Below, piece after piece: positions 1 through 64,000 of a stretch of DNA of 64,000 bases. Each line of letters starts with the position of its first letter. Positions within the stretch are counted from its first letter, which is position 1. Source of the DNA: Alphaproteobacteria bacterium (GTDB lineage: Bacteria; Pseudomonadota; Alphaproteobacteria; Rhodobacterales; Rhodobacteraceae); the NCBI GenBank assembly GCA_030431825.1, contig JAUIIJ010000009.1, positions 1 to 64,000 on the forward strand. Reading direction: 5' to 3'. The translations under genes and the position numbers were made by a program. The notes beneath the pieces are model-generated. The model saw only the letters and a list, made by a program, of their open reading frames with translations. It ran no database searches and was not told the origin of the DNA.

Positions 1-729
1 GTCCTGGCGGCCGGCGGACTCGGGCTCGTCAAAGTTGACGAAGATCGACAGCTGGTCCTGAAGGATACGCGCGGCGAAGGCCACGGCATCATCGGGGGTC
101 AGCGACCCGTCGGTTTCGATCTTCATGGTCAGCTTGTCATAGTCCAGGACCTGACCTTCGCGGGTCGGCTGCACGTCATAGCTGACCTTCTTGACGGGCG
201 AATAGATCGCATCGATCGGGATCAGACCGATGGGCGCGTCCTCGGGCTTGTTCTTCTCCGCCGAGACATACCCCTTGCCGGTATTGACGGTCAGTTCCAT
301 GAACAGATCGGCGCCGTCATCGAGGTGGCAGATCACGTGATCGCGATTCAACACTTCGATGCCGGCGGACTCCGAGATGTCGCCAGCGGTGACGACCGCG
401 GGGCCCTTGGCCTGGATCGACAGGCGCTTGGGGCCTTCGACTTCCATGCGCAGGCTGACGCCCTTGAGGTTCAGGATGATGTCGGTCACGTCCTCGCGGA
501 CACCGGCAACGCTCGAGAATTCGTGCAGAACGTTGTCGATCTGAACGCTGGTGATCGCTGCGCCCTGCAGGCTGCTCATCAGGATACGGCGAAGGGCATT
601 GCCCAGGGTCAGGCCGAAACCGCGTTCCAGCGGCTCGGCGACGACGGTCGCCTGACGCGCAGGATCGTTACCCGGCTTCACCTCCAGCTGGGTCGGTTTG
701 ATCAACTCTGCCCAATTCTTGTGGATCAT
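1..729 (-). CDS. rpoA: DNA-directed RNA polymerase alpha subunit (partial)
   Basis: This is the amino-terminal 243 codons of the RNA polymerase alpha subunit; the rest lies beyond the left edge, so the ORF track misses it. The reverse strand begins [18 protein letters not shown] and continues with [19 protein letters not shown], the conserved dimerisation region of the alpha N-terminal domain on which beta and beta-prime assemble. The ATG at 729 follows GGAGGGACAC, a strong ribosome-binding site. The C-terminal DNA- and activator-binding domain is not visible. It is the last visible gene of the alpha operon, after rpsM and rpsK, the usual order in alphaproteobacteria. Confidence 0.97.
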
Positions 730-844
730 GTGTCCCTCCATTCCTGCCTGTATCCCATGTCCAACTAGATACGGGCGCCCGAGGTTTAAAAATGACGAAC
801 TGGGGCCGTGCCATGACGCACCGCCCCAGCCAGATCGTGGGTAA

Positions 845-1234
845 TCAGACGCGGCGACGCTTTGGCGGACGGCAGCCGTTGTGCGCCATCGGGGTCACGT
901 CGCGGATCGAAGTGATGTTGAAACCAACAGCGGCCAGCGCGCGCAGGGCGCTCTCGCGGCCGGAACCAGGGCCCTGCACTTCGACTTCCAGCGTCTTGAC
1001 GCCGTGGTCCTGCGCCTTGCGGCCGGCATCTTCGGCAGCCATCTGAGCGGCATAGGGGGTCGACTTGCGCGAGCCCTTGAAGCCCATCGTGCCGGCCGAC
1101 GACCAGCTGATGGCATTGCCCTGAACGTCGGAGATCAGGATCTTGGTGTTGTTGAAGCTGCTGTTCACATGCGCCACACCGGCGGCGATGTTCTTGCGCT
1201 CTTTGCGCTTCATGCGTGTCTTGTCACGTGCCAT
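845..1234 (-). CDS. rpsK: 30S ribosomal protein S11
   Basis: S11 is a small-subunit protein of the platform that contacts 16S rRNA near the mRNA exit. The 129-residue length is standard. Recognisable stretches are [14 protein letters not shown] near residue 20, the central glycine- and serine-rich part, and the basic C-terminal tail RPPKRRRV. It lies 15 nt after rpsM and about 115 nt before rpoA, in one transcription unit. Confidence 0.98.
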
Positions 1235-1249
1235 TGACTCAGAGCCCCC

Positions 1250-1618
1250 TTACTTCTTCTTGCCTGCGATGGCCTTTGCGGGGCCTTTGCGCGTGCGAGC
1301 GTTGGTGTGGGTCCGCTGACCGCGCACCGGCAGGTTGCGACGATGACGCAGACCGCGATAGCAGCCGAGGTCCATCAGGCGCTTGATGTTCATCTGCGTC
1401 TCACGGCGCAGGTCGCCTTCGACGGTCAGGTTGGCATCGATATATTCGCGGATCTGCAGGATCTCGCTATCGGTCAGTTCGTTGACGCGACGCGCCTGAT
1501 CGATGCCGACGCCTTCGCAGATCGACTTGGCGGTGGTGTTGCCAATTCCGGTGATGTAGGTGAGGGCGATCGGAACCCGCTTGGCAGTCGGGATATTTAC
1601 GCCGGCAATACGTGCCAC
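1250..1618 (-). CDS. rpsM: 30S ribosomal protein S13
   Basis: S13 sits in the head of the small subunit and contacts the P-site tRNA and 50S bridges. The 122-residue protein starts [19 protein letters not shown] and carries the helix-hairpin region [11 protein letters not shown] and the basic segment [16 protein letters not shown] before a lysine-rich tail. It follows adk after about 240 nt. No rpmJ (L36) is present between adk and rpsM, a common arrangement in this group. Confidence 0.98.
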
Positions 1619-1859
1619 GTGTCACTTTCCTTTTCGTTGCGGGTCCGTAACGCCAGACCCTTTTTTCACAACGTCTGACCGTGGCAGTGTCGCCAGTGGG
1701 TCCGACATTTTCGAGGTGGTCATGCGGCAGGTGCGAATCCTGCACGCGCGAATGATTCCCTTGCGGGATGGGGGTGGTTAGGGCGTTTCCGAACGAGCGT
1801 CAACCCCCGCGACAACAATCCGTCAGCACGCCGCCGGATGTTGCACTCCCGACCGGGTG

Positions 1860-2504
1860 TCAGGCATCCAGAACCGATGCGATGGAGGTTTGCACCTCGG
1901 CAATCTCGCCAAGGCCGTTCACCTTCGTCAGCTTGTCCTTGGCATAATAATAGCCAATCAGCGGCGAGGTCTTCTTGTAGTATTCCATCAGGCGCGTGCG
2001 CAGCGACTCTTCGTTGTCGTCGGCGCGGCGTCTGAAATCGGATGCACCGCAATGGCTGCATTTGCCGTCCGCCGGAATCGGTTTGGTGATGTCGTTGTAG
2101 ACCTCGCCACAGGCGCCACAGGTCGAGCGCGCGGTGATACGGGCCACAAGCGCCTCGTCGTCGACCTCCATCTCGATCACGGCGTTCAGCCCCTGCCCGG
2201 TTTCCGACAGCAACGTCCCGAGCGCGTCGGCCTGCGCCAGCGTGCGCGGGAAGCCGTCAAAGATGAAACCGCTCCCCTCGCTGGTTTCGAGCTTTTCGCG
2301 GATCAGGCCGATCACGATCTCGTCGGTGACCAACTCGCCGCGGGCCATCACCTCGGCAACCCGGTTGCCCATTTCGGTGCCGCTGTCCTTGGCTTCACGC
2401 AGCATGTCGCCGGTGCTGAGCTGCACCATGCCGCGGGCTTCGACCAGGTGACGGGCCTGTGTACCCTTGCCCGCGCCCGGCGGTCCCAACAATATGATAT
2501 TCAT
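1860..2504 (-). CDS. adk: Adenylate kinase
   Basis: Cytosolic adenylate kinase interconverts ATP plus AMP and two ADP. The P-loop [10 protein letters not shown] is at residues 7-16. The LID domain contains four cysteines at about C129, C132, C149 and C152, so this is the zinc-type LID rather than the Asp/Thr network of E. coli. The 214-residue length is that of the long-LID family. The start overlaps the secY stop by 4 nt, so translation is probably coupled. Placement between secY and rpsM is typical of bacterial spc/alpha operons. Confidence 0.98.
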
Positions 2505-3871
2505 CGACGCGCAGGTCCCCGCTTGCCCCGTTTCTTGCCACCGCTGCGTCCGCGCAGCTGCGACTTCTCGATCAGGCCTTCATACTGATGCGCCAGAAGA
2601 TGGCTCTGGGCCTGCTGGATCGTGTCCATGGTTACGCTGACAACGATCAGCAGAGAAGTCCCACCAAAGTAGAACGGAATGGCGAACTGCGCCCTCAGGA
2701 TTTCCGGAAGCAGACACACCGCCGCGAGATAGGCGGACCCCAGGACCAGAATCCGGTTCACGACATACTCGAGATATTCCGCCGTTTTCTTGCCGGGGCG
2801 GATACCCGGTACAAAGCCGTTCTGGTTCTTGAGATTGTCGGCCACGTCATCCGGTTTGAACGAAACGTTGAACGTATAGAAATAGGCAAAGAACACGATC
2901 ATCGAAACGAAGAACAGCAGATAGAGCGGCTGGCCCGGACCGAAATTCGCGAGCAGCCAGGACATCACCGGCCCGCTGGCGGAGCCCTGCGAGAAGGTCG
3001 AGATCGTCACCGGCAGCAGCAGCAGCGAACTGGCAAAGATCGCGGGGATCACACCGGCCGGGTTGACCTTGACCGGCAGGTGCGACGAACCGCCGTCATA
3101 GACCTTCATGCCGACCTGGCGGCGCGGGTACTGGATATGGATCTTGCGCAGCGCACGCTCCATGAAAACCACGAATGTGATGACGGCCATCACCATCACG
3201 ATCACGCCGACGATCACCGCCGGGCTGACCGCGCCGGACCGCCCGCTCGCGAGAAACTGCGCGATTGCGGCGGGGATCTCGGCAACGATGCCGACAAAGA
3301 TGATGAGGCTGATGCCATTGCCGATCCCCCGCGCGGTGATCTGCTCGCCCAGCCACATCAGGAACATCGTGCCCCCGACCAGGGTAATCATGGTGGACAG
3401 GCGGAAGAACATCCCCGGATCATGCGCGAGGTCGCCGGTCTCGAGCGACACGGCCAGACCATAGGCCTGCACCGTGGCCAACAGCACCGTACCGTAGCGG
3501 GTATACTGGTTGATCTTCTTGCGCCCCTGCTCGCCCTCTTTCTTGAGCTGCTCGAGCTGCGGCACCATCGCTGTCATCAGCTGAACGATGATCGAGGCGC
3601 TGATATAGGGCATGATACCCAGAGCAAAGATACCCATTCGGCCCAGCGCACCGCCGGTGAACATCGACACCATGCCGCCAATGCCCTGCCCGGCCTGTTC
3701 CATGAACTCGCGCAGCGCGATACCGTCGATCCCCGGCACCGGGATGAAGGTGCCAAGACGATAGACGATCAATAGACCGAGGGTGAACAGGATGCGGTTG
3801 CGAAGATCCGTTGCCTTGCCGAGCGCGGACCAACTCGTGTTTGCCGCCATTTGCTCTGCTGCTGATACCAT
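2501..3871 (-). CDS. secY: Preprotein translocase subunit SecY
   Basis: SecY is the ten-helix inner-membrane channel of the Sec translocase. The 456-residue sequence carries the N-terminal [19 protein letters not shown], the conserved early motif [17 protein letters not shown] (plug/TM2 region), [10 protein letters not shown] and the basic cytoplasmic tail ending [10 protein letters not shown]. It starts about 108 nt after rplO and overlaps adk. The ORF-track start fits the family's usual N-terminus. Confidence 0.98.
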
Positions 3872-3979
3872 GAATGGGGTCTCTTTTATGACAACGCCGC
3901 CCTGGGCCGTTCTCCGGCTCGGGCGGCGTCATGGAAAACTGAGGGATATGTAAGCGGCATAAGCGCCGCTCACAACCCG

Positions 3980-4453
3980 TTATTCTGCTGCAGTCGCTTT
4001 CGTGACCGTCAGAGAGCCGCCCGCTTTCTCGACCGCTTCGACGGCCGACTTGCTGGCACCGGTGACTTCCAGCGTCACCTTTGCGGTGATATCGCCCTTG
4101 GCCAGAACCCGGATGCCATCCAGCTTGCGGCGCACCAGACCGCTGGCAACCAGCGCGTCCTCGGTGATGGCGCTGCCCGCATCCAGCTTCTTGGCGTCGA
4201 TGAATTTCTGGATCAGGCCCAGGTTCACGACGGCAAAGGATTTGCGGTTCGGCTTGTTGAAGCCACGCTTGGGCAGGCGCTGATAGAGCGGCATCTGGCC
4301 GCCTTCGTACCCGTTGATCGCAACACCCGAACGGGATTTCTGACCCTTGATACCACGGCCACCGGTCTTGCCGGTGCCCGAACCCGGACCACGGCCGATG
4401 CGTTTGCGCTTCTTGGTTGCGCCTTCGTTGTCGCGCAGTTCATGCAATTTCAT
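3980..4453 (-). CDS. rplO: 50S ribosomal protein L15
   Basis: L15 is a late-assembly 23S rRNA-binding protein. The 157-residue sequence has the glycine-rich N-terminal signature [18 protein letters not shown] and a globular C-terminal part. An AAAAGGAGAAGCGAC leader precedes the ATG. Normally rpmD lies directly upstream; here the next upstream gene on this strand is an unrelated DUF1127 gene, so rplO appears to head its own unit (see the promoter at 4551-4579). Confidence 0.98.
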
Positions 4454-4550
4454 GTCGCTTCTCCTTTTGCCGGAAATGACCCCCAGCGACGGGAGCGGTC
4501 AAACGCGGCGTTGATGTCTGAGTCGTGCGGACCGAACTGTCCACCGGGGG

Positions 4551-4579
4551 CGTATAGGCGAGGAGCGCAGATCGATCAA
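4551..4579 (-). promoter_or_regulatory. Candidate sigma-70 promoter for rplO-secY-adk
   Basis: On the minus strand TTGATC and TATACG are separated by exactly 17 bp, about 100 nt upstream of rplO. Both hexamers are close to the housekeeping consensus. The position matches the break in the spc operon. Inferred from sequence only. Confidence 0.5.
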
Positions 4580-4662
4580 GACGCGAAGTGACGCAATCTT
4601 GCACGCAGTCATGTGTGGATTGAGTCGCCCCGATGCCGCCTGCACCCCGGGTGAACCATCGT

Positions 4663-4887
4663 TCAGAGCGGAACGATCTTGTTCGCTTCCGCTTCTGCCA
4701 GGTGCACGAAATCCGAGCGGCTCAGGCCGAGATCTCTCAGTTCCCGGTCATCCAGCCGGCGCAGTTCGGAATAGGCGCGGTCAAACGCCGCGCGCCGGGC
4801 ACGGGCGGTCCTGATCGCGGAAACCAGGCCGCGAATACGGCCCTTCAAGCCAAAGCCGCCGGTGGTGGAAGCCTGTACATATGCCAT
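4663..4887 (-). CDS. DUF1127 domain protein
   Basis: A 74-residue protein whose C-terminal half carries the DUF1127 (YjiS-like) signature RRLDDRELRDLGLSRSDF. It is basic and arginine-rich in the middle, with no signal peptide or membrane helix. Small alphaproteobacterial DUF1127 proteins have been linked to RNA binding and to phosphate or stress responses, but the role of this copy cannot be read from the sequence. It stands alone between the ribosomal genes and a divergent aminotransferase. An AAGGACC ribosome-binding site precedes the ATG. Confidence 0.85.
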   Translation of the reverse strand: MAYVQASTTGGFGLKGRIRGLVSAIRTARARRAAFDRAYSELRRLDDRELRDLGLSRSDFVHLAEAEANKIVPL

Positions 4888-5102
4888 GTTGATGGTCCTT
4901 CATGTTTGCGGCAGCCGAGGCCTGTGCCCGCTGCCGAGTCATCAGATCAACCGCACCTAAGAGGCGGCGGTCGCAATGACCATGCCCGGAACGGTCTTGC
5001 CGCCATGCAGCGAGCGCATGGCCCGGCCACGCGTCCGAGAATGGGTCTGGACGCCCGTTCAGGGCGCGCCTACGGTCGCCGCCACACAGGGGACAGAACG
5101 AT

Positions 5103-5969
5103 ATGGCAACCGGCAGCAACATCCGCACCTATTTCAACGGAACATGGCATGACGGCGACGTGCCGATCATGCGCGCCGCCGATCATGGCTCGTGGCTGGG
5201 CAGCAGCGTGTTTGATGGTGCCCGCATGGTGAATGGGCTGACACCGGACCTGCATGCGCATTGCGACCGTGTGAACCGGTCGGCGCGCGCCCTGATGCTG
5301 ACCCCGACGGTCAGCACCGAAGAGATGGTCGGGATCACCCGCGAAGGTCTTGCCGCCTATTCCGCCAACGCGGCCGTCTATATCCGTCCGATGTATTGGG
5401 GGATCGACGGCGATGTGACCGCGATCGTGCCGCAGGCGGACAAGACCGGTTTTGCCATCTGTCTCGAAGAAATCCCCCTCGCCCCGCCGAGCGCAACCGC
5501 GACCCTGACCCGCACCCGGTTTCGCCGCCCGGTGCTCGATGACGCGGTGGTCAACGCCAAGGCAGGATGCCTCTATCCCAACAATGCCCGGATGCTCGTC
5601 GAAGCGCGCAGCAAGGGGTTTTCGAATGCGCTGGTTGCCGACGCGATGGGCAACGTGGCGGAAACCGCAACCGCCAACATCTTCATGGTCCGCGACGGCG
5701 AGGTCTTTACGCCGGTTCCCAACGGCACGTTCCTTGCCGGGATCACCCGCGCCCGCCACATCAGTCACCTCAGGGCCGACGGGGTGCCGATCCACGAGAC
5801 CGTCCTCACCTTTGACGACTTCAATCAGGCGGACGAGGTCTTCATGACCGGCAACATGTCCAAGATCACGCCGGTCACCGCGCTTGACGACATTCAGTAT
5901 CAGACCGGCCCCGTATCCAAACGCCTGCGCGAGATGTACTGGGACTGGGCTGCGTCCGGGCATGGCTGA
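5103..5969 (+). CDS. Class IV aminotransferase (branched-chain or D-amino-acid type)
   Basis: A fold-type IV PLP aminotransferase of 288 residues. The expected PLP lysine is K153 in VVNAKAGCLYPN, with the cofactor-binding glutamate in NVAETATANIF near residue 187. Branched-chain-type features such as DHGSWLGSSVFDGARM near residue 28 and a FLAGITR motif are present. Branched-chain aminotransferase is the most likely activity, but the family includes D-alanine and aminodeoxychorismate enzymes, so substrate is not certain. It overlaps the next gene by 8 nt, suggesting a two-gene unit. Confidence 0.88.
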   Translation: MATGSNIRTYFNGTWHDGDVPIMRAADHGSWLGSSVFDGARMVNGLTPDLHAHCDRVNRSARALMLTPTVSTEEMVGITREGLAAYSANAAVYIRPMYWGIDGDVTAIVPQADKTGFAICLEEIPLAPPSATATLTRTRFRRPVLDDAVVNAKAGCLYPNNARMLVEARSKGFSNALVADAMGNVAETATANIFMVRDGEVFTPVPNGTFLAGITRARHISHLRADGVPIHETVLTFDDFNQADEVFMTGNMSKITPVTALDDIQYQTGPVSKRLREMYWDWAASGHG

Positions 5970-6423
5970 CAGGCTGCGCGTTCTGTCTGGCGTAAACGGC
6001 GCGGAACTCGCCGCGCTGACCGAGCTGTGCATGCGGTCCAAGGCCCACTGGGGCTATGACGCCGATTTCATGGCCGCATGCCGCGACGCGCTGACCGTGC
6101 GGGCAACCGATCTGTGCGATGCGCTGGCTGTTATCGGCCCGCCGCAGGCGCCGTGCGCGATGGCTCAGGTGTCGACAAGAGGTGATTGCGCGATGCTGGA
6201 ACGGCTCTTCGTCGCGCCCGAGGCGATGGGTGCCGGACACGGGCGCAGCCTCTACCGCTGGGCGATCGCAACCGCGAGAGAACACGGCGCGCAAAAGTTG
6301 CACATAGAAGCGGACCCGGCCGCCAGGGGGTTTTATGAACGGATGGGGGCGACGCTCTGCGGCACGGCACCCTCGGGATCGATTCCCGACCGTCACCTGC
6401 CACTGCTGGTCCATGATATTTGA
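5962..6423 (+). CDS. GNAT family N-acetyltransferase
   Basis: A 153-residue GNAT acetyltransferase. I use the ATG at 5962, inside the end of the aminotransferase, rather than the longer track ORF whose first 26 codons only shadow that gene. The acetyl-CoA loop region is visible as LFVAPEAMGAGHGRSLYRWA, followed by the typical C-terminal ARGFYERMGA. The substrate is unknown. Coupling to the aminotransferase suggests an amino-acid-related substrate, but that is inference. Confidence 0.82.
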   Translation: MADRLRVLSGVNGAELAALTELCMRSKAHWGYDADFMAACRDALTVRATDLCDALAVIGPPQAPCAMAQVSTRGDCAMLERLFVAPEAMGAGHGRSLYRWAIATAREHGAQKLHIEADPAARGFYERMGATLCGTAPSGSIPDRHLPLLVHDI

Positions 6424-6488
6424 TGTTACTGCGAGGTTGCCAGCCTGCCGTGTGCGCGGCATGATCGCGACCAAGGGAGAATGATGCG

Positions 6489-6944
6489 ATGCGCAAGTTT
6501 CTGGTGGTTCTGGATGACAGCCGCGAATGTCTGAACGCGATGCGTTTCGCAGCGATGCGCGCGTCGCATACCGGCGGCGGTGTGGCGATCCTGTCGGTGA
6601 TCCCGCCTGACGAGTTCAACCACTGGATCGGCGTCGGAGAAGTGATGCGCGAAGAGGCGCGCGAGCGTATTCATGCCCATTTCGAGGTGTTCGCCAAATG
6701 GATGCGCGACCGGCAGGGCATCGACCCCGAGCTGGTGATCCGCGAAGGCGAGGCGGTGGCCGAAATCATGGCGCAGGTCAAGGAAGACCCCGAGATCGGC
6801 GTGCTGGTTCTGGGGGCGGGCACCGACAAGAAGGGGCCCGGCCCGCTGGTGTCCCAGATGACCCGCTCCTCGGGGTCGCTGCCCATCCCCATCACCATCG
6901 TGCCCGGCGATCTGACCAAGGAAAAGCTCGAGGCGATCACCTGA
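6489..6944 (+). CDS. Universal stress protein (UspA family)
   Basis: A single-domain universal stress protein of 151 residues. It starts KFLVVLDDSRECLNAMRFA, the usual first strand and helix of the Usp fold, and has VLVLGAGTDKKGPGPLVSQM, a variant of the ATP-binding loop, then LPIPITIVPGDL. Usp proteins accumulate under starvation and stress and often bind ATP. A GGGAGAATG leader precedes the ATG. Confidence 0.9.
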   Translation: MRKFLVVLDDSRECLNAMRFAAMRASHTGGGVAILSVIPPDEFNHWIGVGEVMREEARERIHAHFEVFAKWMRDRQGIDPELVIREGEAVAEIMAQVKEDPEIGVLVLGAGTDKKGPGPLVSQMTRSSGSLPIPITIVPGDLTKEKLEAIT

Positions 6945-7049
6945 GGCGCGCCGCATCCGGCGGTGCAAACAATCGATTTAGAATCGTTCCAAACCTTGAC
7001 TTGCCGCCGCCCGGGGCGCATATCCAGAGCACGCAACCGGAGCCACGCC

Positions 7050-7613
7050 ATGTTCATCCAGACCGAATCCACCCCGAATCCCGCCACGTTGAAATTCCTG
7101 CCGGGTCAGACCGTCCTGGACGCTGGCACGGCTGATTTTCCGTCTGCTGAAAGTGCCGGGAAATCCCCGCTCGCACAGCGCATTTTCGCGGTGCAGGGTG
7201 TAACCGGTGTCTTCTTTGGCAATGACTTCGTGACCGTCACCAAGGAGGACGGCGTCGAATGGGATCATGTCAAGCCGGCGATCCTTGGCGCGGTGATGGA
7301 ACATTTCCAGTCCGGCCAGCCGGTGATCGACGATGGTGGCCAGGCGGCATCGGGCCATGCCGAACACAGTGGAGAAGACGCCGAGATCGTCAACCAGATC
7401 AAGGATTTGCTGGACAGCCGGGTGCGTCCGGCGGTTGCACAGGATGGCGGCGACATCACCTTTCACGGCTTCGATCGCGGCGTTGTCTACCTGCACATGC
7501 AAGGGGCCTGTGCCGGGTGTCCGTCCTCGACACTGACCCTGAAGATGGGCATCGAGAACCTGTTGCGCCACTACATTCCCGAAGTGACCGAGGTCCGTCC
7601 GGTTGCCGTCTGA
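7050..7613 (+). CDS. NifU-like Fe-S cluster carrier (Nfu family)
   Basis: An Nfu-type scaffold/carrier that passes Fe-S clusters to client enzymes. The start at 7050 (FIQTESTPNPATLKFLPG) matches the Nfu N-terminal domain; the upstream part of the track ORF is non-coding. Domains: Nfu_N at about 1-85, then the NifU C-terminal domain with CAGC (C154, C157) that holds a [4Fe-4S] cluster at the dimer interface. Length is 187 residues. It overlaps tsaB by 11 nt. Confidence 0.95.
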   Translation: MFIQTESTPNPATLKFLPGQTVLDAGTADFPSAESAGKSPLAQRIFAVQGVTGVFFGNDFVTVTKEDGVEWDHVKPAILGAVMEHFQSGQPVIDDGGQAASGHAEHSGEDAEIVNQIKDLLDSRVRPAVAQDGGDITFHGFDRGVVYLHMQGACAGCPSSTLTLKMGIENLLRHYIPEVTEVRPVAV

Positions 7614-8202
7614 CGGGACATTTCTGGCATTCGATACGTCGGCCGCGCATTGCGCGGCCGCATTGCTGTCGGGCGGGCGGATCACCGTGGCCCGGCTGGA
7701 GACGATGCAGCGCGGACAGGCGGAACGGCTGATGCCGCTGCTGCACGAGGTCCTGGCGGATGGCGGTGTCGACTGGGCAGATCTGACCGCCATCGGCGTC
7801 GGCGTCGGTCCCGGCAATTTCACCGGCATTCGTATCGCGGTCTCTGCCGCGCGCGGACTCGCGCTCGGACTTGGCATTCCGGCGGTCGGCGTAAACGGCT
7901 GTCAGGCGCGCGGATGGCTGGCACCGAACAGCGTCGTGGCAATCCCCGCGCCGCGCGATCAGGTCTATCTCTGCAATGCCACCGATTCCTGCGCAGTGCC
8001 GCGCCTGATGCCACGCGCCGAGGCGGAAGCGATCACAGGCAGACCGCTCGATCCCCAAAGCAGCCCCGAAAGGCTCGCCGAAGCCATCGCGTGGATCACC
8101 GCGGCCAATTGGCAAACCACGATCGCGCCCCCTGCCCCGCTTTATGCCCGCGCGGCGGACGCGGCTCCGTCCAGCGACGTGCCGCCGGTGTTGCTGGATT
8201 GA
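7603..8202 (+). CDS. tsaB: tRNA threonylcarbamoyladenosine biosynthesis protein TsaB
   Basis: TsaB is the inactive partner that dimerises with TsaD in making the t6A37 modification of ANN-decoding tRNAs. The sequence starts with the ASKHA phosphate-1 motif FLAFDTSAAHCAAALL and has GVGVGPGNFTGIRIAV, diagnostic of TsaB. The start is a TTG inside the end of nfu, about 9 nt after GAGG. The 199-residue length is at the short end for the family. The next gene, rimI, is its common neighbour. Confidence 0.94.
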   Translation: MPSDGTFLAFDTSAAHCAAALLSGGRITVARLETMQRGQAERLMPLLHEVLADGGVDWADLTAIGVGVGPGNFTGIRIAVSAARGLALGLGIPAVGVNGCQARGWLAPNSVVAIPAPRDQVYLCNATDSCAVPRLMPRAEAEAITGRPLDPQSSPERLAEAIAWITAANWQTTIAPPAPLYARAADAAPSSDVPPVLLD

Positions 8203-8621
8203 TCTCTCCCGGCGACATGGCCGCAACACATGCGGCCGCGTTCACCCAGGCCCGCCCGTGGAGCGCCGAGGAATTTGCCGCCCTGCTTGAGCAGCGCTTC
8301 TGCCATGTGGAGGGTGACCGCGACTGTTTCGCGCTGTTTCGTGTCATTGCGGACGAGGCGGAGTTGCTGACCATTGCGACCCATCCCCACGCGCTGCGGC
8401 AAGGCCGCGCGAAGGCCTGCATGTCGCGCTGGCATGAACGGGCGCAGGAGCTTGGCGCCACATATGCCGTTCTTGAGGTTGCAGCCGACAATGGACCCGC
8501 GCGTGCGCTCTATGCCGGCTGCGGCTATGTCCAGAGCGGGCGGCGCACGGGTTACTACCCGCGTCCTGACGCCGCGGCATGTGACGCGCTGATGATGACG
8601 TGCAACCTGTCCCGAGGTTAA
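8199..8621 (+). CDS. rimI: Ribosomal-protein-alanine N-acetyltransferase RimI-like
   Basis: A GNAT acetyltransferase of 140 residues. The RimI-type start is reconstructed at TTG 8199, overlapping the tsaB stop (TTGA) and giving ISPGDMAATHAAAF; the long track ORF upstream is a tsaB shadow. The C-terminal half carries LEVAADNGPARALYAGCGYVQ, the RimI motif. RimI acetylates the N-terminal alanine of S18. The usual tsaB-rimI pairing supports the call; other GNAT substrates remain possible. ATG 8217 is an alternative start. Confidence 0.87.
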   Translation: MISPGDMAATHAAAFTQARPWSAEEFAALLEQRFCHVEGDRDCFALFRVIADEAELLTIATHPHALRQGRAKACMSRWHERAQELGATYAVLEVAADNGPARALYAGCGYVQSGRRTGYYPRPDAAACDALMMTCNLSRG

Positions 8622-8769
8622 CCCCCCAATCCGCCGGCGGACTCAGGAAAACGGTTGACCCGGTGTCGCGCCTGCGGCCTAAATTGTGACAGACACTCTA
8701 CGACACAAGAACCTGGGCCGGCAGGGTTTGATCTGATGGCCCCAAAATTTAAAAACCGGGAGATCCCAC

Positions 8770-9768
8770 ATGACCCTTATGAAATCCCTGATGGGGGCCG
8801 CTGCCACGCTCGCCCTGACCGCAGGCACAGCGCTGGCCGAGCCGGCGCTGATCTTCGACCTGGGCGGCAAGTTCGACAAATCGTTCAACGAAGCGGCCTT
8901 CAACGGCGCCTCCCGCTGGGCCGAGGAAACCGGAGAGTCCTTTCTTGAAATCGAACTTCAGTCCGATGCCCAGCGCGAACAGGCGCTGCGCCGCTTCGCC
9001 GAGGCCGGTGCCAACCCGGTCATAACGATGGGATTTGCCATGGCCGATCCGCTGAGCACCGTGGCACCCGATTATCCCGACACGAAATTCGTGGTGGTCG
9101 ATGTGAGCTGGCTTGACGTCGAGAACCTGCGCCAGGTCAGCTTTGCCGAACACGAAGGGTCCTACCTCGTCGGCATGATGGCGGCGATGGCGAGCAAGAC
9201 CGGCACCATCGGTTATATCGGCGGGATGGATGTGCCGCTGATCCGCCATTTCGGATGCGGCTACGCGCAGGGTGCCAAGGCGGTGAATCCGGACATCAAG
9301 ATCGTGGCGAACATGACCGGCACCACCCCGACCGCGTGGAATGACCCCGTCAAGGGCAGCGAACTGACCAAGGCGCAGATCAGCCAGGGCGCCGATGTGA
9401 TCTATGCCGCCGCGGGCGGCACCGGTGTCGGCGTGCTGCAAACCGCTGCCGACGAAGGCGTGCTGTCGATTGGTGTGGACAGCAACCAGAACCACCTGCA
9501 CCCGGGCAAGGTGCTGACCTCGATGCTCAAGCGGGTTGACGTCGCCGTCTATGAGGCGATGAAGGCCGGTGAAAACGTCGAAACCGGCGTGTTCACCATG
9601 GGGCTGGCCGAAAACGGTGTCGGATACGCGCTGGATGAAAACAACGCCGAACTGGTCACCGACGAGATGAAGGCCGCCGTCGACGACGCACGGCAGAAAA
9701 TCATCGACGGCGAGATCGACGTCGTCAGTTATTACGAAAACGACAGCTGCCCCGCCCTGAGCTTCTGA
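8770..9768 (+). CDS. BMP family ABC transporter substrate-binding protein
   Basis: A periplasmic binding protein of the BMP/PnrA family, generally purine-nucleoside receptors. A classic signal peptide ends at ALA around residue 23, followed by the family start PALIFDLGGKFDKSFNE. There is no lipobox cysteine, so the protein should be soluble and periplasmic. The two PBP lobes end with CPALSF. It is followed 2 nt later by the ATPase and two permeases, a complete importer. Nucleosides are the likely cargo; this is inference from family and gene order. Confidence 0.93.
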   Translation: MTLMKSLMGAAATLALTAGTALAEPALIFDLGGKFDKSFNEAAFNGASRWAEETGESFLEIELQSDAQREQALRRFAEAGANPVITMGFAMADPLSTVAPDYPDTKFVVVDVSWLDVENLRQVSFAEHEGSYLVGMMAAMASKTGTIGYIGGMDVPLIRHFGCGYAQGAKAVNPDIKIVANMTGTTPTAWNDPVKGSELTKAQISQGADVIYAAAGGTGVGVLQTAADEGVLSIGVDSNQNHLHPGKVLTSMLKRVDVAVYEAMKAGENVETGVFTMGLAENGVGYALDENNAELVTDEMKAAVDDARQKIIDGEIDVVSYYENDSCPALSF

Positions 9769-9770
9769 GC

Positions 9771-11339
9771 ATGGCGGCGCATCGTGAACCGGGGCGGCAG
9801 GACACTGCCGCTCCTGCTCCGGCAATTGAACTGCGCGGAATTTCCAAGGCGTTCGGACCGGTACAGGCCAACAAGGACATTTCCATTCGCGTGATGCCGG
9901 GCACGATCCACGGTATCATCGGCGAGAACGGCGCGGGAAAATCCACGCTGATGAGCATTCTCTACGGCTTTTACAAGGCCGACAAAGGCGAGATCTTCAT
10001 ATCCGGCAAGCAGACACAGATCCCCGACAGCCAGGCGGCCATCGCGGCAGGGATCGGCATGGTATTCCAGCATTTCAAACTGGTGCAGAATTTCACCGTT
10101 CTGGAGAATATCGTGCTGGGGGCCGAGGATGGCGTCATGCTGACCCCGTCACTGGCCAAGGCGCGCAAGGTGCTGGTCGAACTCGAGCAGGAATACGGGC
10201 TCAACGTGGATCCGGATGCGCGTATCGAGGATATCGGCGTGGGCAAGCAGCAGCGTGTCGAGATTCTCAAGGCGCTGTATCGGCAGGCCGAAATCCTGAT
10301 CCTGGATGAGCCGACGGGCGTTCTGACGCCCGCCGAAGCCGATCAGCTGTTCCGCATCCTTCATCGGCTGCGTGACGAGGGCAAGACGATCATCCTGATC
10401 ACCCACAAGCTGCGCGAGATCATGAACGCCACCGACACCGTCAGCGTGATGCGGCGCGGCGAAATGACGGCGACCGTCAGCACATCCGAAACCAGCCCCG
10501 AACAGCTCGCGGAGCTGATGGTCGGGCGCAAGGTCCTGTTGCGCGTCGACAAGGCACCGGCAGAGCCCGGCGCGCCGATCCTGGAAATCGAGAAGCTCGG
10601 CGTTGTCGATGAAAAGGGCGTGGAACGGCTCAAGGGGATCGACCTGACCGTGCGCGCAGGTGAAATCCTGGGCATTGCCGGGGTCGCGGGCAACGGTCAG
10701 TCCGAATTGCTGGAAGTGCTGGGCGGAATGCGGGAGGCGCGCGGAAACATCCGCCTCAATGGCGCGCCCCTGTCCCTGTCGGGACGGGGATGTGACGGGC
10801 AGGCCCGCCGCCAGCGGCACATCGCGCATGTACCCGAGGACCGGCAACGCGAAGGGCTGATCATGGATTTTCACGCCTGGGAGAACGTTGCCTTTGGCTA
10901 TCACCGCGACGACATCTATTGCAACGGTGTGTTCACGGACAACGCCACCCTGCGCCGCGACACCGAGGCCAAGATGAAGCGCTTTGACGTGCGCCCGCCC
11001 GATCCGTGGCTTGCCGCCAAGAATTTCAGCGGCGGCAACCAGCAAAAGATCGTCGTGGCGCGCGAGATCGAGCGCAATCCCGATCTGCTGCTGGTGGGCC
11101 AACCGACGCGGGGCGTCGATATCGGCGCGATCGAATTCATCCACAAACAGATCGTGGCGCTGCGCGACCAGGGCAAGGCGATCCTGCTGGTGTCGGTGGA
11201 ACTGGAAGAGATCTGCGCGCTCTCGGACCGGATTGCGGTGATGTTTGACGGTCAGATCATGGGCGAACGTCTGCCCGGTGAAACCGATGAAAAGGAACTT
11301 GGCCTGCTGATGGCCGGCGTATCCGGGGAGGCGGCGTGA
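9771..11339 (+). CDS. ABC transporter ATP-binding protein, nucleoside/sugar type (tandem ATPase)
   Basis: A double ATPase of 522 residues, the YufO/RbsA architecture. The N-terminal domain has Walker A GENGAGKST and Walker B ILILDEPT but a degenerate signature (VGKQQRVE). The C-terminal domain has a degenerate Walker A (GVAGNGQSE) and an intact signature FSGGNQQK. This complementary degeneracy is normal in the family. It powers the permease pair that follows directly. Confidence 0.95.
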   Translation: MAAHREPGRQDTAAPAPAIELRGISKAFGPVQANKDISIRVMPGTIHGIIGENGAGKSTLMSILYGFYKADKGEIFISGKQTQIPDSQAAIAAGIGMVFQHFKLVQNFTVLENIVLGAEDGVMLTPSLAKARKVLVELEQEYGLNVDPDARIEDIGVGKQQRVEILKALYRQAEILILDEPTGVLTPAEADQLFRILHRLRDEGKTIILITHKLREIMNATDTVSVMRRGEMTATVSTSETSPEQLAELMVGRKVLLRVDKAPAEPGAPILEIEKLGVVDEKGVERLKGIDLTVRAGEILGIAGVAGNGQSELLEVLGGMREARGNIRLNGAPLSLSGRGCDGQARRQRHIAHVPEDRQREGLIMDFHAWENVAFGYHRDDIYCNGVFTDNATLRRDTEAKMKRFDVRPPDPWLAAKNFSGGNQQKIVVAREIERNPDLLLVGQPTRGVDIGAIEFIHKQIVALRDQGKAILLVSVELEEICALSDRIAVMFDGQIMGERLPGETDEKELGLLMAGVSGEAA

Positions 11340-11340
11340 C

Positions 11341-12435
11341 ATGGACGTGATGCCAAGATGGGCCGATGTGGTCCTGATTCCGCTGATCTCGCTGGCGCTG
11401 GCGGCAATCCTGTCGGCGCTGGTGATCGTCGGCATCGGAGAGGACCCGGTTGCCGCCGTCAGCCTGATGGTCAAGGGCGCGCTGGGGTCAACCTATGGCT
11501 GGGGCTACACGCTCTATTACGCCACCAATTTCATGTTCACGGGGCTGGCCGTGTCGGTCGCCTTTCACGCAAAGCTGTTCAATATCGGCGGCGAAGGCCA
11601 GGCGATGCTGGGCGGGCTGGGCGTGGCGATTGCATGTCTTTACGTTCCCTGGCCCCACTGGACACTGGCGCTGATCTTTGCGTCGCTGGCCGCCGCGCTC
11701 TTTGGCGCGGCCTGGGCCGCGATCCCGGCCTATCTTCAGGCACGTCGGGGCAGCCATATCGTGATCACGACGATCATGTTCAACTTTATCGCCGCCGCAG
11801 TGCTCAATTACATGCTGGTGGTGGTCCTGCGTCCCAAGGGCGCGATGGACCCGGCCAGCGCCCGCTTTCCCGAAGCGGTGCACCTCCCCTCCTTTCAGGA
11901 AATGTTCTCCACGGCGGACACGGCCCTGTTCCGCGGCGCACCCGCAAATATCACGTTCTTTGTGGCGCTGGCGGCCTGCGTCGTGGTGTGGCTGCTGATC
12001 TGGCGCACACGGCTGGGATATGAAATCCGCGCTTACGGACATTCCGAAACCGGCGCGCGCTATGCCGGGATTTCACCGTTTCGCATCACCATGATCGCCA
12101 TGCTGATCTCGGGGGCGCTGGCGGGTCTGATGGCCATCAACAATGTCATGGGCGAGGCCGAGCGGCTGGTCCTGAACGCCACAGAGGGTGCCGGGTTCAT
12201 CGGAATTGCCGTCGCCCTGATGGGGCGCAGCCACCCGTTCGGCGTGTTCCTTGCGGCGATCCTCTTCGGGTTTCTCTATCAGGGCGGTGCGGAGCTGGCC
12301 CTGTGGACCGACATCCCACGCGAACTGATCGTTGTCATTCAGGCGCTGGTGATCCTGTTCACCGGGGCGCTGGACAATATGGTGCGCATGCCGCTTGAAC
12401 GTCTGTTTCTTCGTTTGCGCGGGGGGAATGGCTGA
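11341..12435 (+). CDS. ABC transporter permease, nucleoside type (YufP-like)
   Basis: A polytopic inner-membrane permease of 364 residues of the BPD_transp_2 family. Many hydrophobic segments are visible, along with LFNIGGEGQAMLGGLG, the conserved cytoplasmic loop that contacts the ATPase. The gene starts 1 nt after the ATPase stop and its end overlaps the second permease by 1 nt, so the four genes form one tight operon. Confidence 0.93.
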   Translation: MDVMPRWADVVLIPLISLALAAILSALVIVGIGEDPVAAVSLMVKGALGSTYGWGYTLYYATNFMFTGLAVSVAFHAKLFNIGGEGQAMLGGLGVAIACLYVPWPHWTLALIFASLAAALFGAAWAAIPAYLQARRGSHIVITTIMFNFIAAAVLNYMLVVVLRPKGAMDPASARFPEAVHLPSFQEMFSTADTALFRGAPANITFFVALAACVVVWLLIWRTRLGYEIRAYGHSETGARYAGISPFRITMIAMLISGALAGLMAINNVMGEAERLVLNATEGAGFIGIAVALMGRSHPFGVFLAAILFGFLYQGGAELALWTDIPRELIVVIQALVILFTGALDNMVRMPLERLFLRLRGGNG

Positions 12436-13400
12436 TGGATTTCCTGACGATCATCCAGATTCTCGACAGCACCGTCCGCCTGGGCACGCCCCTGTTGCTG
12501 GCCTGCCTTGCCGGTCTGTTCTCGGAACGTGCCGGCATCTTTGACATCGGTCTCGAGGGCAAGATGCTGGCGGCGGCGTTCTTTTCGGCGGCGGTTGCAG
12601 CGGTGTCGGGCTCGGTCTGGCTGGGTCTTGCGGCCGGTATCGCGGCCTCTCTGGCGCTGGCGGCGCTGCACGGGCTCGCGTCGATCACCTTTCGCGGCAA
12701 CCAGCTGATCTCGGGCGTCGCGATCAATTTCCTTGCCGCAGGGTTGACGGTGCTGATCGCGCAGGACTGGTTCGGCCAGGGCGGCAGGACCCCGTCCCTG
12801 GTGGGCGGAGCACGTTTTGAACCGATCACCCTGCCCTTTGCCGATCATGTCGCGGCGGTGCCCATTTTGGGACCGATCTATTCCGAACTGCTCTCGGGGC
12901 ACTCGATTCTCGTCTATCTTGCCTTCCTCGCCGTCCCCGCGACCTGGTGGATGCTGTACCGCACGCGGTTCGGCCTGCGCCTGCGGGCGGTCGGAGAAAA
13001 CCCCGCCGCCGTGGACACGGCCGGGGTCTCGGTCGTCGGGCTGCGCTATGCGGCCGTTGCCATCTGCGGCGTCCTCTGCGGGATCGCGGGGGCCTATCTT
13101 GCCACCGGGCTGCAGGCCGGCTTTGTCAAGGATATGACCGCCGGGCGCGGGTTCATCGCGCTCGCCGCGCTGATCTTTGCCAAATGGCGACCGTGGCATG
13201 CGATGTGGGCCTGCCTGCTGTTCGGCTTCCTTCAGGCCATCGCACTGCGCTATCAGAATATAGATCTCGGCGGTCTGGTGATTCCGGTACAGGTGATGGA
13301 TGCCCTGCCCTATATCCTGACGGTCGTCATTCTCGCCGGATTCGTCGGCAAGGCGATCCCGCCAAGGGCGGGGGGTGAACCCTATGTAAAGGAAAGATAG
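12435..13400 (+). CDS. ABC transporter permease, nucleoside type (YufQ-like)
   Basis: The second permease of the BMP transporter, 321 residues. It contains the matching loop IFDIGLEGKMLAAAF and repeated hydrophobic helices. With the 364-residue partner it should form the heterodimeric channel. It is the last gene of the unit; tauE begins about 90 nt downstream behind its own putative operator. Confidence 0.93.
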   Translation: MDFLTIIQILDSTVRLGTPLLLACLAGLFSERAGIFDIGLEGKMLAAAFFSAAVAAVSGSVWLGLAAGIAASLALAALHGLASITFRGNQLISGVAINFLAAGLTVLIAQDWFGQGGRTPSLVGGARFEPITLPFADHVAAVPILGPIYSELLSGHSILVYLAFLAVPATWWMLYRTRFGLRLRAVGENPAAVDTAGVSVVGLRYAAVAICGVLCGIAGAYLATGLQAGFVKDMTAGRGFIALAALIFAKWRPWHAMWACLLFGFLQAIALRYQNIDLGGLVIPVQVMDALPYILTVVILAGFVGKAIPPRAGGEPYVKER

Positions 13401-13431
13401 GTCAGGAGCGGGCGCGGATTAAATTCTCTTG

Positions 13432-13442
13432 CTGCAAAGCAG
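13432..13442. promoter_or_regulatory. PhaR-like site upstream of tauE
   Basis: The core CTGCAAAGCAG is an exact CTGC-N3-GCAG, the form known for the PHB regulator PhaR of Paracoccus. It lies 46 nt before the tauE start. The wider sequence TTGCTGCAAAGCAGCA aligns with sites before ccr and ecm. Binding is inferred. Confidence 0.4.
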
Positions 13443-13488
13443 CATGGCGGTTGCATTTTCACGACGGACAGAGCTAACACATATCATG

Positions 13489-14409
13489 CAGGTCTATCTC
13501 CCCATCGCCGAAGTTTCCGTGAACATCTTTCTGGTGCTCGGTCTTGGTGGATTGGTCGGCATTCTCTCGGGCATGTTCGGCGTGGGCGGCGGTTTCATCC
13601 TGACGCCGCTGCTGTTCTTTATCGGGATCCCTCCTGCGGTGGCGGTCGCCACCGGTGCCAATCAGATCGTCGCCTCCTCGATCTCCGGCGTGCTGGCGCA
13701 TTTCCGGCGGCGCACCGTCGACCTCAAGATGGGAACTGTCCTGCTGGCGGGCGGCCTGCTCGGGGCCGGCCTGGGGATCGGGGTCTTCAACTATCTCAAG
13801 AGCATCGGCCAGGTCGATCTGCTGGTAAACCTCTGCTATGTGGTTTTCCTTGGCATCATCGGGGCGCTGATGTTCATCGAGAGTCTGAACGCCATTCGCA
13901 AGAGCCGCAAGGCGGGCGGCAAGCCGCCCTTTGTCCGCCGTCAGAGAACCTGGGTTCACGCCTTGCCGTTCAAGATGCGGTTTCGCACATCGGGGCTCTA
14001 TATTTCCGTCATCCCGCCACTCGGTGTGGGGCTCGCCGTGGGTGTGCTTGCCGCGATCATGGGGGTCGGCGGCGGCTTTATCATGGTGCCTGCGATGATC
14101 TATATCCTCGGCATGCCGACCAAGGTGGTCGTCGGAACCTCGCTGTTCCAGATCATCTTCGTCACCGCCTTTACCACCATGCTGCACGCCACCACCAACT
14201 ATACGGTGGATGTGATGCTGGCGCTGCTGCTGCTGATCGGCGGCGTCATCGGGGCGCAGCTCGGCACCCAGATCGGACTTCGCATGAAGGCCGAGCAGCT
14301 GCGCATCCTGCTGGCGCTCATGGTGTTGGCGGTCTGCGGAAAACTGGCACTCGAACTGTTGCTGCAACCGGGTGAACTTTATTCCCTCGCACCTGTCGGC
14401 GGAGACTGA
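13489..14409 (+). CDS. Sulfite exporter TauE/SafE family permease
   Basis: An integral membrane protein of about 306 residues with two repeated halves. Each half has the family loop GMFGVGGGFILTPLL or IMGVGGGFIMVPAM followed by a hydrophobic helix. TauE/SafE proteins export sulfite, sulfoacetate or other small anions. I prefer the ATG at 13489 because the longer track ORF starts at a TTG inside the putative operator. The next gene, 2 nt downstream, encodes TIGR02186, a regular partner in this group. Confidence 0.9.
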   Translation, partial: QVYLPIAEVSVNIFLVLGLGGLVGILSGMFGVGGGFILTPLLFFIGIPPAVAVATGANQIVASSISGVLAHFRRRTVDLKMGTVLLAGGLLGAGLGIGVFNYLKSIGQVDLLVNLCYVVFLGIIGALMFIESLNAIRKSRKAGGKPPFVRRQRTWVHALPFKMRFRTSGLYISVIPPLGVGLAVGVLAAIMGVGGGFIMVPAMIYILGMPTKVVVGTSLFQIIFVTAFTTMLHATTNYTVDVMLALLLLIGGVIGAQLGTQIGLRMKAEQLRILLALMVLAVCGKLALELLLQPGELYSLAPVGGD

Positions 14410-14411
14410 TC

Positions 14412-15170
14412 ATGCGGTTGCTGTGGTCCATCCTGTTCATTCTGACACCGCTTGCCAGCCTGGCGGAAGAGGTCGTGCTGGGTCTCAGCCAGGACAAGGT
14501 TGCCATCACCACCAGCTTTGACGGTTCCGAAATTCTGATCTTTGGCGCCGTCAAACGGGAAACACCCATTCTCGAAGATTCGCCGCTTGAGGTGGTCATC
14601 ACCATCACCGGTCCCTCCGAGCCTGTCACCGTGCGCCGCAAGTCGCGGATGTTCGGCATCTGGGTCAACACCGATGCGGTCGAGGTGGATCGCGCGCCAA
14701 GCTTTTACGCCGTCGCCACCACCGCACCCCTCTCCGACGTCCTGAGCGAAACCGAGGATTTGCGCCACAAGGTCTCTATCGATCGCGCCATCCGGTCGGT
14801 CGGGGCCCCGGACAATATTGCCAACTCCGCGCTGTTCACCGATGCGGTGATCCGCATCCGCCGCGAAGCGGACCTCTATCAGACGCTTGAAAGCGGCGTT
14901 GCACTGGACCAGCAGACCCTGTTCAGAACCGCAATCGACATGCCCTCGAACCTGACGGAGGGCGATTATGTCACCCGCATCTTCCTGACCCGTGACGGAC
15001 AGGTGGTGTCGAGCTACGAGACCACGATCGCGGTTCAGAAGGTGGGCTTGGAGCGCTGGCTGTTCGTGCTCTCGCGACAACAGCCTTTCTGGTACGGCCT
15101 GCTGTCGCTGGCAATTGCCATCGCCGCGGGTTGGGGTGCATCCACGGCGTTCCGCCTGCTGCGCGGCTAA
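14412..15170 (+). CDS. TIGR02186 family membrane-anchored protein
   Basis: A 252-residue protein with an N-terminal signal peptide (LLWSILFILTPLASLAEE), a large periplasmic beta-rich part and a single C-terminal transmembrane helix (YGLLSLAIAIAAGWGA). The length, topology and position directly after a TauE/SafE permease match the alphaproteobacterial family TIGR02186. Its function is unknown; a periplasmic accessory role for the exporter is inference from constant adjacency. Confidence 0.85.
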   Translation: MRLLWSILFILTPLASLAEEVVLGLSQDKVAITTSFDGSEILIFGAVKRETPILEDSPLEVVITITGPSEPVTVRRKSRMFGIWVNTDAVEVDRAPSFYAVATTAPLSDVLSETEDLRHKVSIDRAIRSVGAPDNIANSALFTDAVIRIRREADLYQTLESGVALDQQTLFRTAIDMPSNLTEGDYVTRIFLTRDGQVVSSYETTIAVQKVGLERWLFVLSRQQPFWYGLLSLAIAIAAGWGASTAFRLLRG

Positions 15171-15245
15171 AGCGCTGTGTGATTCAGGTTTATCGCCAAT
15201 ACCCGCTTGGCCGCCGCGCTTGTGCACCGGTGATCGCAATGGGCT

Positions 15246-16775
15246 TCATGTCTCTTCCATCTGCAGGCTCAGCGGCGCCACAGGCGCGCCGCGCAGGTCG
15301 TCCACGCGGAGCGCATGCGTGGGTTTGGACAGGCGATTGCGCACGACCCAGATCAACCGTTCCTGCGCCCGCGTGATCGCCACATAGGCAAGCCGTTTCC
15401 ACAGCGGTTGTCCGGCTTCGATCCGCCCCATGCGGGCCGCAACGAACAGGTCGGGGGCAAACACCTGTACCGTGTCCCACTGCGAGCCCTGCGCCTTGTG
15501 GATGGTGACTGCCGCGCCGTGAAGAAACGCCGCCCCCATACCGGCGGCGAAGGGGATGAACGGCTCTTCCTCGTCCGGTTTCTCGATCTTGACGATCGAC
15601 GCGGCGCTCACCTGCGGATCCTCTGCCCCCATCACGTGCAGACGCGAGAAACCGGGTTTCTTGCCCGGTCCCAGATAGACGACCTGCGCCCCCTTGATCA
15701 GACCCCGCGCTTCGAGGTCCAGCCGGCGTTTGCGATGCTTGGCCGGAAGCTCGATCCCGTCGCAAATCAGCGGCTCGCCCTCCAGCAGCGCGTCCTCGGG
15801 GGCGCCGTGTACGGTGCGAAAAGCGTTGATGAGCCGGATCCGCGTTGCATTGCGCCAGACGAGGACCGGGCTTCGGGCCATCAGATCGACCTCGACCCGC
15901 TGCCCCCAGACCACGCGCTCGTCGCGGCGTGCCGTGTCCTCGACCATCTCCTCGAATCCCTGGAAGTCAAGCTGCGGATCGGCCAGGGCATGCGCGAGAT
16001 CGAGTATCGGATTATCCGCATCCTGGCGATGAACGCGATGCAGGCTGAGCTTGCGCGTGTCGGGCAGCCCGTCAAATACCATGCCGCCGGACTGGTTGAC
16101 CGGAGCCAACTGCGCCGGGTCGCCGAACAACACAAGCGTCGGAAAGATCTCCTTGAGGTCCTCGAATTGTCGGTCATCCAGCATCGACGATTCGTCGACA
16201 AATCCGACATCGAGCGGGTCTTCGCGCCGTTTCCACCCGGTGATGAAATCCGAACCGCGCAGCCCCGCCGCCGCCAATGCCCCCGGAATCGACTTGTTGC
16301 CGGCATAGAACGCTGCCGCGCGATCCAGCGCCAGGTCGGTCAGCCCCTCGATCTCGGGACGTTCGCCGTCATTGGCCAGCCATTCGGCGATACGCTCGTA
16401 ATCGGGATCGTAGACCGGTGAATAAAGGATACGGTGGATGGTCGTTGCCGGCACGCCCCGCAACCGCAGGACGCTCGCCGCCTTGTTGGTGGGCGCCAGG
16501 ATCGCGAGTGTCCGCCTGCTTTTGCTGCGCCGGCTCTCGTAATCGCCGGACACCACCTCGACACCGGCACGCTCCAGTTCCTTGTAAAGTTCCGCCAGAA
16601 GCAGCGTCTTGCCCGATCCCGCCTTGCCAACAAGCGCCATCACACCGACGCCATCGTCGCGCGGCGGCATCGCCGTGCCGTTGTCGATATCGATGCCCGC
16701 CCCGCGCAGCAGTTCGGCAACGCGGTCGTGGGCCAGGGCCTGATCGTCGGAATAGGTGAAGTTCGATGCAGTCAT
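15246..16775 (-). CDS. ATP-dependent RecD-like DNA helicase
   Basis: A 509-residue superfamily-1B helicase. Walker A is ALVGKAGSGKTLLLAEL near residue 48, Walker B is VDESSMLDD, and the C-terminal UvrD-like 2B motif is TIHKAQGSQWDTV, followed by LAYVAITRAQERLIWV. RecD/TraA-like helicases work 5' to 3' on DNA; stand-alone versions are common in alphaproteobacteria. No RecB or RecC partner is nearby. It converges with the TIGR02186 gene. Confidence 0.9.
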   Translation of the reverse strand: MTASNFTYSDDQALAHDRVAELLRGAGIDIDNGTAMPPRDDGVGVMALVGKAGSGKTLLLAELYKELERAGVEVVSGDYESRRSKSRRTLAILAPTNKAASVLRLRGVPATTIHRILYSPVYDPDYERIAEWLANDGERPEIEGLTDLALDRAAAFYAGNKSIPGALAAAGLRGSDFITGWKRREDPLDVGFVDESSMLDDRQFEDLKEIFPTLVLFGDPAQLAPVNQSGGMVFDGLPDTRKLSLHRVHRQDADNPILDLAHALADPQLDFQGFEEMVEDTARRDERVVWGQRVEVDLMARSPVLVWRNATRIRLINAFRTVHGAPEDALLEGEPLICDGIELPAKHRKRRLDLEARGLIKGAQVVYLGPGKKPGFSRLHVMGAEDPQVSAASIVKIEKPDEEEPFIPFAAGMGAAFLHGAAVTIHKAQGSQWDTVQVFAPDLFVAARMGRIEAGQPLWKRLAYVAITRAQERLIWVVRNRLSKPTHALRVDDLRGAPVAPLSLQMEET

Positions 16776-16831
16776 GCTCGCGACACTACAGGCGCGACAA
16801 TGGCTTCACCAGTGAGCGATTGCGATTTGGC

Positions 16832-17470
16832 TCAGGCAGAGAGCGCCAGCTGCCGCTGCTGTGCCGGTCTGAACGCCCGGTTGAACCAAAGACGCGACAA
16901 TTCCTCGGAAATTCCCGATTTGCGCGCGATCTGCGCCTTGGCCGTGTCGGAAAATTCCCAGAGGCCGACGCTGATCCGGTTCCGACCCTCCCCGGTGCTG
17001 CCCAGTACCTCGGGCGACGATCCGATCAGCCGATAGATGCGCACCATGCGCGCATCGAACACGCCGACAAAGTGCCTGATGCCAAAGCCGTTCATGATCT
17101 CGCCCCCACCGAGCATCAGCGCGGCGGCAACGTTGCTGCCCGCGCTGCGCGACAGGCAAAACCGTGTACATTCCCAGATCATCGGGCTGGAAATCGTGTT
17201 GGCGCCAACCAGATCGCCGAACACATCGTTGACCATGACCGGCCCGGTCGTCGGCAGAAACCGCATTGATCCGCCGTGGCTGCCATCAGGTTGCTCCCAG
17301 ATGACATAGAGCGGGTTCAGCCGGTCGTAACCGTCCATTTCATAGCCGTTGTCATCAACGTCTACGTCCCAGCCAAGGCGCGTCTTGAACTGGTCCGCGC
17401 GATCGCGAAACATTGTCCGGCGCAACTTTGGATAGTTGTGAAGCTCATTTGCATAGATGTAGCGCAGCAT
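16832..17470 (-). CDS. luxI: Acyl-homoserine-lactone synthase (LuxI family)
   Basis: This enzyme makes an acyl-homoserine-lactone quorum signal from S-adenosylmethionine and acyl-ACP. All usual invariant residues are present: R24, F28, W34, D46, D49, R70, E100 and R103 (in GSMRFLP and WECTRF). The 212-residue length is normal. The acyl chain length cannot be read from sequence. It follows luxR after 81 nt on the same strand and lies downstream of ccr, an arrangement seen repeatedly in Roseobacters. I did not find a convincing lux box. Confidence 0.95.
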   Translation of the reverse strand: MLRYIYANELHNYPKLRRTMFRDRADQFKTRLGWDVDVDDNGYEMDGYDRLNPLYVIWEQPDGSHGGSMRFLPTTGPVMVNDVFGDLVGANTISSPMIWECTRFCLSRSAGSNVAAALMLGGGEIMNGFGIRHFVGVFDARMVRIYRLIGSSPEVLGSTGEGRNRISVGLWEFSDTAKAQIARKSGISEELSRLWFNRAFRPAQQRQLALSA

Positions 17471-17551
17471 GATCGTGTCCCCTTGTCGTCCTGCGTCTTC
17501 AGGCTTACGACAACATTGGTTAACGTGAGGTCATCGCGGAGTTCCTTCCGT

Positions 17552-18271
17552 TCAGACCACGATCAGGCCACGGCTCATGGCGCGGGCAACCGCATGAGTG
17601 GTGTTGAGTGCACCGAGCTTGAAGCGCGCACTTTCGATGTAGACACGCAACGTGTGTTCAGAGATCGAGAGCGTCTCTGCCGTCTGCGCCCGGCTGTATC
17701 CCATTGCCAGCAATGTCATCGCATCCACCTCGCGCGGGGACAGCGCTCTGGAGCTTTCCGGTTGCCGGTCGGGTTCGAATTCCAATGCCTTTCTGTTGAA
17801 GAAATGGGCGATCAGGATCAGGTCGCGGCTGTTCTCCTCTGTAAATTTCTCCCAGGTCGCGTCATCGCAGCTGTGACTGACCGAAAACAGTGCGAATTGC
17901 CCGTTCGGGCCGCGGATCGGGATCGAGAACCCCTGGTTGCCCACGCCGTATTCCTGGGCTTCGATCATGAATTGACGTGCGGCCTTGCTCGACCAGTCGA
18001 GCCTTTTCCAATCGACCGGGTGAAACCGCTGAAAACATCCGACAACGACAGGATCGACGCGCTGGTAGTTCTGGGCGATCCATCGCGCCCTCCACTCGTC
18101 CGAATATGTTCCGCAGCCGTATTGATCTCCCGCGCCGTCGACCCAGTGATACACCATGTGATCGACGAGAAACGCGTCACGTAACGCTTCGATTATTCCC
18201 TGTAGTTCTTCAAGCTCGCTGGTGGCGTCCAATTCCTCCAGCACCTGATCCAGATTGACTCGGTTCACCAT
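17552..18271 (-). CDS. luxR: LuxR family acyl-HSL-responsive transcriptional regulator
   Basis: A 239-residue quorum-sensing regulator. The N-terminal autoinducer-binding domain has the ligand-pocket pattern YSDEWRARWIAQNYQRVDPVV and FHPVDW (conserved W, Y, D, P). The C-terminal GerE-type HTH is LSPREVDAMTLLAMGYSRAQ followed by ISEHTLRVYIESARFKL. It precedes luxI and overlaps by 62 nt the end of a small upstream ORF, so its translation may depend on that ORF. An AGAAGAGG sequence lies about 14 nt before the ATG. Confidence 0.93.
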   Translation of the reverse strand: MVNRVNLDQVLEELDATSELEELQGIIEALRDAFLVDHMVYHWVDGAGDQYGCGTYSDEWRARWIAQNYQRVDPVVVGCFQRFHPVDWKRLDWSSKAARQFMIEAQEYGVGNQGFSIPIRGPNGQFALFSVSHSCDDATWEKFTEENSRDLILIAHFFNRKALEFEPDRQPESSRALSPREVDAMTLLAMGYSRAQTAETLSISEHTLRVYIESARFKLGALNTTHAVARAMSRGLIVV

Positions 18272-18428
18272 TTAGTACCGAACGCGCCTCTTCTTTTCGG
18301 GACGAAATCTCGGCAGCGGCAATAAGCGTGGTGTCATCCAATTGCTCCGCAAGCGCCCCCAGACCATTGGCCGAAGCAAATGATTTGAGGTCTGCCAATA
18401 CGTCCAGTATCCAGTCGTTGTGCGTCAT
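18210..18428 (-). CDS. Small conserved-type protein upstream of luxR
   Basis: A 72-residue ORF starting THNDWILDVLADLKSFASANGL; the ATG at 18428 has a GGAGCGACCCTG ribosome-binding site, better than the track start ten codons upstream. It is helical and acidic in the first half, and ends in a glycine/serine-rich stretch that overlaps the beginning of luxR in another frame. I recall similar small ORFs upstream of luxR in other Roseobacters, but no function. It may be a regulator of LuxR or a translational-coupling leader. Confidence 0.62.
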   Translation of the reverse strand: MTHNDWILDVLADLKSFASANGLGALAEQLDDTTLIAAAEISSRKEEARSVLNGEPSQSGSGAGGIGRHQRA

Positions 18429-18574
18429 CAGGGTCGCTCCGCAGTGGTTAACGAACAATTAACACAAGACTACCATTTGCACGTTTGTTAGGAAATTCGC
18501 AGCTTTCGACCCCCCAAAAATAGCGAGGGCGATTTTTCCAAGGGTCTGTTTTCAAATACCCCGATTCAGAATGC

Positions 18575-18612
18575 AAAACACCCGCGTCACCAAAGGGCGA
18601 TTCGCGGGTGTT
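18575..18612 (-). terminator. Rho-independent terminator of ccr
   Basis: A 10-bp perfect inverted repeat, AACACCCGCG and CGCGGGTGTT, separated by 16 nt. On the minus strand it ends in a short T run (GTGTTTTGC) and lies about 30 nt after the ccr stop, so it should separate ccr from the downstream luxR-luxI unit. Confidence 0.65.
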
Positions 18613-18640
18613 ACTGTTCTCGAATTGGAGACGCCGAGAT

Positions 18641-19927
18641 TTACTTGCCGGCGTCCAGAACTTCCTCAAGCGTGCGCAATCCCGTCACCGGCGACTGAAC
18701 CAGCACGGACATGTTGCCCGGCTTGTGCTCGTTGCGCATCATCTTCATGTGCGCCTTGGGCAGGTCGTTCCAGTCGAACACTTCGGACATGCACGGATCC
18801 AACCGTCGTTCCAGCATCAGCTTGTTCGCGGCACTTGCCTGCTTGAGATGGGCAAAATGGCTGCCCTGCAGGCGCTTCTGGTGCATCCATAGATAACGCA
18901 CGTCGAAGGTCAGGTTGAAGCCCGTCGTACCGGCGCAGATCACGACCATTCCGCCCTTCTTGCAGACAAAGGTCGATACCGGGAACGTCGCCTCGCCGGG
19001 ATGTTCGAAAACGATATCGACATTGTTTCCCTTGCCGGTGATCTCCCAGATCGCGGCCCCGAACTTACGCGCTTCCTTGAACCACTCCGCGTATTCGGGC
19101 GTGTTGACCGTCGGCAATTGCCCCCAGCATTTGAAGTCCTTGCGGTTGATGACGCCCTTTGCTCCCAGGCCCATCACGAAATCGCGCTTGTCCTCGTCGG
19201 AGATCACGCCGATCGCGTTTGCACCGGCCGTGTTGATCAACTGGATCGCATAGGAACCCAGCCCCCCGGACGCGCCCCAAACCAGAACGTTCTGGCCCGG
19301 CTTCAATTCATGCGGATGGTGACCGAACAACATCCGGTAGGCGGTGGCAAGCGTCAGCGTGTAACACGCGGCCTCTTCCCAGGTCAGATGCTTGGGGCGC
19401 GGCATCAGCTGCTGCGCCTGAACACGCGTGAACTGGCTGAACGAGCCGTCCGGCGTCTCGTAGCCCCAGATGCGCTGGCTGGGCGAATACATCGGATCGC
19501 CGCCGTTGCACTCTTCGTCGTCGCCATCATCCTGGTTGCAGTGGATCACCACTTCGTCGCCAACCTTCCAGCGCTTGACCTTGTCACCGACCGCCCAGAC
19601 GATGCCGGACGCGTCGGAGCCGGCGATGTGGTAGGGTTGCTTGTGACCGTCAAACGGGCTGATCGGTTTGCCAAGTGCAGCCCAGACGCCATTATAGTTG
19701 ACACCGGCGGCCATCACCAGGACGAGGACATCGTGACTGTCCAGTTCGGGTACATCCAGGACCTCCTGCAACATGGCGGTATCGGGTTCGCCATGACGTT
19801 CCTTGCGGATTGCCCACGCATACATCTTCTTGGGCACATATCCCATGGGAGGGATTTCACCGACCTCATAGAGATCCTTTTCAGGCGCCTCGTAGGGGGC
19901 AATGTCGCTGTTGGTGTCCAGAGCCAT
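18641..19927 (-). CDS. ccr: Crotonyl-CoA carboxylase/reductase
   Basis: The key enzyme of the ethylmalonyl-CoA pathway: it reductively carboxylates crotonyl-CoA with NADPH and CO2 to (2S)-ethylmalonyl-CoA. The protein is an MDR-fold reductase of 428 residues; the cofactor-binding loop is LVWGASGGLGSYAIQ and the N-terminal ALDTNSDIAPYEAPEKDLYE is typical of CCR. The ATG at 19927 has an ACAGGAGGCCAGC ribosome-binding site, ruling out the slightly longer track start. A PhaR-like operator is 25 nt upstream. ecm lies about 2.3 kb away, divergently oriented. Confidence 0.97.
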   Translation of the reverse strand: MALDTNSDIAPYEAPEKDLYEVGEIPPMGYVPKKMYAWAIRKERHGEPDTAMLQEVLDVPELDSHDVLVLVMAAGVNYNGVWAALGKPISPFDGHKQPYHIAGSDASGIVWAVGDKVKRWKVGDEVVIHCNQDDGDDEECNGGDPMYSPSQRIWGYETPDGSFSQFTRVQAQQLMPRPKHLTWEEAACYTLTLATAYRMLFGHHPHELKPGQNVLVWGASGGLGSYAIQLINTAGANAIGVISDEDKRDFVMGLGAKGVINRKDFKCWGQLPTVNTPEYAEWFKEARKFGAAIWEITGKGNNVDIVFEHPGEATFPVSTFVCKKGGMVVICAGTTGFNLTFDVRYLWMHQKRLQGSHFAHLKQASAANKLMLERRLDPCMSEVFDWNDLPKAHMKMMRNEHKPGNMSVLVQSPVTGLRTLEEVLDAGK

Positions 19928-19951
19928 GCTGGCCTCCTGTCTTATTGTTTG

Positions 19952-19962
19952 CCGCAATGCAG
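19952..19962. promoter_or_regulatory. PhaR-like site upstream of ccr
   Basis: CCGCAATGCAG, within TTTGCCGCAATGCAGAA, lies 25-35 nt before the ccr ATG. The 12-mer GCCGCAATGCAG recurs exactly upstream of mcl2 and with one change upstream of ecm. It differs by one base from the CTGC-N3-GCAG PhaR form. So close to the start codon, it would favour repression. Binding is inferred. Confidence 0.5.
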
Positions 19963-20034
19963 AATCATGTATGTCAGAAGGGAATAGAAAGCGCCACGAA
20001 ATATTGCAACAACAATTAGACGCTTTTTGTAATT

Positions 20035-21444
20035 TTATGACCCCGCAGTTGCAGCATTATCCTTTGCTACCGCAGAAACCGGTGCGTCCTTTTCCATGAG
20101 ATGACGAATGGAGTTGGCGTAATACCTGACCAACGCCATCTGATCGGGCTCCACATGATAACGATCCCCCTCGAGCCGAAGGATCCTGCGCTCGACCAGA
20201 TTACGCAGGCCGACCTCGGCGCCGTAATCGCGGCTGTCGCGGGGCAGATGCACATGCGCGTCGGGATAGTTTCTCAGGATCGATCCAAAGGCAACTTCCA
20301 TATCTGCGCGTGTCATCGGCCCCCGCTCCAACATCAACCAGGCCACGATCGGCACCGGCAACATCGGTACGATCGCACCTATCTTGGCAATGAGCTGACG
20401 CGCGAGTGGGACCGTCAGATCGCCGGTGACCTCATTGCGCAAGGCCCTGAGTGACAGCGGCTTGCCGAAACTGACTGCTGCATAGCCAAAGCGATGGTAG
20501 CGCCCTGTCATGCGCAGCCACAATTGCTTGAATGATTTACCCGCAACCACGCCGATTCTGGCGTTGAAGCGTCTTTTGGGATCATTTGCCGCCGCGATCA
20601 GGATGCGGTCTTCGAGAACCCGGTCATAGTTGAGTGCAACCGGCACAAACACCACGTCCCGTCCCTCGGGATCGAAGTCATCGACAATGTATTTCAGCAA
20701 ACCCAGCTTGGGCGGCATCAGCGCGCCCGACAGGCTCAGCCCGCCCTCGGGAAACATCGCCTGCGTGACACCGGCATCTGTGGCAAGTCGCACATAGCGT
20801 GCCAGAACCTTGCGATAGAGTTCGTTCCGCGATTTCCGCCGAATGAAATATGCACCCATCGCGCGGATGAGCCCGCTCAGGGGCCAGACCTGCGCCCACT
20901 CGCCCACCGCATAGGACAACGCCGACCGCTCGGCCGCCAGATAGGTGACGAGCACGTAATCCATATTGCTGCGATGGTTCATTACGAAAACCACCGTGGC
21001 GTCGGGATCGATCCGCTTGAGGCCGGCCTCGTCATGATACCCCAAACGGACACGATACAGCGCGTTCGACAACCATCGCGCGGCGCGAATCGCAAATCCG
21101 AAATAGGCGGATGCGGAAAACGAAGGTACGATTTCGCGCGCATACCGGCTGGCCTCCTGAAAGGCGACGCTCTCGGGAACCCCCTGCGCCCTGGCATGGT
21201 CTGCGACCGCCTGGCTGACCTGCGGATCATAAATCAACCGCTGGATCATGTCATGACGCCGGGCCAGCTTGAACGGCTGGATCGGCCGCTCCAACCGCTT
21301 GTTCAGGCGTGCAACCACGCGCTCGAGCCGGCGCCGGAAAAACCAGCGCACGGAGGGAATCATCACCTTGTCCAAAGCCGCGATCGCCGCAAAACCGAGG
21401 ATCAGGAGCAGCAGCCAGAGCGGAAGTTCAACACGAGTAGTCAT
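20035..21444 (-). CDS. PlsB-like glycerol-3-phosphate O-acyltransferase
   Basis: A membrane-associated acyltransferase of 469 residues with an N-terminal helix (LWLLLLILGFAAIAAL). The catalytic HX4D box is NHRSNMDYVL, followed by the FPEGGLSLSG substrate-binding motif, in the order seen for PlsB-type enzymes that acylate glycerol-3-phosphate at sn-1. The start at 21444 is chosen over the five-codon longer track start. It is divergent from the neighbouring GNAT gene; similar acyltransferases commonly sit between ccr and ecm in this group. Confidence 0.85.
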   Translation of the reverse strand: MTTRVELPLWLLLLILGFAAIAALDKVMIPSVRWFFRRRLERVVARLNKRLERPIQPFKLARRHDMIQRLIYDPQVSQAVADHARAQGVPESVAFQEASRYAREIVPSFSASAYFGFAIRAARWLSNALYRVRLGYHDEAGLKRIDPDATVVFVMNHRSNMDYVLVTYLAAERSALSYAVGEWAQVWPLSGLIRAMGAYFIRRKSRNELYRKVLARYVRLATDAGVTQAMFPEGGLSLSGALMPPKLGLLKYIVDDFDPEGRDVVFVPVALNYDRVLEDRILIAAANDPKRRFNARIGVVAGKSFKQLWLRMTGRYHRFGYAAVSFGKPLSLRALRNEVTGDLTVPLARQLIAKIGAIVPMLPVPIVAWLMLERGPMTRADMEVAFGSILRNYPDAHVHLPRDSRDYGAEVGLRNLVERRILRLEGDRYHVEPDQMALVRYYANSIRHLMEKDAPVSAVAKDNAATAGS

Positions 21445-21488
21445 GACCGATCCTTGCAAGCTGCTCCCGCGAGGTAAATATATCTTTC

Positions 21489-22100
21489 ATGACCAGCAAG
21501 CACCTATCCGATCAGCTGACGATAACACCCGGCTTCCGTCCGCACGACCGCGAGCTGGTGGCCAAACTGTTCTGGCATGCCTTTCGCGGCAAGTTGGGAA
21601 AAATCATGTGGCCTGAACGTCGCGCGCTCGACTTCGTTGCGGCCAACCTCGATCCCGATTTTGCGCTGGCCGCCCGCGATCACGCTGGAAACCTGCTTGG
21701 CGTGGCCGGTTTCAAGACTTCGGACGGCGCGCTGCTGGCGGGCGATTTGCGTAGCCTGGCGGCAAGTTACGGCTGGTTCGGTGCGCTTTGGCGAGGTGCG
21801 ATCCTCGGCCTTCTGGAGCGCGAGGTCGAGCCGGACGTGCTCTTGATGGACGGCATTTTCGTGGCCCGCACGGCACGCGGCCAAGGCGTCGGGACGGCGT
21901 TGTTGCACGCAATCTGCGATACGGCGCGCGCACGGGGCCTGTCCGCGGTCCGGCTTGACGTCATCGACGTCAACCCGAGGGCCCGCGCCCTCTATCAACG
22001 CGAGGGCTTTGTCGAAATCGACACGCAGGACATCGGCTTCCTGCGCTACCTGATGAATTTTCGCTCGAGCTCCCGAATGCAGCGCCCCACGGGGGATTGA
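21489..22100 (+). CDS. GNAT family N-acetyltransferase
   Basis: A 203-residue GNAT enzyme. The acetyl-CoA loop is GIFVARTARGQGVGTALLHA and the C-terminal motif is DVNPRARALYQREGFVEID. The N-terminal 60 residues are divergent. It starts 45 nt from the divergent acyltransferase and ends about 100 nt before ecm. The substrate is unknown. Confidence 0.85.
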   Translation: MTSKHLSDQLTITPGFRPHDRELVAKLFWHAFRGKLGKIMWPERRALDFVAANLDPDFALAARDHAGNLLGVAGFKTSDGALLAGDLRSLAASYGWFGALWRGAILGLLEREVEPDVLLMDGIFVARTARGQGVGTALLHAICDTARARGLSAVRLDVIDVNPRARALYQREGFVEIDTQDIGFLRYLMNFRSSSRMQRPTGD

Positions 22101-22109
22101 ACGCACTTG

Positions 22110-22120
22110 CCGCAACGCAG
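22110..22120. promoter_or_regulatory. PhaR-like site upstream of ecm
   Basis: CCGCAACGCAG, within CTTGCCGCAACGCAGCG, lies just upstream of the -35 box of the candidate ecm promoter. It shares 13 of 14 bases (TTGCCGCAAYGCAG) with the ccr site. Binding is inferred. Confidence 0.5.
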
Positions 22121-22124
22121 CGAA

Positions 22125-22153
22125 TTGACAACGGTTGAAAATTTCTGTTTAGA
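22125..22153 (+). promoter_or_regulatory. Candidate sigma-70 promoter for ecm
   Basis: TTGACA, a perfect -35 consensus, and TTTAGA are separated by 17 bp, ending about 47 nt before the chosen ecm start. This also supports the downstream ATG at 22200 over the earlier track start. Confidence 0.55.
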
Positions 22154-22199
22154 AATCGAATACGCAAGAAAATTGCGCCGCGAAACATCGAGGTCCGAC

Positions 22200-24161
22200 A
22201 TGACGCAAAAAGACCGCCCCTGGCTCATCCGCACATATGCCGGCCACTCCACGGCACAGGCCAGCAACGCCCTTTATCGCAGCAACCTCGCCAAAGGTCA
22301 GACCGGACTCTCTGTTGCCTTCGATCTGCCAACCCAGACAGGATATGACAGCGACCACACGCTTGCGCGTGGCGAAGTCGGAAAGGTCGGCGTGCCTGTC
22401 TGCCACCTTGGCGACATGCGCGCACTCTTCGACCAGATCCCGCTGGAGCAGATGAACACCTCGATGACTATCAACGCCACGGCCCCGTGGCTGCTGGCAC
22501 TGTATATTGCCGTCGCCGAGGAGCAGGGCGCGGATATCAGCAGGTTGCAAGGCACGGTCCAGAATGACCTGATCAAGGAATACCTGAGCCGGGGCACGTA
22601 TGTCTGCCCGCCAAAACCGTCGCTCAAGATGATCGCCGACGTGGCAGAATACTGCTATGCGCACGTCCCCAAATGGAACCCGATGAACGTCTGCTCCTAT
22701 CACCTGCAAGAGGCCGGCGCGACGCCCGAGCAGGAACTGGCCTTTGCGCTGGCCACCGCCATAGCGGTGCTGGACGAACTGCGACCGAGGGTCCCGGATT
22801 CTGATTTTCCGGCACTGGTCGGGCGAATCTCGTTCTTCGTGAATGCCGGCATCCGCTTTGTCACCGAAATGTGCAAGATGCGAGCCTTCGTCGATCTTTG
22901 GGACGAAATCTGCGAACAACGCTACGGTGTGACCGATCCCAAAATGCGACGGTTCCGCTATGGCGTCCAGGTGAATTCGCTCGGCCTCACCGAGCAGCAA
23001 CCCGAGAACAATGTCTATCGCATCCTGATCGAGATGCTGGCCGTGACACTGTCCAAGAATGCACGGGCACGCGCCGTGCAGTTGCCCGCCTGGAACGAGG
23101 CGCTCGGCCTTCCCCGTCCGTGGGATCAGCAGTGGTCGATGCGGATGCAGCAAATTCTGGCCTTCGAGACCGACCTGCTGGAATATGGCGACCTCTTTGA
23201 TCGGAATCCGGTCGTCGAGGCCAAGGTGGAAGAACTCAAGACCGGTGCCCGGGCGGAACTCGCCAACCTCGACAGCATGGGTGGTGCGATTTCCTCGATC
23301 GAATACATGAAGTCACGCCTCGTCGACTCCAATGCCGAGCGCCTGAACCGGATCGAAGCAGGCGAAACCACGGTTGTCGGCGTGAACAAGTTCACCACCA
23401 CCGAACCTTCGCCCCTGATGAGCGAAGACGGCGGCATCATGATCGTTGATCCGGCAGTCGAACAGGACCAGATCAACCGGCTTGCCGCGTGGCGGGCCGG
23501 GCGGGATGATGCCAAGGTCGCTGCCGCACTGGCGGCCCTGAGAGAGGCCGCAGCCAGCGGCGCAAACGTTATGGAACCCTCGATCGCCGCCGCCAGGGCC
23601 GGTGTCACGACGGGTGAATGGGCCGAACAGATGCGTCAGGTCTTTGGCACCTATCGCGGCCCCACCGGTGTCTCGGGTTCGCCGTCGAACAAAACCGAAG
23701 GGCTTGACGAAATTCGCGAGGCTGTGGACGCGGTCAGCGACAAGCTGGGCCGTCGCCTCAAATTCCTTGTCGGCAAACCCGGTCTGGACGGACACTCCAA
23801 TGGCGCCGAGCAGATCGCATTTCGGGCCCGCGATTGCGGCATGGACATTTCCTACGATGGCATTCGCCTTACCCCGGAGGAAATCGTTGCCTCGGTCCGG
23901 GACAGCAACGCCCATGTTGTCGGTTTGTCGATTCTTTCAGGAAGCCATATCCCGCTGGTCGAGGAGGTCATGAACAGAATGCAGGCAGCCGGTCTGTCAC
24001 ACATTCCCGTGATCGTGGGCGGAATCATACCCGACGAAGATTCGCAACGCTTGCAACAGATGGGGGTTTCCAAGGTATACACGCCAAAGGATTTCGAGTT
24101 GAACACAATCATGACGGATATTGTGACGCTCGTGGATCCTGCGGAAATGGCCGCTCAATAG
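22200..24161 (+). CDS. ecm: Ethylmalonyl-CoA mutase
   Basis: A coenzyme B12-dependent mutase converting (2R)-ethylmalonyl-CoA to (2S)-methylsuccinyl-CoA in the EMC pathway. The 653-residue protein has the N-terminal acyl-CoA mutase barrel (GLSVAFDLPTQTGYDSDH) and a C-terminal B12-binding domain with GLDGHSNGAEQIA, where the histidine ligates cobalt. A single-chain mutase of about 650 residues next to ccr indicates Ecm rather than methylmalonyl-CoA mutase. The start (TQKDRPWLIRTYAGHST) fits the family. Confidence 0.94.
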   Translation: MTQKDRPWLIRTYAGHSTAQASNALYRSNLAKGQTGLSVAFDLPTQTGYDSDHTLARGEVGKVGVPVCHLGDMRALFDQIPLEQMNTSMTINATAPWLLALYIAVAEEQGADISRLQGTVQNDLIKEYLSRGTYVCPPKPSLKMIADVAEYCYAHVPKWNPMNVCSYHLQEAGATPEQELAFALATAIAVLDELRPRVPDSDFPALVGRISFFVNAGIRFVTEMCKMRAFVDLWDEICEQRYGVTDPKMRRFRYGVQVNSLGLTEQQPENNVYRILIEMLAVTLSKNARARAVQLPAWNEALGLPRPWDQQWSMRMQQILAFETDLLEYGDLFDRNPVVEAKVEELKTGARAELANLDSMGGAISSIEYMKSRLVDSNAERLNRIEAGETTVVGVNKFTTTEPSPLMSEDGGIMIVDPAVEQDQINRLAAWRAGRDDAKVAAALAALREAAASGANVMEPSIAAARAGVTTGEWAEQMRQVFGTYRGPTGVSGSPSNKTEGLDEIREAVDAVSDKLGRRLKFLVGKPGLDGHSNGAEQIAFRARDCGMDISYDGIRLTPEEIVASVRDSNAHVVGLSILSGSHIPLVEEVMNRMQAAGLSHIPVIVGGIIPDEDSQRLQQMGVSKVYTPKDFELNTIMTDIVTLVDPAEMAAQ

Positions 24162-24162
24162 G

Positions 24163-24194
24163 ATAAATTTGTTATTTCTTAAAATAAATTTGTT
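24163..24194. repeat. AT-rich direct repeat upstream of the H-NS-like gene
   Basis: The 11-mer ATAAATTTGTT occurs twice with a 21-bp period directly after the ecm stop. This is an unusually AT-rich patch in a GC-rich window. It could mark a curved or H-NS-type nucleation site for autoregulation; that is inference. Confidence 0.6.
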
Positions 24195-24207
24195 CTGCTT
24201 GAAAAAT

Positions 24208-24237
24208 TGACGCTGAAATGCGTCGCTGCGGTACTTA
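24208..24237 (+). promoter_or_regulatory. Candidate promoter with operator for the H-NS-like gene
   Basis: TTGACG and TACTTA are 18 bp apart. Between them lies the inverted repeat TGACGC-TGAAAT-GCGTC, which overlaps the -35 and spacer. The leader to the ATG would be about 50 nt. Confidence 0.45.
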
Positions 24238-24250
24238 ATGTGTCAGGTTG

Positions 24251-24269
24251 TGACGCAAAATTTGCGTCA
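24251..24269. promoter_or_regulatory. Perfect 19-bp palindrome TGACGCAAA-A-TTTGCGTCA
   Basis: Two perfect 9-nt arms surround one central base, 22 nt before the start codon of the H-NS-like gene. The TGACGC/GCGTC half-sites repeat the inverted repeat at 24209-24224, so two operators of the same type flank the presumed transcription start. The cognate regulator is unknown. Confidence 0.6.
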
Positions 24270-24291
24270 TATTCGGTTATGGGAGAAGCTT

Positions 24292-24615
24292 ATGACAATT
24301 GACCTTACGTCGATGTCGCGAAAAGAACTGAAGAAACTGAGCAAGGACGTCGAGAAAGCCATTAGAGACGCCGAGAAGCGAGAGCGCAAAGAGGCGTTGG
24401 AAGCCGCAGAAAGAGCAGCTGCGGAATACGGCTTTGCACTGAGCGAATTGTCGGGTGACCCAGTCGCGCGAAAGTCTGCCAAAGGCTCGAAAGCTGCTGC
24501 AAAGTACCGCAATCCCGATGATCCGGCGCAAACCTGGTCCGGCAGAGGCCGCAAACCACAATGGATTCACGATGCCCTGGCAAACGGCAAGGACATCGCG
24601 GATCTGGAAATTTAA
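24292..24615 (+). CDS. H-NS family histone-like regulator (HvrA/Spb type)
   Basis: A 107-residue nucleoid-associated regulator. The N-terminal half is a charged coiled-coil oligomerisation segment ([20 protein letters not shown]). The C-terminus carries the H-NS DNA-binding signature [21 protein letters not shown], including the AT-hook-like GRGRKP. HvrA in Rhodobacter modulates photosynthesis and nitrogen genes; the targets here are unknown. The start at 24292 follows GGGAGAAGCTT. The promoter region is rich in palindromes and direct repeats, suggesting autoregulation. Confidence 0.9.
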
Positions 24616-24632
24616 ATCAGGCAAACCCCGAC

Positions 24633-25337
24633 ATGACAATTCATATTGGCGCAAAACCCGGGCAGATCGCGGATACCGTTTTGCTCCCGGGCGATCCGTA
24701 TCGCGCGAAATGGGCCGCGGAAACCTTTCTGAGCGACGTGGAGCTCGTGAACGAAGTACGCGGCATGTTGGGGTTTACCGGTCTCTGGAACGGTAAACGT
24801 GTTACAATCCAGGGAAGCGGCATGGGAATGCCATCGCTCTCGATCTACGCGAACGAATTGATTCGCGATTATGATGCCAAGACGCTGATCCGCATCGGGT
24901 CCTGTGGCGGCATGCAGGAACAGGTCGCCGTGCGCGACATCATCCTGGCAATGACCGCAAGCACGCTTACCACGCCGTCACGCGGCATCTTCAAGGAGTT
25001 GTCCTATGCTCCGTGTGCCGACTGGTCCCTGCTGCGGGCTGCCGTCGGCGCCGCCGAGCGCCGGGATAGCAGACTCCATGTGGGCGGAATCTATTCGTCC
25101 GATGTGTTCTATGACGAACGGCCCGACCTGAACGAGCAGATGGTGCGCCACGGGATCCTGGGCGTCGAAATGGAAGCGGCGGAACTCTATACACTCGCCG
25201 CGCGCTACGGTCGTCGCGCACTCGCCGTGCTGACAGTGTCGGATCACCTGCTTACGGGTGAAGCGCTCCCTTCCGATCAGCGTGAGACCAGCTTTGGCGA
25301 CATGGTGGAAATCGCGCTCGAAGCGGCGTTTTCCTGA
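24633..25337 (+). CDS. deoD: Purine-nucleoside phosphorylase
   Basis: A hexameric-type purine-nucleoside phosphorylase of 234 residues that splits purine (deoxy)ribonucleosides with phosphate. Diagnostic parts are [17 protein letters not shown] (phosphate site), [14 protein letters not shown], and [12 protein letters not shown] followed by [10 protein letters not shown], with the purine-binding aspartate. The start at 24633 gives the expected [15 protein letters not shown]. It is 17 nt after the H-NS-like gene. It would process cargo of the BMP transporter, although they are 11 kb apart. Confidence 0.95.
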
Positions 25338-25364
25338 ACCCTGACACTGCCTGGCATGACCGGC

Positions 25365-26213
25365 TCAGCGACCGTGGCTCTTGTCGTAACCGTTGATTCC
25401 GGGACTGTTCCAACCTGCCAGATCGCCCTCCAGCGGTTCGAATACCTCGACCAGCAACGGATGGCACACCGCCACGTCACTGGAATGTTCGGCACTGCAA
25501 TCGCCGCCCGGACAGGCACTCAGCCCGCCCAGGAGATCGATTTCGGCAAAGAACTCCAGATAGTCGCCCGGTCGTACCGGGCTGGCCTTCATGAAATACT
25601 GCCCGGTATCGCGGGTAAAGCCGGTGCACATGAACACGTTCAGCACGTCATGCACATGGGGTTCGGCCTCGTCCAGCGTCAGGCCCATGTGATCCGCCAG
25701 CGCCCGCACCAGGTTTGAATGGCAGCAATGGTGGTATTGTCCGCCCGCCAGCAGATTGCCGGTATAGGGATCGCACCGGGTTCCGATCACGTCATGCACC
25801 GATCCGCCAAAGCTGTCCTTGCCATACCAGTCCAGCGTGTCGGCCACGATCGTGGCCATCGGGCGCAGATAGGGAAAGCTGCTCCACAACCGCTGCCCGG
25901 TGCTCACGTGGGTGCCGTGCAAGGCGCGTGTCTTGCCGGAATAGAATCGTTCGTCAATATTTGCCGCATTCCACAGGTTGAGATCACCCACCTGCGGACC
26001 CTCGACGGAACTGATCCGGAAAAAATGACCCCCAGGCACCTCAAAACACGCAGCCTCGCGCGGCGGCACCAGGATCTCGTCGGTATTGCGGGCTTTCCTG
26101 CGTGCGGTCGCATAGCGGGCAAGATCGGGTGCCGGCAGCGTGTCCGGAGGATAGCAGATTACCGGGGCAACGGCGCGACGCGCCTCGGCATCGGCAGGAG
26201 GGTCGAATGGCAT
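25365..26213 (-). CDS. DUF1989 (urea carboxylase-associated) family protein
   Basis: A 282-residue cytosolic protein of the DUF1989 family, often called urea amidolyase- or urea carboxylase-associated. It shows ISSVEGPQVGDLNLWNA, TGNLLAGGQYHHCCHSNLVRA and SACPGGDCS, with conserved His and Cys residues that suggest metal binding. I chose ATG 26213, with GGAG 8 nt upstream, over the GTG three codons earlier. No urea carboxylase gene is nearby; its neighbour is the ornithine-decarboxylase-like gene, about 85 nt upstream on the same strand. The reaction is unknown. Confidence 0.8.
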   Translation of the reverse strand: MPFDPPADAEARRAVAPVICYPPDTLPAPDLARYATARRKARNTDEILVPPREAACFEVPGGHFFRISSVEGPQVGDLNLWNAANIDERFYSGKTRALHGTHVSTGQRLWSSFPYLRPMATIVADTLDWYGKDSFGGSVHDVIGTRCDPYTGNLLAGGQYHHCCHSNLVRALADHMGLTLDEAEPHVHDVLNVFMCTGFTRDTGQYFMKASPVRPGDYLEFFAEIDLLGGLSACPGGDCSAEHSSDVAVCHPLLVEVFEPLEGDLAGWNSPGINGYDKSHGR

Positions 26214-26298
26214 CTGGCGCACTCCATTGGGTGTTTTCCCTGACAGTGCGCCAGAATGCCGGACAGGGGAAGCCCCCGCCCCTCCTCCCGGTCGGAGA

Positions 26299-27483
26299 TC
26301 AAATCACCACGACATCCAGTGGCGGAAAACCGTTGAAGCCGATCGACGCATAGGTCGACGTATACGCCCCGCAGCTGCGGATGATGAACCGGTCACCCGC
26401 GCGCAGACCCAGCGGCAGCGCGACCGGACGCTTTTCATAGAGCACGTCGGCGCTGTCGCAGGAGGGACCGGCGAGAATGCAGGGACCGGTTTCTTCGTGG
26501 TCGCGATCGGTGATGAACTGATAACGGATCGACTCGTCCATGGTCTCGGCCAGCCCCGAGAACTTGCCGATATCGAGATACACCCAGCGGAACATGTCAG
26601 CGTCCGATTTTCTGGACACCAGCAACACTTCGGCGGCGATCATACCTGCCTCGGCAACCATGCCACGGCCGGGTTCTGCCATGATCTGCGGAACATCGCC
26701 AAAGCGGTCCGCGATCAGGTCGATCACCTTGGCGGCATAGGGCGTCGGCGCCTCGATTTCCTCGTCGTAATGGGCCGGGAAACCGCCACCGATGTTCAGC
26801 AGGCTCAGGTCGTGGCCCGCCGCCTTTGCTTCGGCCCAGATCCGGGCGACCTGATCCAGCGTCGCCGTCCACATCTCGGCACGTCGGGTCTGGCTGCCCA
26901 CGTGGAACGAGAAACCGACAGGCGACAGGCCCAGTTCAACTGCCATGTCCAGCAGCTTGATTGCCTTGTCGCGTGCACAGCCGAATTTGCGCGACAGCGG
27001 CCAGTCGGCCTGGGACGCATCCACGATCAGACGGATGTAGACCCGGCTTCCCGGTGCGAATTCGGCGATCTTTTCCAATTCCTCCTCGGCATCGGCCGCG
27101 AAGAGGGTCACACCGACATGGTGTGCAAATGCAATATCGGACGCACGCTTGACGGTATTTCCAAACGAGATGTGATCCGGATCCGCCCCGAGGCTGAGGC
27201 ACAGTTCGATTTCCGCGCGGGACGCCGCGTCAAATCCCGACCCGAGTTCCACCAGCGTCTCGATGATTTCGCGCTGCGGGTTGGCCTTGACCGCATAGTG
27301 AATATGCGCACGCCCCAGCCCCGCCTTGAGCGCGTGATACTGGCGCGCGACGGCTTCGAGGTCCAGAACCAGGGTGGGACGATCAAACCGCACTGTCTTG
27401 AGGAAAGACTCGATACGGTTCTCGGGAAAAACTGCGGGCGCAATGCGAGAGGCAGCCGACATGTCGGTTACGATAGCGTTCAT
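26299..27483 (-). CDS. Ornithine/lysine decarboxylase, alanine-racemase fold
   Basis: A PLP enzyme of 394 residues of the group IV decarboxylases. The PLP lysine is K66 in HYAVKANPQ. The glycine-rich phosphate loop is NIGGGFP, and the dimer-completing motifs are GPSCDSAD (active-site C342) and SCGAYTSTYASIGFNGF. This matches the short bacterial ornithine decarboxylases that make putrescine rather than biosynthetic arginine decarboxylase. ATG 27483 is chosen because its GGAG lies 6 nt upstream; the ATG two codons earlier abuts the GGAG. Ornithine versus lysine preference is open. Confidence 0.9.
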   Translation of the reverse strand: MNAIVTDMSAASRIAPAVFPENRIESFLKTVRFDRPTLVLDLEAVARQYHALKAGLGRAHIHYAVKANPQREIIETLVELGSGFDAASRAEIELCLSLGADPDHISFGNTVKRASDIAFAHHVGVTLFAADAEEELEKIAEFAPGSRVYIRLIVDASQADWPLSRKFGCARDKAIKLLDMAVELGLSPVGFSFHVGSQTRRAEMWTATLDQVARIWAEAKAAGHDLSLLNIGGGFPAHYDEEIEAPTPYAAKVIDLIADRFGDVPQIMAEPGRGMVAEAGMIAAEVLLVSRKSDADMFRWVYLDIGKFSGLAETMDESIRYQFITDRDHEETGPCILAGPSCDSADVLYEKRPVALPLGLRAGDRFIIRSCGAYTSTYASIGFNGFPPLDVVVI

Positions 27484-27692
27484 GGTCATCTCCAACAGAC
27501 CCGGCCATATATGACCGCTCACTTCCATTCAGAGACGTTACCGTCGCTACGTAACCATGGGGGATGAGCCCTTGGGACAGAGGCGCGTGCGTTGGCGTCT
27601 TGAAGCCGCATATCGTGCCAAACGCGATTCCGATCAAGAGGAAAAATGCTCTGACCCGAATTTTATTCTTCGGTCTGAGGGGCTGGCGCGGA

Positions 27693-27899
27693 TCAGCCAG
27701 AAGCGCGCGCCATGCAAACGCGGGGCGCACGATCGGTTCCGGTACGCATCTGCCCTCCGCAGGCGAGGCAATGATAGTAATCGGCGGCGACGGACCGATC
27801 AGCCCGCCATCGGCACTGCCGCGTCACGGTCGAGTTGCGCGAACGCCATGTGAAATAGGCCGCGACACCGATCAGGAGGAAGACCAGCAGGATCAGCAT
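27693..27899 (-). CDS. Small membrane protein with Cys-rich tail
   Basis: A 68-residue ORF with a strong N-terminal helix (LILLVFLLIGVAAYFTW) and a cytoplasmic tail containing CRWRADR and YHCLACGG. I recall similar short proteins with a CRW-R-DR motif in Rhodobacteraceae. The function is unknown; the paired cysteines could bind zinc. It lies 42 nt downstream of another small ORF on the same strand. The ribosome-binding site is weak. Confidence 0.55.
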   Translation of the reverse strand: MLILLVFLLIGVAAYFTWRSRNSTVTRQCRWRADRSVAADYYHCLACGGQMRTGTDRAPRVCMARASG

Positions 27900-27941
27900 C
27901 GCACCACCCTGCCGGTCGATCCGCGGAAGCCGTGGTTGCGC

Positions 27942-28091
27942 TCACGCCGCAGGGGCATATTCGAAATATTCGACCCGACCGGTTTCTTCGCCCTCGGGTG
28001 CGGGCTCGGGAACATAATATGCAAAGGCCTGCTCCAGGATTTCGAGAGCTTCGCGAACCGTGGGGTTCGGTGTTTTCTTGGGCGTATTCAT
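27942..28091 (-). CDS. 49-residue small protein (below ORF-track cutoff)
   Basis: This ORF is too short for the track. It starts ATGAATACGCCC, reads NTPKKTPNPTVREALEILEQ, and ends YFEYAPAA. A CGGAGAAATCC ribosome-binding site precedes the ATG. It is acidic and probably helical, then proline/glutamate-rich. The good start signal, clean helix and tyrosine-rich end suggest a real Roseobacter-type small protein, probably co-transcribed with the 68-residue membrane ORF. No function can be assigned. Confidence 0.55.
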   Translation of the reverse strand: MNTPKKTPNPTVREALEILEQAFAYYVPEPAPEGEETGRVEYFEYAPAA

Positions 28092-28438
28092 GGATTTCTC
28101 CGAGAGTTTCATGCCCTCCCTGACCGCAACCTAGTACTGATGACCGTGATTTGCATCCGACGTTTTTACAATTCCGTCATGCACGACCCGACGTCACGAC
28201 GCTCGGCCCGGGCAGCGGCAGAGAGCATCCCGTACACGTCTGATGGCCGACACTGGCCGGTCACGAAAAGCGGCGCCGGATTGGAGACGGGGCAGATCGC
28301 CAACCGGTCTCCCGGCGGCGACAAGCCTGTCCCGGTGGCGTGCGACGTACCTGCTGGTCCCGTCACCGCCACCGGAGAACGCCATGCTGCAAGACCCGTG
28401 TCCGGCGCTTGCGCCGCTTTCAGCAGCCGGGTGAACGA
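28092..28438. other. Intergenic region without supported gene
   Basis: About 350 bp between the small ORF pair and the sdhB stop. Track ORFs here (68 and 63 residues on minus, part of the long 327-residue ORF on plus) overlap in several frames, lack ribosome-binding sites and resemble nothing I know. I see no clear terminator for sdhB. Confidence 0.4.
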
Positions 28439-29218
28439 TCAGATCGAACGCTCGACCATCATATGTTTGATCTCGGCAATCGCCTTGGCCGGGTTCAGAC
28501 CCTTGGGGCAGGTCTTGGCACAGTTCATGATCGTGTGGCAGCGATAGAGCTTGTACGGGTCTTCAAGCTCGTCCAGCCGTTCCCCGGTCGCCTCGTCACG
28601 GCTGTCGATGATCCAGCGATAGGCGTGCAGCAGCGCCGCAGGGCCGAGGTAACGATCGCCGTTCCACCAGTAGGACGGGCAGGATGTGGAACAAGACGCA
28701 CACATCACGCATTCATAGAGACCGTCCAGCTTCTTGCGATCCTCGATGGACTGCTTCCATTCCTTGGCCGGGCGGTTGGTCTTGGTTTCGAGCCACGGCA
28801 TGATGCTGGCATGCTGGGCGTAGAAATGTGTGAGGTCCGGGATCAGGTCCTTGACCACCGGCATGTGCGGCAGCGGATAGATACTCACGTCACCCTTGAT
28901 CTCATCCAACCCGTAGATGCAGGCGAGCGTGTTGATACCGTCGATGTTCATCGCACATGACCCGCAAATCCCCTCGCGGCAGGAACGGCGGAATGTCAAT
29001 GTCGGGTCGATTTCGTTCTTGATCTTGATCAGCGCGTCCAGAACCATCGGGCCGCATTTGTCCATATCAAGGAAATAGGTATCCACACGCGGATTCTGAC
29101 CGTCATCCGGGGTCCAGCGATAGATCTGGAACTTGCGCACATTCGTGGCGTCTTCGGGCTTTGGCCAGGTCTTGCCGGTGGTGATTCGGCTGTTCTTGGG
29201 AAGCGTCAGTTGGACCAT
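28439..29218 (-). CDS. sdhB: Succinate dehydrogenase iron-sulfur subunit
   Basis: SdhB carries electrons from FAD to quinone through [2Fe-2S], [4Fe-4S] and [3Fe-4S] clusters. The three cysteine groups are visible: [22 protein letters not shown] and [12 protein letters not shown]. The 259-residue length is normal. The start at 29218 ([12 protein letters not shown]) is used; the track's first 48 residues are non-coding. It is separated from sdhA by two unrelated genes (sulfotransferase and FkbM methyltransferase), which is unusual. Confidence 0.98.
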
Positions 29219-29291
29219 TGCAAATACCTCACTGGGCGGAAAGTTGGGTGTGGCGGTTCGGACCACGTGTATGTCGGTGCAGGGCGGCGCA

Positions 29292-30008
29292 TCAGTTTCG
29301 CACCTCCCATCGTGTGAACAGGGCGTCAAGCAAGCGGGGCCGTGCGCCCCCCCTGCCATCACCGGTACTGCGCAGGATGTCCCGAAGCTCGAGCCCCGCC
29401 CCGGCGAGTTCGGACATCACCCTGCTGGGCGGAGCGATGTCGTCGAACCGGTTGGTCAGCGACAGTTCCAGGATCACAAAGTCGCAGCGCAGCAGCGTCT
29501 GGGCGGCACCCTGCAAGACCTCGAGTTCGAAGCCCTCGGTGTCGATCTTGAGACCGACGCGTCCGGGATAGTTTGCCATGATCCGATCCAGCGGCACCAC
29601 CGGAACGGTGCGTATGTCATAGCTTGTGACCCCTTTTGCCATAGGACCCGCAATCGGCTTGAACCCGGCCATTGCGGGGTTTCTGCCCTTGCGCAAGACG
29701 GGGATCCGCAAGTCCATCCGGCCTGAATCCGCGCCGACGGCGCAGGCGTGGAAATCGAAATCTGCGGGCGCACCATTCGCGATCGTCGCGGCTTCGGCCT
29801 CGGGACGCGGATCGATCAGCACGAATTTCCGGTCGGCAAAGGCGCGGTAAAGCTGCGGCGTACCGGTATGTACCCCGACATCGACAATCACATCGGTTTC
29901 GGCTCCAAAACCACGCAGATAATCCTCCTGCCGCCCCTTGTCGGGGACCGCCACAAGACCGCGTTGCCGCAACGCCTTGCGGAACATATGATCGCTGATC
30001 GCCCTCAC
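29292..30008 (-). CDS. FkbM family methyltransferase inserted in the sdh operon
   Basis: A 238-residue SAM-dependent methyltransferase of the FkbM type. The SAM-binding loop is [18 protein letters not shown], with the acidic ribose-contact region [13 protein letters not shown], and later [17 protein letters not shown], the FkbM hallmark. Such enzymes O-methylate sugars or polyketides. It starts with GTG overlapping the sulfotransferase stop by 4 nt, so the two are coupled. It lies 73 nt before sdhB. Its target is probably a surface glycan or small molecule (inference). Confidence 0.83.
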
Positions 30009-30826
30009 GACGCGAACAGCCCCTGATTTCCAGCGATCAATTCTCTGATCGCGCGCCGTGCGGCGCGGTCGAGCTTGAGCTGATTTACAAGGCGCTGAAA
30101 TTCGACACTGCCGGTGTTCATGCGAACCTTTCTGCGTCCGCGTGCCGGGCTCAGCGCCGCGATCTCTGTTGCGGACAGCCCCGCATGATGCAGGAGTTGT
30201 TGGCCTGGACGCTCGGGCGTCGGCTCATCCTCGACACGAAAAAACCGTGCGCGGGTCGGGCCGACCGCAAGTTCAAGGCGACGTTGCACATCGCTCCAGT
30301 CTCGGCATGCTTCGGTCTCGGACAGGAATTCGGCGAGCGTCCCGGTATAACCATCGGAACAGATCGCCTGACTGTGCACGCTGCGTTTCCATGCATCCAT
30401 ACCACGGGTGTAGATTGCGTAATCGGGACGCAACGGCGCGAACGCCCGCTCAAGCGCATCGACGATGGGCTCGAGTTGCGGATAGAGCGATACCGTACCG
30501 CCATTTCCCGGCATTGCGCCCAACAGGTTCTCGTGGCTGAGAAGCACCGTGCCCGCGTCCTGCCGCAATATCGCATCGCGCAGAAGCATTGCGCATTCAC
30601 GCAAGCGCATCATCCGCTTGTCAGACGGTCGCAGGCTGAACCGCATGGCCGCATTGCCCAGATCGCGCGTCGCCGAGCCCTTGACAGGCGTCAGTATCGC
30701 GAGCCGCCCGGCCAGTTTGTCACGGTTGCGGCCCAGAAAATGCTGCAACGACGTCGAACCGGTCTTCTGAACACCACAATGGATGATCAGGCGCTTGGCT
30801 GTGCTGCTGTCTGGTCCCGTGTCCAA
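30005..30826 (-). CDS. Sulfotransferase-like protein inserted in the sdh operon
   Basis: A 273-residue protein with the PAPS-dependent sulfotransferase P-loop-like 5'-phosphosulfate motif HCGVQKTGSTSLQHFLGRN at the N-terminus and a probable 3'-phosphate-binding stretch YTRGMDAWKRSVHS. There is no signal peptide. The TTG start at 30826 follows GGAGCAAGGGCT and lies 15 nt after the sdhA stop, so it should be co-transcribed with sdh. Similar proteins act on carbohydrates or lipids; the acceptor is unknown. Confidence 0.8.
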   Translation of the reverse strand: MDTGPDSSTAKRLIIHCGVQKTGSTSLQHFLGRNRDKLAGRLAILTPVKGSATRDLGNAAMRFSLRPSDKRMMRLRECAMLLRDAILRQDAGTVLLSHENLLGAMPGNGGTVSLYPQLEPIVDALERAFAPLRPDYAIYTRGMDAWKRSVHSQAICSDGYTGTLAEFLSETEACRDWSDVQRRLELAVGPTRARFFRVEDEPTPERPGQQLLHHAGLSATEIAALSPARGRRKVRMNTGSVEFQRLVNQLKLDRAARRAIRELIAGNQGLFAS

Positions 30827-30841
30827 AGCCCTTGCTCCGCC

Positions 30842-32650
30842 CTAGAACGTCCGGGCTTTGGGCGCGATCTTCTTGAGACTGATACCGCCCTCGGCTTCGG
30901 TGGACAGCGGGTCGACCACCACGGGACGGTAGGACAAGTCCACGTTGCGTCCGTTTACCCGGCTTATCGTGTGAACCCGCCAGTCGTCATCGTTACGATC
31001 GGGGAAATCTTCATGCGCGTGCGCCCCCCGGCTCTCATGACGTGCCTCGGCCCCGGTGATGGTGGCCAGCGCGTTCGGCATCAGGTTGGTCAGTTCCAGC
31101 GTCTCCATGAGGTCGCTGTTCCACACCAGACTGCGATCCGTGACGCGCAGGTCCGACATCTTGGCCGCGACCTCGTCCATGCGCTTGACACCTTCGGCGA
31201 GGGTCTTGGATGTGCGGAACACGGCGGCATCGGCCTGCATGCATTTCTGCATCTCAAGGCGCAATTCGGCAGTCGGAACCGACCCCTGCGCATTGCGCAG
31301 CGTGTCGAACCGATCAAAGGCGGCATCGACCGACGCCTGGTTCAGTGCGGCATTCGCCTTGGACGGATCAACAACCTTGCCCGCACGAATGGCGGCGGCG
31401 CGGCCGAACACGACCAGGTCGATCAACGAATTCGAGCCCAGGCGGTTGGCCCCGTGCACCGAAGCGCATCCCGCTTCTCCAACCGCCATCAGACCCGGCA
31501 CCACCGCGTTCTGATCCTCTGCGGTCGGGTTGAGCACTTCTCCCCAATAGTTCGTGGGAATGCCGCCCATGTTATAATGCACCGTCGGAATGACCGGGAT
31601 CGGTTCCTTGGTGACGTCGACCCCGGCAAAAATCCTGGCGCTCTCCGAGATTCCCGGCAGCCGTTCCGCCAGCGCTTCCGGCGGCAGGTGCGACAGGTTC
31701 AGGTGGATATGGTCGCCTTCGGCACCGACTCCCCTGCCCTCGCGGATTTCCATGGTCATCGAGCGGCTGACATAATCGCGCGGGGCGAGGTCCTTGTACT
31801 GCGGGGCATAGCGCTCCATGAACCGCTCGCCTTCCGAGTTGGTCAGGTAACCGCCCTCACCGCGCGCGCCTTCGGTAATCAGGCAGCCGGAACCGTAGAT
31901 ACCGGTAGGGTGGAACTGGACAAATTCCATATCCTGCAACGGCAGACCGGCGCGGGCCACCATACCACCGCCGTCGCCGGTGCAGGTATGCGCCGACGTG
32001 GCACTGAAATAGGCGCGGCCATAGCCACCGGTGGCCAGAACCACCATCTTGGCGCTGAACACGTGCATGGTCCCGTCGTCGAGTTTCCAGCAGACCACCC
32101 CCTGACAGGCACCGTCTTCGGTCATGATCAGGTCGATTGCGAAATACTCGACGTAGAATTCGGCATTGTTCTTGAGGCTCTGTCCGTAAAGCGTGTGCAG
32201 GATCGCGTGTCCGGTCCTGTCCGCGGCGGCGCAGGTCCGTTGCACCGGGGGACCATCGCCGAACTCGGTCGTGTGCCCCCCAAAGGGCCGCTGATAGATC
32301 TTCCCCTCTTCGGTGCGGCTGAAGGGCACGCCGTAATGCTCAAGCTCATACACCGCCTTGGGGGCCTCGCGCGCCAGGTATTCCATCGCGTCCGTGTCGC
32401 CCAGCCAGTCCGATCCCTTGACCGTGTCGTACATGTGCCACTGCCAGTTGTCGGGCCCCATGTTGGAAAGCGAAGCCGCAATACCGCCCTGCGCGGCAAC
32501 CGTGTGCGACCGCGTCGGGAAAACCTTGGTTACACAGGCGGTCCGAAGGCCCTGCTCCGCCATGCCCAGGGTCGCGCGAAGACCCGCGCCCCCTGCTCCG
32601 ACGACCACGACGTCATATTCATGCGTCTCGTATTCGTATGTTGCAGTCAT
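30842..32650 (-). CDS. sdhA: Succinate dehydrogenase flavoprotein subunit
   Basis: SdhA oxidises succinate to fumarate. The N-terminal FAD dinucleotide motif is [13 protein letters not shown], the histidine for covalent FAD is H49 in [11 protein letters not shown], and the active-site region [21 protein letters not shown] is intact. The 602-residue length is standard. The gene lies 23 nt after sdhD, and its 3' neighbour is the inserted sulfotransferase gene instead of sdhB. Confidence 0.98.
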
Positions 32651-32673
32651 ATTCGTTTAATCCCTGGCGCGTC

Positions 32674-33045
32674 TCAGAGCGCGATTTTGACAAGAGCGAA
32701 GAGGCCCGCTGCGATAAGTGTGTAGGCAAAGGCACCCACGGCGATATAGGCCAGTTTGGCCGCTGTTCCGCCCATGTAGTCCTCGATCGCTTCCTGCGCC
32801 TCGTATTTGACGTGGTTGATCCCCACGATCAGCGTCAGCGCCGTCAGGATGGCCGGGAATGGCCGCCCGAAATAGGCGATCACCTCTTCATGCGTACCAC
32901 CAAGACCGATACCGAAGGTAAAGATGAACGGCGGCACCAGAACGCAAAGCAGGATGGAACTGACCAGCATCTGCCAGTGATGGTCGGTTCCGTGCCGCGA
33001 TGATCCCAGTCCTTCGGCGCGTTTGCGGTCGGTAAGATATCTCAT
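32674..33045 (-). CDS. sdhD: Succinate dehydrogenase membrane anchor subunit
   Basis: A 123-residue three-helix anchor of complex II. The start at 33045 (MRYLTDRKRAEGLG) has a GGAGAG ribosome-binding site; the upstream track extension is an sdhC shadow. Histidine-containing helix ends (GINHVKYEAQEAIEDY) are suited to heme and quinone binding. It starts 11 nt after sdhC. Confidence 0.95.
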   Translation of the reverse strand: MRYLTDRKRAEGLGSSRHGTDHHWQMLVSSILLCVLVPPFIFTFGIGLGGTHEEVIAYFGRPFPAILTALTLIVGINHVKYEAQEAIEDYMGGTAAKLAYIAVGAFAYTLIAAGLFALVKIAL

Positions 33046-33056
33046 GGTCACTCTCC

Positions 33057-33446
33057 TTACACCGCGATCGCCGTAATGATGGTCAGCACCGTGGCTCCGA
33101 TGAACATGCCAAGGCCCATGCGCTCGGACACGCCGACTTCCAGCAGATAGCCGAAATCCCAGATGACATGCCGGAGGCGCCCCAGAACATGATACCAGAT
33201 CGCCCATGTTGCCAGCAGCATCAGGATATCGCCAACGACACTGCGCAACAGGCCGTCAACCACGGCGAACGCGCTCTCGGATGTCGCCGCCGTCAGCAGC
33301 CAGAGCACGATCAGAAACGCCGTACCCAGCGATGCGATGCCGGTAATGCGCACCATGATGGATGAGATCGAGGTCATCTGTGGGCGGTAGTATTGCCCGA
33401 TCATAAACGGAGATAGCGGGCGATTGCCCCGATTGACGTCAGCCAT
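33057..33446 (-). CDS. sdhC: Succinate dehydrogenase cytochrome b556 subunit
   Basis: A 129-residue heme b subunit of complex II. The start at 33446 (ADVNRGNRPLSPF) has an AAGGACC ribosome-binding site. The family motif RPLSPFMIGQYYRPQMTSI and the heme-ligand region YHVLGRLRHVIWDFG are present, with three hydrophobic helices. First gene of the sdh operon; a paired palindrome lies 116-147 nt upstream. Confidence 0.96.
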   Translation of the reverse strand: MADVNRGNRPLSPFMIGQYYRPQMTSISSIMVRITGIASLGTAFLIVLWLLTAATSESAFAVVDGLLRSVVGDILMLLATWAIWYHVLGRLRHVIWDFGYLLEVGVSERMGLGMFIGATVLTIITAIAV

Positions 33447-33521
33447 GGCGGGTCCTTTGCAGATGCTTTTGCCCGTTTTTAAACCTTTTTTTCCCGCTGT
33501 CACCCATGCACGACATGATTA

Positions 33522-33547
33522 GGCGCGGTTTTTTGGCGCGGTTTTTC
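33522..33547. repeat. Tandem 13-bp repeat upstream of sdhC
   Basis: GGCGCGGTTTTTT followed directly by GGCGCGGTTTTTC, 12 of 13 bases identical. It lies between the paired GTGATCAC sites and sdhC, in the presumed promoter zone. Confidence 0.6.
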
Positions 33548-33561
33548 AGTTTAGCGCAAAC

Positions 33562-33593
33562 TTGTGATCACGGCTCGCACAGCTGTGATCACA
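33562..33593. promoter_or_regulatory. Paired GTGATCAC operator upstream of sdhC
   Basis: TTGTGATCACG and TGTGATCACA have palindrome centres exactly 21 bp apart. The same 32-nt arrangement lies upstream of sucC. It ends 116 nt before the sdhC start. A dimeric regulator bound twice on one DNA face is implied; the GntR-family TCA activator AkgR of Rhodobacter is the best candidate by function. I do not recall its site with certainty. Confidence 0.65.
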
Positions 33594-33642
33594 TATCTGC
33601 GTGCGTTCGTGCAGCCGAAATCCGCGTGTGACCGAGTCGCGG

Positions 33643-34350
33643 TCAACGGCTATGAACCATCGGCTCTGCGGCACCCGCGCGCGTTGCGGTCTGACGTGTG
33701 ACTTCGCGTAGAAGTTTCTTGCGGATCCGATCCGGATACTCGCGGAAACTCGATGCTGTGATCACAAAAGCGCCCTCGCCCACGATGACGTTCTCGAAGA
33801 AATATGCGGTCAGGTCCGGTTCGGAAGCCTCGATCGCAATGGCGTTGACGGTGATCCCGGCGCGCAACAGGCTCTGATGCGTGTCGCGCGGTGGCTGTCC
33901 TTCGTTGGACGGGCCATCCCCGGACACGTCGATGAGAAGTCGGCTGCACTGTCTGACCTGTTCGAACGCCGGCAGGACGAATGCCATAGCGTCGCCGATC
34001 GCCGTGGAGTAATTGCGCCAGATCCGCGGGCTTGTGGCGACAAGGTCGGCAAACTGCTCGACGGCATCAAAGCTGTCCAGCGTTGTCCACGGAATCGCGA
34101 CCTGCTGTCGGCTTGCGCCGCTCCACTGCACCAGCATCACCTGTGCCCGGCCACGCACCAGGGCCTCGGCGATGACGCCGTCCCGAAGCGCAAGCGCCAA
34201 GCCGTCCATCTGCAAGCGGTATTCCTCGTGATCGACAGAGCCGGAGACATCTACCGCGAGGGCCAGGGCCAGGTCACAGGCGAATACCCGCCCGACTGTT
34301 CCGGCCGACAGGAGCAGGCACAGAAGAGATATCCGGAACAGGGCGAACAT
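33643..34350 (-). CDS. DUF1194 (VWA-like) secreted protein
   Basis: A 235-residue protein with an N-terminal signal peptide (ISLLCLLLSAGTVGRVFA) and a von Willebrand A-like fold. The metal-ion site motif DVSGSVD is at residues 34-40, and LIDVSGDGPSNEGQ follows. DUF1194 proteins are periplasmic and of unknown function. It lies upstream of sdhC on the same strand but is separated by about 200 nt with the paired operator, so it is probably a separate unit. Confidence 0.87.
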   Translation of the reverse strand: MFALFRISLLCLLLSAGTVGRVFACDLALALAVDVSGSVDHEEYRLQMDGLALALRDGVIAEALVRGRAQVMLVQWSGASRQQVAIPWTTLDSFDAVEQFADLVATSPRIWRNYSTAIGDAMAFVLPAFEQVRQCSRLLIDVSGDGPSNEGQPPRDTHQSLLRAGITVNAIAIEASEPDLTAYFFENVIVGEGAFVITASSFREYPDRIRKKLLREVTRQTATRAGAAEPMVHSR

Positions 34351-34462
34351 GGCCGAGAGGCTACGAAATCGGGCCGCGCCTGCCTATCCGGTAAACGACA
34401 TGTTATTCTCTGGCCGGTGCGAACCCTGTACTATCCTAGCCGGTCCCGCCCCCCGCCGCAGC

Positions 34463-35497
34463 TCAGACCGGGATCAGCGCCCAGTAATCGAGATCGAGAA
34501 GAACCTCGGGGCGGTATTTGCCATCCTCGCCACGCAAGACGAAAGGAGCATGCCCCTTGGTCGCGACGAGCCGCAGGCGAATGGCTCCGACACCGGGTGC
34601 CGAGGTTTCGGCTTTATCGAGAACTTCGGACCAGGCATAAACCGTATCCCCGGACAGGCAGGGGTTGGCATGGGCACCTGAGTTCAGACCGACCAACATC
34701 TGCGCGTTTGCCAGCCCGTTGAAAGACAAGGCGCGCGCCATCGAAATGACATGTCCGCCATATATCAGGCGGCTGCCATCGGGCCGGGCGTTGACGTCGA
34801 AATGCACCTTGGCCGTGTTCTGCCACAGGCGCGTCGCCATCATGTGCTCGGCTTCCTCGATCGTCACCCCGTCGACGTGGTCGATCTGTTCGCCAACCTC
34901 GTAATCACCCCATCGGTGCCGTTCTCCGGCAAGCGAGAAATCGTAGCCGGTGAAATCCAGACCATCGGGAACCACCAGATCGTCCGCCGCCACCACCTTG
35001 GCGAGGTCGGGCACCACCGCTTCGGGCGCGGGCGCATCGACATTGCGTTTGCGCACCATCACCCAGCGGACATATTCCAGAACCTCTTCATCGTGCTGAT
35101 TCAGGCCACGGGTGCGGACATACACAACCCCGGTCTTGCCATTGCTGTTCTGCTTGACCCCGATCACCTCGGAGACCGATCGCAGGGTATCGCCGGGCCA
35201 GACCGGTCGCAGCCAGCGCCCCTCTGCATATCCGAGATTCGCGACGGCATTCAGCGACACGTCGGGCACCGTCTTGCCGAAAACCACGTGAAAAGCCACG
35301 AGATCATCCAGCGGGCTGCCCTTCAGGCCACAGTTCTGCGCAAACAGGTCGGACGAATGCAGCGCATGCCGCGCGGGATAGAGCATGTGGTACAGCGCGC
35401 GCTCTCCGGTCGTGACGGTGCGCGGCACCGGATGTTCGAGCACATCGCCAATTGCGTAATCCTCGAAAAACCGGCCGGAATTGGTCTTGGTCGCCAT
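34463..35497 (-). CDS. mch: Mesaconyl-CoA hydratase (2-methylfumaryl-CoA hydratase)
   Basis: This EMC-pathway enzyme hydrates mesaconyl-C1-CoA to beta-methylmalyl-CoA. The 344-residue protein is a double MaoC/hot-dog hydratase beginning ATKTNSGRFFEDYAIGDVLEHP, with an N-terminal hydratase domain and a second MaoC domain from about residue 170. Its start abuts the DUF1737 stop (no gap), and mcl2 heads the operon, which together make Mch much more likely than a generic MaoC hydratase. Confidence 0.92.
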   Translation of the reverse strand: MATKTNSGRFFEDYAIGDVLEHPVPRTVTTGERALYHMLYPARHALHSSDLFAQNCGLKGSPLDDLVAFHVVFGKTVPDVSLNAVANLGYAEGRWLRPVWPGDTLRSVSEVIGVKQNSNGKTGVVYVRTRGLNQHDEEVLEYVRWVMVRKRNVDAPAPEAVVPDLAKVVAADDLVVPDGLDFTGYDFSLAGERHRWGDYEVGEQIDHVDGVTIEEAEHMMATRLWQNTAKVHFDVNARPDGSRLIYGGHVISMARALSFNGLANAQMLVGLNSGAHANPCLSGDTVYAWSEVLDKAETSAPGVGAIRLRLVATKGHAPFVLRGEDGKYRPEVLLDLDYWALIPV

Positions 35498-35704
35498 CTA
35501 CTGCTCTCCCAGTTTCATGTCGGGGGTGTACTCCGCAGCGACGTCCTTGATCACCGCCTGCCCGCACCGCATGGTGCCGCTCGCCGCATCAAAGGTCTGT
35601 GTCGGCGAACCGTACAACGTCCAGCCCTTGGCCAGGGCTGCGCTGACCTTGTGACAGAACGCGGATGTGTCCTCTTCCGAGAGGAACCGGTAAATCTTGC
35701 TCAT
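35498..35704 (-). CDS. DUF1737 domain protein
   Basis: A 68-residue protein, SKIYRFLSEEDTSAFCHKVS at the N-terminus, then GWTLYGSPTQTFD and GQAVIKDV: the DUF1737 pattern. The start at 35704 is used because the 45 codons before it in the track are out of family. It lies between nnrU and mch with no spare space, so it is translated as part of the EMC operon. Function unknown. Confidence 0.85.
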   Translation of the reverse strand: MSKIYRFLSEEDTSAFCHKVSAALAKGWTLYGSPTQTFDAASGTMRCGQAVIKDVAAEYTPDMKLGEQ

Positions 35705-35715
35705 CTGATGTGTCC

Positions 35716-36270
35716 TTATTGCGGGAACGGCCAATATCCCAACCAGCCGTGAATCATGCCGATCACGCCAAGCAGCACGACCGATATCGCAAAGAACATC
35801 GCATCCTTGGCCAATGTTCCCGGTGCCGGTGGCGTCCATTCAGGCTCGGCACGGTTGATCACGATCACTTCGACCACCGCCCAGGCAAGCAGCCCGCCAA
35901 ACAGCACGATGGATGCGAGATCGCCATTCACCAGCAGGTGCGCAAACGCCCAGAGCTTGACCCCCGCGAGCATCGGATGCCGCACCCTGTTCAGGATCCG
36001 GCCCTTCTGGCCCGCCGGGCTGGCCAGCCATAAGGCAAATACCATCAGCGTGTTATTGATGTGGATCATGAAACTGGGCGGGGTCCAGACGGCGATATAG
36101 GGCGTCGCGCGAAAGCCGATCACCATCAGCACAATCGAGATCAACAACGCCAGCGCGACCGCCCCCTTGCCCGCATTGCCCATGGCAGCGCGCTGACCAG
36201 GCCGGAGGCGTTTGAACAGATGCGCCCCCCACCAAAGCGCCAATCCCAAAATCAGAAGACTCCAGCCCAT
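35716..36270 (-). CDS. NnrU family membrane protein
   Basis: A 184-residue polytopic membrane protein of the NnrU family. Hydrophobic helices flank RVRHPMLAGVKLWAFAHLLVNGD, the diagnostic loop with conserved His and Asn-Gly-Asp. NnrU was named from the nitric-oxide reductase region of Rhodobacter, but many copies, like this one, are not near denitrification genes. It lies 6 nt after mcl2. Its function is unknown; the NnrU/isoprenylcysteine-methyltransferase-like fold has been suggested. Confidence 0.85.
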   Translation of the reverse strand: MGWSLLILGLALWWGAHLFKRLRPGQRAAMGNAGKGAVALALLISIVLMVIGFRATPYIAVWTPPSFMIHINNTLMVFALWLASPAGQKGRILNRVRHPMLAGVKLWAFAHLLVNGDLASIVLFGGLLAWAVVEVIVINRAEPEWTPPAPGTLAKDAMFFAISVVLLGVIGMIHGWLGYWPFPQ

Positions 36271-36276
36271 CCCGGA

Positions 36277-37134
36277 CTACCCCGCTTGCAACGCCTCGAT
36301 CATTTCTGCTTTTGCCAGCAATTCGCGGGCGGTGGCAACGTGAAGATTTTCGACGATCCGGCCATCAACCACGGCGACCCCCTGCCCACTGGCTTCGATT
36401 TCCTCGAAGGCCGAGATCTGCCGGCGCGCCAGATCGAGTTCATCCGGAGACGGAGCGAAGGCGCGATTGGTAACCTCGACCTGTGCCGGGTGAATCAGCG
36501 ACTTGCCATCAAACCCCATGTCACGCCCCTGTTTGCACTCGACCTCGAGCCCGGCATCATCCTTGAACGCGTTGAACACCCCGTCAATCGCAATCACGCC
36601 CTCGGCCTTGGCGGCAAGCAGGCACAGGCCAAGCCCGGTCATCAAGGGTTCACGATCCGGGCGGAAACGGGTGTTGAGATCCTTGGCCAGATCGTTGGTT
36701 CCCAGCACGAACCCGCCGATCAGCGGATGCGCCGCGATCGCGTGGGCGTTCAGCATCCCCCTGGGCGTTTCCATCATCGCCCAGACAGGAATGTCACCGG
36801 TGATCTCGGCGAGCGCGTCCACGTCCTCGGGACTGCCGACCTTGGGCAGCAGGATCGCGTCACACTCCATGTCACGGGCGGCAATCGCGTCATCGCGCCC
36901 CCACTCGGTATCCAGACCGTTGATCCTGACAAGCCGCACGCGGTTGCCAAATCCGCCAGCGGCGAGCGCCTCTGTCAAAAGAGCGCGGGCGTTCGCCTTT
37001 TCCGCCGGTGTCACCGCGTCTTCGAGATCGAAAATGATCGCGTCCACCGGAAGCGACTTGGCCTTTTCCAACGCCCGCGCCTTGGATGCGGGAATGTACA
37101 AGACCGATCGGTAAGGGCGGGCGCTGGATGGCAT
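36277..37134 (-). CDS. mcl2: (3S)-malyl-CoA thioesterase, CitE/malyl-CoA lyase family
   Basis: In the EMC pathway this enzyme hydrolyses (3S)-malyl-CoA to malate and CoA. The 285-residue TIM-barrel protein has YRSVLYIPASKARALEKAKSLP, the acidic metal-site motif IIFDLEDAV, and GFDGKSLIHPAQVEVTN. The start at 37134 has GGAGA upstream. A length of 285, the LYIPASK start and co-transcription with mch point to Mcl2 rather than the longer malyl-CoA lyase Mcl1, although lyase activity cannot be excluded. Confidence 0.87.
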   Translation of the reverse strand: MPSSARPYRSVLYIPASKARALEKAKSLPVDAIIFDLEDAVTPAEKANARALLTEALAAGGFGNRVRLVRINGLDTEWGRDDAIAARDMECDAILLPKVGSPEDVDALAEITGDIPVWAMMETPRGMLNAHAIAAHPLIGGFVLGTNDLAKDLNTRFRPDREPLMTGLGLCLLAAKAEGVIAIDGVFNAFKDDAGLEVECKQGRDMGFDGKSLIHPAQVEVTNRAFAPSPDELDLARRQISAFEEIEASGQGVAVVDGRIVENLHVATARELLAKAEMIEALQAG

Positions 37135-37203
37135 GAGTCTCTCCACAAGTCATAATATTGCGCAGAAAGGGGCATTTTTGGTCGGAAAATTCAAGCCAAA
37201 AGC

Positions 37204-37217
37204 GCCGCAATGCAGCA
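37204..37217. promoter_or_regulatory. PhaR-like site upstream of mcl2
   Basis: GCCGCAATGCAGCA, 70 nt before mcl2, contains the exact 12-mer also present upstream of ccr. It is one base from CTGC-N3-GCAG. Binding is inferred from recurrence. Confidence 0.5.
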
Positions 37218-37369
37218 TTTTCTGACGTCATGTAAGGTCCGCACAGCCGTCAGAACGGCGAATTAACCACTTTTCAGCAACTCCGAGGGCAGGATCGTCG
37301 ATGACAGCAAGCCGCTGTTTGCAAGCGCCCCCGGATGTTTCCGGCGCATTGTTTCAGAAAGGTGGACCC

Positions 37370-37687
37370 ATGATGAAGACAGCATTGAACATGACCGTCG
37401 GGTTGGGCCTGATGGTTTTGGCGGCACAACAGGTTTCGGCGCAACAATCCCGCAACTGTGCACCACGCGATACCGTGATCGAGCGCCTCGCCAGCCGATT
37501 TGGCGAGACGCGCCAGAGCATCGGGCTGGGCTCCCAAGGCGCAGTGGTGGAAACCTTCGCCTCGCACGACACCGGCAGTTGGACCATCACCGTGACGATG
37601 CCCAACGGTATCACCTGTCTCGTGGCATCCGGCCAGTCGTTCGAGGAACTCGCCGAGGCGCTGCCGTCAGACGGCAGCGACGCCTGA
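37370..37687 (+). CDS. Small secreted protein of unknown function
   Basis: A 105-residue protein with a clear signal peptide (TALNMTVGLGLMVLAAQQVSAQQ). The mature part has two cysteines (in RNCAPRD and GITCLVASGQ) that could form a disulfide, and a pattern ERLASRFGETRQSIGL then WTITVTMPNG. I recall similar periplasmic proteins in Roseobacters without function. The ATG at 37370 is preceded by AAAGGTGG; the next codon is also ATG. It is divergent from mcl2. Confidence 0.75.
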   Translation: MMKTALNMTVGLGLMVLAAQQVSAQQSRNCAPRDTVIERLASRFGETRQSIGLGSQGAVVETFASHDTGSWTITVTMPNGITCLVASGQSFEELAEALPSDGSDA

Positions 37688-38012
37688 CCCGATCAGGTAC
37701 GCGTGCCGGGCAGCCGTTCGAGTTTCCCGTCGTCGATTTCCAATCGTCCCCCGGCCCGGTCAGATGGAACAGCGTCAACAGCGTGTTGACATGAAGCGAC
37801 CGCGCGTGCGGATCAGCACAAGAATCGACAAGACGCCGGATACCGCCTTTGCAGCGGCGCCCGCGTTCGAAACACCGGCAGGCGGGTCCGCGCGCGCCGC
37901 CGGTCCAAAAAATCCGATGCTCGACGCGGGCACCGTCCTGCCTCGTAACCCTTTCCGATAATTGGCCTTTACCATCTCGGGCGTTTCGTGGGCGACCGCA
38001 TCGCCTGACCAT
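37688..38012. other. Intergenic region before mdh without supported gene
   Basis: No ORF here has both a good start signal and a recognisable product. The minus-strand 94-residue ORF would cross the putative mdh operator and has no ribosome-binding site. I see no obvious terminator for the preceding gene. Confidence 0.4.
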
Positions 38013-38013
38013 G

Positions 38014-38024
38014 CCGCGTTGCAG
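38014..38024. promoter_or_regulatory. PhaR-like site upstream of mdh
   Basis: CCGCGTTGCAG, within TGCCGCGTTGCAGAA, lies 67 nt before mdh. It matches the ccr site at 13 of 15 positions and fits CYGC-N3-GCAG. Weaker than the EMC sites. Confidence 0.35.
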
Positions 38025-38055
38025 AACACTTGCACGAAACCGCATGACGCACTAG

Positions 38056-39054
<999 letters not shown>

Positions 39055-39080
39055 TCGCATCATCAGCTCACACAATTGAC

Positions 39081-39114
39081 GCCGGACAGCAACAGATGCT
39101 GCCCGGCATTTTTT
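39081..39114 (+). terminator. Rho-independent terminator of mdh
   Basis: GCCGG-A-CAGCA, loop ACAGA, TGCTG-C-CCGGC, then ATTTTTTG. The stem is two 5-bp blocks around one mismatch and the T run is six long. It lies 27 nt after the mdh stop, so the suc genes are transcribed separately. Confidence 0.85.
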
Positions 39115-39446
39115 GTTGTCGCACGCCAGGGACGCGAATTTTGAGCCGATTTATCGATGTAGCTTCAGGTTCAGGGCCTGTTGATTTCGGTAAGGGTGTC
39201 GTTCAGATCCCGGTGCGGGCCACCCTGTCGCTTCCGGCCGATGACGTTGGCCTGATGGGCTGGATTGCACGTCGCCGCAGATCGTGAGGCCGCGGCGCGG
39301 CATTCAGCCGTCGACGATTTACGCGCCACGCTCGAACTGCCGGGGATGGACTCCCGAGCCCGTCCTTGCCGATCGCGCTCTCATTTTGCCAAAACGAATC
39401 GCACGATCCCCCCAAATCCAGCGCCACGAAACCTCGCCGCGACGGT
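39115..39446. other. Intergenic region before sucC without supported gene
   Basis: Roughly 330 bp of ordinary composition. The track ORFs of 63, 102, 81 and 110 residues overlap in different frames with poor starts, and none looks like a known protein. The functional elements are at the edges: the mdh terminator and the paired sucC operator. Confidence 0.45.
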
Positions 39447-39478
39447 TTGTGATCACGCATTTCAGACGTGTGATCACA
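39447..39478. promoter_or_regulatory. Paired GTGATCAC operator upstream of sucC
   Basis: TTGTGATCACG and TGTGATCACA have palindrome centres 21 bp apart, the same geometry and end bases as upstream of sdhC. The pair ends 110 nt before the sucC ATG and about 46 nt upstream of the candidate -35. Upstream placement suits activation. Confidence 0.65.
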
Positions 39479-39524
39479 AATGTCGCTTTTTTCGCGAAAA
39501 CTCAAGCCCTGCGGCAAAAAAGCG

Positions 39525-39554
39525 TTTAACTGCATTGGAACGGGATCGTTATAC
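39525..39554 (+). promoter_or_regulatory. Candidate sucC promoter
   Basis: TTTAAC and TTATAC are separated by 18 bp, ending 34 nt before the sucC start. The weak -35 agrees with dependence on an activator bound at the paired operator. Confidence 0.4.
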
Positions 39555-39588
39555 CCGACGTAAACGCAGCTAGACGGGACAGTTTTCG

Positions 39589-40782
39589 ATGAACATTCAC
39601 GAATATCAGGCCAAGGCTTTGCTCCGCAGCTATGGCGCGCCGGTTTCTGACGGTCGGGTCGTTCTGCGCGCGGAAGAGGCCAAGACCGCTGCGGGCGAGC
39701 TTGACGGACCGATGTGGGTGGTCAAGGCGCAAATACATGCGGGGGGGCGCGGCAAGGGCAGTTTCAAGGAGACCGACGCCGGTGAAAAAGGCGGTGTCCG
39801 CCTGACGAAATCAGTTGAGGAAGCCGCCGCGGAAGCCAAGCGGATGCTGGGACGCACGCTTGTCACGCACCAGACGGGACCCGTGGGCAAACAGGTAAAC
39901 CGCATCTATATCGAAGACGGAAGCGGCATCGAAACCGAACTCTATCTTGCGCTGCTGGTCGATCGCCAGACCAGCCGCATCAGTTTTGTCTGCTCGACCG
40001 AAGGTGGCATGGACATCGAAGAGGTCGCCGCCAGCACCCCCGAAAAAATCCTGTCCTTCCCGGTTGATCCCGCAACCGGGTACCAGGCCTTTCACGGACG
40101 CCGCATCGCCTTCATGCTCGGGCTGACCGGGAAACAGGTCAAGCAATGCGTCCGCCTGATGGAAACGCTGTATCGCATGTTCATCGAAAAAGACATGGAG
40201 ATGCTCGAGATCAACCCGCTGATCGTGACCGATGGTGGCGACCTGAAATGCCTTGACGCCAAGATGGGGTTCGATGGCAACGCAGTGTACCGCCACGCCG
40301 ACATCGCCGAATTGCGAGACACGTCCGAGGAGGACCCGAAGGAACTTGAAGCGTCCAAGTTCGACCTGAATTACATTGCGCTGGACGGGGAAATCGGCTG
40401 CATGGTCAACGGTGCCGGTCTCGCGATGGCGACGATGGACATCATCAAGCTCTACGGTGCGGAACCGGCAAACTTTCTTGACGTCGGCGGCGGCGCGACC
40501 AAGGAAAAGGTCACCGAGGCTTTCAAGATCATTACCTCCGATCCGCAGGTCAAAGGCATCCTTGTCAACATCTTCGGCGGCATCATGCGCTGCGACGTGA
40601 TCGCCGAGGGCGTTGTCGCGGCGGTGAAAGAGGTCGGCCTGAGCGTGCCGCTGGTGGTGCGGCTCGAAGGGACCAATGTCGAGAAGGGCAAGGAGATCAT
40701 CAACACGTCCGGCCTCGACGTGATCGCTGCGGACGACCTCAAGGACGGAGCCCAGAAGATCGTGAAGGCCGTGAAGGGCTAA
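39589..40782 (+). CDS. sucC: Succinyl-CoA synthetase beta subunit (ADP-forming type)
   Basis: SucC provides the ATP-grasp domain and the nucleotide site of succinyl-CoA synthetase. It starts [21 protein letters not shown], has the grasp motif [15 protein letters not shown] and the C-terminal CoA-ligase part with [15 protein letters not shown]. The 397-residue length is normal. Unusually, its partner sucD lies 1.5 kb away behind three extra genes. Confidence 0.98.
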
Positions 40783-40785
40783 GCA

Positions 40786-41106
40786 GTGAAGAAGACTAGG
40801 GAAACCGACCTATCCGCAGGAGCGGTAAGGAACTGCAACATCGACCTGCGTGGCAGCCCATTTTTCCTTGCACTCTTCACTGGCGGTTCGAATGAAAACG
40901 AAGCCCCATCGAAACGCCTGAAGGTCACTTTCAAAAACGGGCCAGAAGCAGAAATGTGGGTATACAGGGACAAGAAAATTCTCACGCCTCGAAAAGGGCC
41001 AGTGTCATTATTCTTCACTGCGAACAATGTCAAAGATGGTCATTCCGTACGCTTGCGGATCACTCAGAAGGCCCTGGGAGAATTGTTTGTAGAGAGGGCT
41101 CTATGA
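40786..41106 (+). CDS. Orphan ORF with atypical composition between sucC and sucD
   Basis: A 106-residue ORF starting with GTG 4 nt after the sucC stop. It is basic, has no signal peptide or membrane helix, and contains KRLKVTFKNGPEAEMWVYRD and HSVRLRITQKALGELF, suggestive of a beta-rich fold. I do not recognise it. Its AT content and codon choice differ visibly from the suc genes, pointing to recent acquisition. About 95 nt of similarly atypical DNA follows. Confidence 0.5.
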   Translation: MKKTRETDLSAGAVRNCNIDLRGSPFFLALFTGGSNENEAPSKRLKVTFKNGPEAEMWVYRDKKILTPRKGPVSLFFTANNVKDGHSVRLRITQKALGELFVERAL

Positions 41107-41201
41107 TGGCTGCTGCGTACAGCCACTTCACGGTATCTTACTGTCAAGGCTCAACTGTTTTGCAGTATGAAATGTGTCGCTCGCCGAGATAGTAAGTTCA
41201 G

Positions 41202-41792
41202 GTGATCCGCCCCCTCCTCATATCCCTCCTGCTGGCCACACCAGCCGCCGCGCAATCCCCGCGCGAGGCGGTGGCGCGGGTGTGGGAAACGTTTCAGACC
41301 GACTGCAAGGCGGCGCTGTTTGGACAGTCGGCCTTTATCGCCGAAACGCCCAATCCCGGCCCCAATGGCATCAGCACCGTGGCCCGGTCGGCGGATGGTC
41401 AGATCGTCGAGGCCCGGCGCTTTGCCGACAATCAGATGGTCACGCTGCGCGTGACCGGCCTGCCGGGGATGCGGATGAACACCTGTTCGGCGCATGACCA
41501 GGGGTTCAATGCGGCCGAGATCAACCTTGCGCTGTCCACCGATCCCGGCCCCTGGGTTGCGGCCTTTGAAGAGATCGTGCGCCCCGCCTCGCCGGCACAG
41601 ATCGTCGGTGGCAATCTGCCCATCGGCTTTGTCGCGCGGGGCATGGCAGGTGAATTCATCGGCCAGAATGACGCGCTGTCCCACCATTATGCGGCGCTGT
41701 TTGACTGGAACGGCGAACAGGTGCCGGTCTCGATCATCATTGCGCCCTATTCGCTGGTCTTCACCGCTATCCGATTGGAGGTTCCGGAATGA
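41202..41792 (+). CDS. Putative periplasmic protein in the suc operon (1)
   Basis: A 196-residue protein with a short signal peptide (IRPLLISLLLATPAAAQS) and a GTG start. The mature part has two cysteines (FQTDCKAAL and MNTCSAHDQG) and no recognisable domain. It overlaps the next ORF by 4 nt (ATGA), so the pair is coupled. Composition matches the host. Similar leaders and lengths suggest the two proteins may work together. Confidence 0.7.
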   Translation: MIRPLLISLLLATPAAAQSPREAVARVWETFQTDCKAALFGQSAFIAETPNPGPNGISTVARSADGQIVEARRFADNQMVTLRVTGLPGMRMNTCSAHDQGFNAAEINLALSTDPGPWVAAFEEIVRPASPAQIVGGNLPIGFVARGMAGEFIGQNDALSHHYAALFDWNGEQVPVSIIIAPYSLVFTAIRLEVPE

Positions 41793-42319
41793 TCCGCCTG
41801 ATCGCCGTGCTGCTGTGCCTTGGCACCGCCGCTTCTGCGCAAACCGTCGAGGAAGCGGCGCGTATCAACGCCGAGATTGCCCTGCAATTCTGCATCCAGC
41901 CGCATGTGCAACCCGAGATGCGCGCGCAGATGTTTCGCAATTCGGGCTTTGCCGAACGGGTGGAGCGCAGCCAGGGAAACAGTGACACCACCCATTATTT
42001 CACCGCGCCTGCCGACACCGTGCATATCGAACTCTATTACGGCGAGATGCCCGAACATTGTCGCGTGACGAGCAACCATCTCGACGTCAGCGCGGCGGCG
42101 CCGGTGCTCGATGCGGTGGTGCCGCGCTTCTATCCCGGCTTCGTGCGGCGCGTGACCTATGGCCCCGTGAACCCGGCGACCGGGCAACCGGTGCAATGTG
42201 TCGCCTATCAGGACCCGAGCAATCCGATCGGGCTTGAAATCGGGGTTGGCGCATGGGGCGGTGCCCAGGGCTGTGTCGCGAACGGCACCAGCGTCTTTTA
42301 TCTCACCTATCGCGTATAA
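41789..42319 (+). CDS. Putative periplasmic protein in the suc operon (2)
   Basis: A 176-residue protein with signal peptide [18 protein letters not shown]. Cysteines occur in [26 protein letters not shown] and QGCVANGT, enough for two disulfides. No known domain is recognised. It ends 20 nt before sucD, so it should be part of the suc transcript. Confidence 0.7.
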
Positions 42320-42338
42320 TCATGAAAAGGGACCAGAT

Positions 42339-43220
42339 ATGGCTGTCCTCATCGACGAAAACACCAAGGTCATCTGCCAGGGTCTGACCGGGTCGCAAGG
42401 CACGTTTCACAGTGAACAGGCGATCGCCTATGGCACGAAAATGGTGGGCGGCGTGACGCCGGGCAAGGGCGGAATGGAGCATATCGGTCTGCCGGTCTTC
42501 AACTCGGTCCACGAGGCCAGGGCCGCGACCGGGGCCGATGCGACGGTGATCTACGTGCCGCCGCCCTTTGCGGCGGATTCGATCCTCGAAGCCATCGACG
42601 CCGGGATGGATGTGATCGTTGCGATCACCGAAGGTATTCCGGTGCTTGACATGATGCGCGTGAAACGCGCTCTGGAAGGTTCGAAAAGCCGGCTGATCGG
42701 ACCGAACTGCCCCGGTGTCATCACGCCAGATGCCTGCAAGATCGGCATCATGCCTGGCCATATTCACAAGCGCGGAACCGTCGGGGTCGTGTCGCGTTCG
42801 GGCACGCTGACCTACGAGGCGGTGAAGCAGACCACCGATGTGGGGCTGGGCCAGTCGACCTGCGTCGGTATCGGCGGCGACCCGATAAAGGGCACCGAAC
42901 ATATCGACGTGCTCGAATGGTTCCTTGCCGACGATGAAACCGAAAGCATCATCATGATCGGCGAAATCGGCGGCAGCGCCGAGGAAGAGGCCGCGCAATT
43001 CCTTGCCGACGAAAAGAAGAAGGGCCGCTGGAAACCCACCGCCGGGTTCATCGCCGGACGCACCGCCCCTCCGGGCCGCCGCATGGGTCACGCCGGCGCC
43101 ATCGTTGCCGGGGGCAAGGGCGGAGCCGAAGACAAGATCGAAGCCATGAAATCCGCCGGCATCGTGGTCGCCGAAAGTCCTGCGTCGCTGGGGGAAGCGG
43201 TTTTGGAAGCGATCGGATAG
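42339..43220 (+). CDS. sucD: Succinyl-CoA synthetase alpha subunit
   Basis: SucD binds CoA and carries the phosphohistidine. It starts [20 protein letters not shown]; the CoA-binding fold, [10 protein letters not shown] and the active-site histidine in [14 protein letters not shown] are present. Length is 293 residues. The start at 42339 is used; the upstream part of the track ORF overlaps the preceding gene in another frame. Confidence 0.98.
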
Positions 43221-43222
43221 CA

Positions 43223-43747
43223 ATGCCCGTCCTGTGTGCATTCTGGCTGGAACTGCGCCGGTCCCTTGATTTCAGGGGCCGGACGGCGCGTGCGCGCTAT
43301 TTCGGGTTCATGAGTGTCGCCATATCGGTATTTGCCTCGGCAAGCTGGATTGCGGTTGCCACCCTTCCCGATGGACAGGGGTGGGTCGGAATCCTTGTCC
43401 TCATCGCCCTGTTTTATGTGCCGGTCACATCCGCTGGCGTTCGCAGACTGCATGACACGGGCAACCCCGTTACGCTCATGCTCGACCCGCTCAAGCCGCT
43501 GGCGGCTTTTGGCGTGATCGCCTTTTTGATCGGAGTGGCGTTTCTCTCCAGCGATGTGGGAATCCTCGCGCTGTTTGCGTCGCTGTTTCTGGCCGGTAAG
43601 ATCATGGCAGCGCTGGTCGTTATCGCCGCCCTCTTGATGCTTGGCCTCACAATGATTTTCTTTTCGCACACGATGGGGCAATTGATGTTGCCTTCTCAGC
43701 CCGGGACCAACACATATGGCCCTGACCCACACCAGGTGCCTGCATGA
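43223..43747 (+). CDS. DUF805 membrane protein (1) in the suc operon
   Basis: A 174-residue membrane protein of the DUF805 family. RSLDFRGRTARARYFGFM near the N-terminus and GVRRLHDTGNP are the family signatures, with about four hydrophobic helices and a C-terminal PGTNTYGPDPH motif. It starts 2 nt after sucD and overlaps the second DUF805 gene by 4 nt. Function unknown. Confidence 0.85.
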   Translation: MPVLCAFWLELRRSLDFRGRTARARYFGFMSVAISVFASASWIAVATLPDGQGWVGILVLIALFYVPVTSAGVRRLHDTGNPVTLMLDPLKPLAAFGVIAFLIGVAFLSSDVGILALFASLFLAGKIMAALVVIAALLMLGLTMIFFSHTMGQLMLPSQPGTNTYGPDPHQVPA

Positions 43748-44283
43748 CGTTCACACAAGCGATCAAAACCTGCCTCGGCAAATATGTGACCTTCTCGGGC
43801 CGGGCGTCTCGCCCGGAATACTGGTTTTTCTTCCTGTTCGTGATCTTGCTCGGCCTTGCCGCCGCGGCGATCGACTGGATGTTCTTCACCTCTGTCACCA
43901 GCATCAGCAGCGAAGCGGCAAATGCCACCGTGATACAGTCGTCTCAGCCGGTGCAATCCGTGGTGGCGCTCGTGGTTTTCCTGCCGCACCTGGCGGTGGC
44001 GTGGCGACGGATGCACGATACCGGACGCAGCGGATGGCATGTGCTGTTGCCGACATTGCTGGCGATGGTCGCCTTCGCGGTGCTGGTCTTTGGCATTGGC
44101 GCGGCCAGCCATTTCCATGGCGGCACCATGGATCGCCTGCTGACGGGTGCCACCCTGCTGATCCTGCTGCCGACGCTGATCGTGCTCTTGATCTCGCCCC
44201 TTCTCGTTCTGTTCTGGCTCAGTCGGCCCAGCCAGCCTGAAACCAACAAATACGGTCCCAACCCACATGAGGTACAACCATGA
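43744..44283 (+). CDS. DUF805 membrane protein (2) in the suc operon
   Basis: A 179-residue DUF805 paralogue. It has YVTFSGRASRPEYWFFFLFV, AWRRMHDTGRSGW and the same C-terminal pattern ETNKYGPNPHEV. It overlaps both the first DUF805 gene and sucA by 4 nt (ATGA), so sucA translation may depend on it. The two copies differ enough to be an old duplication. Confidence 0.87.
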   Translation: MTFTQAIKTCLGKYVTFSGRASRPEYWFFFLFVILLGLAAAAIDWMFFTSVTSISSEAANATVIQSSQPVQSVVALVVFLPHLAVAWRRMHDTGRSGWHVLLPTLLAMVAFAVLVFGIGAASHFHGGTMDRLLTGATLLILLPTLIVLLISPLLVLFWLSRPSQPETNKYGPNPHEVQP

Positions 44284-47237
44284 CCGAGCACTCGCCCAAC
44301 GACCAGTTTCATGCCTCGTCCTTCATGCAGGGGCACAACGCGGCGTATCTGGAGCAGCTGTATGCCCAGTATGCAAATGACCCGAACGCGGTCGACGAGG
44401 CTTGGGCAGCCTTTTTCGAGCAGCTCGGCGACACCGAGATTGACGTCAAGGCTGACGCAAGGGGACCGTCCTGGTCGCGCAGCGACTGGCCGCCGATGCC
44501 GAATGACGACCTGACCGGCGCGCTGACCGGCGAATACCCCGCCGCCGAGAGAGAGGCGGCCGGCAAGAAGATCGTCGAAAAGGCTGCCGCGGCCGGTATC
44601 GAGGTCAGCGAGGAACAGGTCAAACGCGCGGTGCTCGACAGCATCCGGGCACTGATGCTGATCCGGGCCTATCGGATCCGGGGTCACCTGGTGGCCGATC
44701 TCGATCCGTTGGGCCTGCGCGATCAGACCGCGCATCCCGAGCTCGATCCCAAGACCTACGGCTTTGCCGAGGCCGACATGGATCGGCCGATCTTCATCGA
44801 CAACGTCCTCGGTCTGCAGATCGCCAGCATGCGGCAGATCGTCGAGATCGTGAAGCGCACCTATTGTGGCACATTCGCCCTGCAGTACATGCATATCTCC
44901 AACCCGGAAGAGGCCGCCTGGCTCAAGGAACGGATCGAGGGCTTCGACAAGGAAATCCGCTTTACCCGCGAGGGACGCAAGGCGATCCTGAACAAGATGG
45001 TCGAGGCGGAAGGTTTTGAGAAATTCCTGCACGTCAAATACATGGGCACCAAGCGCTTTGGTCTTGACGGTGGCGAAAGCCTGATCCCGGCGATGGAGCA
45101 GATCATCAAGCGCGGCGGCGCGCTCGGGGTCAAGGACATCATCGTCGGCATGCCGCACCGGGGGCGCCTGTCGGTGCTGGCCAACGTGTTACAGAAACCT
45201 TACCGCGCGATATTCAACGAATTTCAGGGCGGCAGTTTCAAACCCGAGGATGTCGATGGCTCGGGTGACGTGAAATACCACCTTGGCGCGTCGAGCGATC
45301 GCGACTTCGACGGCAACACCGTGCACCTGTCGCTGACCGCCAACCCCAGCCATCTCGAAGCGGTCAACCCCGTCGTCCTGGGCAAGGCCCGCGCCAAGCA
45401 GGACCAGAACCACGACAGCGAACGCACATCCGTGCTGCCCATCCTGCTGCATGGCGATGCCGCATTTGCGGGTCAGGGCGTGGTTGCCGAGTGCTTTGGC
45501 CTCTCCGGGCTCAAGGGCCACAAGACGGGCGGCACCATGCATATCGTCGTGAACAACCAGATCGGCTTTACCACCGCACCGCATTTCAGCCGCAGTTCGC
45601 CCTATCCGACCGACATCGCGCTGATGGTGGAAGCGCCGATCTTTCACGTCAACGGCGACGATCCCGAGGCGGTCGTCCATGCCGCAAAGGTTGCCACCGA
45701 GTTCCGGCAGAAATTCCGCAAGGACGTGGTCGTCGATATCTTCTGCTATCGCCGGTTCGGGCATAACGAGGGCGACGAGCCCATGTTCACGAACCCGATC
45801 ATGTACAAGCAGATCAAGACCCACAAGACCACGCTCAGCCTGTATACCGAGCGGCTGGTCAAGGATGGCCTGATCCCCGAAGGCGAGATCGAGGACATGA
45901 AAGCCGCCTTCCAGGCGCATCTGAACGAGGAATTCGAAGCCGGCAAGGATTTCAAGCCCAACAAGGCCGACTGGCTCGACGGGCGCTGGTCGCATATCGA
46001 CAAGCATGGCGAGGAATACGTGCGCGGTGAAACCGCGATCACGCCCGAAACCCTCAAGGAAGTGGGCGACGCCCTGACCCGTGTGCCCGACGGTTTCCCG
46101 ATGCACCGGACCGTGTCGCGTTTGCTGGAAAGCAAGAAAGAGATGTTTGCCACCGGCAAGGGCATCGATTGGGCAACCGGCGAGGCACTGGCGTATGGGT
46201 CCCTGCTCACCGAGGGGTATCCCGTGCGGCTGGCCGGGCAGGATGCGACGCGCGGCACCTTCAGCCAGCGTCACTCCGGCCTGATAAACCAGGAAACCGA
46301 GGAGCGATACTTTCCGCTCAACAACATCCGCGCCGGTCAATCGCAATACGAAGTCATCGACTCGATGCTGAGCGAATATGCGGTGCTGGGCTTTGAATAT
46401 GGCTATTCGCTGGCCGAACCCAACGCCCTCGTGTTGTGGGAAGCACAGTTCGGCGATTTCGCCAATGGCGCGCAGATCATGTTCGACCAGTTCATCAGCT
46501 CGGGCGAAAGCAAATGGCTGCGCATGTCCGGTCTGGTCTGCCTGCTGCCGCATGGCTACGAGGGCCAGGGCCCCGAGCACAGCTCGGCCCGGCTCGAACG
46601 CTTCCTGCAGATGTGTGGCCAGGACAACTGGATCGTCGCCAACTGCACCACCCCGGCGAACTACTTCCACATCCTGCGCCGCCAGATTCACCGCAGCTTC
46701 CGCAAGCCGCTGATCCTGATGACGCCCAAGTCGCTGTTGCGCCACAAGCTAGCGATCTCCACCGCAGAGGAATTCACCACCGGATCGAGCTTTCACCGGG
46801 TGCTCTGGGACGATGCGGAAAAGGGGAACTCGGAAACCGAACTGGTCGCCGACAAGAAGATCAGGCGCGTGATAATGTGCTCGGGCAAGGTCTATTACGA
46901 CCTGCTCGAAGAACGCGACGCCCGTGGCATCGACGACATCTATCTCATCCGCATCGAACAGTTCTATCCGTTCCCGGCAATCTCGCTGGTCAAGGAACTC
47001 GAACGGTTCAAGGGGGCCGAGATGGTCTGGTGCCAGGAAGAGCCCAAGAACCAGGGGGCCTGGACCTTTATCGAACCCAACATCGAGTGGGTCTTGAACC
47101 GGATCAAGGCCAAGCACAAACGCCCGGTCTATGTCGGTCGCGCAACATCGGCATCGCCCGCGACCGGGCTCGCCAGCCAGCACAAGGCCCAACAAGCAGC
47201 GCTCGTGGATGAAGCGCTGACCATCGAAGGAAAGTAA
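44280..47237 (+). CDS. sucA: 2-oxoglutarate dehydrogenase E1 component
   Basis: The thiamine-diphosphate E1 that decarboxylates 2-oxoglutarate. The 985-residue length is standard. It begins with the E2-binding segment (SFMQGHNAAYLEQLYAQYA), then VGMPHRGRLSVLANV, the ThDP site near GDAAFAGQGVVAE, and the C-terminal transketolase-like domain with LPHGYEGQGPEHSSARLERF. It lies 3 nt upstream of sucB. Confidence 0.98.
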   Translation: MTEHSPNDQFHASSFMQGHNAAYLEQLYAQYANDPNAVDEAWAAFFEQLGDTEIDVKADARGPSWSRSDWPPMPNDDLTGALTGEYPAAEREAAGKKIVEKAAAAGIEVSEEQVKRAVLDSIRALMLIRAYRIRGHLVADLDPLGLRDQTAHPELDPKTYGFAEADMDRPIFIDNVLGLQIASMRQIVEIVKRTYCGTFALQYMHISNPEEAAWLKERIEGFDKEIRFTREGRKAILNKMVEAEGFEKFLHVKYMGTKRFGLDGGESLIPAMEQIIKRGGALGVKDIIVGMPHRGRLSVLANVLQKPYRAIFNEFQGGSFKPEDVDGSGDVKYHLGASSDRDFDGNTVHLSLTANPSHLEAVNPVVLGKARAKQDQNHDSERTSVLPILLHGDAAFAGQGVVAECFGLSGLKGHKTGGTMHIVVNNQIGFTTAPHFSRSSPYPTDIALMVEAPIFHVNGDDPEAVVHAAKVATEFRQKFRKDVVVDIFCYRRFGHNEGDEPMFTNPIMYKQIKTHKTTLSLYTERLVKDGLIPEGEIEDMKAAFQAHLNEEFEAGKDFKPNKADWLDGRWSHIDKHGEEYVRGETAITPETLKEVGDALTRVPDGFPMHRTVSRLLESKKEMFATGKGIDWATGEALAYGSLLTEGYPVRLAGQDATRGTFSQRHSGLINQETEERYFPLNNIRAGQSQYEVIDSMLSEYAVLGFEYGYSLAEPNALVLWEAQFGDFANGAQIMFDQFISSGESKWLRMSGLVCLLPHGYEGQGPEHSSARLERFLQMCGQDNWIVANCTTPANYFHILRRQIHRSFRKPLILMTPKSLLRHKLAISTAEEFTTGSSFHRVLWDDAEKGNSETELVADKKIRRVIMCSGKVYYDLLEERDARGIDDIYLIRIEQFYPFPAISLVKELERFKGAEMVWCQEEPKNQGAWTFIEPNIEWVLNRIKAKHKRPVYVGRATSASPATGLASQHKAQQAALVDEALTIEGK

Positions 47238-47240
47238 GTC

Positions 47241-48773
47241 ATGACAACCGAAGTACGCGTCCCGACGCTGGGCGAATCCGTGACCGAGGCCACCGTTGCC
47301 ACCTGGTTCAAGAAACCCGGCGATACGGTCGCGGTCGACGAAATGCTGTGCGAACTGGAAACCGACAAGGTGACCGTCGAAGTCCCCAGCCCCTCCGCCG
47401 GCAAGATGGGCGAAATCATCGCCGCCGAGGGCGAGACCGTGGGCGTTGACGCGCTGCTGGCCACGATCCTCGAAGGCGAAGGTGCCGATACGGCGGACGA
47501 GAAACCCGCCGCCTCCGCCGATGCCGATGCCGATGCCGATGGGGATGAGGCCGCGCCAACGGGTGACAGCATCGACGTGATGGTCCCCACCCTGGGCGAA
47601 TCCGTGACAGAAGCCACCGTCAGCACCTGGTTCAAGGCCGTGGGGGACTCGGTCGCGCAGGACGAGATGCTGTGCGAACTGGAAACCGACAAGGTCAGCG
47701 TGGAAGTGCCCTCGCCCGCCGCCGGCGTTCTGGCCGAAATCACCGCGCCCGAAGGCACCACGGTGGATGCCTCGGCCAAGCTCGCCGTGATCAGCGGCGG
47801 AGCCGACGGCACCGTCGCACCCGCCCCGCGCCCCGAAGCGCCCGCAGAGGCCCCGGCATCCTCCGGCAAGGCCGACATCGAAGACGCCCCAAGTGCCAGA
47901 AAGGCGATGGCCGAGGCCGGGGTCACGCGCGATCAGGTCACCGGAACCGGCCGCGACGGCCGCGTCATGAAAGACGATGTCGCCCGCGCCGTGGCTGCTG
48001 CAGCCGCCGCTCCGGCCCCCGCGGCAAGCGCCCCCGCCAGCGCGCCGCGCGCCCCGGTTCCCGCCGATGACGCCGCCCGCGAGGAGCGGGTCAAGATGAC
48101 CCGCCTGCGCCAGACCATCGCCAAGCGCCTGAAGGACAGCCAGAACACCGCTGCCATGCTCACCACCTATAACGAGGTCGACATGACCGAGGTGATGGCC
48201 CTGCGCAGCCAGTACAAGGACGAGTTCGAAAAGAAGCACGGCGTGCGGCTCGGCTTCATGTCCTTCTTCACCAAGGCCTGCTGCCACGCGCTGAAAGAGG
48301 TGCCCGAGGTCAACGCAGAGATCGACGGCAACGAGATCGTCTACAAGAATTTCGTCCACATGGGCGTTGCCGCCGGCACCCCCACCGGCCTCGTCGTGCC
48401 GGTGATCCGCGACGCCGACAGCATGTCTTTCGCCGAGATCGAAAAGGCGATTGCCGAAAAAGGCAAACGCGCCCGTGATGGCAAACTCTCGATGGCGGAG
48501 ATGCAGGGCGGCACCTTCACCCTGTCCAACGGCGGCGTCTACGGCTCGCTGATGTCCTCACCGATCCTGAACCCGCCGCAATCGGGCATCCTCGGCATGC
48601 ACAAGATCCAGCAACGCCCGATGGTCATCAACGGCGAAATCGTCGCCCGCCCGATGATGTACCTCGCCCTCAGCTACGACCACCGCATCGTCGACGGCAA
48701 GGGCGCCGTGACCTTCCTCGTGCGCGTGAAAGAGGCGCTGGAAGACCCACGCCGGTTGCTGATGGACCTTTAG
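47241..48773 (+). CDS. sucB: 2-oxoglutarate dehydrogenase E2 (succinyltransferase) with two lipoyl domains
   Basis: E2o transfers the succinyl group to CoA. Two lipoyl domains are present, with lysines K43 and K151 in near-identical ELETDKV motifs, separated by an Asp/Ala linker (ADADADAD). After a second linker come the E1/E3-binding domain ([21 protein letters not shown]), an Ala/Pro linker, and the catalytic domain with H481 and D485 in YDHRIVDG. The two lipoyl copies are very similar in DNA too. Length is 510 residues, longer than the single-lipoyl E. coli enzyme. Confidence 0.97.
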
Positions 48774-48790
48774 ACTAGGTAGGTATCGCC

Positions 48791-49015
48791 ATGCCGCCAA
48801 TAAAACCGATCGATCTGCGGTCGCGCGTCAGGAACTGGTGGCATGGTGAAACTGTGGTAGATGAAAGTCCCGGGGCCATAATTTTTACAACTCGGCGGCA
48901 CTGGACTTCCAATTTGGCGCACAAGTTCGTCGACTTCGTTGCTCGCAAGTGGGAAAAGATCGCCACTTTGGCCATCGCGCCGGCGGGACTGGTTCTTGCT
49001 TATCTATCACTATGA
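48791..49015 (+). CDS. Small orphan ORF between sucB and the MAPEG gene
   Basis: A 74-residue ORF, ATG 17 nt after the sucB stop with AGGTAGG upstream. It is basic, contains RNWWHGETVVDESPGAIIF and ends in a single hydrophobic helix (IATLAIAPAGLVLAYLSL), so it may be a tail-anchored membrane protein. I do not recognise it. Composition is less GC-rich than its neighbours, like the orphan ORF after sucC. Confidence 0.5.
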   Translation: MPPIKPIDLRSRVRNWWHGETVVDESPGAIIFTTRRHWTSNLAHKFVDFVARKWEKIATLAIAPAGLVLAYLSL

Positions 49016-49028
49016 GAGAACGCTAGCT

Positions 49029-49418
49029 ATGACCCCCGAACTCACCGCCCTCACCCTCGCTGCGCTGCTGCAAATCCTGCAATTCGCGGCCTATTCGATC
49101 ACCGCCAACCTCCAGGTCGGATCGAAAACTGCGCTCGGCCCGCGCGACACTCCGGTACACCTCACCGGCACCGCAGGCCGCCTGCAACGGGCGATGAACA
49201 ACCATTTCGAGGGTCTGATACTCTTCACCATCCCCTGCGTGACCATCGCTCTGACCGATCAGTCCACCGCCTTCACCGCAACCTGCGCCTGGGCCTATCT
49301 CGTGGCCCGCATCCTCTATGTCCCCGCCTATGCCCTCGGCCTGAGCCCCTGGCGCTCGGTGATCTGGATGGTCGGCCTCATCGCCACCGCCCTGATGCTG
49401 CTGGCCTCCCTGACATGA
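49029..49418 (+). CDS. MAPEG family membrane protein
   Basis: A 129-residue, four-helix membrane protein of the MAPEG family (relatives include microsomal glutathione transferases and YecN). The signature region is GRLQRAMNNHFEGLILF followed by YLVARILYVPAYALG. The start at 49029 gives TPELTALTLAALLQ. Bacterial MAPEG proteins mostly lack an assigned reaction. It lies between sucB and lpdA. Confidence 0.87.
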   Translation: MTPELTALTLAALLQILQFAAYSITANLQVGSKTALGPRDTPVHLTGTAGRLQRAMNNHFEGLILFTIPCVTIALTDQSTAFTATCAWAYLVARILYVPAYALGLSPWRSVIWMVGLIATALMLLASLT

Positions 49419-49425
49419 CCTTCAT

Positions 49426-49498
49426 CTTTGTCGAAATACTCCGGGGTGAGGCGCAGACTGCGCCGAGGGGCAGCGCCCCTGCCCCGCTCAAAAAAAAG
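49426..49498. repeat. Roseobacter-type intergenic palindromic element
   Basis: The stretch reads TCGAAATACTCCGGGGTGAGG, then GGCGCAG-A-CTGCGCC and GGGGC-AGC-GCCCC hairpins, then an A run. I recall closely similar sequences as scattered extragenic repeats in Rhodobacteraceae genomes. It sits in the lpdA leader. Only one copy was noticed here. It could fold and affect lpdA expression. Confidence 0.6.
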
Positions 49499-49508
49499 GA
49501 CCTCTCTC

Positions 49509-50897
49509 ATGGCTGACTACGACGTGATCATCATCGGCGCCGGACCCGGCGGCTATGTCTGCGCCATCCGCTGCGCGCAACTCGGGCTCAAGACCGCCTG
49601 CGTCGAAGGCCGCGAAACCCTCGGCGGCACCTGCCTGAACGTCGGCTGCATCCCGTCCAAGGCTCTGCTGCACGCCAGCCATCAACTGCACGAAGCCGAG
49701 CACAACTTTGCCAGGATGGGCCTCAAGGGAAAATCGCCAAGCGTCGACTGGAAACAGATGCAGGCCTACAAGCAGGAAGTGATCGACACCAATACCAAGG
49801 GCGTCGAATTCCTGTTCAAGAAGAACAAGATCGACTGGCTCAAGGGCTGGGGCTCGATTCCCGAGGCCGGCAAGGTCAAGGTCGGAGACGAGGTTCACAC
49901 CGCCAGGAACATCATCATCGCCTCGGGCTCCGAGGCGTCCGCCCTGCCCGGCGTCGATATCGACGAAAAGGTGGTCGTGACCTCCACGGGCGCGCTGGAG
50001 CTTGGCAAGATCCCGAAGAAGATGGTCGTGATCGGGGCTGGTGTGATCGGGCTGGAACTGGGCAGTGTCTACGCCCGTCTCGGCGCCGACGTGACCGTCG
50101 TGGAATTCCTCGATGCGATCACCCCCGGCATGGATGGAGATGTGCAAAAGACCTTCCAGCGCATTCTCAAGAAACAGGGCCTGAAATTCGTCATGGGCGC
50201 GGCGGTGCAAAAGACCGAAGCAACCAAAACCAAGGCCAAGGTGCATTACAAACTGCGCAAGGACGACAGCGAACACGTGCTGGATGCCGATGTGGTCCTG
50301 CTCGCCACGGGTCGCAAACCCTATGTTGATGGTCTCGGGCTCGATGCGCTCGGCGTCGAGCGCAGCGAGCGCGGACAGATCAAGGTCGGCAAGGACTGGC
50401 AGACAAACGTACCGGGCATCTATGCGATCGGAGATTGCATCGACGGTCCGATGCTGGCCCACAAGGCCGAGGACGAAGGCATGGCCGCCGCCGAACAGGT
50501 CGCGGGCAAGCACGGGCATGTGAACTATGGCGTGATCCCGGGCGTGATCTACACCTGGCCCGAAGTCGCGAATGTCGGTGAAACCGAAGAGGCGCTCAAG
50601 AAAGCGAACCGCGCCTACAAGGTCGGCAAGTTCATGTTCATGGGCAATGGCCGCGCCAAGGCGAATTTCGCCGCCGACGGCTTTGTCAAGATCATCGCCG
50701 ACAAGGAAACCGACCGAATTCTCGGCGCGCATATCATCGGCCCCGGTGCCGGTGACCTGATCCACGAGATCTGTGTCGCGATGGAGTTCGGCGCCTCGGC
50801 CGAGGATCTTGCCATGACCTGCCACGCCCACCCGACCTATTCCGAAGCCGTGCGCGAAGCTGCACTGGCCTGTGGCAGCGGGGCCATCCACAGCTGA
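49509..50897 (+). CDS. lpdA: Dihydrolipoyl dehydrogenase (E3)
   Basis: E3 reoxidises lipoamide of the 2-oxoglutarate dehydrogenase complex. The FAD motif [15 protein letters not shown], the redox disulfide [13 protein letters not shown], the NAD motif [19 protein letters not shown] and the C-terminal His-Glu region [14 protein letters not shown] are present. Length is 462 residues. The start at 49509 is used; the 27-codon track extension translates the intergenic repeat. Confidence 0.97.
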
Positions 50898-50904
50898 TGT
50901 CGCG

Positions 50905-50926
50905 CCCGGCGGCTCAGGCCGCCGGG
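50905..50926. terminator. Shared hairpin between convergent lpdA and tetR
   Basis: A perfect 9-bp stem, CCCGGCGGC and GCCGCCGGG, with loop TCAG. The tetR stop codon occupies the loop. It lies 8 nt after lpdA. There is no T run on either strand, so termination would be weak or Rho-assisted. Confidence 0.45.
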
Positions 50927-51492
50927 ACCATCCAGGCGTCAAGATAGAGCGCAAGCCGCTCTTCGAAATCCTGCGCCCGATGCAGGGCGCAGAACTGCAG
51001 TGACATGGCCTGGACCGAAAAGGCCTGCACCCCCTCGGCGAGCAGGTCCGCCGATATGTCCCGCCGGTAGGCTCCGGTCTCGATCCACCCTGCCACCAGC
51101 ACGGAATATCGCTGCAAACATTGCGCGATCGGCCCGATCTCGGCGATCGCGGCCGCCCCGGAATAGCGCAGGATCAGGTCGAATACATAGCGCTCTGAGG
51201 TCATGAAACGGTGAAACGGTCTCAGCGCGGCGATCAGGGTCTCGACCGAAACGGGGGGCTCTGACGCTTCGGCGCGGTCAAGGCGATCAGCCAGTTCCGC
51301 CCCGACAAGCCGTTCCATCAACGCATCCTTGTCTTTGAAATGGGCAAAGAACGTCCCCTTGGCCACGCCCGCCCCGGACACCACGTCTTCGACGCGCAAG
51401 GCTTCGTAACCGCCGGACGCCACAAGCGCCTGCGCGACCTCGATCAAGCGGGCACGGGTCTTGAGCGTACGTTCCTGCACGGGTCTGGTCAT
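50914..51492 (-). CDS. TetR family transcriptional regulator
   Basis: A 192-residue repressor. The N-terminal HTH region is LIEVAQALVASGGYEALRVEDV followed by AGVAKGTFFAHFKDKDALMERL, a clear TetR pattern. The C-terminal ligand domain is divergent. The divergent gene is a flavodoxin-fold reductase, and three TGACC-N2-GGTCA palindromes lie between them, almost certainly its operators. The inducer is unknown, possibly a quinone or electrophile. Confidence 0.93.
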   Translation of the reverse strand: MTRPVQERTLKTRARLIEVAQALVASGGYEALRVEDVVSGAGVAKGTFFAHFKDKDALMERLVGAELADRLDRAEASEPPVSVETLIAALRPFHRFMTSERYVFDLILRYSGAAAIAEIGPIAQCLQRYSVLVAGWIETGAYRRDISADLLAEGVQAFSVQAMSLQFCALHRAQDFEERLALYLDAWMVPAA

Positions 51493-51513
51493 GCCCTTGG
51501 GTCGCAGCTTTTC

Positions 51514-51575
51514 TGACCAAGGTCAAATTTATATTGACCACGGTCATTTTTATTGCAAATAAGTGACCAAGGTCA
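51514..51575. promoter_or_regulatory. Triple TetR operator TGACCAMGGTCA
   Basis: Three 12-bp palindromes lie in the tetR/reductase gap: TGACCAAGGTCA (51514-51525), TGACCACGGTCA (51535-51546) and TGACCAAGGTCA (51564-51575). Centre spacings are 21 and 29 bp. The third ends 4 nt before the reductase ATG, so binding should block its expression; the first is near the tetR start. Confidence 0.8.
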
Positions 51576-51579
51576 ATTT

Positions 51580-52185
51580 ATGGAGCTGCCCGTGCCTGCC
51601 AAGAAGATTTTCATCCTGAACGGACATCCCGCCGAAACCAGCCTGTCACGCCGTTTCGCGGAAACCTATGCCACCGCCGCCCGCGCCGCGGGACATCAGG
51701 TGCGGATCACCAACCTCGGCGATCTCGCGTTCGACGACGATTTCGGCCAGGGAAATTACGAGAATTACAAGCCGCTCGAACCCGACCTGCAACAGGTGCT
51801 GTGCGATATCGAATGGAGCGATCATCTGGTCCTCGCCACGCCGATGTGGTGGGGCGGATTGCCCGCACGGCTCAAGGGGTTGATTGATCGCACATTCCTT
51901 CCGGGACGCACCTTCGACACCCGAAACACGGGGCTCGGCGGCATGCCCGCGCCGCTGCTGTCGGGACGCACGGCACGGGTGATACTCACGTCCGACACAC
52001 CGGGTTGGGTCATGCGGCTGCTGTATCGCCGCGCGTTGATCTGGCAGCTCAGGCGGCAGATACTCGGCTTTGTCGGCGTCAAACCGACGCGATTCACCTG
52101 GTTCGCCGGTGCCAGCCACCCGAAGCCCGGCCTGATCGAGAAATGGACCCGCCAGGTCCATGCCATCGGAGCGACAGCGGCCTGA
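51580..52185 (+). CDS. NAD(P)H dehydrogenase (quinone)-like flavodoxin-fold protein
   Basis: A flavodoxin-fold oxidoreductase of 201 residues (Flavodoxin_2 family). The FMN phosphate loop is NGHPAETSLSRRF, and ATPMWWGGLPARLKGLIDRTFLPGRTF is the hallmark of NQO1/MdaB/KefF-like quinone reductases. The chosen ATG lies 4 nt after the third TetR operator; a GTG four codons on is an alternative. It probably reduces quinones under control of the divergent TetR. Confidence 0.88.
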   Translation: MELPVPAKKIFILNGHPAETSLSRRFAETYATAARAAGHQVRITNLGDLAFDDDFGQGNYENYKPLEPDLQQVLCDIEWSDHLVLATPMWWGGLPARLKGLIDRTFLPGRTFDTRNTGLGGMPAPLLSGRTARVILTSDTPGWVMRLLYRRALIWQLRRQILGFVGVKPTRFTWFAGASHPKPGLIEKWTRQVHAIGATAA

Positions 52186-52190
52186 CGGTG

Positions 52191-52676
52191 CTACAGGTTC
52201 ATCACCATCTCATGCCACGCTGCGCCCGCGAAACCCGAGGCCGAACCGCGCACGTATCGATAGCCAAGTTTCTCGTACATCGGAACATAGTGGGACTTGC
52301 ACATGAGGTGGATGCTGGACTTGCCCGCGTCGGCCATGCGACGCACGAATGACTGCATCAGGGCACGGGCCAGCCCCCTGCCCTGACAGGCGGGGTCCAC
52401 CGCAACCGAGAGGATCACCACGTTGGGCGCCTCCGGATCATGTCCGGCCAGCGCCTTGAACGCATCGTCGGCCATGTCGACCTCATGGGCGCAACCGCTG
52501 TTGATAAAGCCTGCAATCACCCCGTTCTGTTCGAGCACCAGAAATCCCTGCGGATATGTGGCTATACGATCCGCAATCCGGCTGAGGGGGGCGGCTTCGC
52601 GCGCGGCATAGGCCGCCGCCTCGATTTCGCGGCAGCGGGCGGCATCCTCGGGTCGGGCCGGTCGAAATAACTGCAA
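52191..52676 (-). CDS. GNAT family N-acetyltransferase
   Basis: A 161-residue GNAT enzyme. The acetyl-CoA loop VDPACQGRGLARALM and the C-terminal MYEKLGYRYVRG are clear. I place the start at the TTG at 52676, 9 nt after AGGAG, because the track start (TTG 52715) lacks a ribosome-binding site and lies inside the end of the PPOX gene. The IHLMCKSHYVPMYEKLG stretch resembles arylalkylamine-type acetyltransferases. Substrate unknown. Confidence 0.82.
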   Translation of the reverse strand: MQLFRPARPEDAARCREIEAAAYAAREAAPLSRIADRIATYPQGFLVLEQNGVIAGFINSGCAHEVDMADDAFKALAGHDPEAPNVVILSVAVDPACQGRGLARALMQSFVRRMADAGKSSIHLMCKSHYVPMYEKLGYRYVRGSASGFAGAAWHEMVMNL

Positions 52677-52708
52677 GCGGTGGTCTCCTGGTTCAACTGC
52701 GCGCGGGT

Positions 52709-53311
52709 CTACCAAAGCGTCTTGGTCGCGCGCGCGGTCCAGCTGCGGTCATATTCGTTGCCGTCGATCTCGTCATCGGTCATCTCGGCGAGAATATCCC
52801 CGATCGTCGGCAGTCCGGCACGATCATCCCGCTGCCAGAGCCCCGCCCGCAACAGCGCGCGCGCACACTGGCAATAGATCTCGTCGATCGCGATGACGAT
52901 AACTGTCGTCGGCAGGCGGCCCTTGCGCTCGAAGCGATTGCGCAGCTCTGCGTCGGCCGTCAACCGGGCGGTCCCGTTGACACGGATGACAGTGTTGGAG
53001 CCGGCCACCATGAACATCAGCGAGACGCGACCGTCCGTCACGATATTGCGCAGCGAATCCAGACGGTTGTTGCCATGCCAATCGGGCATCGCAAGGGTTC
53101 CCGGGTCAAGCTCCTGCACCACCGGCCCGTCATCGCCACGGGGGCTGCCATCGGTGCCGCCTGTTCCGACCGTGGTCAGCACGCACAGCCGCGAGGCCAT
53201 GATCCACTTGCGATAGGTGGGCGTCATCCGCCGCGCGACCTTGCGCAGCGCCGGCTCGCTGGGCGTGCCGTACAGCGCCTCGAGCGCCTCTATCGTGTCA
53301 ATCTGCTCCAT
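52709..53311 (-). CDS. PPOX-type FMN-dependent flavoprotein
   Basis: A 200-residue protein of the pyridoxamine-phosphate-oxidase-like split-barrel class. Features are WIMASRLCVLTTVGTGGTDGSPRGD and the FMN-binding stretch GNNRLDSLRNIVTDGRVSLMF. It resembles the family annotated MSMEG_1061 in mycobacteria. The substrate is unknown; F420- or FMN-dependent reduction is possible. It overlaps the plsC stop by 14 nt, with plsC upstream and the GNAT gene downstream on the same strand. Confidence 0.83.
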   Translation of the reverse strand: MEQIDTIEALEALYGTPSEPALRKVARRMTPTYRKWIMASRLCVLTTVGTGGTDGSPRGDDGPVVQELDPGTLAMPDWHGNNRLDSLRNIVTDGRVSLMFMVAGSNTVIRVNGTARLTADAELRNRFERKGRLPTTVIVIAIDEIYCQCARALLRAGLWQRDDRAGLPTIGDILAEMTDDEIDGNEYDRSWTARATKTLW

Positions 53312-54038
53312 CCGGATCGAACCCCGCTTCGCGCATCAATTCATCTGAGCGTGCTTCCACACGTTCTTCCAGCTTACGCATAAATTCGTTGCGATCCAGT
53401 CCCGGTGCAATCGGTTCGAGGAACTCGACAACCGCCAGTCCGGGCTTGCGCATGATCCCCTTGCGTGGCCAGAACAGACCGACATTGGTGGCCACCGGCA
53501 CACAGGGCTGGCCCAGTTCCTTGTAGAGCACGCCACTGCCGACCTTGTAGGGTTTCCTGTCACCCGGCGCGACACGCGTGCCTTGCGGATAAATGATGAG
53601 CTGTCCGGGATTGCTGAACTCCTGCGCCACGTCCTTGACCATCTTGGCGACGGCGGCTCCGCGACGGCCGCGGTCGACCGGGACGCAGCCCAGCCGCTTG
53701 GCGTAGAGTCCGATGAACGGCGTCCACAGCAATTCGCGCTTCATGATGAACTTGGCGTGCGGCACCGCATCAAAGATCAGCAGGATATCGAGAAACGACT
53801 GATGCTTGGCCGCCACCATCACCTCGCCAGAGGGAACCGTGCCGCGCACCTCGCCACGAATGCCCACCATCCAGCGTGTCAGGACAAGGGTTGTGCGGGC
53901 ATAGACCTTGCAGGCCCGCAAGGCACCGCGCTTGGACAGGATCGCGTAGGGAGTGAACAGGATGCCAAGGACAGCCATCCAGAGATAGATCACGATGATG
54001 AAGACGAGGGATCGCACCCATTGCACTGCATGCATCAT
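53298..54038 (-). CDS. plsC: 1-acyl-sn-glycerol-3-phosphate acyltransferase
   Basis: A membrane acyltransferase of 246 residues that makes phosphatidic acid from lysophosphatidic acid. It has an N-terminal helix (SLVFIIVIYLWMAVLGILF), the HX4D box KHQSFLD, and YPQGTRVAPG, the substrate-binding motif. It overlaps ftsX by 1 nt, so ftsE-ftsX-plsC form one unit. Two start ATGs are adjacent. Confidence 0.9.
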   Translation of the reverse strand: MMHAVQWVRSLVFIIVIYLWMAVLGILFTPYAILSKRGALRACKVYARTTLVLTRWMVGIRGEVRGTVPSGEVMVAAKHQSFLDILLIFDAVPHAKFIMKRELLWTPFIGLYAKRLGCVPVDRGRRGAAVAKMVKDVAQEFSNPGQLIIYPQGTRVAPGDRKPYKVGSGVLYKELGQPCVPVATNVGLFWPRKGIMRKPGLAVVEFLEPIAPGLDRNEFMRKLEERVEARSDELMREAGFDPDGAD

Positions 54039-54937
54039 CAGCTGAACTCCGCCAGTTTCTGCCGCGCCGCGACCCCCGTTGCCACAAATGCCACCACTGC
54101 GGTAACGACCGGGACCGCAAGCGGCGCGAGCCAGCCAAGGCCGCCGAACCCGATTTCCGTCAGGAATCCCTGGGTTTCGCCGCCCGGCGGCAACAGCAGA
54201 ACCGCAAGCACGCCAAGCACCATGCCTGCGCCGGAGCCCACGAGCGCCCGTACCGTCAGCCGCCGCACGAAAGCGCCGGCAACAAAGCGATCCTCGGCCC
54301 CCACAAGGCGCAAGACCTCGATCACCTGCGCATTCGCCGCCAGTGTCGCGCGCGCCGCCAGCGTCACCGTCGCGGCCATGGTTCCGGTAATCAGCAACAA
54401 CGATATGACCCCCAGTCGCCGCAGCCCCCGCGCAGCATCCACGATCGGCGCGCGCCAGCCGCTGTGATCATCAAGAACCGCGCCCGGAACCTCGTCGTTC
54501 AGCCGCTGTTGCAGCGCGTCGGTGTCATAACCGGGCCTCTCGGCGATCACCTCGATCAGCTGCGGCAGCGGCAAATCCCCGAGGGGCAGGTCATCGCCCA
54601 GCCACGGAGCCAGCAGGGCGGCCTGTTCCTCGGCCGTCAAAGGCCGCGAACTGGCGATTCCCGGCGTTTCCCCCAGGATGTCGAGCACCGCCGCCGTGCG
54701 GGCCTCGCGCTGCTCCGCGTCACCCGAAATGCGCAGTGTCGCGCTCTGTGACTGGGCGTCGGACCAGCGGTCGGCCACGCGGTCGGCCGTCATTGCCAAC
54801 GCCAGGGCAAATACCGCGAGGAACCCCATCGCAGCGGCGACAAACAGCGTCAGATGCGATGTGGTCCCGCTGGGCGGGACGACCCGGTCGCTCCGGGCAT
54901 CGCCGGACAGAAGGCCGAAAAAGCGTCGCATGTTCAC
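54038..54937 (-). CDS. ftsX: Cell division protein FtsX
   Basis: FtsX is the permease-like partner of FtsE that activates septal peptidoglycan hydrolases. The 299-residue protein has a first helix (LTLFVAAAMGFLAVFALAL), a periplasmic domain, and three C-terminal helices including VLGVLAVLLLPPGG. The GTG start at 54937 overlaps the ftsE stop (GTGA); ATG 54931 is an alternative. Confidence 0.9.
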   Translation of the reverse strand: MNMRRFFGLLSGDARSDRVVPPSGTTSHLTLFVAAAMGFLAVFALALAMTADRVADRWSDAQSQSATLRISGDAEQREARTAAVLDILGETPGIASSRPLTAEEQAALLAPWLGDDLPLGDLPLPQLIEVIAERPGYDTDALQQRLNDEVPGAVLDDHSGWRAPIVDAARGLRRLGVISLLLITGTMAATVTLAARATLAANAQVIEVLRLVGAEDRFVAGAFVRRLTVRALVGSGAGMVLGVLAVLLLPPGGETQGFLTEIGFGGLGWLAPLAVPVVTAVVAFVATGVAARQKLAEFS

Positions 54938-55611
54938 AGATCGGCCCCCGCCAATTGCACCTGTTTGTTCGAAATGCGCAGAACCCGCGCCTGAACCTCG
55001 GACTTGGCCGCGCGGATCAACGACATGTCATGGCTGGCAATCAGAACGGTCTTGCCCATGCTGTTCAGGTCCACCAGCAGGCGCAGCAGGCGTTGGGACA
55101 TGTCCCAGTCGATATTGCCTGTCGGCTCATCCGCGATGATCACGTCCGGCGACAGGATCACCGCACGCGCCAGCGCGGCGCGTTGCCGCTCGCCGCCCGA
55201 CAACTCGGCGGGATAGGCATCGGCGCGCTCGGACAAGCCGACCCATCCGAGAAGATCCGTCAGATTCTGCTGTTCCTGCGCCAGATCGCGACCGGACACC
55301 GTCAGCGGCAATGCGATATTGTCGGCGACAGGCAGGTGGTCAAGAAAGCGGCAATCCTGATGCACCACGCCGATGCGCCGGCGCAGGGTCGCCATATCGT
55401 CACGCGTCGCCGCAGCGACGTCATCGCCAAAGGCAAGGATTCGCCCCTTGGTGGGGTTGAGCGCTCCGTAGCAGAGTTTCAGAAATGTCGTCTTGCCCGA
55501 TCCGGACGGTCCGGTCAGAAAATGAAAGGACCCGGCAGGCAGGGACAAGGATACATCGCCAAACAGCGCGCCCCCACCATAGTCGAATCCCACCTGCTCC
55601 AGCTCGATCAA
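54934..55611 (-). CDS. ftsE: Cell division ATP-binding protein FtsE
   Basis: A single ABC ATPase of 225 residues. Walker A is GPSGSGKTTFLKL, the signature is LSGGERQRAALARA, and Walker B is VIIADEPTGNID. A TTG start at 55611 preceded by GACAGGAGACTGACC fits the family (IELEQVGFDYGG); the track's first 24 codons are upstream sequence. It works with FtsX at the division septum. Confidence 0.94.
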   Translation of the reverse strand: MIELEQVGFDYGGGALFGDVSLSLPAGSFHFLTGPSGSGKTTFLKLCYGALNPTKGRILAFGDDVAAATRDDMATLRRRIGVVHQDCRFLDHLPVADNIALPLTVSGRDLAQEQQNLTDLLGWVGLSERADAYPAELSGGERQRAALARAVILSPDVIIADEPTGNIDWDMSQRLLRLLVDLNSMGKTVLIASHDMSLIRAAKSEVQARVLRISNKQVQLAGADL

Positions 55612-55796
55612 GGTCAGTCTCCTGTCAATTACCGCCTTGTGCCTTACCCTCGGGACAGTTTCAATGCCATGCCGATTCGCCACGTTTCCGCACCGTTGCG
55701 CATGAGAAATTCGCCCTTTGCGAACCCTTGCCGAAACACATAAGGTTGCGGCACAAGATCAATCCGGCAGGCAGTGACAGGATCAGGAGGGGCAGC

Positions 55797-56552
55797 ATGC
55801 GTCTAACATGCCCGAATTGCGGCGCTCAGTACGAAGTGCCCGACAAGGTGATTCCGCCAAAGGGCCGCGACGTTCAATGCTCCAACTGTGACACTTCCTG
55901 GTTCTTTGCCCATCCCGATCCGCTGATGCGCGCCGAGCCCGACCTGCGGGCTTCGTCCGCCTCGTTCCTGGATGACGACCCCGCCGACGAGGTCAAGGCA
56001 CCGCCTGCCCCGCCCCGACGCAAGCTCGACCCCAGTGTCAGCGCCATCCTGCAACAGGAAGCCGAGCGCGAAACTCGCCTGCGCAGCCGCGACCGCGCCG
56101 AAGCCGCGGACAGCCGGCCCGCCGCCGCTGACCGCGCCGACGCCGAAGCCTCCGAAACCGCGCGCAAGGCCCGCGAACGCATGGCCCATATCAGGGGCGA
56201 ATCCGCAGCGTCTCCCGCATCGCAGGACATGCCCGCGCGGCGAAGCGGCACGCTGCCTGACCTGGACGAGATCAATTCGACCCTGCGCACATCGGGCGAG
56301 TCCGCTTATGACAATTTCGCGCACGCGACAGCCAAGCAGGGCGGCTCCGGGTTCATGCGCGGCATCGCTCTGACCATCCTGCTCGCCGCGCTGCTGGTGT
56401 TGGCCTATGTCAACGCCCGCACCATCGCCGAAGCCGTGCCGCAAGCCGCCCCCTACATGAAGCTCTATGTCGCGAAGATAGATGAAGGGCGGGTGTGGCT
56501 CGACACCGTGCTTGGCCAGTTCATGCCGGGTGGGTCAGAACCGCTCGAGTAG
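55797..56552 (+). CDS. Zinc-ribbon membrane protein (MJ0042-type)
   Basis: A 251-residue protein with an N-terminal zinc ribbon (CPNC at C5/C8 and CSNC at C28/C31), a long charged Ala/Arg/Glu-rich linker, and one transmembrane helix near residue 200 (GIALTILLAALLVLAYV). This is the alphaproteobacterial arrangement of zinc-ribbon proteins next to ftsE. The ATG follows AGGAGG. Its 3' end overlaps the TIGR02302 gene on the other strand by 18 nt. Function unknown. Confidence 0.85.
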   Translation: MRLTCPNCGAQYEVPDKVIPPKGRDVQCSNCDTSWFFAHPDPLMRAEPDLRASSASFLDDDPADEVKAPPAPPRRKLDPSVSAILQQEAERETRLRSRDRAEAADSRPAAADRADAEASETARKARERMAHIRGESAASPASQDMPARRSGTLPDLDEINSTLRTSGESAYDNFAHATAKQGGSGFMRGIALTILLAALLVLAYVNARTIAEAVPQAAPYMKLYVAKIDEGRVWLDTVLGQFMPGGSEPLE

Positions 56553-59069
56553 CCGCTGAAGATAGTTGCGTTCGACTTCGGGGCGGTCGCCTTCGCCCGA
56601 GCGCCGCCGGATTTCATCCAGCAACTCGCGCGCGCGACGATAGACATCCTCACCCTGCAACAGGTTTTCGGGCGTGCCGAGCGATCCGTTCGAACCGCTT
56701 TCGCGGCCCAGCGGGTCGCGGTTGCGCGCTTCCATATTGCCCTGCGTGCTGCCCTGCCCCGGTTGGCCCTGCTGCTCTGCCATCGCTTCACCGAGCGAGC
56801 GCATTCCTTCGCGCAGCGCTTCCATCGCCTCGGATTGCCGGTCGATCGCGTCGGCATAATCATCCTGGCGCAGCGCCTGTTCCGCGCCATCCATCGCGCG
56901 CCCCGCCCGGTCCAGCGCGTCGCGCGCGGCATCGCCTTCGGGTGTGCCGGCACCGGGCAGATTGCCCTGCTGGCGACGCAATTCGTCGCGCAGGGCCTGT
57001 TGCCGATCCGCGAGCGAGCCTTGTTCCGCCCCGGATGGGTCGCCCTGACCGCCCTGCCCCTCGTGGCTCTGTCCCAGACCCTGACCTCCGTTGCGGCCCT
57101 GATTGCCCTGGTTTTCGCCAGCCTGCGCGCCGGGATTGAACTGTTCCTGCAAGTCGCGGAAGGCCTGATCGCTCAGCCCCTGCTGTTCGCGCAGGGTTTC
57201 GGCCAGACCTTCCATCGCCTGCTGGCCCTCGGACTGGCCGCCCTGCCCCTGTCCTTGGGTGACGCGCATGTTCTGCATCATCTGCTGCAATTCCTGCAAC
57301 GCCTGTTCCGCCTCTGCCATGCGCCCCTGTTCCATCAACTCCTGAATCCGGTCCATCATGCGTTGCAGATCGTTCTGGGTCATCTGCATGGCGTTTTCCG
57401 AAGGTTGCCCCGGCTGGCGCTGTTCCCCCTCCTGCTGGGCCTGCCGCGACAACTGGCGCATGTATTCGTTGGTGGCTTCGCGCAGTTCCTGCATCAGTTC
57501 GGCTATTTCCTGATCGCTGGCCCCGTTCTTCATCGCTTCGCTCAGCCGTTCCTGGGCACGGCGCAGACGTTCCAGCGCATCGCTCAGATCGCCCTCTTCC
57601 AGCAATACCGCCAGGTTCCAGAGCGCCTCGGCGATCTCCTCCTGCTGCGCGGTCTTGAGCCCATAGGCCGTGAACGTCTCCAACCGGCGCAGGATCACGC
57701 GCAGGCGCAGATAGGCTGTCTCGGAGCGGAACAGCGACTCCGGCCGGTGTGAAATCGCGCGCAGAACCTGCGCGACGCGCGCCGCGTTCTCGCGTGTCCA
57801 GAGCAGATCGCGGCGTTGCTCGATCACCGCAGCCGCCAGAGGATCAAAGAACCGACGGGCCGGCAGCACCATTGGCGACGGGTCGATTTCCGTGACATGT
57901 CCCGCCGCATCCTCGGCCGAGAGCCGCACCGTGACCGGCAGGTTCGCAAAAGGGTGTTTCGAGAAATCCTCGATCAGCGTTTCCGTGAACATCTGCCGGT
58001 CGCCCGCAATCGGCATCGGCAGCGGCACCACCACGGCCTCTCTGGGTTCGGGATCGGGAGCGAGCCCGTAGCGACGGTCGACCGCCGTCATATCCAGAGC
58101 GATCACAGCCTGTCCTGCGACAACCCCGTAATCGTCGCTGGCGGTAAAGGGCAATGTCATCTCGCCCGTGGCCTCCGCCTCGGCCGGGCCCGCCACGGCG
58201 ATCTGCGGCGGTGTGTCGTCGATGATCTCCACCCGCCAACTCTGGCCATCGCCCCCGGAAATCTGGATGGTGCCGTTGCGCACGACGGTGAAATCCTGCA
58301 CCGGATCGGAACCGGTTTCTTCTTCTGCGGTTCTGGCCGACACGGTTTCGACCAGTCTCAGCGCGCCAACCTCGCCATAGAAACGCAGGGTGATCCGGCT
58401 CCCTTCGGGCACCTGCAAGGTTTTGCCGATCAGGTCATTCAGATACAGCGTCGGCTTGCCTGTATAACGCGGCGGCTCGATCCAGCCCTCCCAGGTCGGA
58501 CCGCTTGCCAGATCGGCGCCACCGGGCGTCATCCCGGCGACGCTGCCGATCCGCCATACCGAACCGAACAGCAACGCGACCAACAGCGCCAGCAACGCGA
58601 CATAGCGCAGCGCGAACGGATCCCGACGCGCGAGTTTCAGGTCTGGCGCAGGTGCGCGGGCGGTCGCCGCCCGTTCCGCCATCCGCGCCTGGTGCGCCCG
58701 CCAGAGTGCCGCGGATTGCGAATCGTCCGCCCCGATGGCCTGCTCGTCCAGCAGGGCGCGTATCGGACGCCCGGGCAAGGTTTCATCCAGCCGGGCCAGC
58801 GCGTCGGCGCGGGTTGGCCAATGAAACCGCAGGGCGCCATGCACCAGCGCCACGCAGGCGCCCAGCATCGCAACCGCCCCGCTCAGCCACACCGCCTCGA
58901 TCGGAACGAGATCCTGTATCCCGAGTATCAGCAGCGCCAGAACCAGCAGGATCAGGCTGATCAGGGGCCAGAAACAGCGCAACACCCGTTCGGCCAGCAT
59001 TCCCGCGCGCGTCAATGCCAGGGGCATACGCACCGCATGCAGGACCGGGGGGAGTGCAGGTCTGGCCAT
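56535..59069 (-). CDS. TIGR02302 family (DUF4175) large membrane protein
   Basis: An 844-residue protein typical of alphaproteobacterial TIGR02302. Two hydrophobic helices lie near residues 33-70 and a third near 155-170 (YVALLALLVALLFGSVW), followed by a periplasmic domain with DDTPPQIAVAGPAEAEATG. The last 300 residues are Gln/Gly-rich and low in complexity (GQGQGGQSEGQQAM), with coiled-coil character. It lies just downstream of lysA. No function is established. Confidence 0.87.
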   Translation of the reverse strand: MARPALPPVLHAVRMPLALTRAGMLAERVLRCFWPLISLILLVLALLILGIQDLVPIEAVWLSGAVAMLGACVALVHGALRFHWPTRADALARLDETLPGRPIRALLDEQAIGADDSQSAALWRAHQARMAERAATARAPAPDLKLARRDPFALRYVALLALLVALLFGSVWRIGSVAGMTPGGADLASGPTWEGWIEPPRYTGKPTLYLNDLIGKTLQVPEGSRITLRFYGEVGALRLVETVSARTAEEETGSDPVQDFTVVRNGTIQISGGDGQSWRVEIIDDTPPQIAVAGPAEAEATGEMTLPFTASDDYGVVAGQAVIALDMTAVDRRYGLAPDPEPREAVVVPLPMPIAGDRQMFTETLIEDFSKHPFANLPVTVRLSAEDAAGHVTEIDPSPMVLPARRFFDPLAAAVIEQRRDLLWTRENAARVAQVLRAISHRPESLFRSETAYLRLRVILRRLETFTAYGLKTAQQEEIAEALWNLAVLLEEGDLSDALERLRRAQERLSEAMKNGASDQEIAELMQELREATNEYMRQLSRQAQQEGEQRQPGQPSENAMQMTQNDLQRMMDRIQELMEQGRMAEAEQALQELQQMMQNMRVTQGQGQGGQSEGQQAMEGLAETLREQQGLSDQAFRDLQEQFNPGAQAGENQGNQGRNGGQGLGQSHEGQGGQGDPSGAEQGSLADRQQALRDELRRQQGNLPGAGTPEGDAARDALDRAGRAMDGAEQALRQDDYADAIDRQSEAMEALREGMRSLGEAMAEQQGQPGQGSTQGNMEARNRDPLGRESGSNGSLGTPENLLQGEDVYRRARELLDEIRRRSGEGDRPEVERNYLQRLLERF

Positions 59070-59103
59070 CAGGATCTCCGAGCGGCCAGATCGCCGGATT
59101 GCG

Positions 59104-60369
59104 TCAAAGCCACCCGGGGATGGTATCGCGATTTATCATTTCGTCAAAGGTCGGGCGCGGGCGGATGACCGCAAATTGATCGCCCTTCACCAGGACCTCG
59201 GGTATCAGCGGTCTGGCGTTGTATTCGCTGGCCATCACCGCGCCATAGGCCCCCGCACTTCGAAACGCGATCAGATCGCCCGCAGCCAGCGGTGGCAGAT
59301 CGCGCTGTCGGGCGAACGTGTCGCCGCTTTCGCAAACCGGGCCGACGATGTCGTAGGGACGTTGTTCGACACCGGCCTCGGGTTCGAGCACCGGCACGAT
59401 ATCGTGATGCGCGTCGTACATGGCCGGGCGGATCAGATCGTTCATCGCACCATCCACGATCAGGAAATCGCGGCCTTCGCCCGATTTCAGATAGATCACC
59501 CTGCTGACCATGATACCGGCGTTGCCGGCGATCAGGCGACCCGGCTCGATCTCGATCTCGCAGCCCAGATGGCCGAGCGTACGCTTGATCATCGCGCCGT
59601 ATTCCAGCGGCAGCGGCGGCGCCTGGTTGCTGCGCGTATAGGGGATGCCAAGCCCGCCCCCGAGATCGAGGCGGCGGATATCGTGACCATCCGCACGCAA
59701 GGTTTCGGTCAGTTCCGCGACCAGCCTGTAGGCCTGCTCGAACGGCGCCAGATCGGTGAGCTGGCTGCCGATATGCACGTCGATGCCGACGATCTCGATC
59801 CCCTGCATGCGCCCCGCGAGCGCATAGACCTCGCGCGCACGGGCAATCGGAATGCCAAATTTGTTTTCGGATTTCCCGGTGGCGATCTTGGCATGGGTCC
59901 GGGCATCCACATCCGGATTGACCCGGATGGTGATCGGCGCGACTTTGCCCAGCGACAGGGCAACAGCGTTCAGCGCTTCCAGTTCGGGCTCGGACTCGAC
60001 GTTGAACTGGCGAATGCCGCCCTCAAGCGCCGTGCGCATTTCTTCCGTCGTCTTGCCGACACCGGAGAACACGATCTTATCTCCCGGCACCCCTGCGGCG
60101 CGCGCGCGCAGGTATTCGCCGACCGAGACCACGTCCATGCCGGCCCCGGCCTGCGCCAGCGTCTTGAGGATCGCCTGGTTCCCTGCCGCCTTCATCGCAT
60201 AGCAGACAAGGTGGTCCGTGCCCTCCAGCGCCTCGTCAAACAGCGCATAGTGACGCAACAGCGTCGCGGTGGAATAGAGGTAGAACGGGGTTCCGACGGC
60301 GGCAGCGATCTCGCTCACCGGCACATCCTCGGCGTGAAGGGCGCCGTCCTTGTAGAGAAAATGGTCCAT
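59104..60369 (-). CDS. lysA: Diaminopimelate decarboxylase
   Basis: The last step of lysine synthesis: meso-diaminopimelate to lysine. A fold-type III PLP enzyme of 421 residues with PLP lysine K60 in CYAMKAAGNQ, the glycine-rich NGG-type loop LDLGGGLGIPY, EPGRLIAGNAG, and the active-site PVCESGDTFA. It is related to, but distinct from, the decarboxylase at 26299-27483. Confidence 0.96.
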   Translation of the reverse strand: MDHFLYKDGALHAEDVPVSEIAAAVGTPFYLYSTATLLRHYALFDEALEGTDHLVCYAMKAAGNQAILKTLAQAGAGMDVVSVGEYLRARAAGVPGDKIVFSGVGKTTEEMRTALEGGIRQFNVESEPELEALNAVALSLGKVAPITIRVNPDVDARTHAKIATGKSENKFGIPIARAREVYALAGRMQGIEIVGIDVHIGSQLTDLAPFEQAYRLVAELTETLRADGHDIRRLDLGGGLGIPYTRSNQAPPLPLEYGAMIKRTLGHLGCEIEIEPGRLIAGNAGIMVSRVIYLKSGEGRDFLIVDGAMNDLIRPAMYDAHHDIVPVLEPEAGVEQRPYDIVGPVCESGDTFARQRDLPPLAAGDLIAFRSAGAYGAVMASEYNARPLIPEVLVKGDQFAVIRPRPTFDEMINRDTIPGWL

Positions 60370-60409
60370 GCCGGCCTCATAGCAAAACCCGCGCCGGGAT
60401 CAATGCGTA

Positions 60410-60727
60410 TCAGCCGGGCGGGCGCGCCCTCAGAAACAGGTAGAGCGGCAGGCCGCAGCTGACACCGATGCAAAAGGTCGCCGGAATCGCGATCAATCCC
60501 GCCCAGGCACGGCGGGCCACGCACTCCGCGACGATGAAAACCGTCAGCGCAATCGCCGCAATCGTCAGATCCCATACCAGCCCGCTGCTGGCGGCGTTGA
60601 CATGCCAGGCCTGAACCATCGCGCCGAGATCGAAACCGTTCCCGGCGAACCAGCTCAGAAAGTAATACATCGGATGTATCGCCCCCCATACGGCGAGGGC
60701 CAGATAGGTCATTCGCAATGCGCTCAT
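60410..60727 (-). CDS. DUF2834 membrane protein
   Basis: A 105-residue protein with three hydrophobic helices. The stretch MYYFLSWFAGNGFDLGAMVQAWHVNAASSGLVWDLT matches the DUF2834 pattern seen in marine proteobacteria. It lies between the small lipoproteins and lysA. Function unknown. Confidence 0.78.
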   Translation of the reverse strand: MSALRMTYLALAVWGAIHPMYYFLSWFAGNGFDLGAMVQAWHVNAASSGLVWDLTIAAIALTVFIVAECVARRAWAGLIAIPATFCIGVSCGLPLYLFLRARPPG

Positions 60728-60814
60728 TCGGTGTCTCTCCCGGTGTCAGGTCGGGCGTACCGCCCTGCATCCCACGAGGACCTAGCGCGGAACCGCGCGG
60801 CGGCAACACGGACC

Positions 60815-61036
60815 TCAGAAACCGAGAAACACCGAGAATGGGCCCTGCGCTATGCCGACGCCGCCATAGGCGCCGCCGCCACTACCGACACCGATGCCGA
60901 CATTGACCGCGGGTTGTGCCGTTGCGGGCTGCGGCGGCTGCACGATCAACTCGCCGTCCGGCCCCACCAGCGGCGGATCGGGTTCGCACCCTGCCAGCAG
61001 CAGAAGCACCAGCAGAGATGAACCCAACGCGCGCAT
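60815..61036 (-). CDS. Small lipoprotein, glycine-rich
   Basis: A 73-residue lipoprotein. The signal peptide ends in the lipobox LLAGC, and the mature part is proline-rich (EPDPPLVGPDG) then glycine-rich (GIGVGSGGGAYGGVGIAQG). The start has a usable ATG. Function unknown. It lies in the lysA-argH neighbourhood, where small lipoproteins are common. Confidence 0.75.
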   Translation of the reverse strand: MRALGSSLLVLLLLAGCEPDPPLVGPDGELIVQPPQPATAQPAVNVGIGVGSGGGAYGGVGIAQGPFSVFLGF

Positions 61037-61047
61037 ACCCGCCCCCG

Positions 61048-61254
61048 CTATTCCGGCAGCGCCGGGACAAGCTGGATGGTCATGTCCTCAAATGGCGTTG
61101 CATTCCGCGTGATGCTGATCCCGGCACGCGCTTCTCCGGATACCCGAATACCGGTTTCCTTCTGCGGTTTCGGCGGCGGTGGCGTCGGTTCGCCATCCAC
61201 GCCACAGCCGACCAGCAAAAGCGTACAGAGACCGAGAACACAGGATTTCATCAT
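61048..61254 (-). CDS. Small lipoprotein after argH
   Basis: A 68-residue lipoprotein with lipobox LLVGC. The mature part has a proline/lysine-rich linker ([10 protein letters not shown]) followed by [15 protein letters not shown]. The start overlaps the argH stop (ATGA), so translation is coupled. I recall a short lipoprotein next to argH and lysA in other alphaproteobacteria, but no function. Confidence 0.78.
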
Positions 61255-62639
61255 GACTTTGTTCTCCACCGTTCGATCTGTGCCCGAACCTGGGCGGGCG
61301 CGGTCCCCCCGTATGACATGCGCGAGTTTACCGAATTTTCAACGCCAAGGACACCAAATACGTCCCCGGTGATTGCCGGATGCACCGCCTGCATGTCAGC
61401 CAGGTCAAGCTCGGGCAGGTCACAGCCCCGCTGCTCGGCAACGGCAACGAGCGATCCGGTGACGTGATGCGCGTCGCGGAACGGCAGGCCCAGGACCCGC
61501 ACCAGCCAGTCGGCAAGATCGGTCGCGGTCGAAAAGCCCGAACCGGCCGCCGCCGCCAGCGCCTCGCGGTTGGCGGTCATGTCCCTCACCATGCCTTCCA
61601 TCGCCGCGAGCGCCAGCATCCAGTTGTCGGCGGCGTCAAACACCTGTTCCTTGTCTTCCTGCATGTCCTTGGAATAGGCCAGCGGCAGTCCCTTCATCAC
61701 CATCATCAGCGCCGTATTCGCACCGAAAATCCGCCCGACCTTGGCCCGGATCAGTTCTGCCGCATCGGGGTTTTTCTTTTGCGGCATGATGGACGAGCCG
61801 GTCGAGAACCGGTCGGACAGCGTGACAAAGCGGAACTGCGCCGAGGACCAGATCACCAGCTCTTCGGCCATCCGGCTGAGGTGGACGGCGCAAATGGAAG
61901 CCACCGACAGGAATTCGAGCGCGAAATCCCGGTCACTGACCGCGTCGAGCGAATTTGCCGACGGGCGGTCGAAACCGAGCGCGGTCGCGGTCATGTCGCG
62001 ATCGATGGGAAAGCTGGTGCCGGCCAGCGCCGCCGCCCCGAGCGGACATTCGTTCATCCGCGCCCGTGCGTCGCGCACCCGCGACAGGTCGCGTCCGAAC
62101 ATCTCGACATAGGCCATCATGTGATGTCCCCATGTCACCGGCTGCGCGGTTTGCAGATGCGTAAAGCCCGGCATGACCCAGTCCGCCCCTGCCTCGGCCT
62201 GCGACAGCAACGCATCGATCAGCGCGCGCAGACCGGATTCCGCTGCATCCAACTGGTCCCGGACCCAGAGCTTGAAATCTGTCGCCACCTGATCGTTGCG
62301 CGATCGTCCGGTGTGCAGGCGGCCCGCCGCTTCGCCGATCACCTGTTTCAGGCGCGCCTCGACATTCATGTGGATATCTTCCAGCGCGGTGGAAAATTCG
62401 AATGTTCCGGCCTCGATCTCTGACAAAACGGTGAGCAGCCCTTCACGAATGGCCGCCGCATCGTTATCGCTGATCACACCCGTCGCCGCCAGCATCGCGG
62501 CATGGGCACGCGACCCGGCAATATCCTGCGCCGCCATCCGCTTGTCGAACCCGATAGAGGCATTGATTGCCTCCATGATCGCGTCCGGTCCGGCGGCAAA
62601 GCGGCCGCCCCACATCTGGTTCGAGGTCGTATCGGTCAT
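61251..62639 (-). CDS. argH: Argininosuccinate lyase
   Basis: The last arginine-synthesis step, splitting argininosuccinate into arginine and fumarate. The superfamily signature [12 protein letters not shown] is intact, with [13 protein letters not shown] and [13 protein letters not shown] upstream. Length is 462 residues. I use ATG 62639 ([16 protein letters not shown]); the track start nine codons earlier is inside the tlpA leader. Only 25 nt separate its start from the divergent tlpA start. Confidence 0.97.
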
Positions 62640-62664
62640 TATTTGGAAACCCTTCGGAGGGGAC

Positions 62665-63234
62665 ATGAGAAAACTGTTGTTCGGGTTCGTTTATACGGCC
62701 CTTGCGCTCTGTGCAAATATCGCCGCCGCGGACACCGCCGCGCTTGAGGCGCTGCGCGAAGGCGACATGAAGAAGCTGGTCTTCCATGCCGATCCCAGGC
62801 CGGTATCCGACGGAGAGTTCATGCTGGCCGATGGCGCGGGCACCGGCACCCTGGCCGATTACCGTGGCAAATATGTGCTCCTGAACTTCTGGGCGACGTG
62901 GTGTGCGCCCTGCCGCAAGGAAATGCCGATGCTCTCGGCACTTCAGGACGAATTCGGCGGCGACGCGTTCGAGGTCGTCACGCTCGCGACCGGGCGCAAC
63001 TCGCCGGTGGGCATCCAGAAGTTCTTTGACGAAATCGGCGTCACCAACCTGCCCCGCCATCAGGATCCGAAGCAGGCGATCGCCCGCGACATGGGCGTGC
63101 TCGGCCTGCCGATCACCGTTCTGATCGATCCCGAAGGCAACGAAATTGCCCGGCTTCAAGGCGATGCGGACTGGAATTCCGAAAGCGCCAAATCCATTCT
63201 CGCCGCGATCCTGGATACCGCACCCGAAGGATGA
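62665..63234 (+). CDS. TlpA-like thioredoxin family protein
   Basis: A 189-residue periplasmic thioredoxin-fold reductase. An N-terminal signal segment ([19 protein letters not shown]) precedes the TlpA domain; the redox site is [14 protein letters not shown], and [18 protein letters not shown] has the cis-proline. TlpA relatives deliver electrons to cytochrome c or copper-oxidase assembly. The ATG follows CGGAGGGG. The TlpA-argH divergent pairing recurs in this group. Confidence 0.9.
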
Positions 63235-63239
63235 CTCCG

Positions 63240-63267
63240 CGGGGGCGCTGCACTCGCACCGCCCCCG
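63240..63267. terminator. Hairpin between convergent tlpA and tag
   Basis: CGGGGGCG and CGCCCCCG form an 8-bp stem with a 12-nt loop, 6 nt after the tlpA stop and 7 nt from the end of tag. No T run. Probably a shared, bidirectional terminator. Confidence 0.45.
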
Positions 63268-63273
63268 AATGGT

Positions 63274-63858
63274 TCACGGCAGGGGTCGGTCTGTCGCCAT
63301 GTGCGCGATCTCTGCATGGCGTGGGCAGGTCGCGAGATGATCGTTCACCATGCCGACCGCCTGCATGAACGCATAGACGATGGTGGGTCCGCAAAAGCGG
63401 AACCCGGCCTTTTTCAGATCTTTTGAGATCTGCACCGACAGCGGCGTCTGGGCGGGAACCTCGGCGAGGCTGTGCCAGTTGTTCTGTATCGGGGTGCCCC
63501 CCACATAATCCCAGAGAAACCGGTCAAAACCCCGGTCCTGTTCGATCTTCTGCCAGGCGCGGGCGTTGCCGATTGTCGCCTCGATCTTGCCGCGATGCCG
63601 GATGATGCCCGCATCCTGCAGCAGGCGCAAAACCTCGTCCTCGCCCCATCCGGCGATGATATTGGGATCGAAACCCTGAAACGCCGCGCGAAAATTCTCG
63701 CGCTTTTTAAGTATCGTGAGCCAGCTCAGCCCGGCCTGAAAGCCGTCGAGGATCAGCTTCTCCCAAAGCGCGCGGCTGTCATATTCGGGCACGCCCCAAT
63801 CCGTGTCGTGATAATCCTTGTAGATCTGTTCCGACCCGACCCAACCACAGCGTTCCAT
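63274..63858 (-). CDS. tag: DNA-3-methyladenine glycosylase I
   Basis: A 194-residue base-excision enzyme that removes 3-methyladenine. The family's zinc ligands are visible: C4 in ERCGWVG, H17 in YHDTDWG, and the C-terminal His and Cys in DHLATCPRH. Catalytic and structural regions LILDGFQAGLSWLTILKKRENF and IQNNWHSLAEVPAQTPLS are intact. The ATG at 63858 follows GAAGAGGGTGCG; the longer track start is not supported. Confidence 0.95.
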   Translation of the reverse strand: MERCGWVGSEQIYKDYHDTDWGVPEYDSRALWEKLILDGFQAGLSWLTILKKRENFRAAFQGFDPNIIAGWGEDEVLRLLQDAGIIRHRGKIEATIGNARAWQKIEQDRGFDRFLWDYVGGTPIQNNWHSLAEVPAQTPLSVQISKDLKKAGFRFCGPTIVYAFMQAVGMVNDHLATCPRHAEIAHMATDRPLP

Positions 63859-64000
63859 CGCACCCTCTTCATCCTCGACATGAGGGATTTGAACCAGTTT
63901 CCGCGAAAAAGCGAGGCTTAAGACGTTTTTCACCACTGTATCCGATGCTGCCCGTGCCGCAGCGACATGCGGCTGTGACAATGCCCGAGCGAGGAGAGCG

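Follow-up and report, generated by a model that had tools for sequence, protein, structure and literature searches.

In the 64,000-nucleotide stretch of Rhodobacteraceae DNA analyzed here (referred to below as the window), the sdh genes are all located on the minus strand, in the order sdhC, sdhD, sdhA, sulfotransferase-like gene, FkbM methyltransferase gene and sdhB. The sdhC (33057–33443, with a possible ORF start at 33503) and sdhD (32674–33045) genes both match Pfam PF01127 (E 4e-19 and 5e-9, respectively), and sdhA (30842–32650; PF00890 and PF02910) and sdhB (28439–29218; PF13085 and PF13183) are each the single match in the genome. The sulfotransferase-like gene (30005–30826) begins with a TTG codon 15 nt after the stop codon of sdhA, with a GGAG ribosome-binding site 8 nt upstream of the TTG, and shares a 4-nt overlap (GTGA) with the GTG-started gene of an FkbM-family methyltransferase (29292–30008), which is separated from sdhB by a spacer of 73 nt (29219–29291). 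Rechecking the coordinates and reading frames confirmed this anatomy as it had been given in the first-pass annotation, from the TTG start to the 73-nt spacer, and the tight spacing and the direction shared by the inserted pair with the sdh genes were borne out. The good composition also attributed to the pair holds for the FkbM gene and fails for the sulfotransferase-like gene, where GC3 and the codon score are both low in comparison with the genes of the window (z -2.3 and z -2.0, respectively).

The product of the 29292–30008 gene is unambiguously a member of the FkbM family, based on both PF05050 (50.5 bits versus a cut-off of 22.7; E 3e-13) and TIGR01444 (58.6 bits versus 37.7; E 9e-16). 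It differs from the family at large in that the close relatives found all occupy the sdh site: these are only two in number, in genomes G006 (63% identity) and G187 (57%), and both are located between sdhA and sdhB, with different neighbours.

The sulfotransferase-like protein matched no Pfam or NCBIfam model at all, and a sequence search among solved structures yielded nothing meaningful. Profile–profile comparison nevertheless links it to P-loop proteins of these genomes (hhalign E 6e-34), five of which score PF17784 (Sulfotransfer_4) at E values of 2e-4 to 9e-4, just below the cut-off (best score among the relatives 21.5 bits, versus 22.8 bits required), and some of its orthologues weakly match three sulfotransferase families. 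In an alignment of 15 orthologues, the largely invariant positions are the P-loop-like segment QKTGST, which includes the invariant K21, the SHEN segment, and R141 and S149, which are invariant and lie 8 residues apart. We take this spacing to be that of the 3'-phosphate site of sulfotransferases, as known from the SULT literature. The predicted structure (pLDDT 89) adopts a P-loop nucleotide-kinase-like fold, and the fold search placed SULT1D1 at rank 32 (E 5e-3), beneath adenylate and thymidylate kinases, so that the fold by itself cannot settle the enzyme class. This ranking and the failure of the Pfam and NCBIfam models to match the protein are what would be expected of a P-loop kinase-like enzyme with some other activity; in view of the QKTGST segment, the R141/S149 pair, the hhalign link to Sulfotransfer_4-scoring proteins and the weak family matches of the orthologues, we regard this identity as improbable. 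On the grounds of distant homology, the protein is likely to be a PAPS-dependent sulfotransferase.

Scanning the minus strand of the operon revealed no promoter-like site, and the terminator-like sites detected there were weak and near chance level. The first-pass annotation had envisaged that an internal promoter and terminator might isolate the pair from the sdh transcript; on the strand of the operon, no such element rises clearly above the chance level. Upstream of sdhB, in the 73-nt spacer as in the corresponding segment of 117 genomes, the ribosome-binding site was the only signal conserved across genera, and no conserved attachment or regulatory sequence was found. To judge from the sequence, the inserted pair would be co-transcribed with the sdh genes in the window genome. 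In Ruegeria pomeroyi, co-transcription with the flanking genes was established by RT-PCR in the case of SPO_PG016, a 93-aa product encoded within sdhCDAB, and co-transcription was likewise found for SPO_PG006, which lies between sucC and sucD (Christie-Oleza et al., 2012, BMC Genomics 13:73, PMC3305630).

The sdhA and sdhB genes were located in 200 genomes of Rhodobacteraceae/Roseobacteraceae, taken as a rule one per genus, and the matches listed include sdhA/sdhB pairs from 133 genomes (132 genera), a sample leaning to closer relatives. Among these listed matches, the sdhA–sdhB gap amounts to at least 250 nt in 117 of the 133 genomes: it extends from 256 nt to 9.3 kb past the sdhA stop codon in these 117 and measures 10–76 nt in the other 16. 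In other families of the class, the gap is at most 161 nt in 14 of 17 genomes and reaches at least 250 nt in only three (117/133 versus 3/17, Fisher p 4e-9). The other junctions of the operon are narrow, since sdhC and sdhD are 7–22 nt apart in 32 of 33 loci (114 nt in the remaining one) and sdhD and sdhA are at most 67 nt apart in 31 of 33. In the ATP synthase operon, which served as a control, atpA and atpG are separated by 11–32 nt in 28 genomes, and the atpH–atpA junction is likewise rigid. The random single-strain insertion also considered in the first-pass annotation is ruled out both by this survey and by the presence of sdhA-adjacent orthologues of the sulfotransferase-like gene in other genera.

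The gap sequences were retrieved, their genes were called and the proteins were clustered, those of at least 150 aa being counted as large cargo. Many gaps contain one or two small proteins, and most of the cargo is small and lipoprotein-like: a lipobox near the N-terminus was present in 90 of 115 small cargo genes, as compared with 2 of 68 window genes. About 45% of the genomes also carry larger genes, one to five each. Surface-sugar classes were assigned to 79 of the 89 large cargo proteins, this assignment being our own, made from the clusters and Pfam, with several members of clusters 2 and 3 lacking a Pfam match. By homology, the large proteins include 35 sulfotransferase-like proteins, 21 methyltransferases (17 SAM methyltransferases, some of them glycosyltransferase fusions, and four FkbM proteins), 17 glycosyltransferases, five polysaccharide pyruvyl transferases and one O-antigen ligase, and large surface-sugar enzymes occur as cargo in 55 of the 133 genomes. 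The PF13469 domain, the sole class for which a background was counted, was found in 7 of the 89 proteins, against a genome background of about 4 per genome. The large cargo genes run in the same direction as the operon in 83 cases and in the opposite direction in six. In two other genera (G165 and G185), all or part of the cassette, including large cargo genes, runs against the direction of the sdh operon, and sdhB may therefore need its own promoter in these genomes; that sdhB could have a promoter of its own counts against a model based on read-through.

Cassette sizes range from 0.3 to 4.4 kb, with the single exception of the 9.3-kb gap of G195 (locus L181), which contains transposases. The latter are of the IS1182 type and are accompanied by an MscS-like channel, and perhaps correspond to an insertion in progress. 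The cargo in general shows no sign of a mobile-element insertion: there is no conserved attachment sequence upstream of sdhB and, among the 89 large cargo genes, which were inspected for integrases and transposases, transposases occur in G195 only. A plasmid origin was likewise dismissed, no close relative having been found among 72,556 plasmid records. As regards a defence system, PADLOC returned a generic methyltransferase-type match (mad2, seven proteins), its viperin-type models matched a single protein, which is probably the radical-SAM product of G008, and it gave no match for the sulfotransferase-like protein of the window. The PHROGs matches of the cargo correspond to generic methyltransferase, glycosyltransferase, transposase and radical-SAM models.

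The relatives of the sulfotransferase-like protein share its genomic address. In 61 genomes, the six best relatives (49–58% identity) are all encoded downstream of sdhA, within 350 nt, the remaining matches being short or at most 33% identical. Three named records found to carry the gene have it between sdhA and sdhB. Records of Roseovarius and of Phaeobacter marinintestinus are among the relatives in the family to which the window belongs. The history of the gene is discordant with that of its flank: when tested on the alignment of the sulfotransferases, the topology of sdhA was rejected (delta lnL 115, p-AU 7e-30), and the pairwise identities of the two proteins are uncorrelated (rho 0.00). 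The nearest sulfotransferase to that of the window is found in G013, the sdhA of which is only 83% identical, whereas congeners with 93% identity in sdhA show only 51–55% identity in the sulfotransferase. Three states occur within the genus of the window: sulfotransferase plus FkbM (G000, the window genome), sulfotransferase alone (G001, G003, and G004), and a glycosyltransferase-like gene (G002). The tree conflict, together with the same-site relatives, indicates that the cassettes move between lineages while keeping their address. Based on this discordance, exchange most likely proceeds by homologous recombination in the conserved sdhA and sdhB flanks. The sdhA tree is also rejected by sdhB, and the flanks may thus recombine regardless of the cargo.

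The sdhA–sdhB junction is not a unique site, since sucC–sucD and nuoF–nuoG have been invaded likewise, partly by sulfotransferase-like and methyltransferase-like cargo. The sucC–sucD gap is at least 300 nt in 33 of 58 genomes. It is split in the window too (40783–42338), where two co-directional ORFs of secreted type (41202–41792 and 41789–42319) have no Pfam match, and its cargo elsewhere consists of secreted small proteins and of sulfotransferase-, methyltransferase- and glycosyltransferase-like proteins, as classed from reading of the sequences. The nuoF–nuoG cargo comprises small lipoproteins and DUF3291 proteins and, in the window genome and several others, a methyltransferase. The main rival explanation remains that the operons of Rhodobacteraceae simply tolerate insertions, surface-sugar genes turning up in them as the most mobile class of these genomes. 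The invasion of several operons by partly similar cargo and the high variability of the latter are consistent with this neutral scenario, but the atp operon and the sdhC–sdhD junction are never or hardly invaded, the sulfotransferase lineage holds to the sdh site over many genera instead of scattering, and the large genes mostly run with the operon (83/89), and we therefore consider it unlikely.

The first-pass annotation had also implied a special tie between the window pair and complex II. In a rival explanation of this kind, the pair would act on something linked to complex II or to the succinate flux, and co-expression with sdh would be the very point of the arrangement. The co-directionality of the cargo, its co-transcription in a relative (PMC3305630), and the presence of insertions in the operons of the TCA cycle and complex I but not in that of ATP synthase would be compatible with a coupling of this kind. 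However, congeners keep the sulfotransferase alone or other cargo, the slot is filled elsewhere with unrelated enzymes or only with lipoproteins and is devoid of cargo in 16 of the 133 genomes, similar cargo is present in sucC–sucD and nuoF–nuoG, and domain searches of the cargo yielded nothing resembling an SDH assembly factor. The interchangeable content of the slot makes a biochemical tie to complex II unlikely, and we regard functional coupling as very improbable. The link between the pair and sdh looks like one of genomic address and expression rather than of a shared pathway.

With moderate confidence, we interpret the sdhA–sdhB junction as a permissive cargo site in a core operon presumed to be highly expressed, the cargo of which would be read through, swapped, and made up mostly of lipoproteins and surface-sugar enzymes. 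Genes would arrive in the orientation of the sdh genes with a ribosome-binding site of their own, be read through on the sdh transcript, and then be kept, lost or replaced, most likely via homologous recombination in the flanking sdhA and sdhB genes; selection might act on their expression or on surface variation. By homology, small exported lipoproteins and surface-sugar tailoring enzymes dominate the cargo. In the window, the predicted PAPS-dependent sulfotransferase and the putative SAM-dependent FkbM O-methyltransferase would probably add sulfate and methyl groups to a polysaccharide that is exported or to lipopolysaccharide. The PAPS- and SAM-dependent tailoring of a surface glycan put forward in the first-pass annotation is plausible, and it is strengthened by the cargo of the other genera. 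Going further, the core TCA and respiratory operons of the family might serve as dispersed surface-variation loci, the cassettes of which, with their sulfotransferases, methyltransferases, glycosyltransferases and pyruvyl transferases, are swapped between genera through recombination in sdhA and sdhB and tie surface decoration to central metabolism, a possibility which we put forward only tentatively; phage receptor properties, grazer recognition or host recognition would in that case be linked to the expression of central metabolism.

Variable surface-sugar genes located between conserved core genes are a feature of capsule and O-antigen loci. Conserved flanks and a fast turnover of accessory genes are also common to the present locus and the hotspots of horizontal transfer (e.g., PMC5635113). 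The locus studied here differs from the hotspots as well as from the capsule and O-antigen loci in being bordered by the genes for two subunits of a single enzyme, within one operon, and in the cassette sizes given above. The phenomenon of insertion itself has been known since 2012, when poorly conserved extra genes were reported within the sucCD and sdhCDAB operons of roseobacters, and whether they serve the cycle or exploit its high expression was left open (PMC3305630). Like those genes, the window pair lies inside sdhCDAB, is co-directional, varies between genera and is restricted to a clade. The TCA-operon genes described previously, which came to light through proteomics of a single species, lack an assigned function, whereas the present analysis deals with large surface-sugar enzymes and same-site lineages across genera, and control operons were measured. 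No description of sulfotransferase or FkbM cargo at sdhA–sdhB was found in the literature search, which mostly covered journals outside subscription. The surface-glycan theme of the cargo and its locus-bound exchange between genera appear to be new, and they give content to the question, open since 2012, as to why the TCA operons of roseobacters carry extra genes. Should the cargo be expressed together with sdh, surface sulfation and methylation would follow central metabolism in marine bacteria that are abundant, and the sdhA–sdhB junction would provide a PCR-able marker and a test bed for studying how accessory genes settle in core operons without breaking them.

Some further ORFs were observed near core genes. 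Directly downstream of nuoF (L285:95–1370), the window genome encodes a DUF3291 protein together with a SAM methyltransferase (PF13578), and methyltransferases of a similar kind follow nuoF in several other genera. Two ORFs encoding DUF805 membrane proteins are located between sucD and sucA (43223–44283), the second of which overlaps the start of sucA by 4 nt, and sucB and lpd are separated by an ORF of the MAPEG family (48996–49418).
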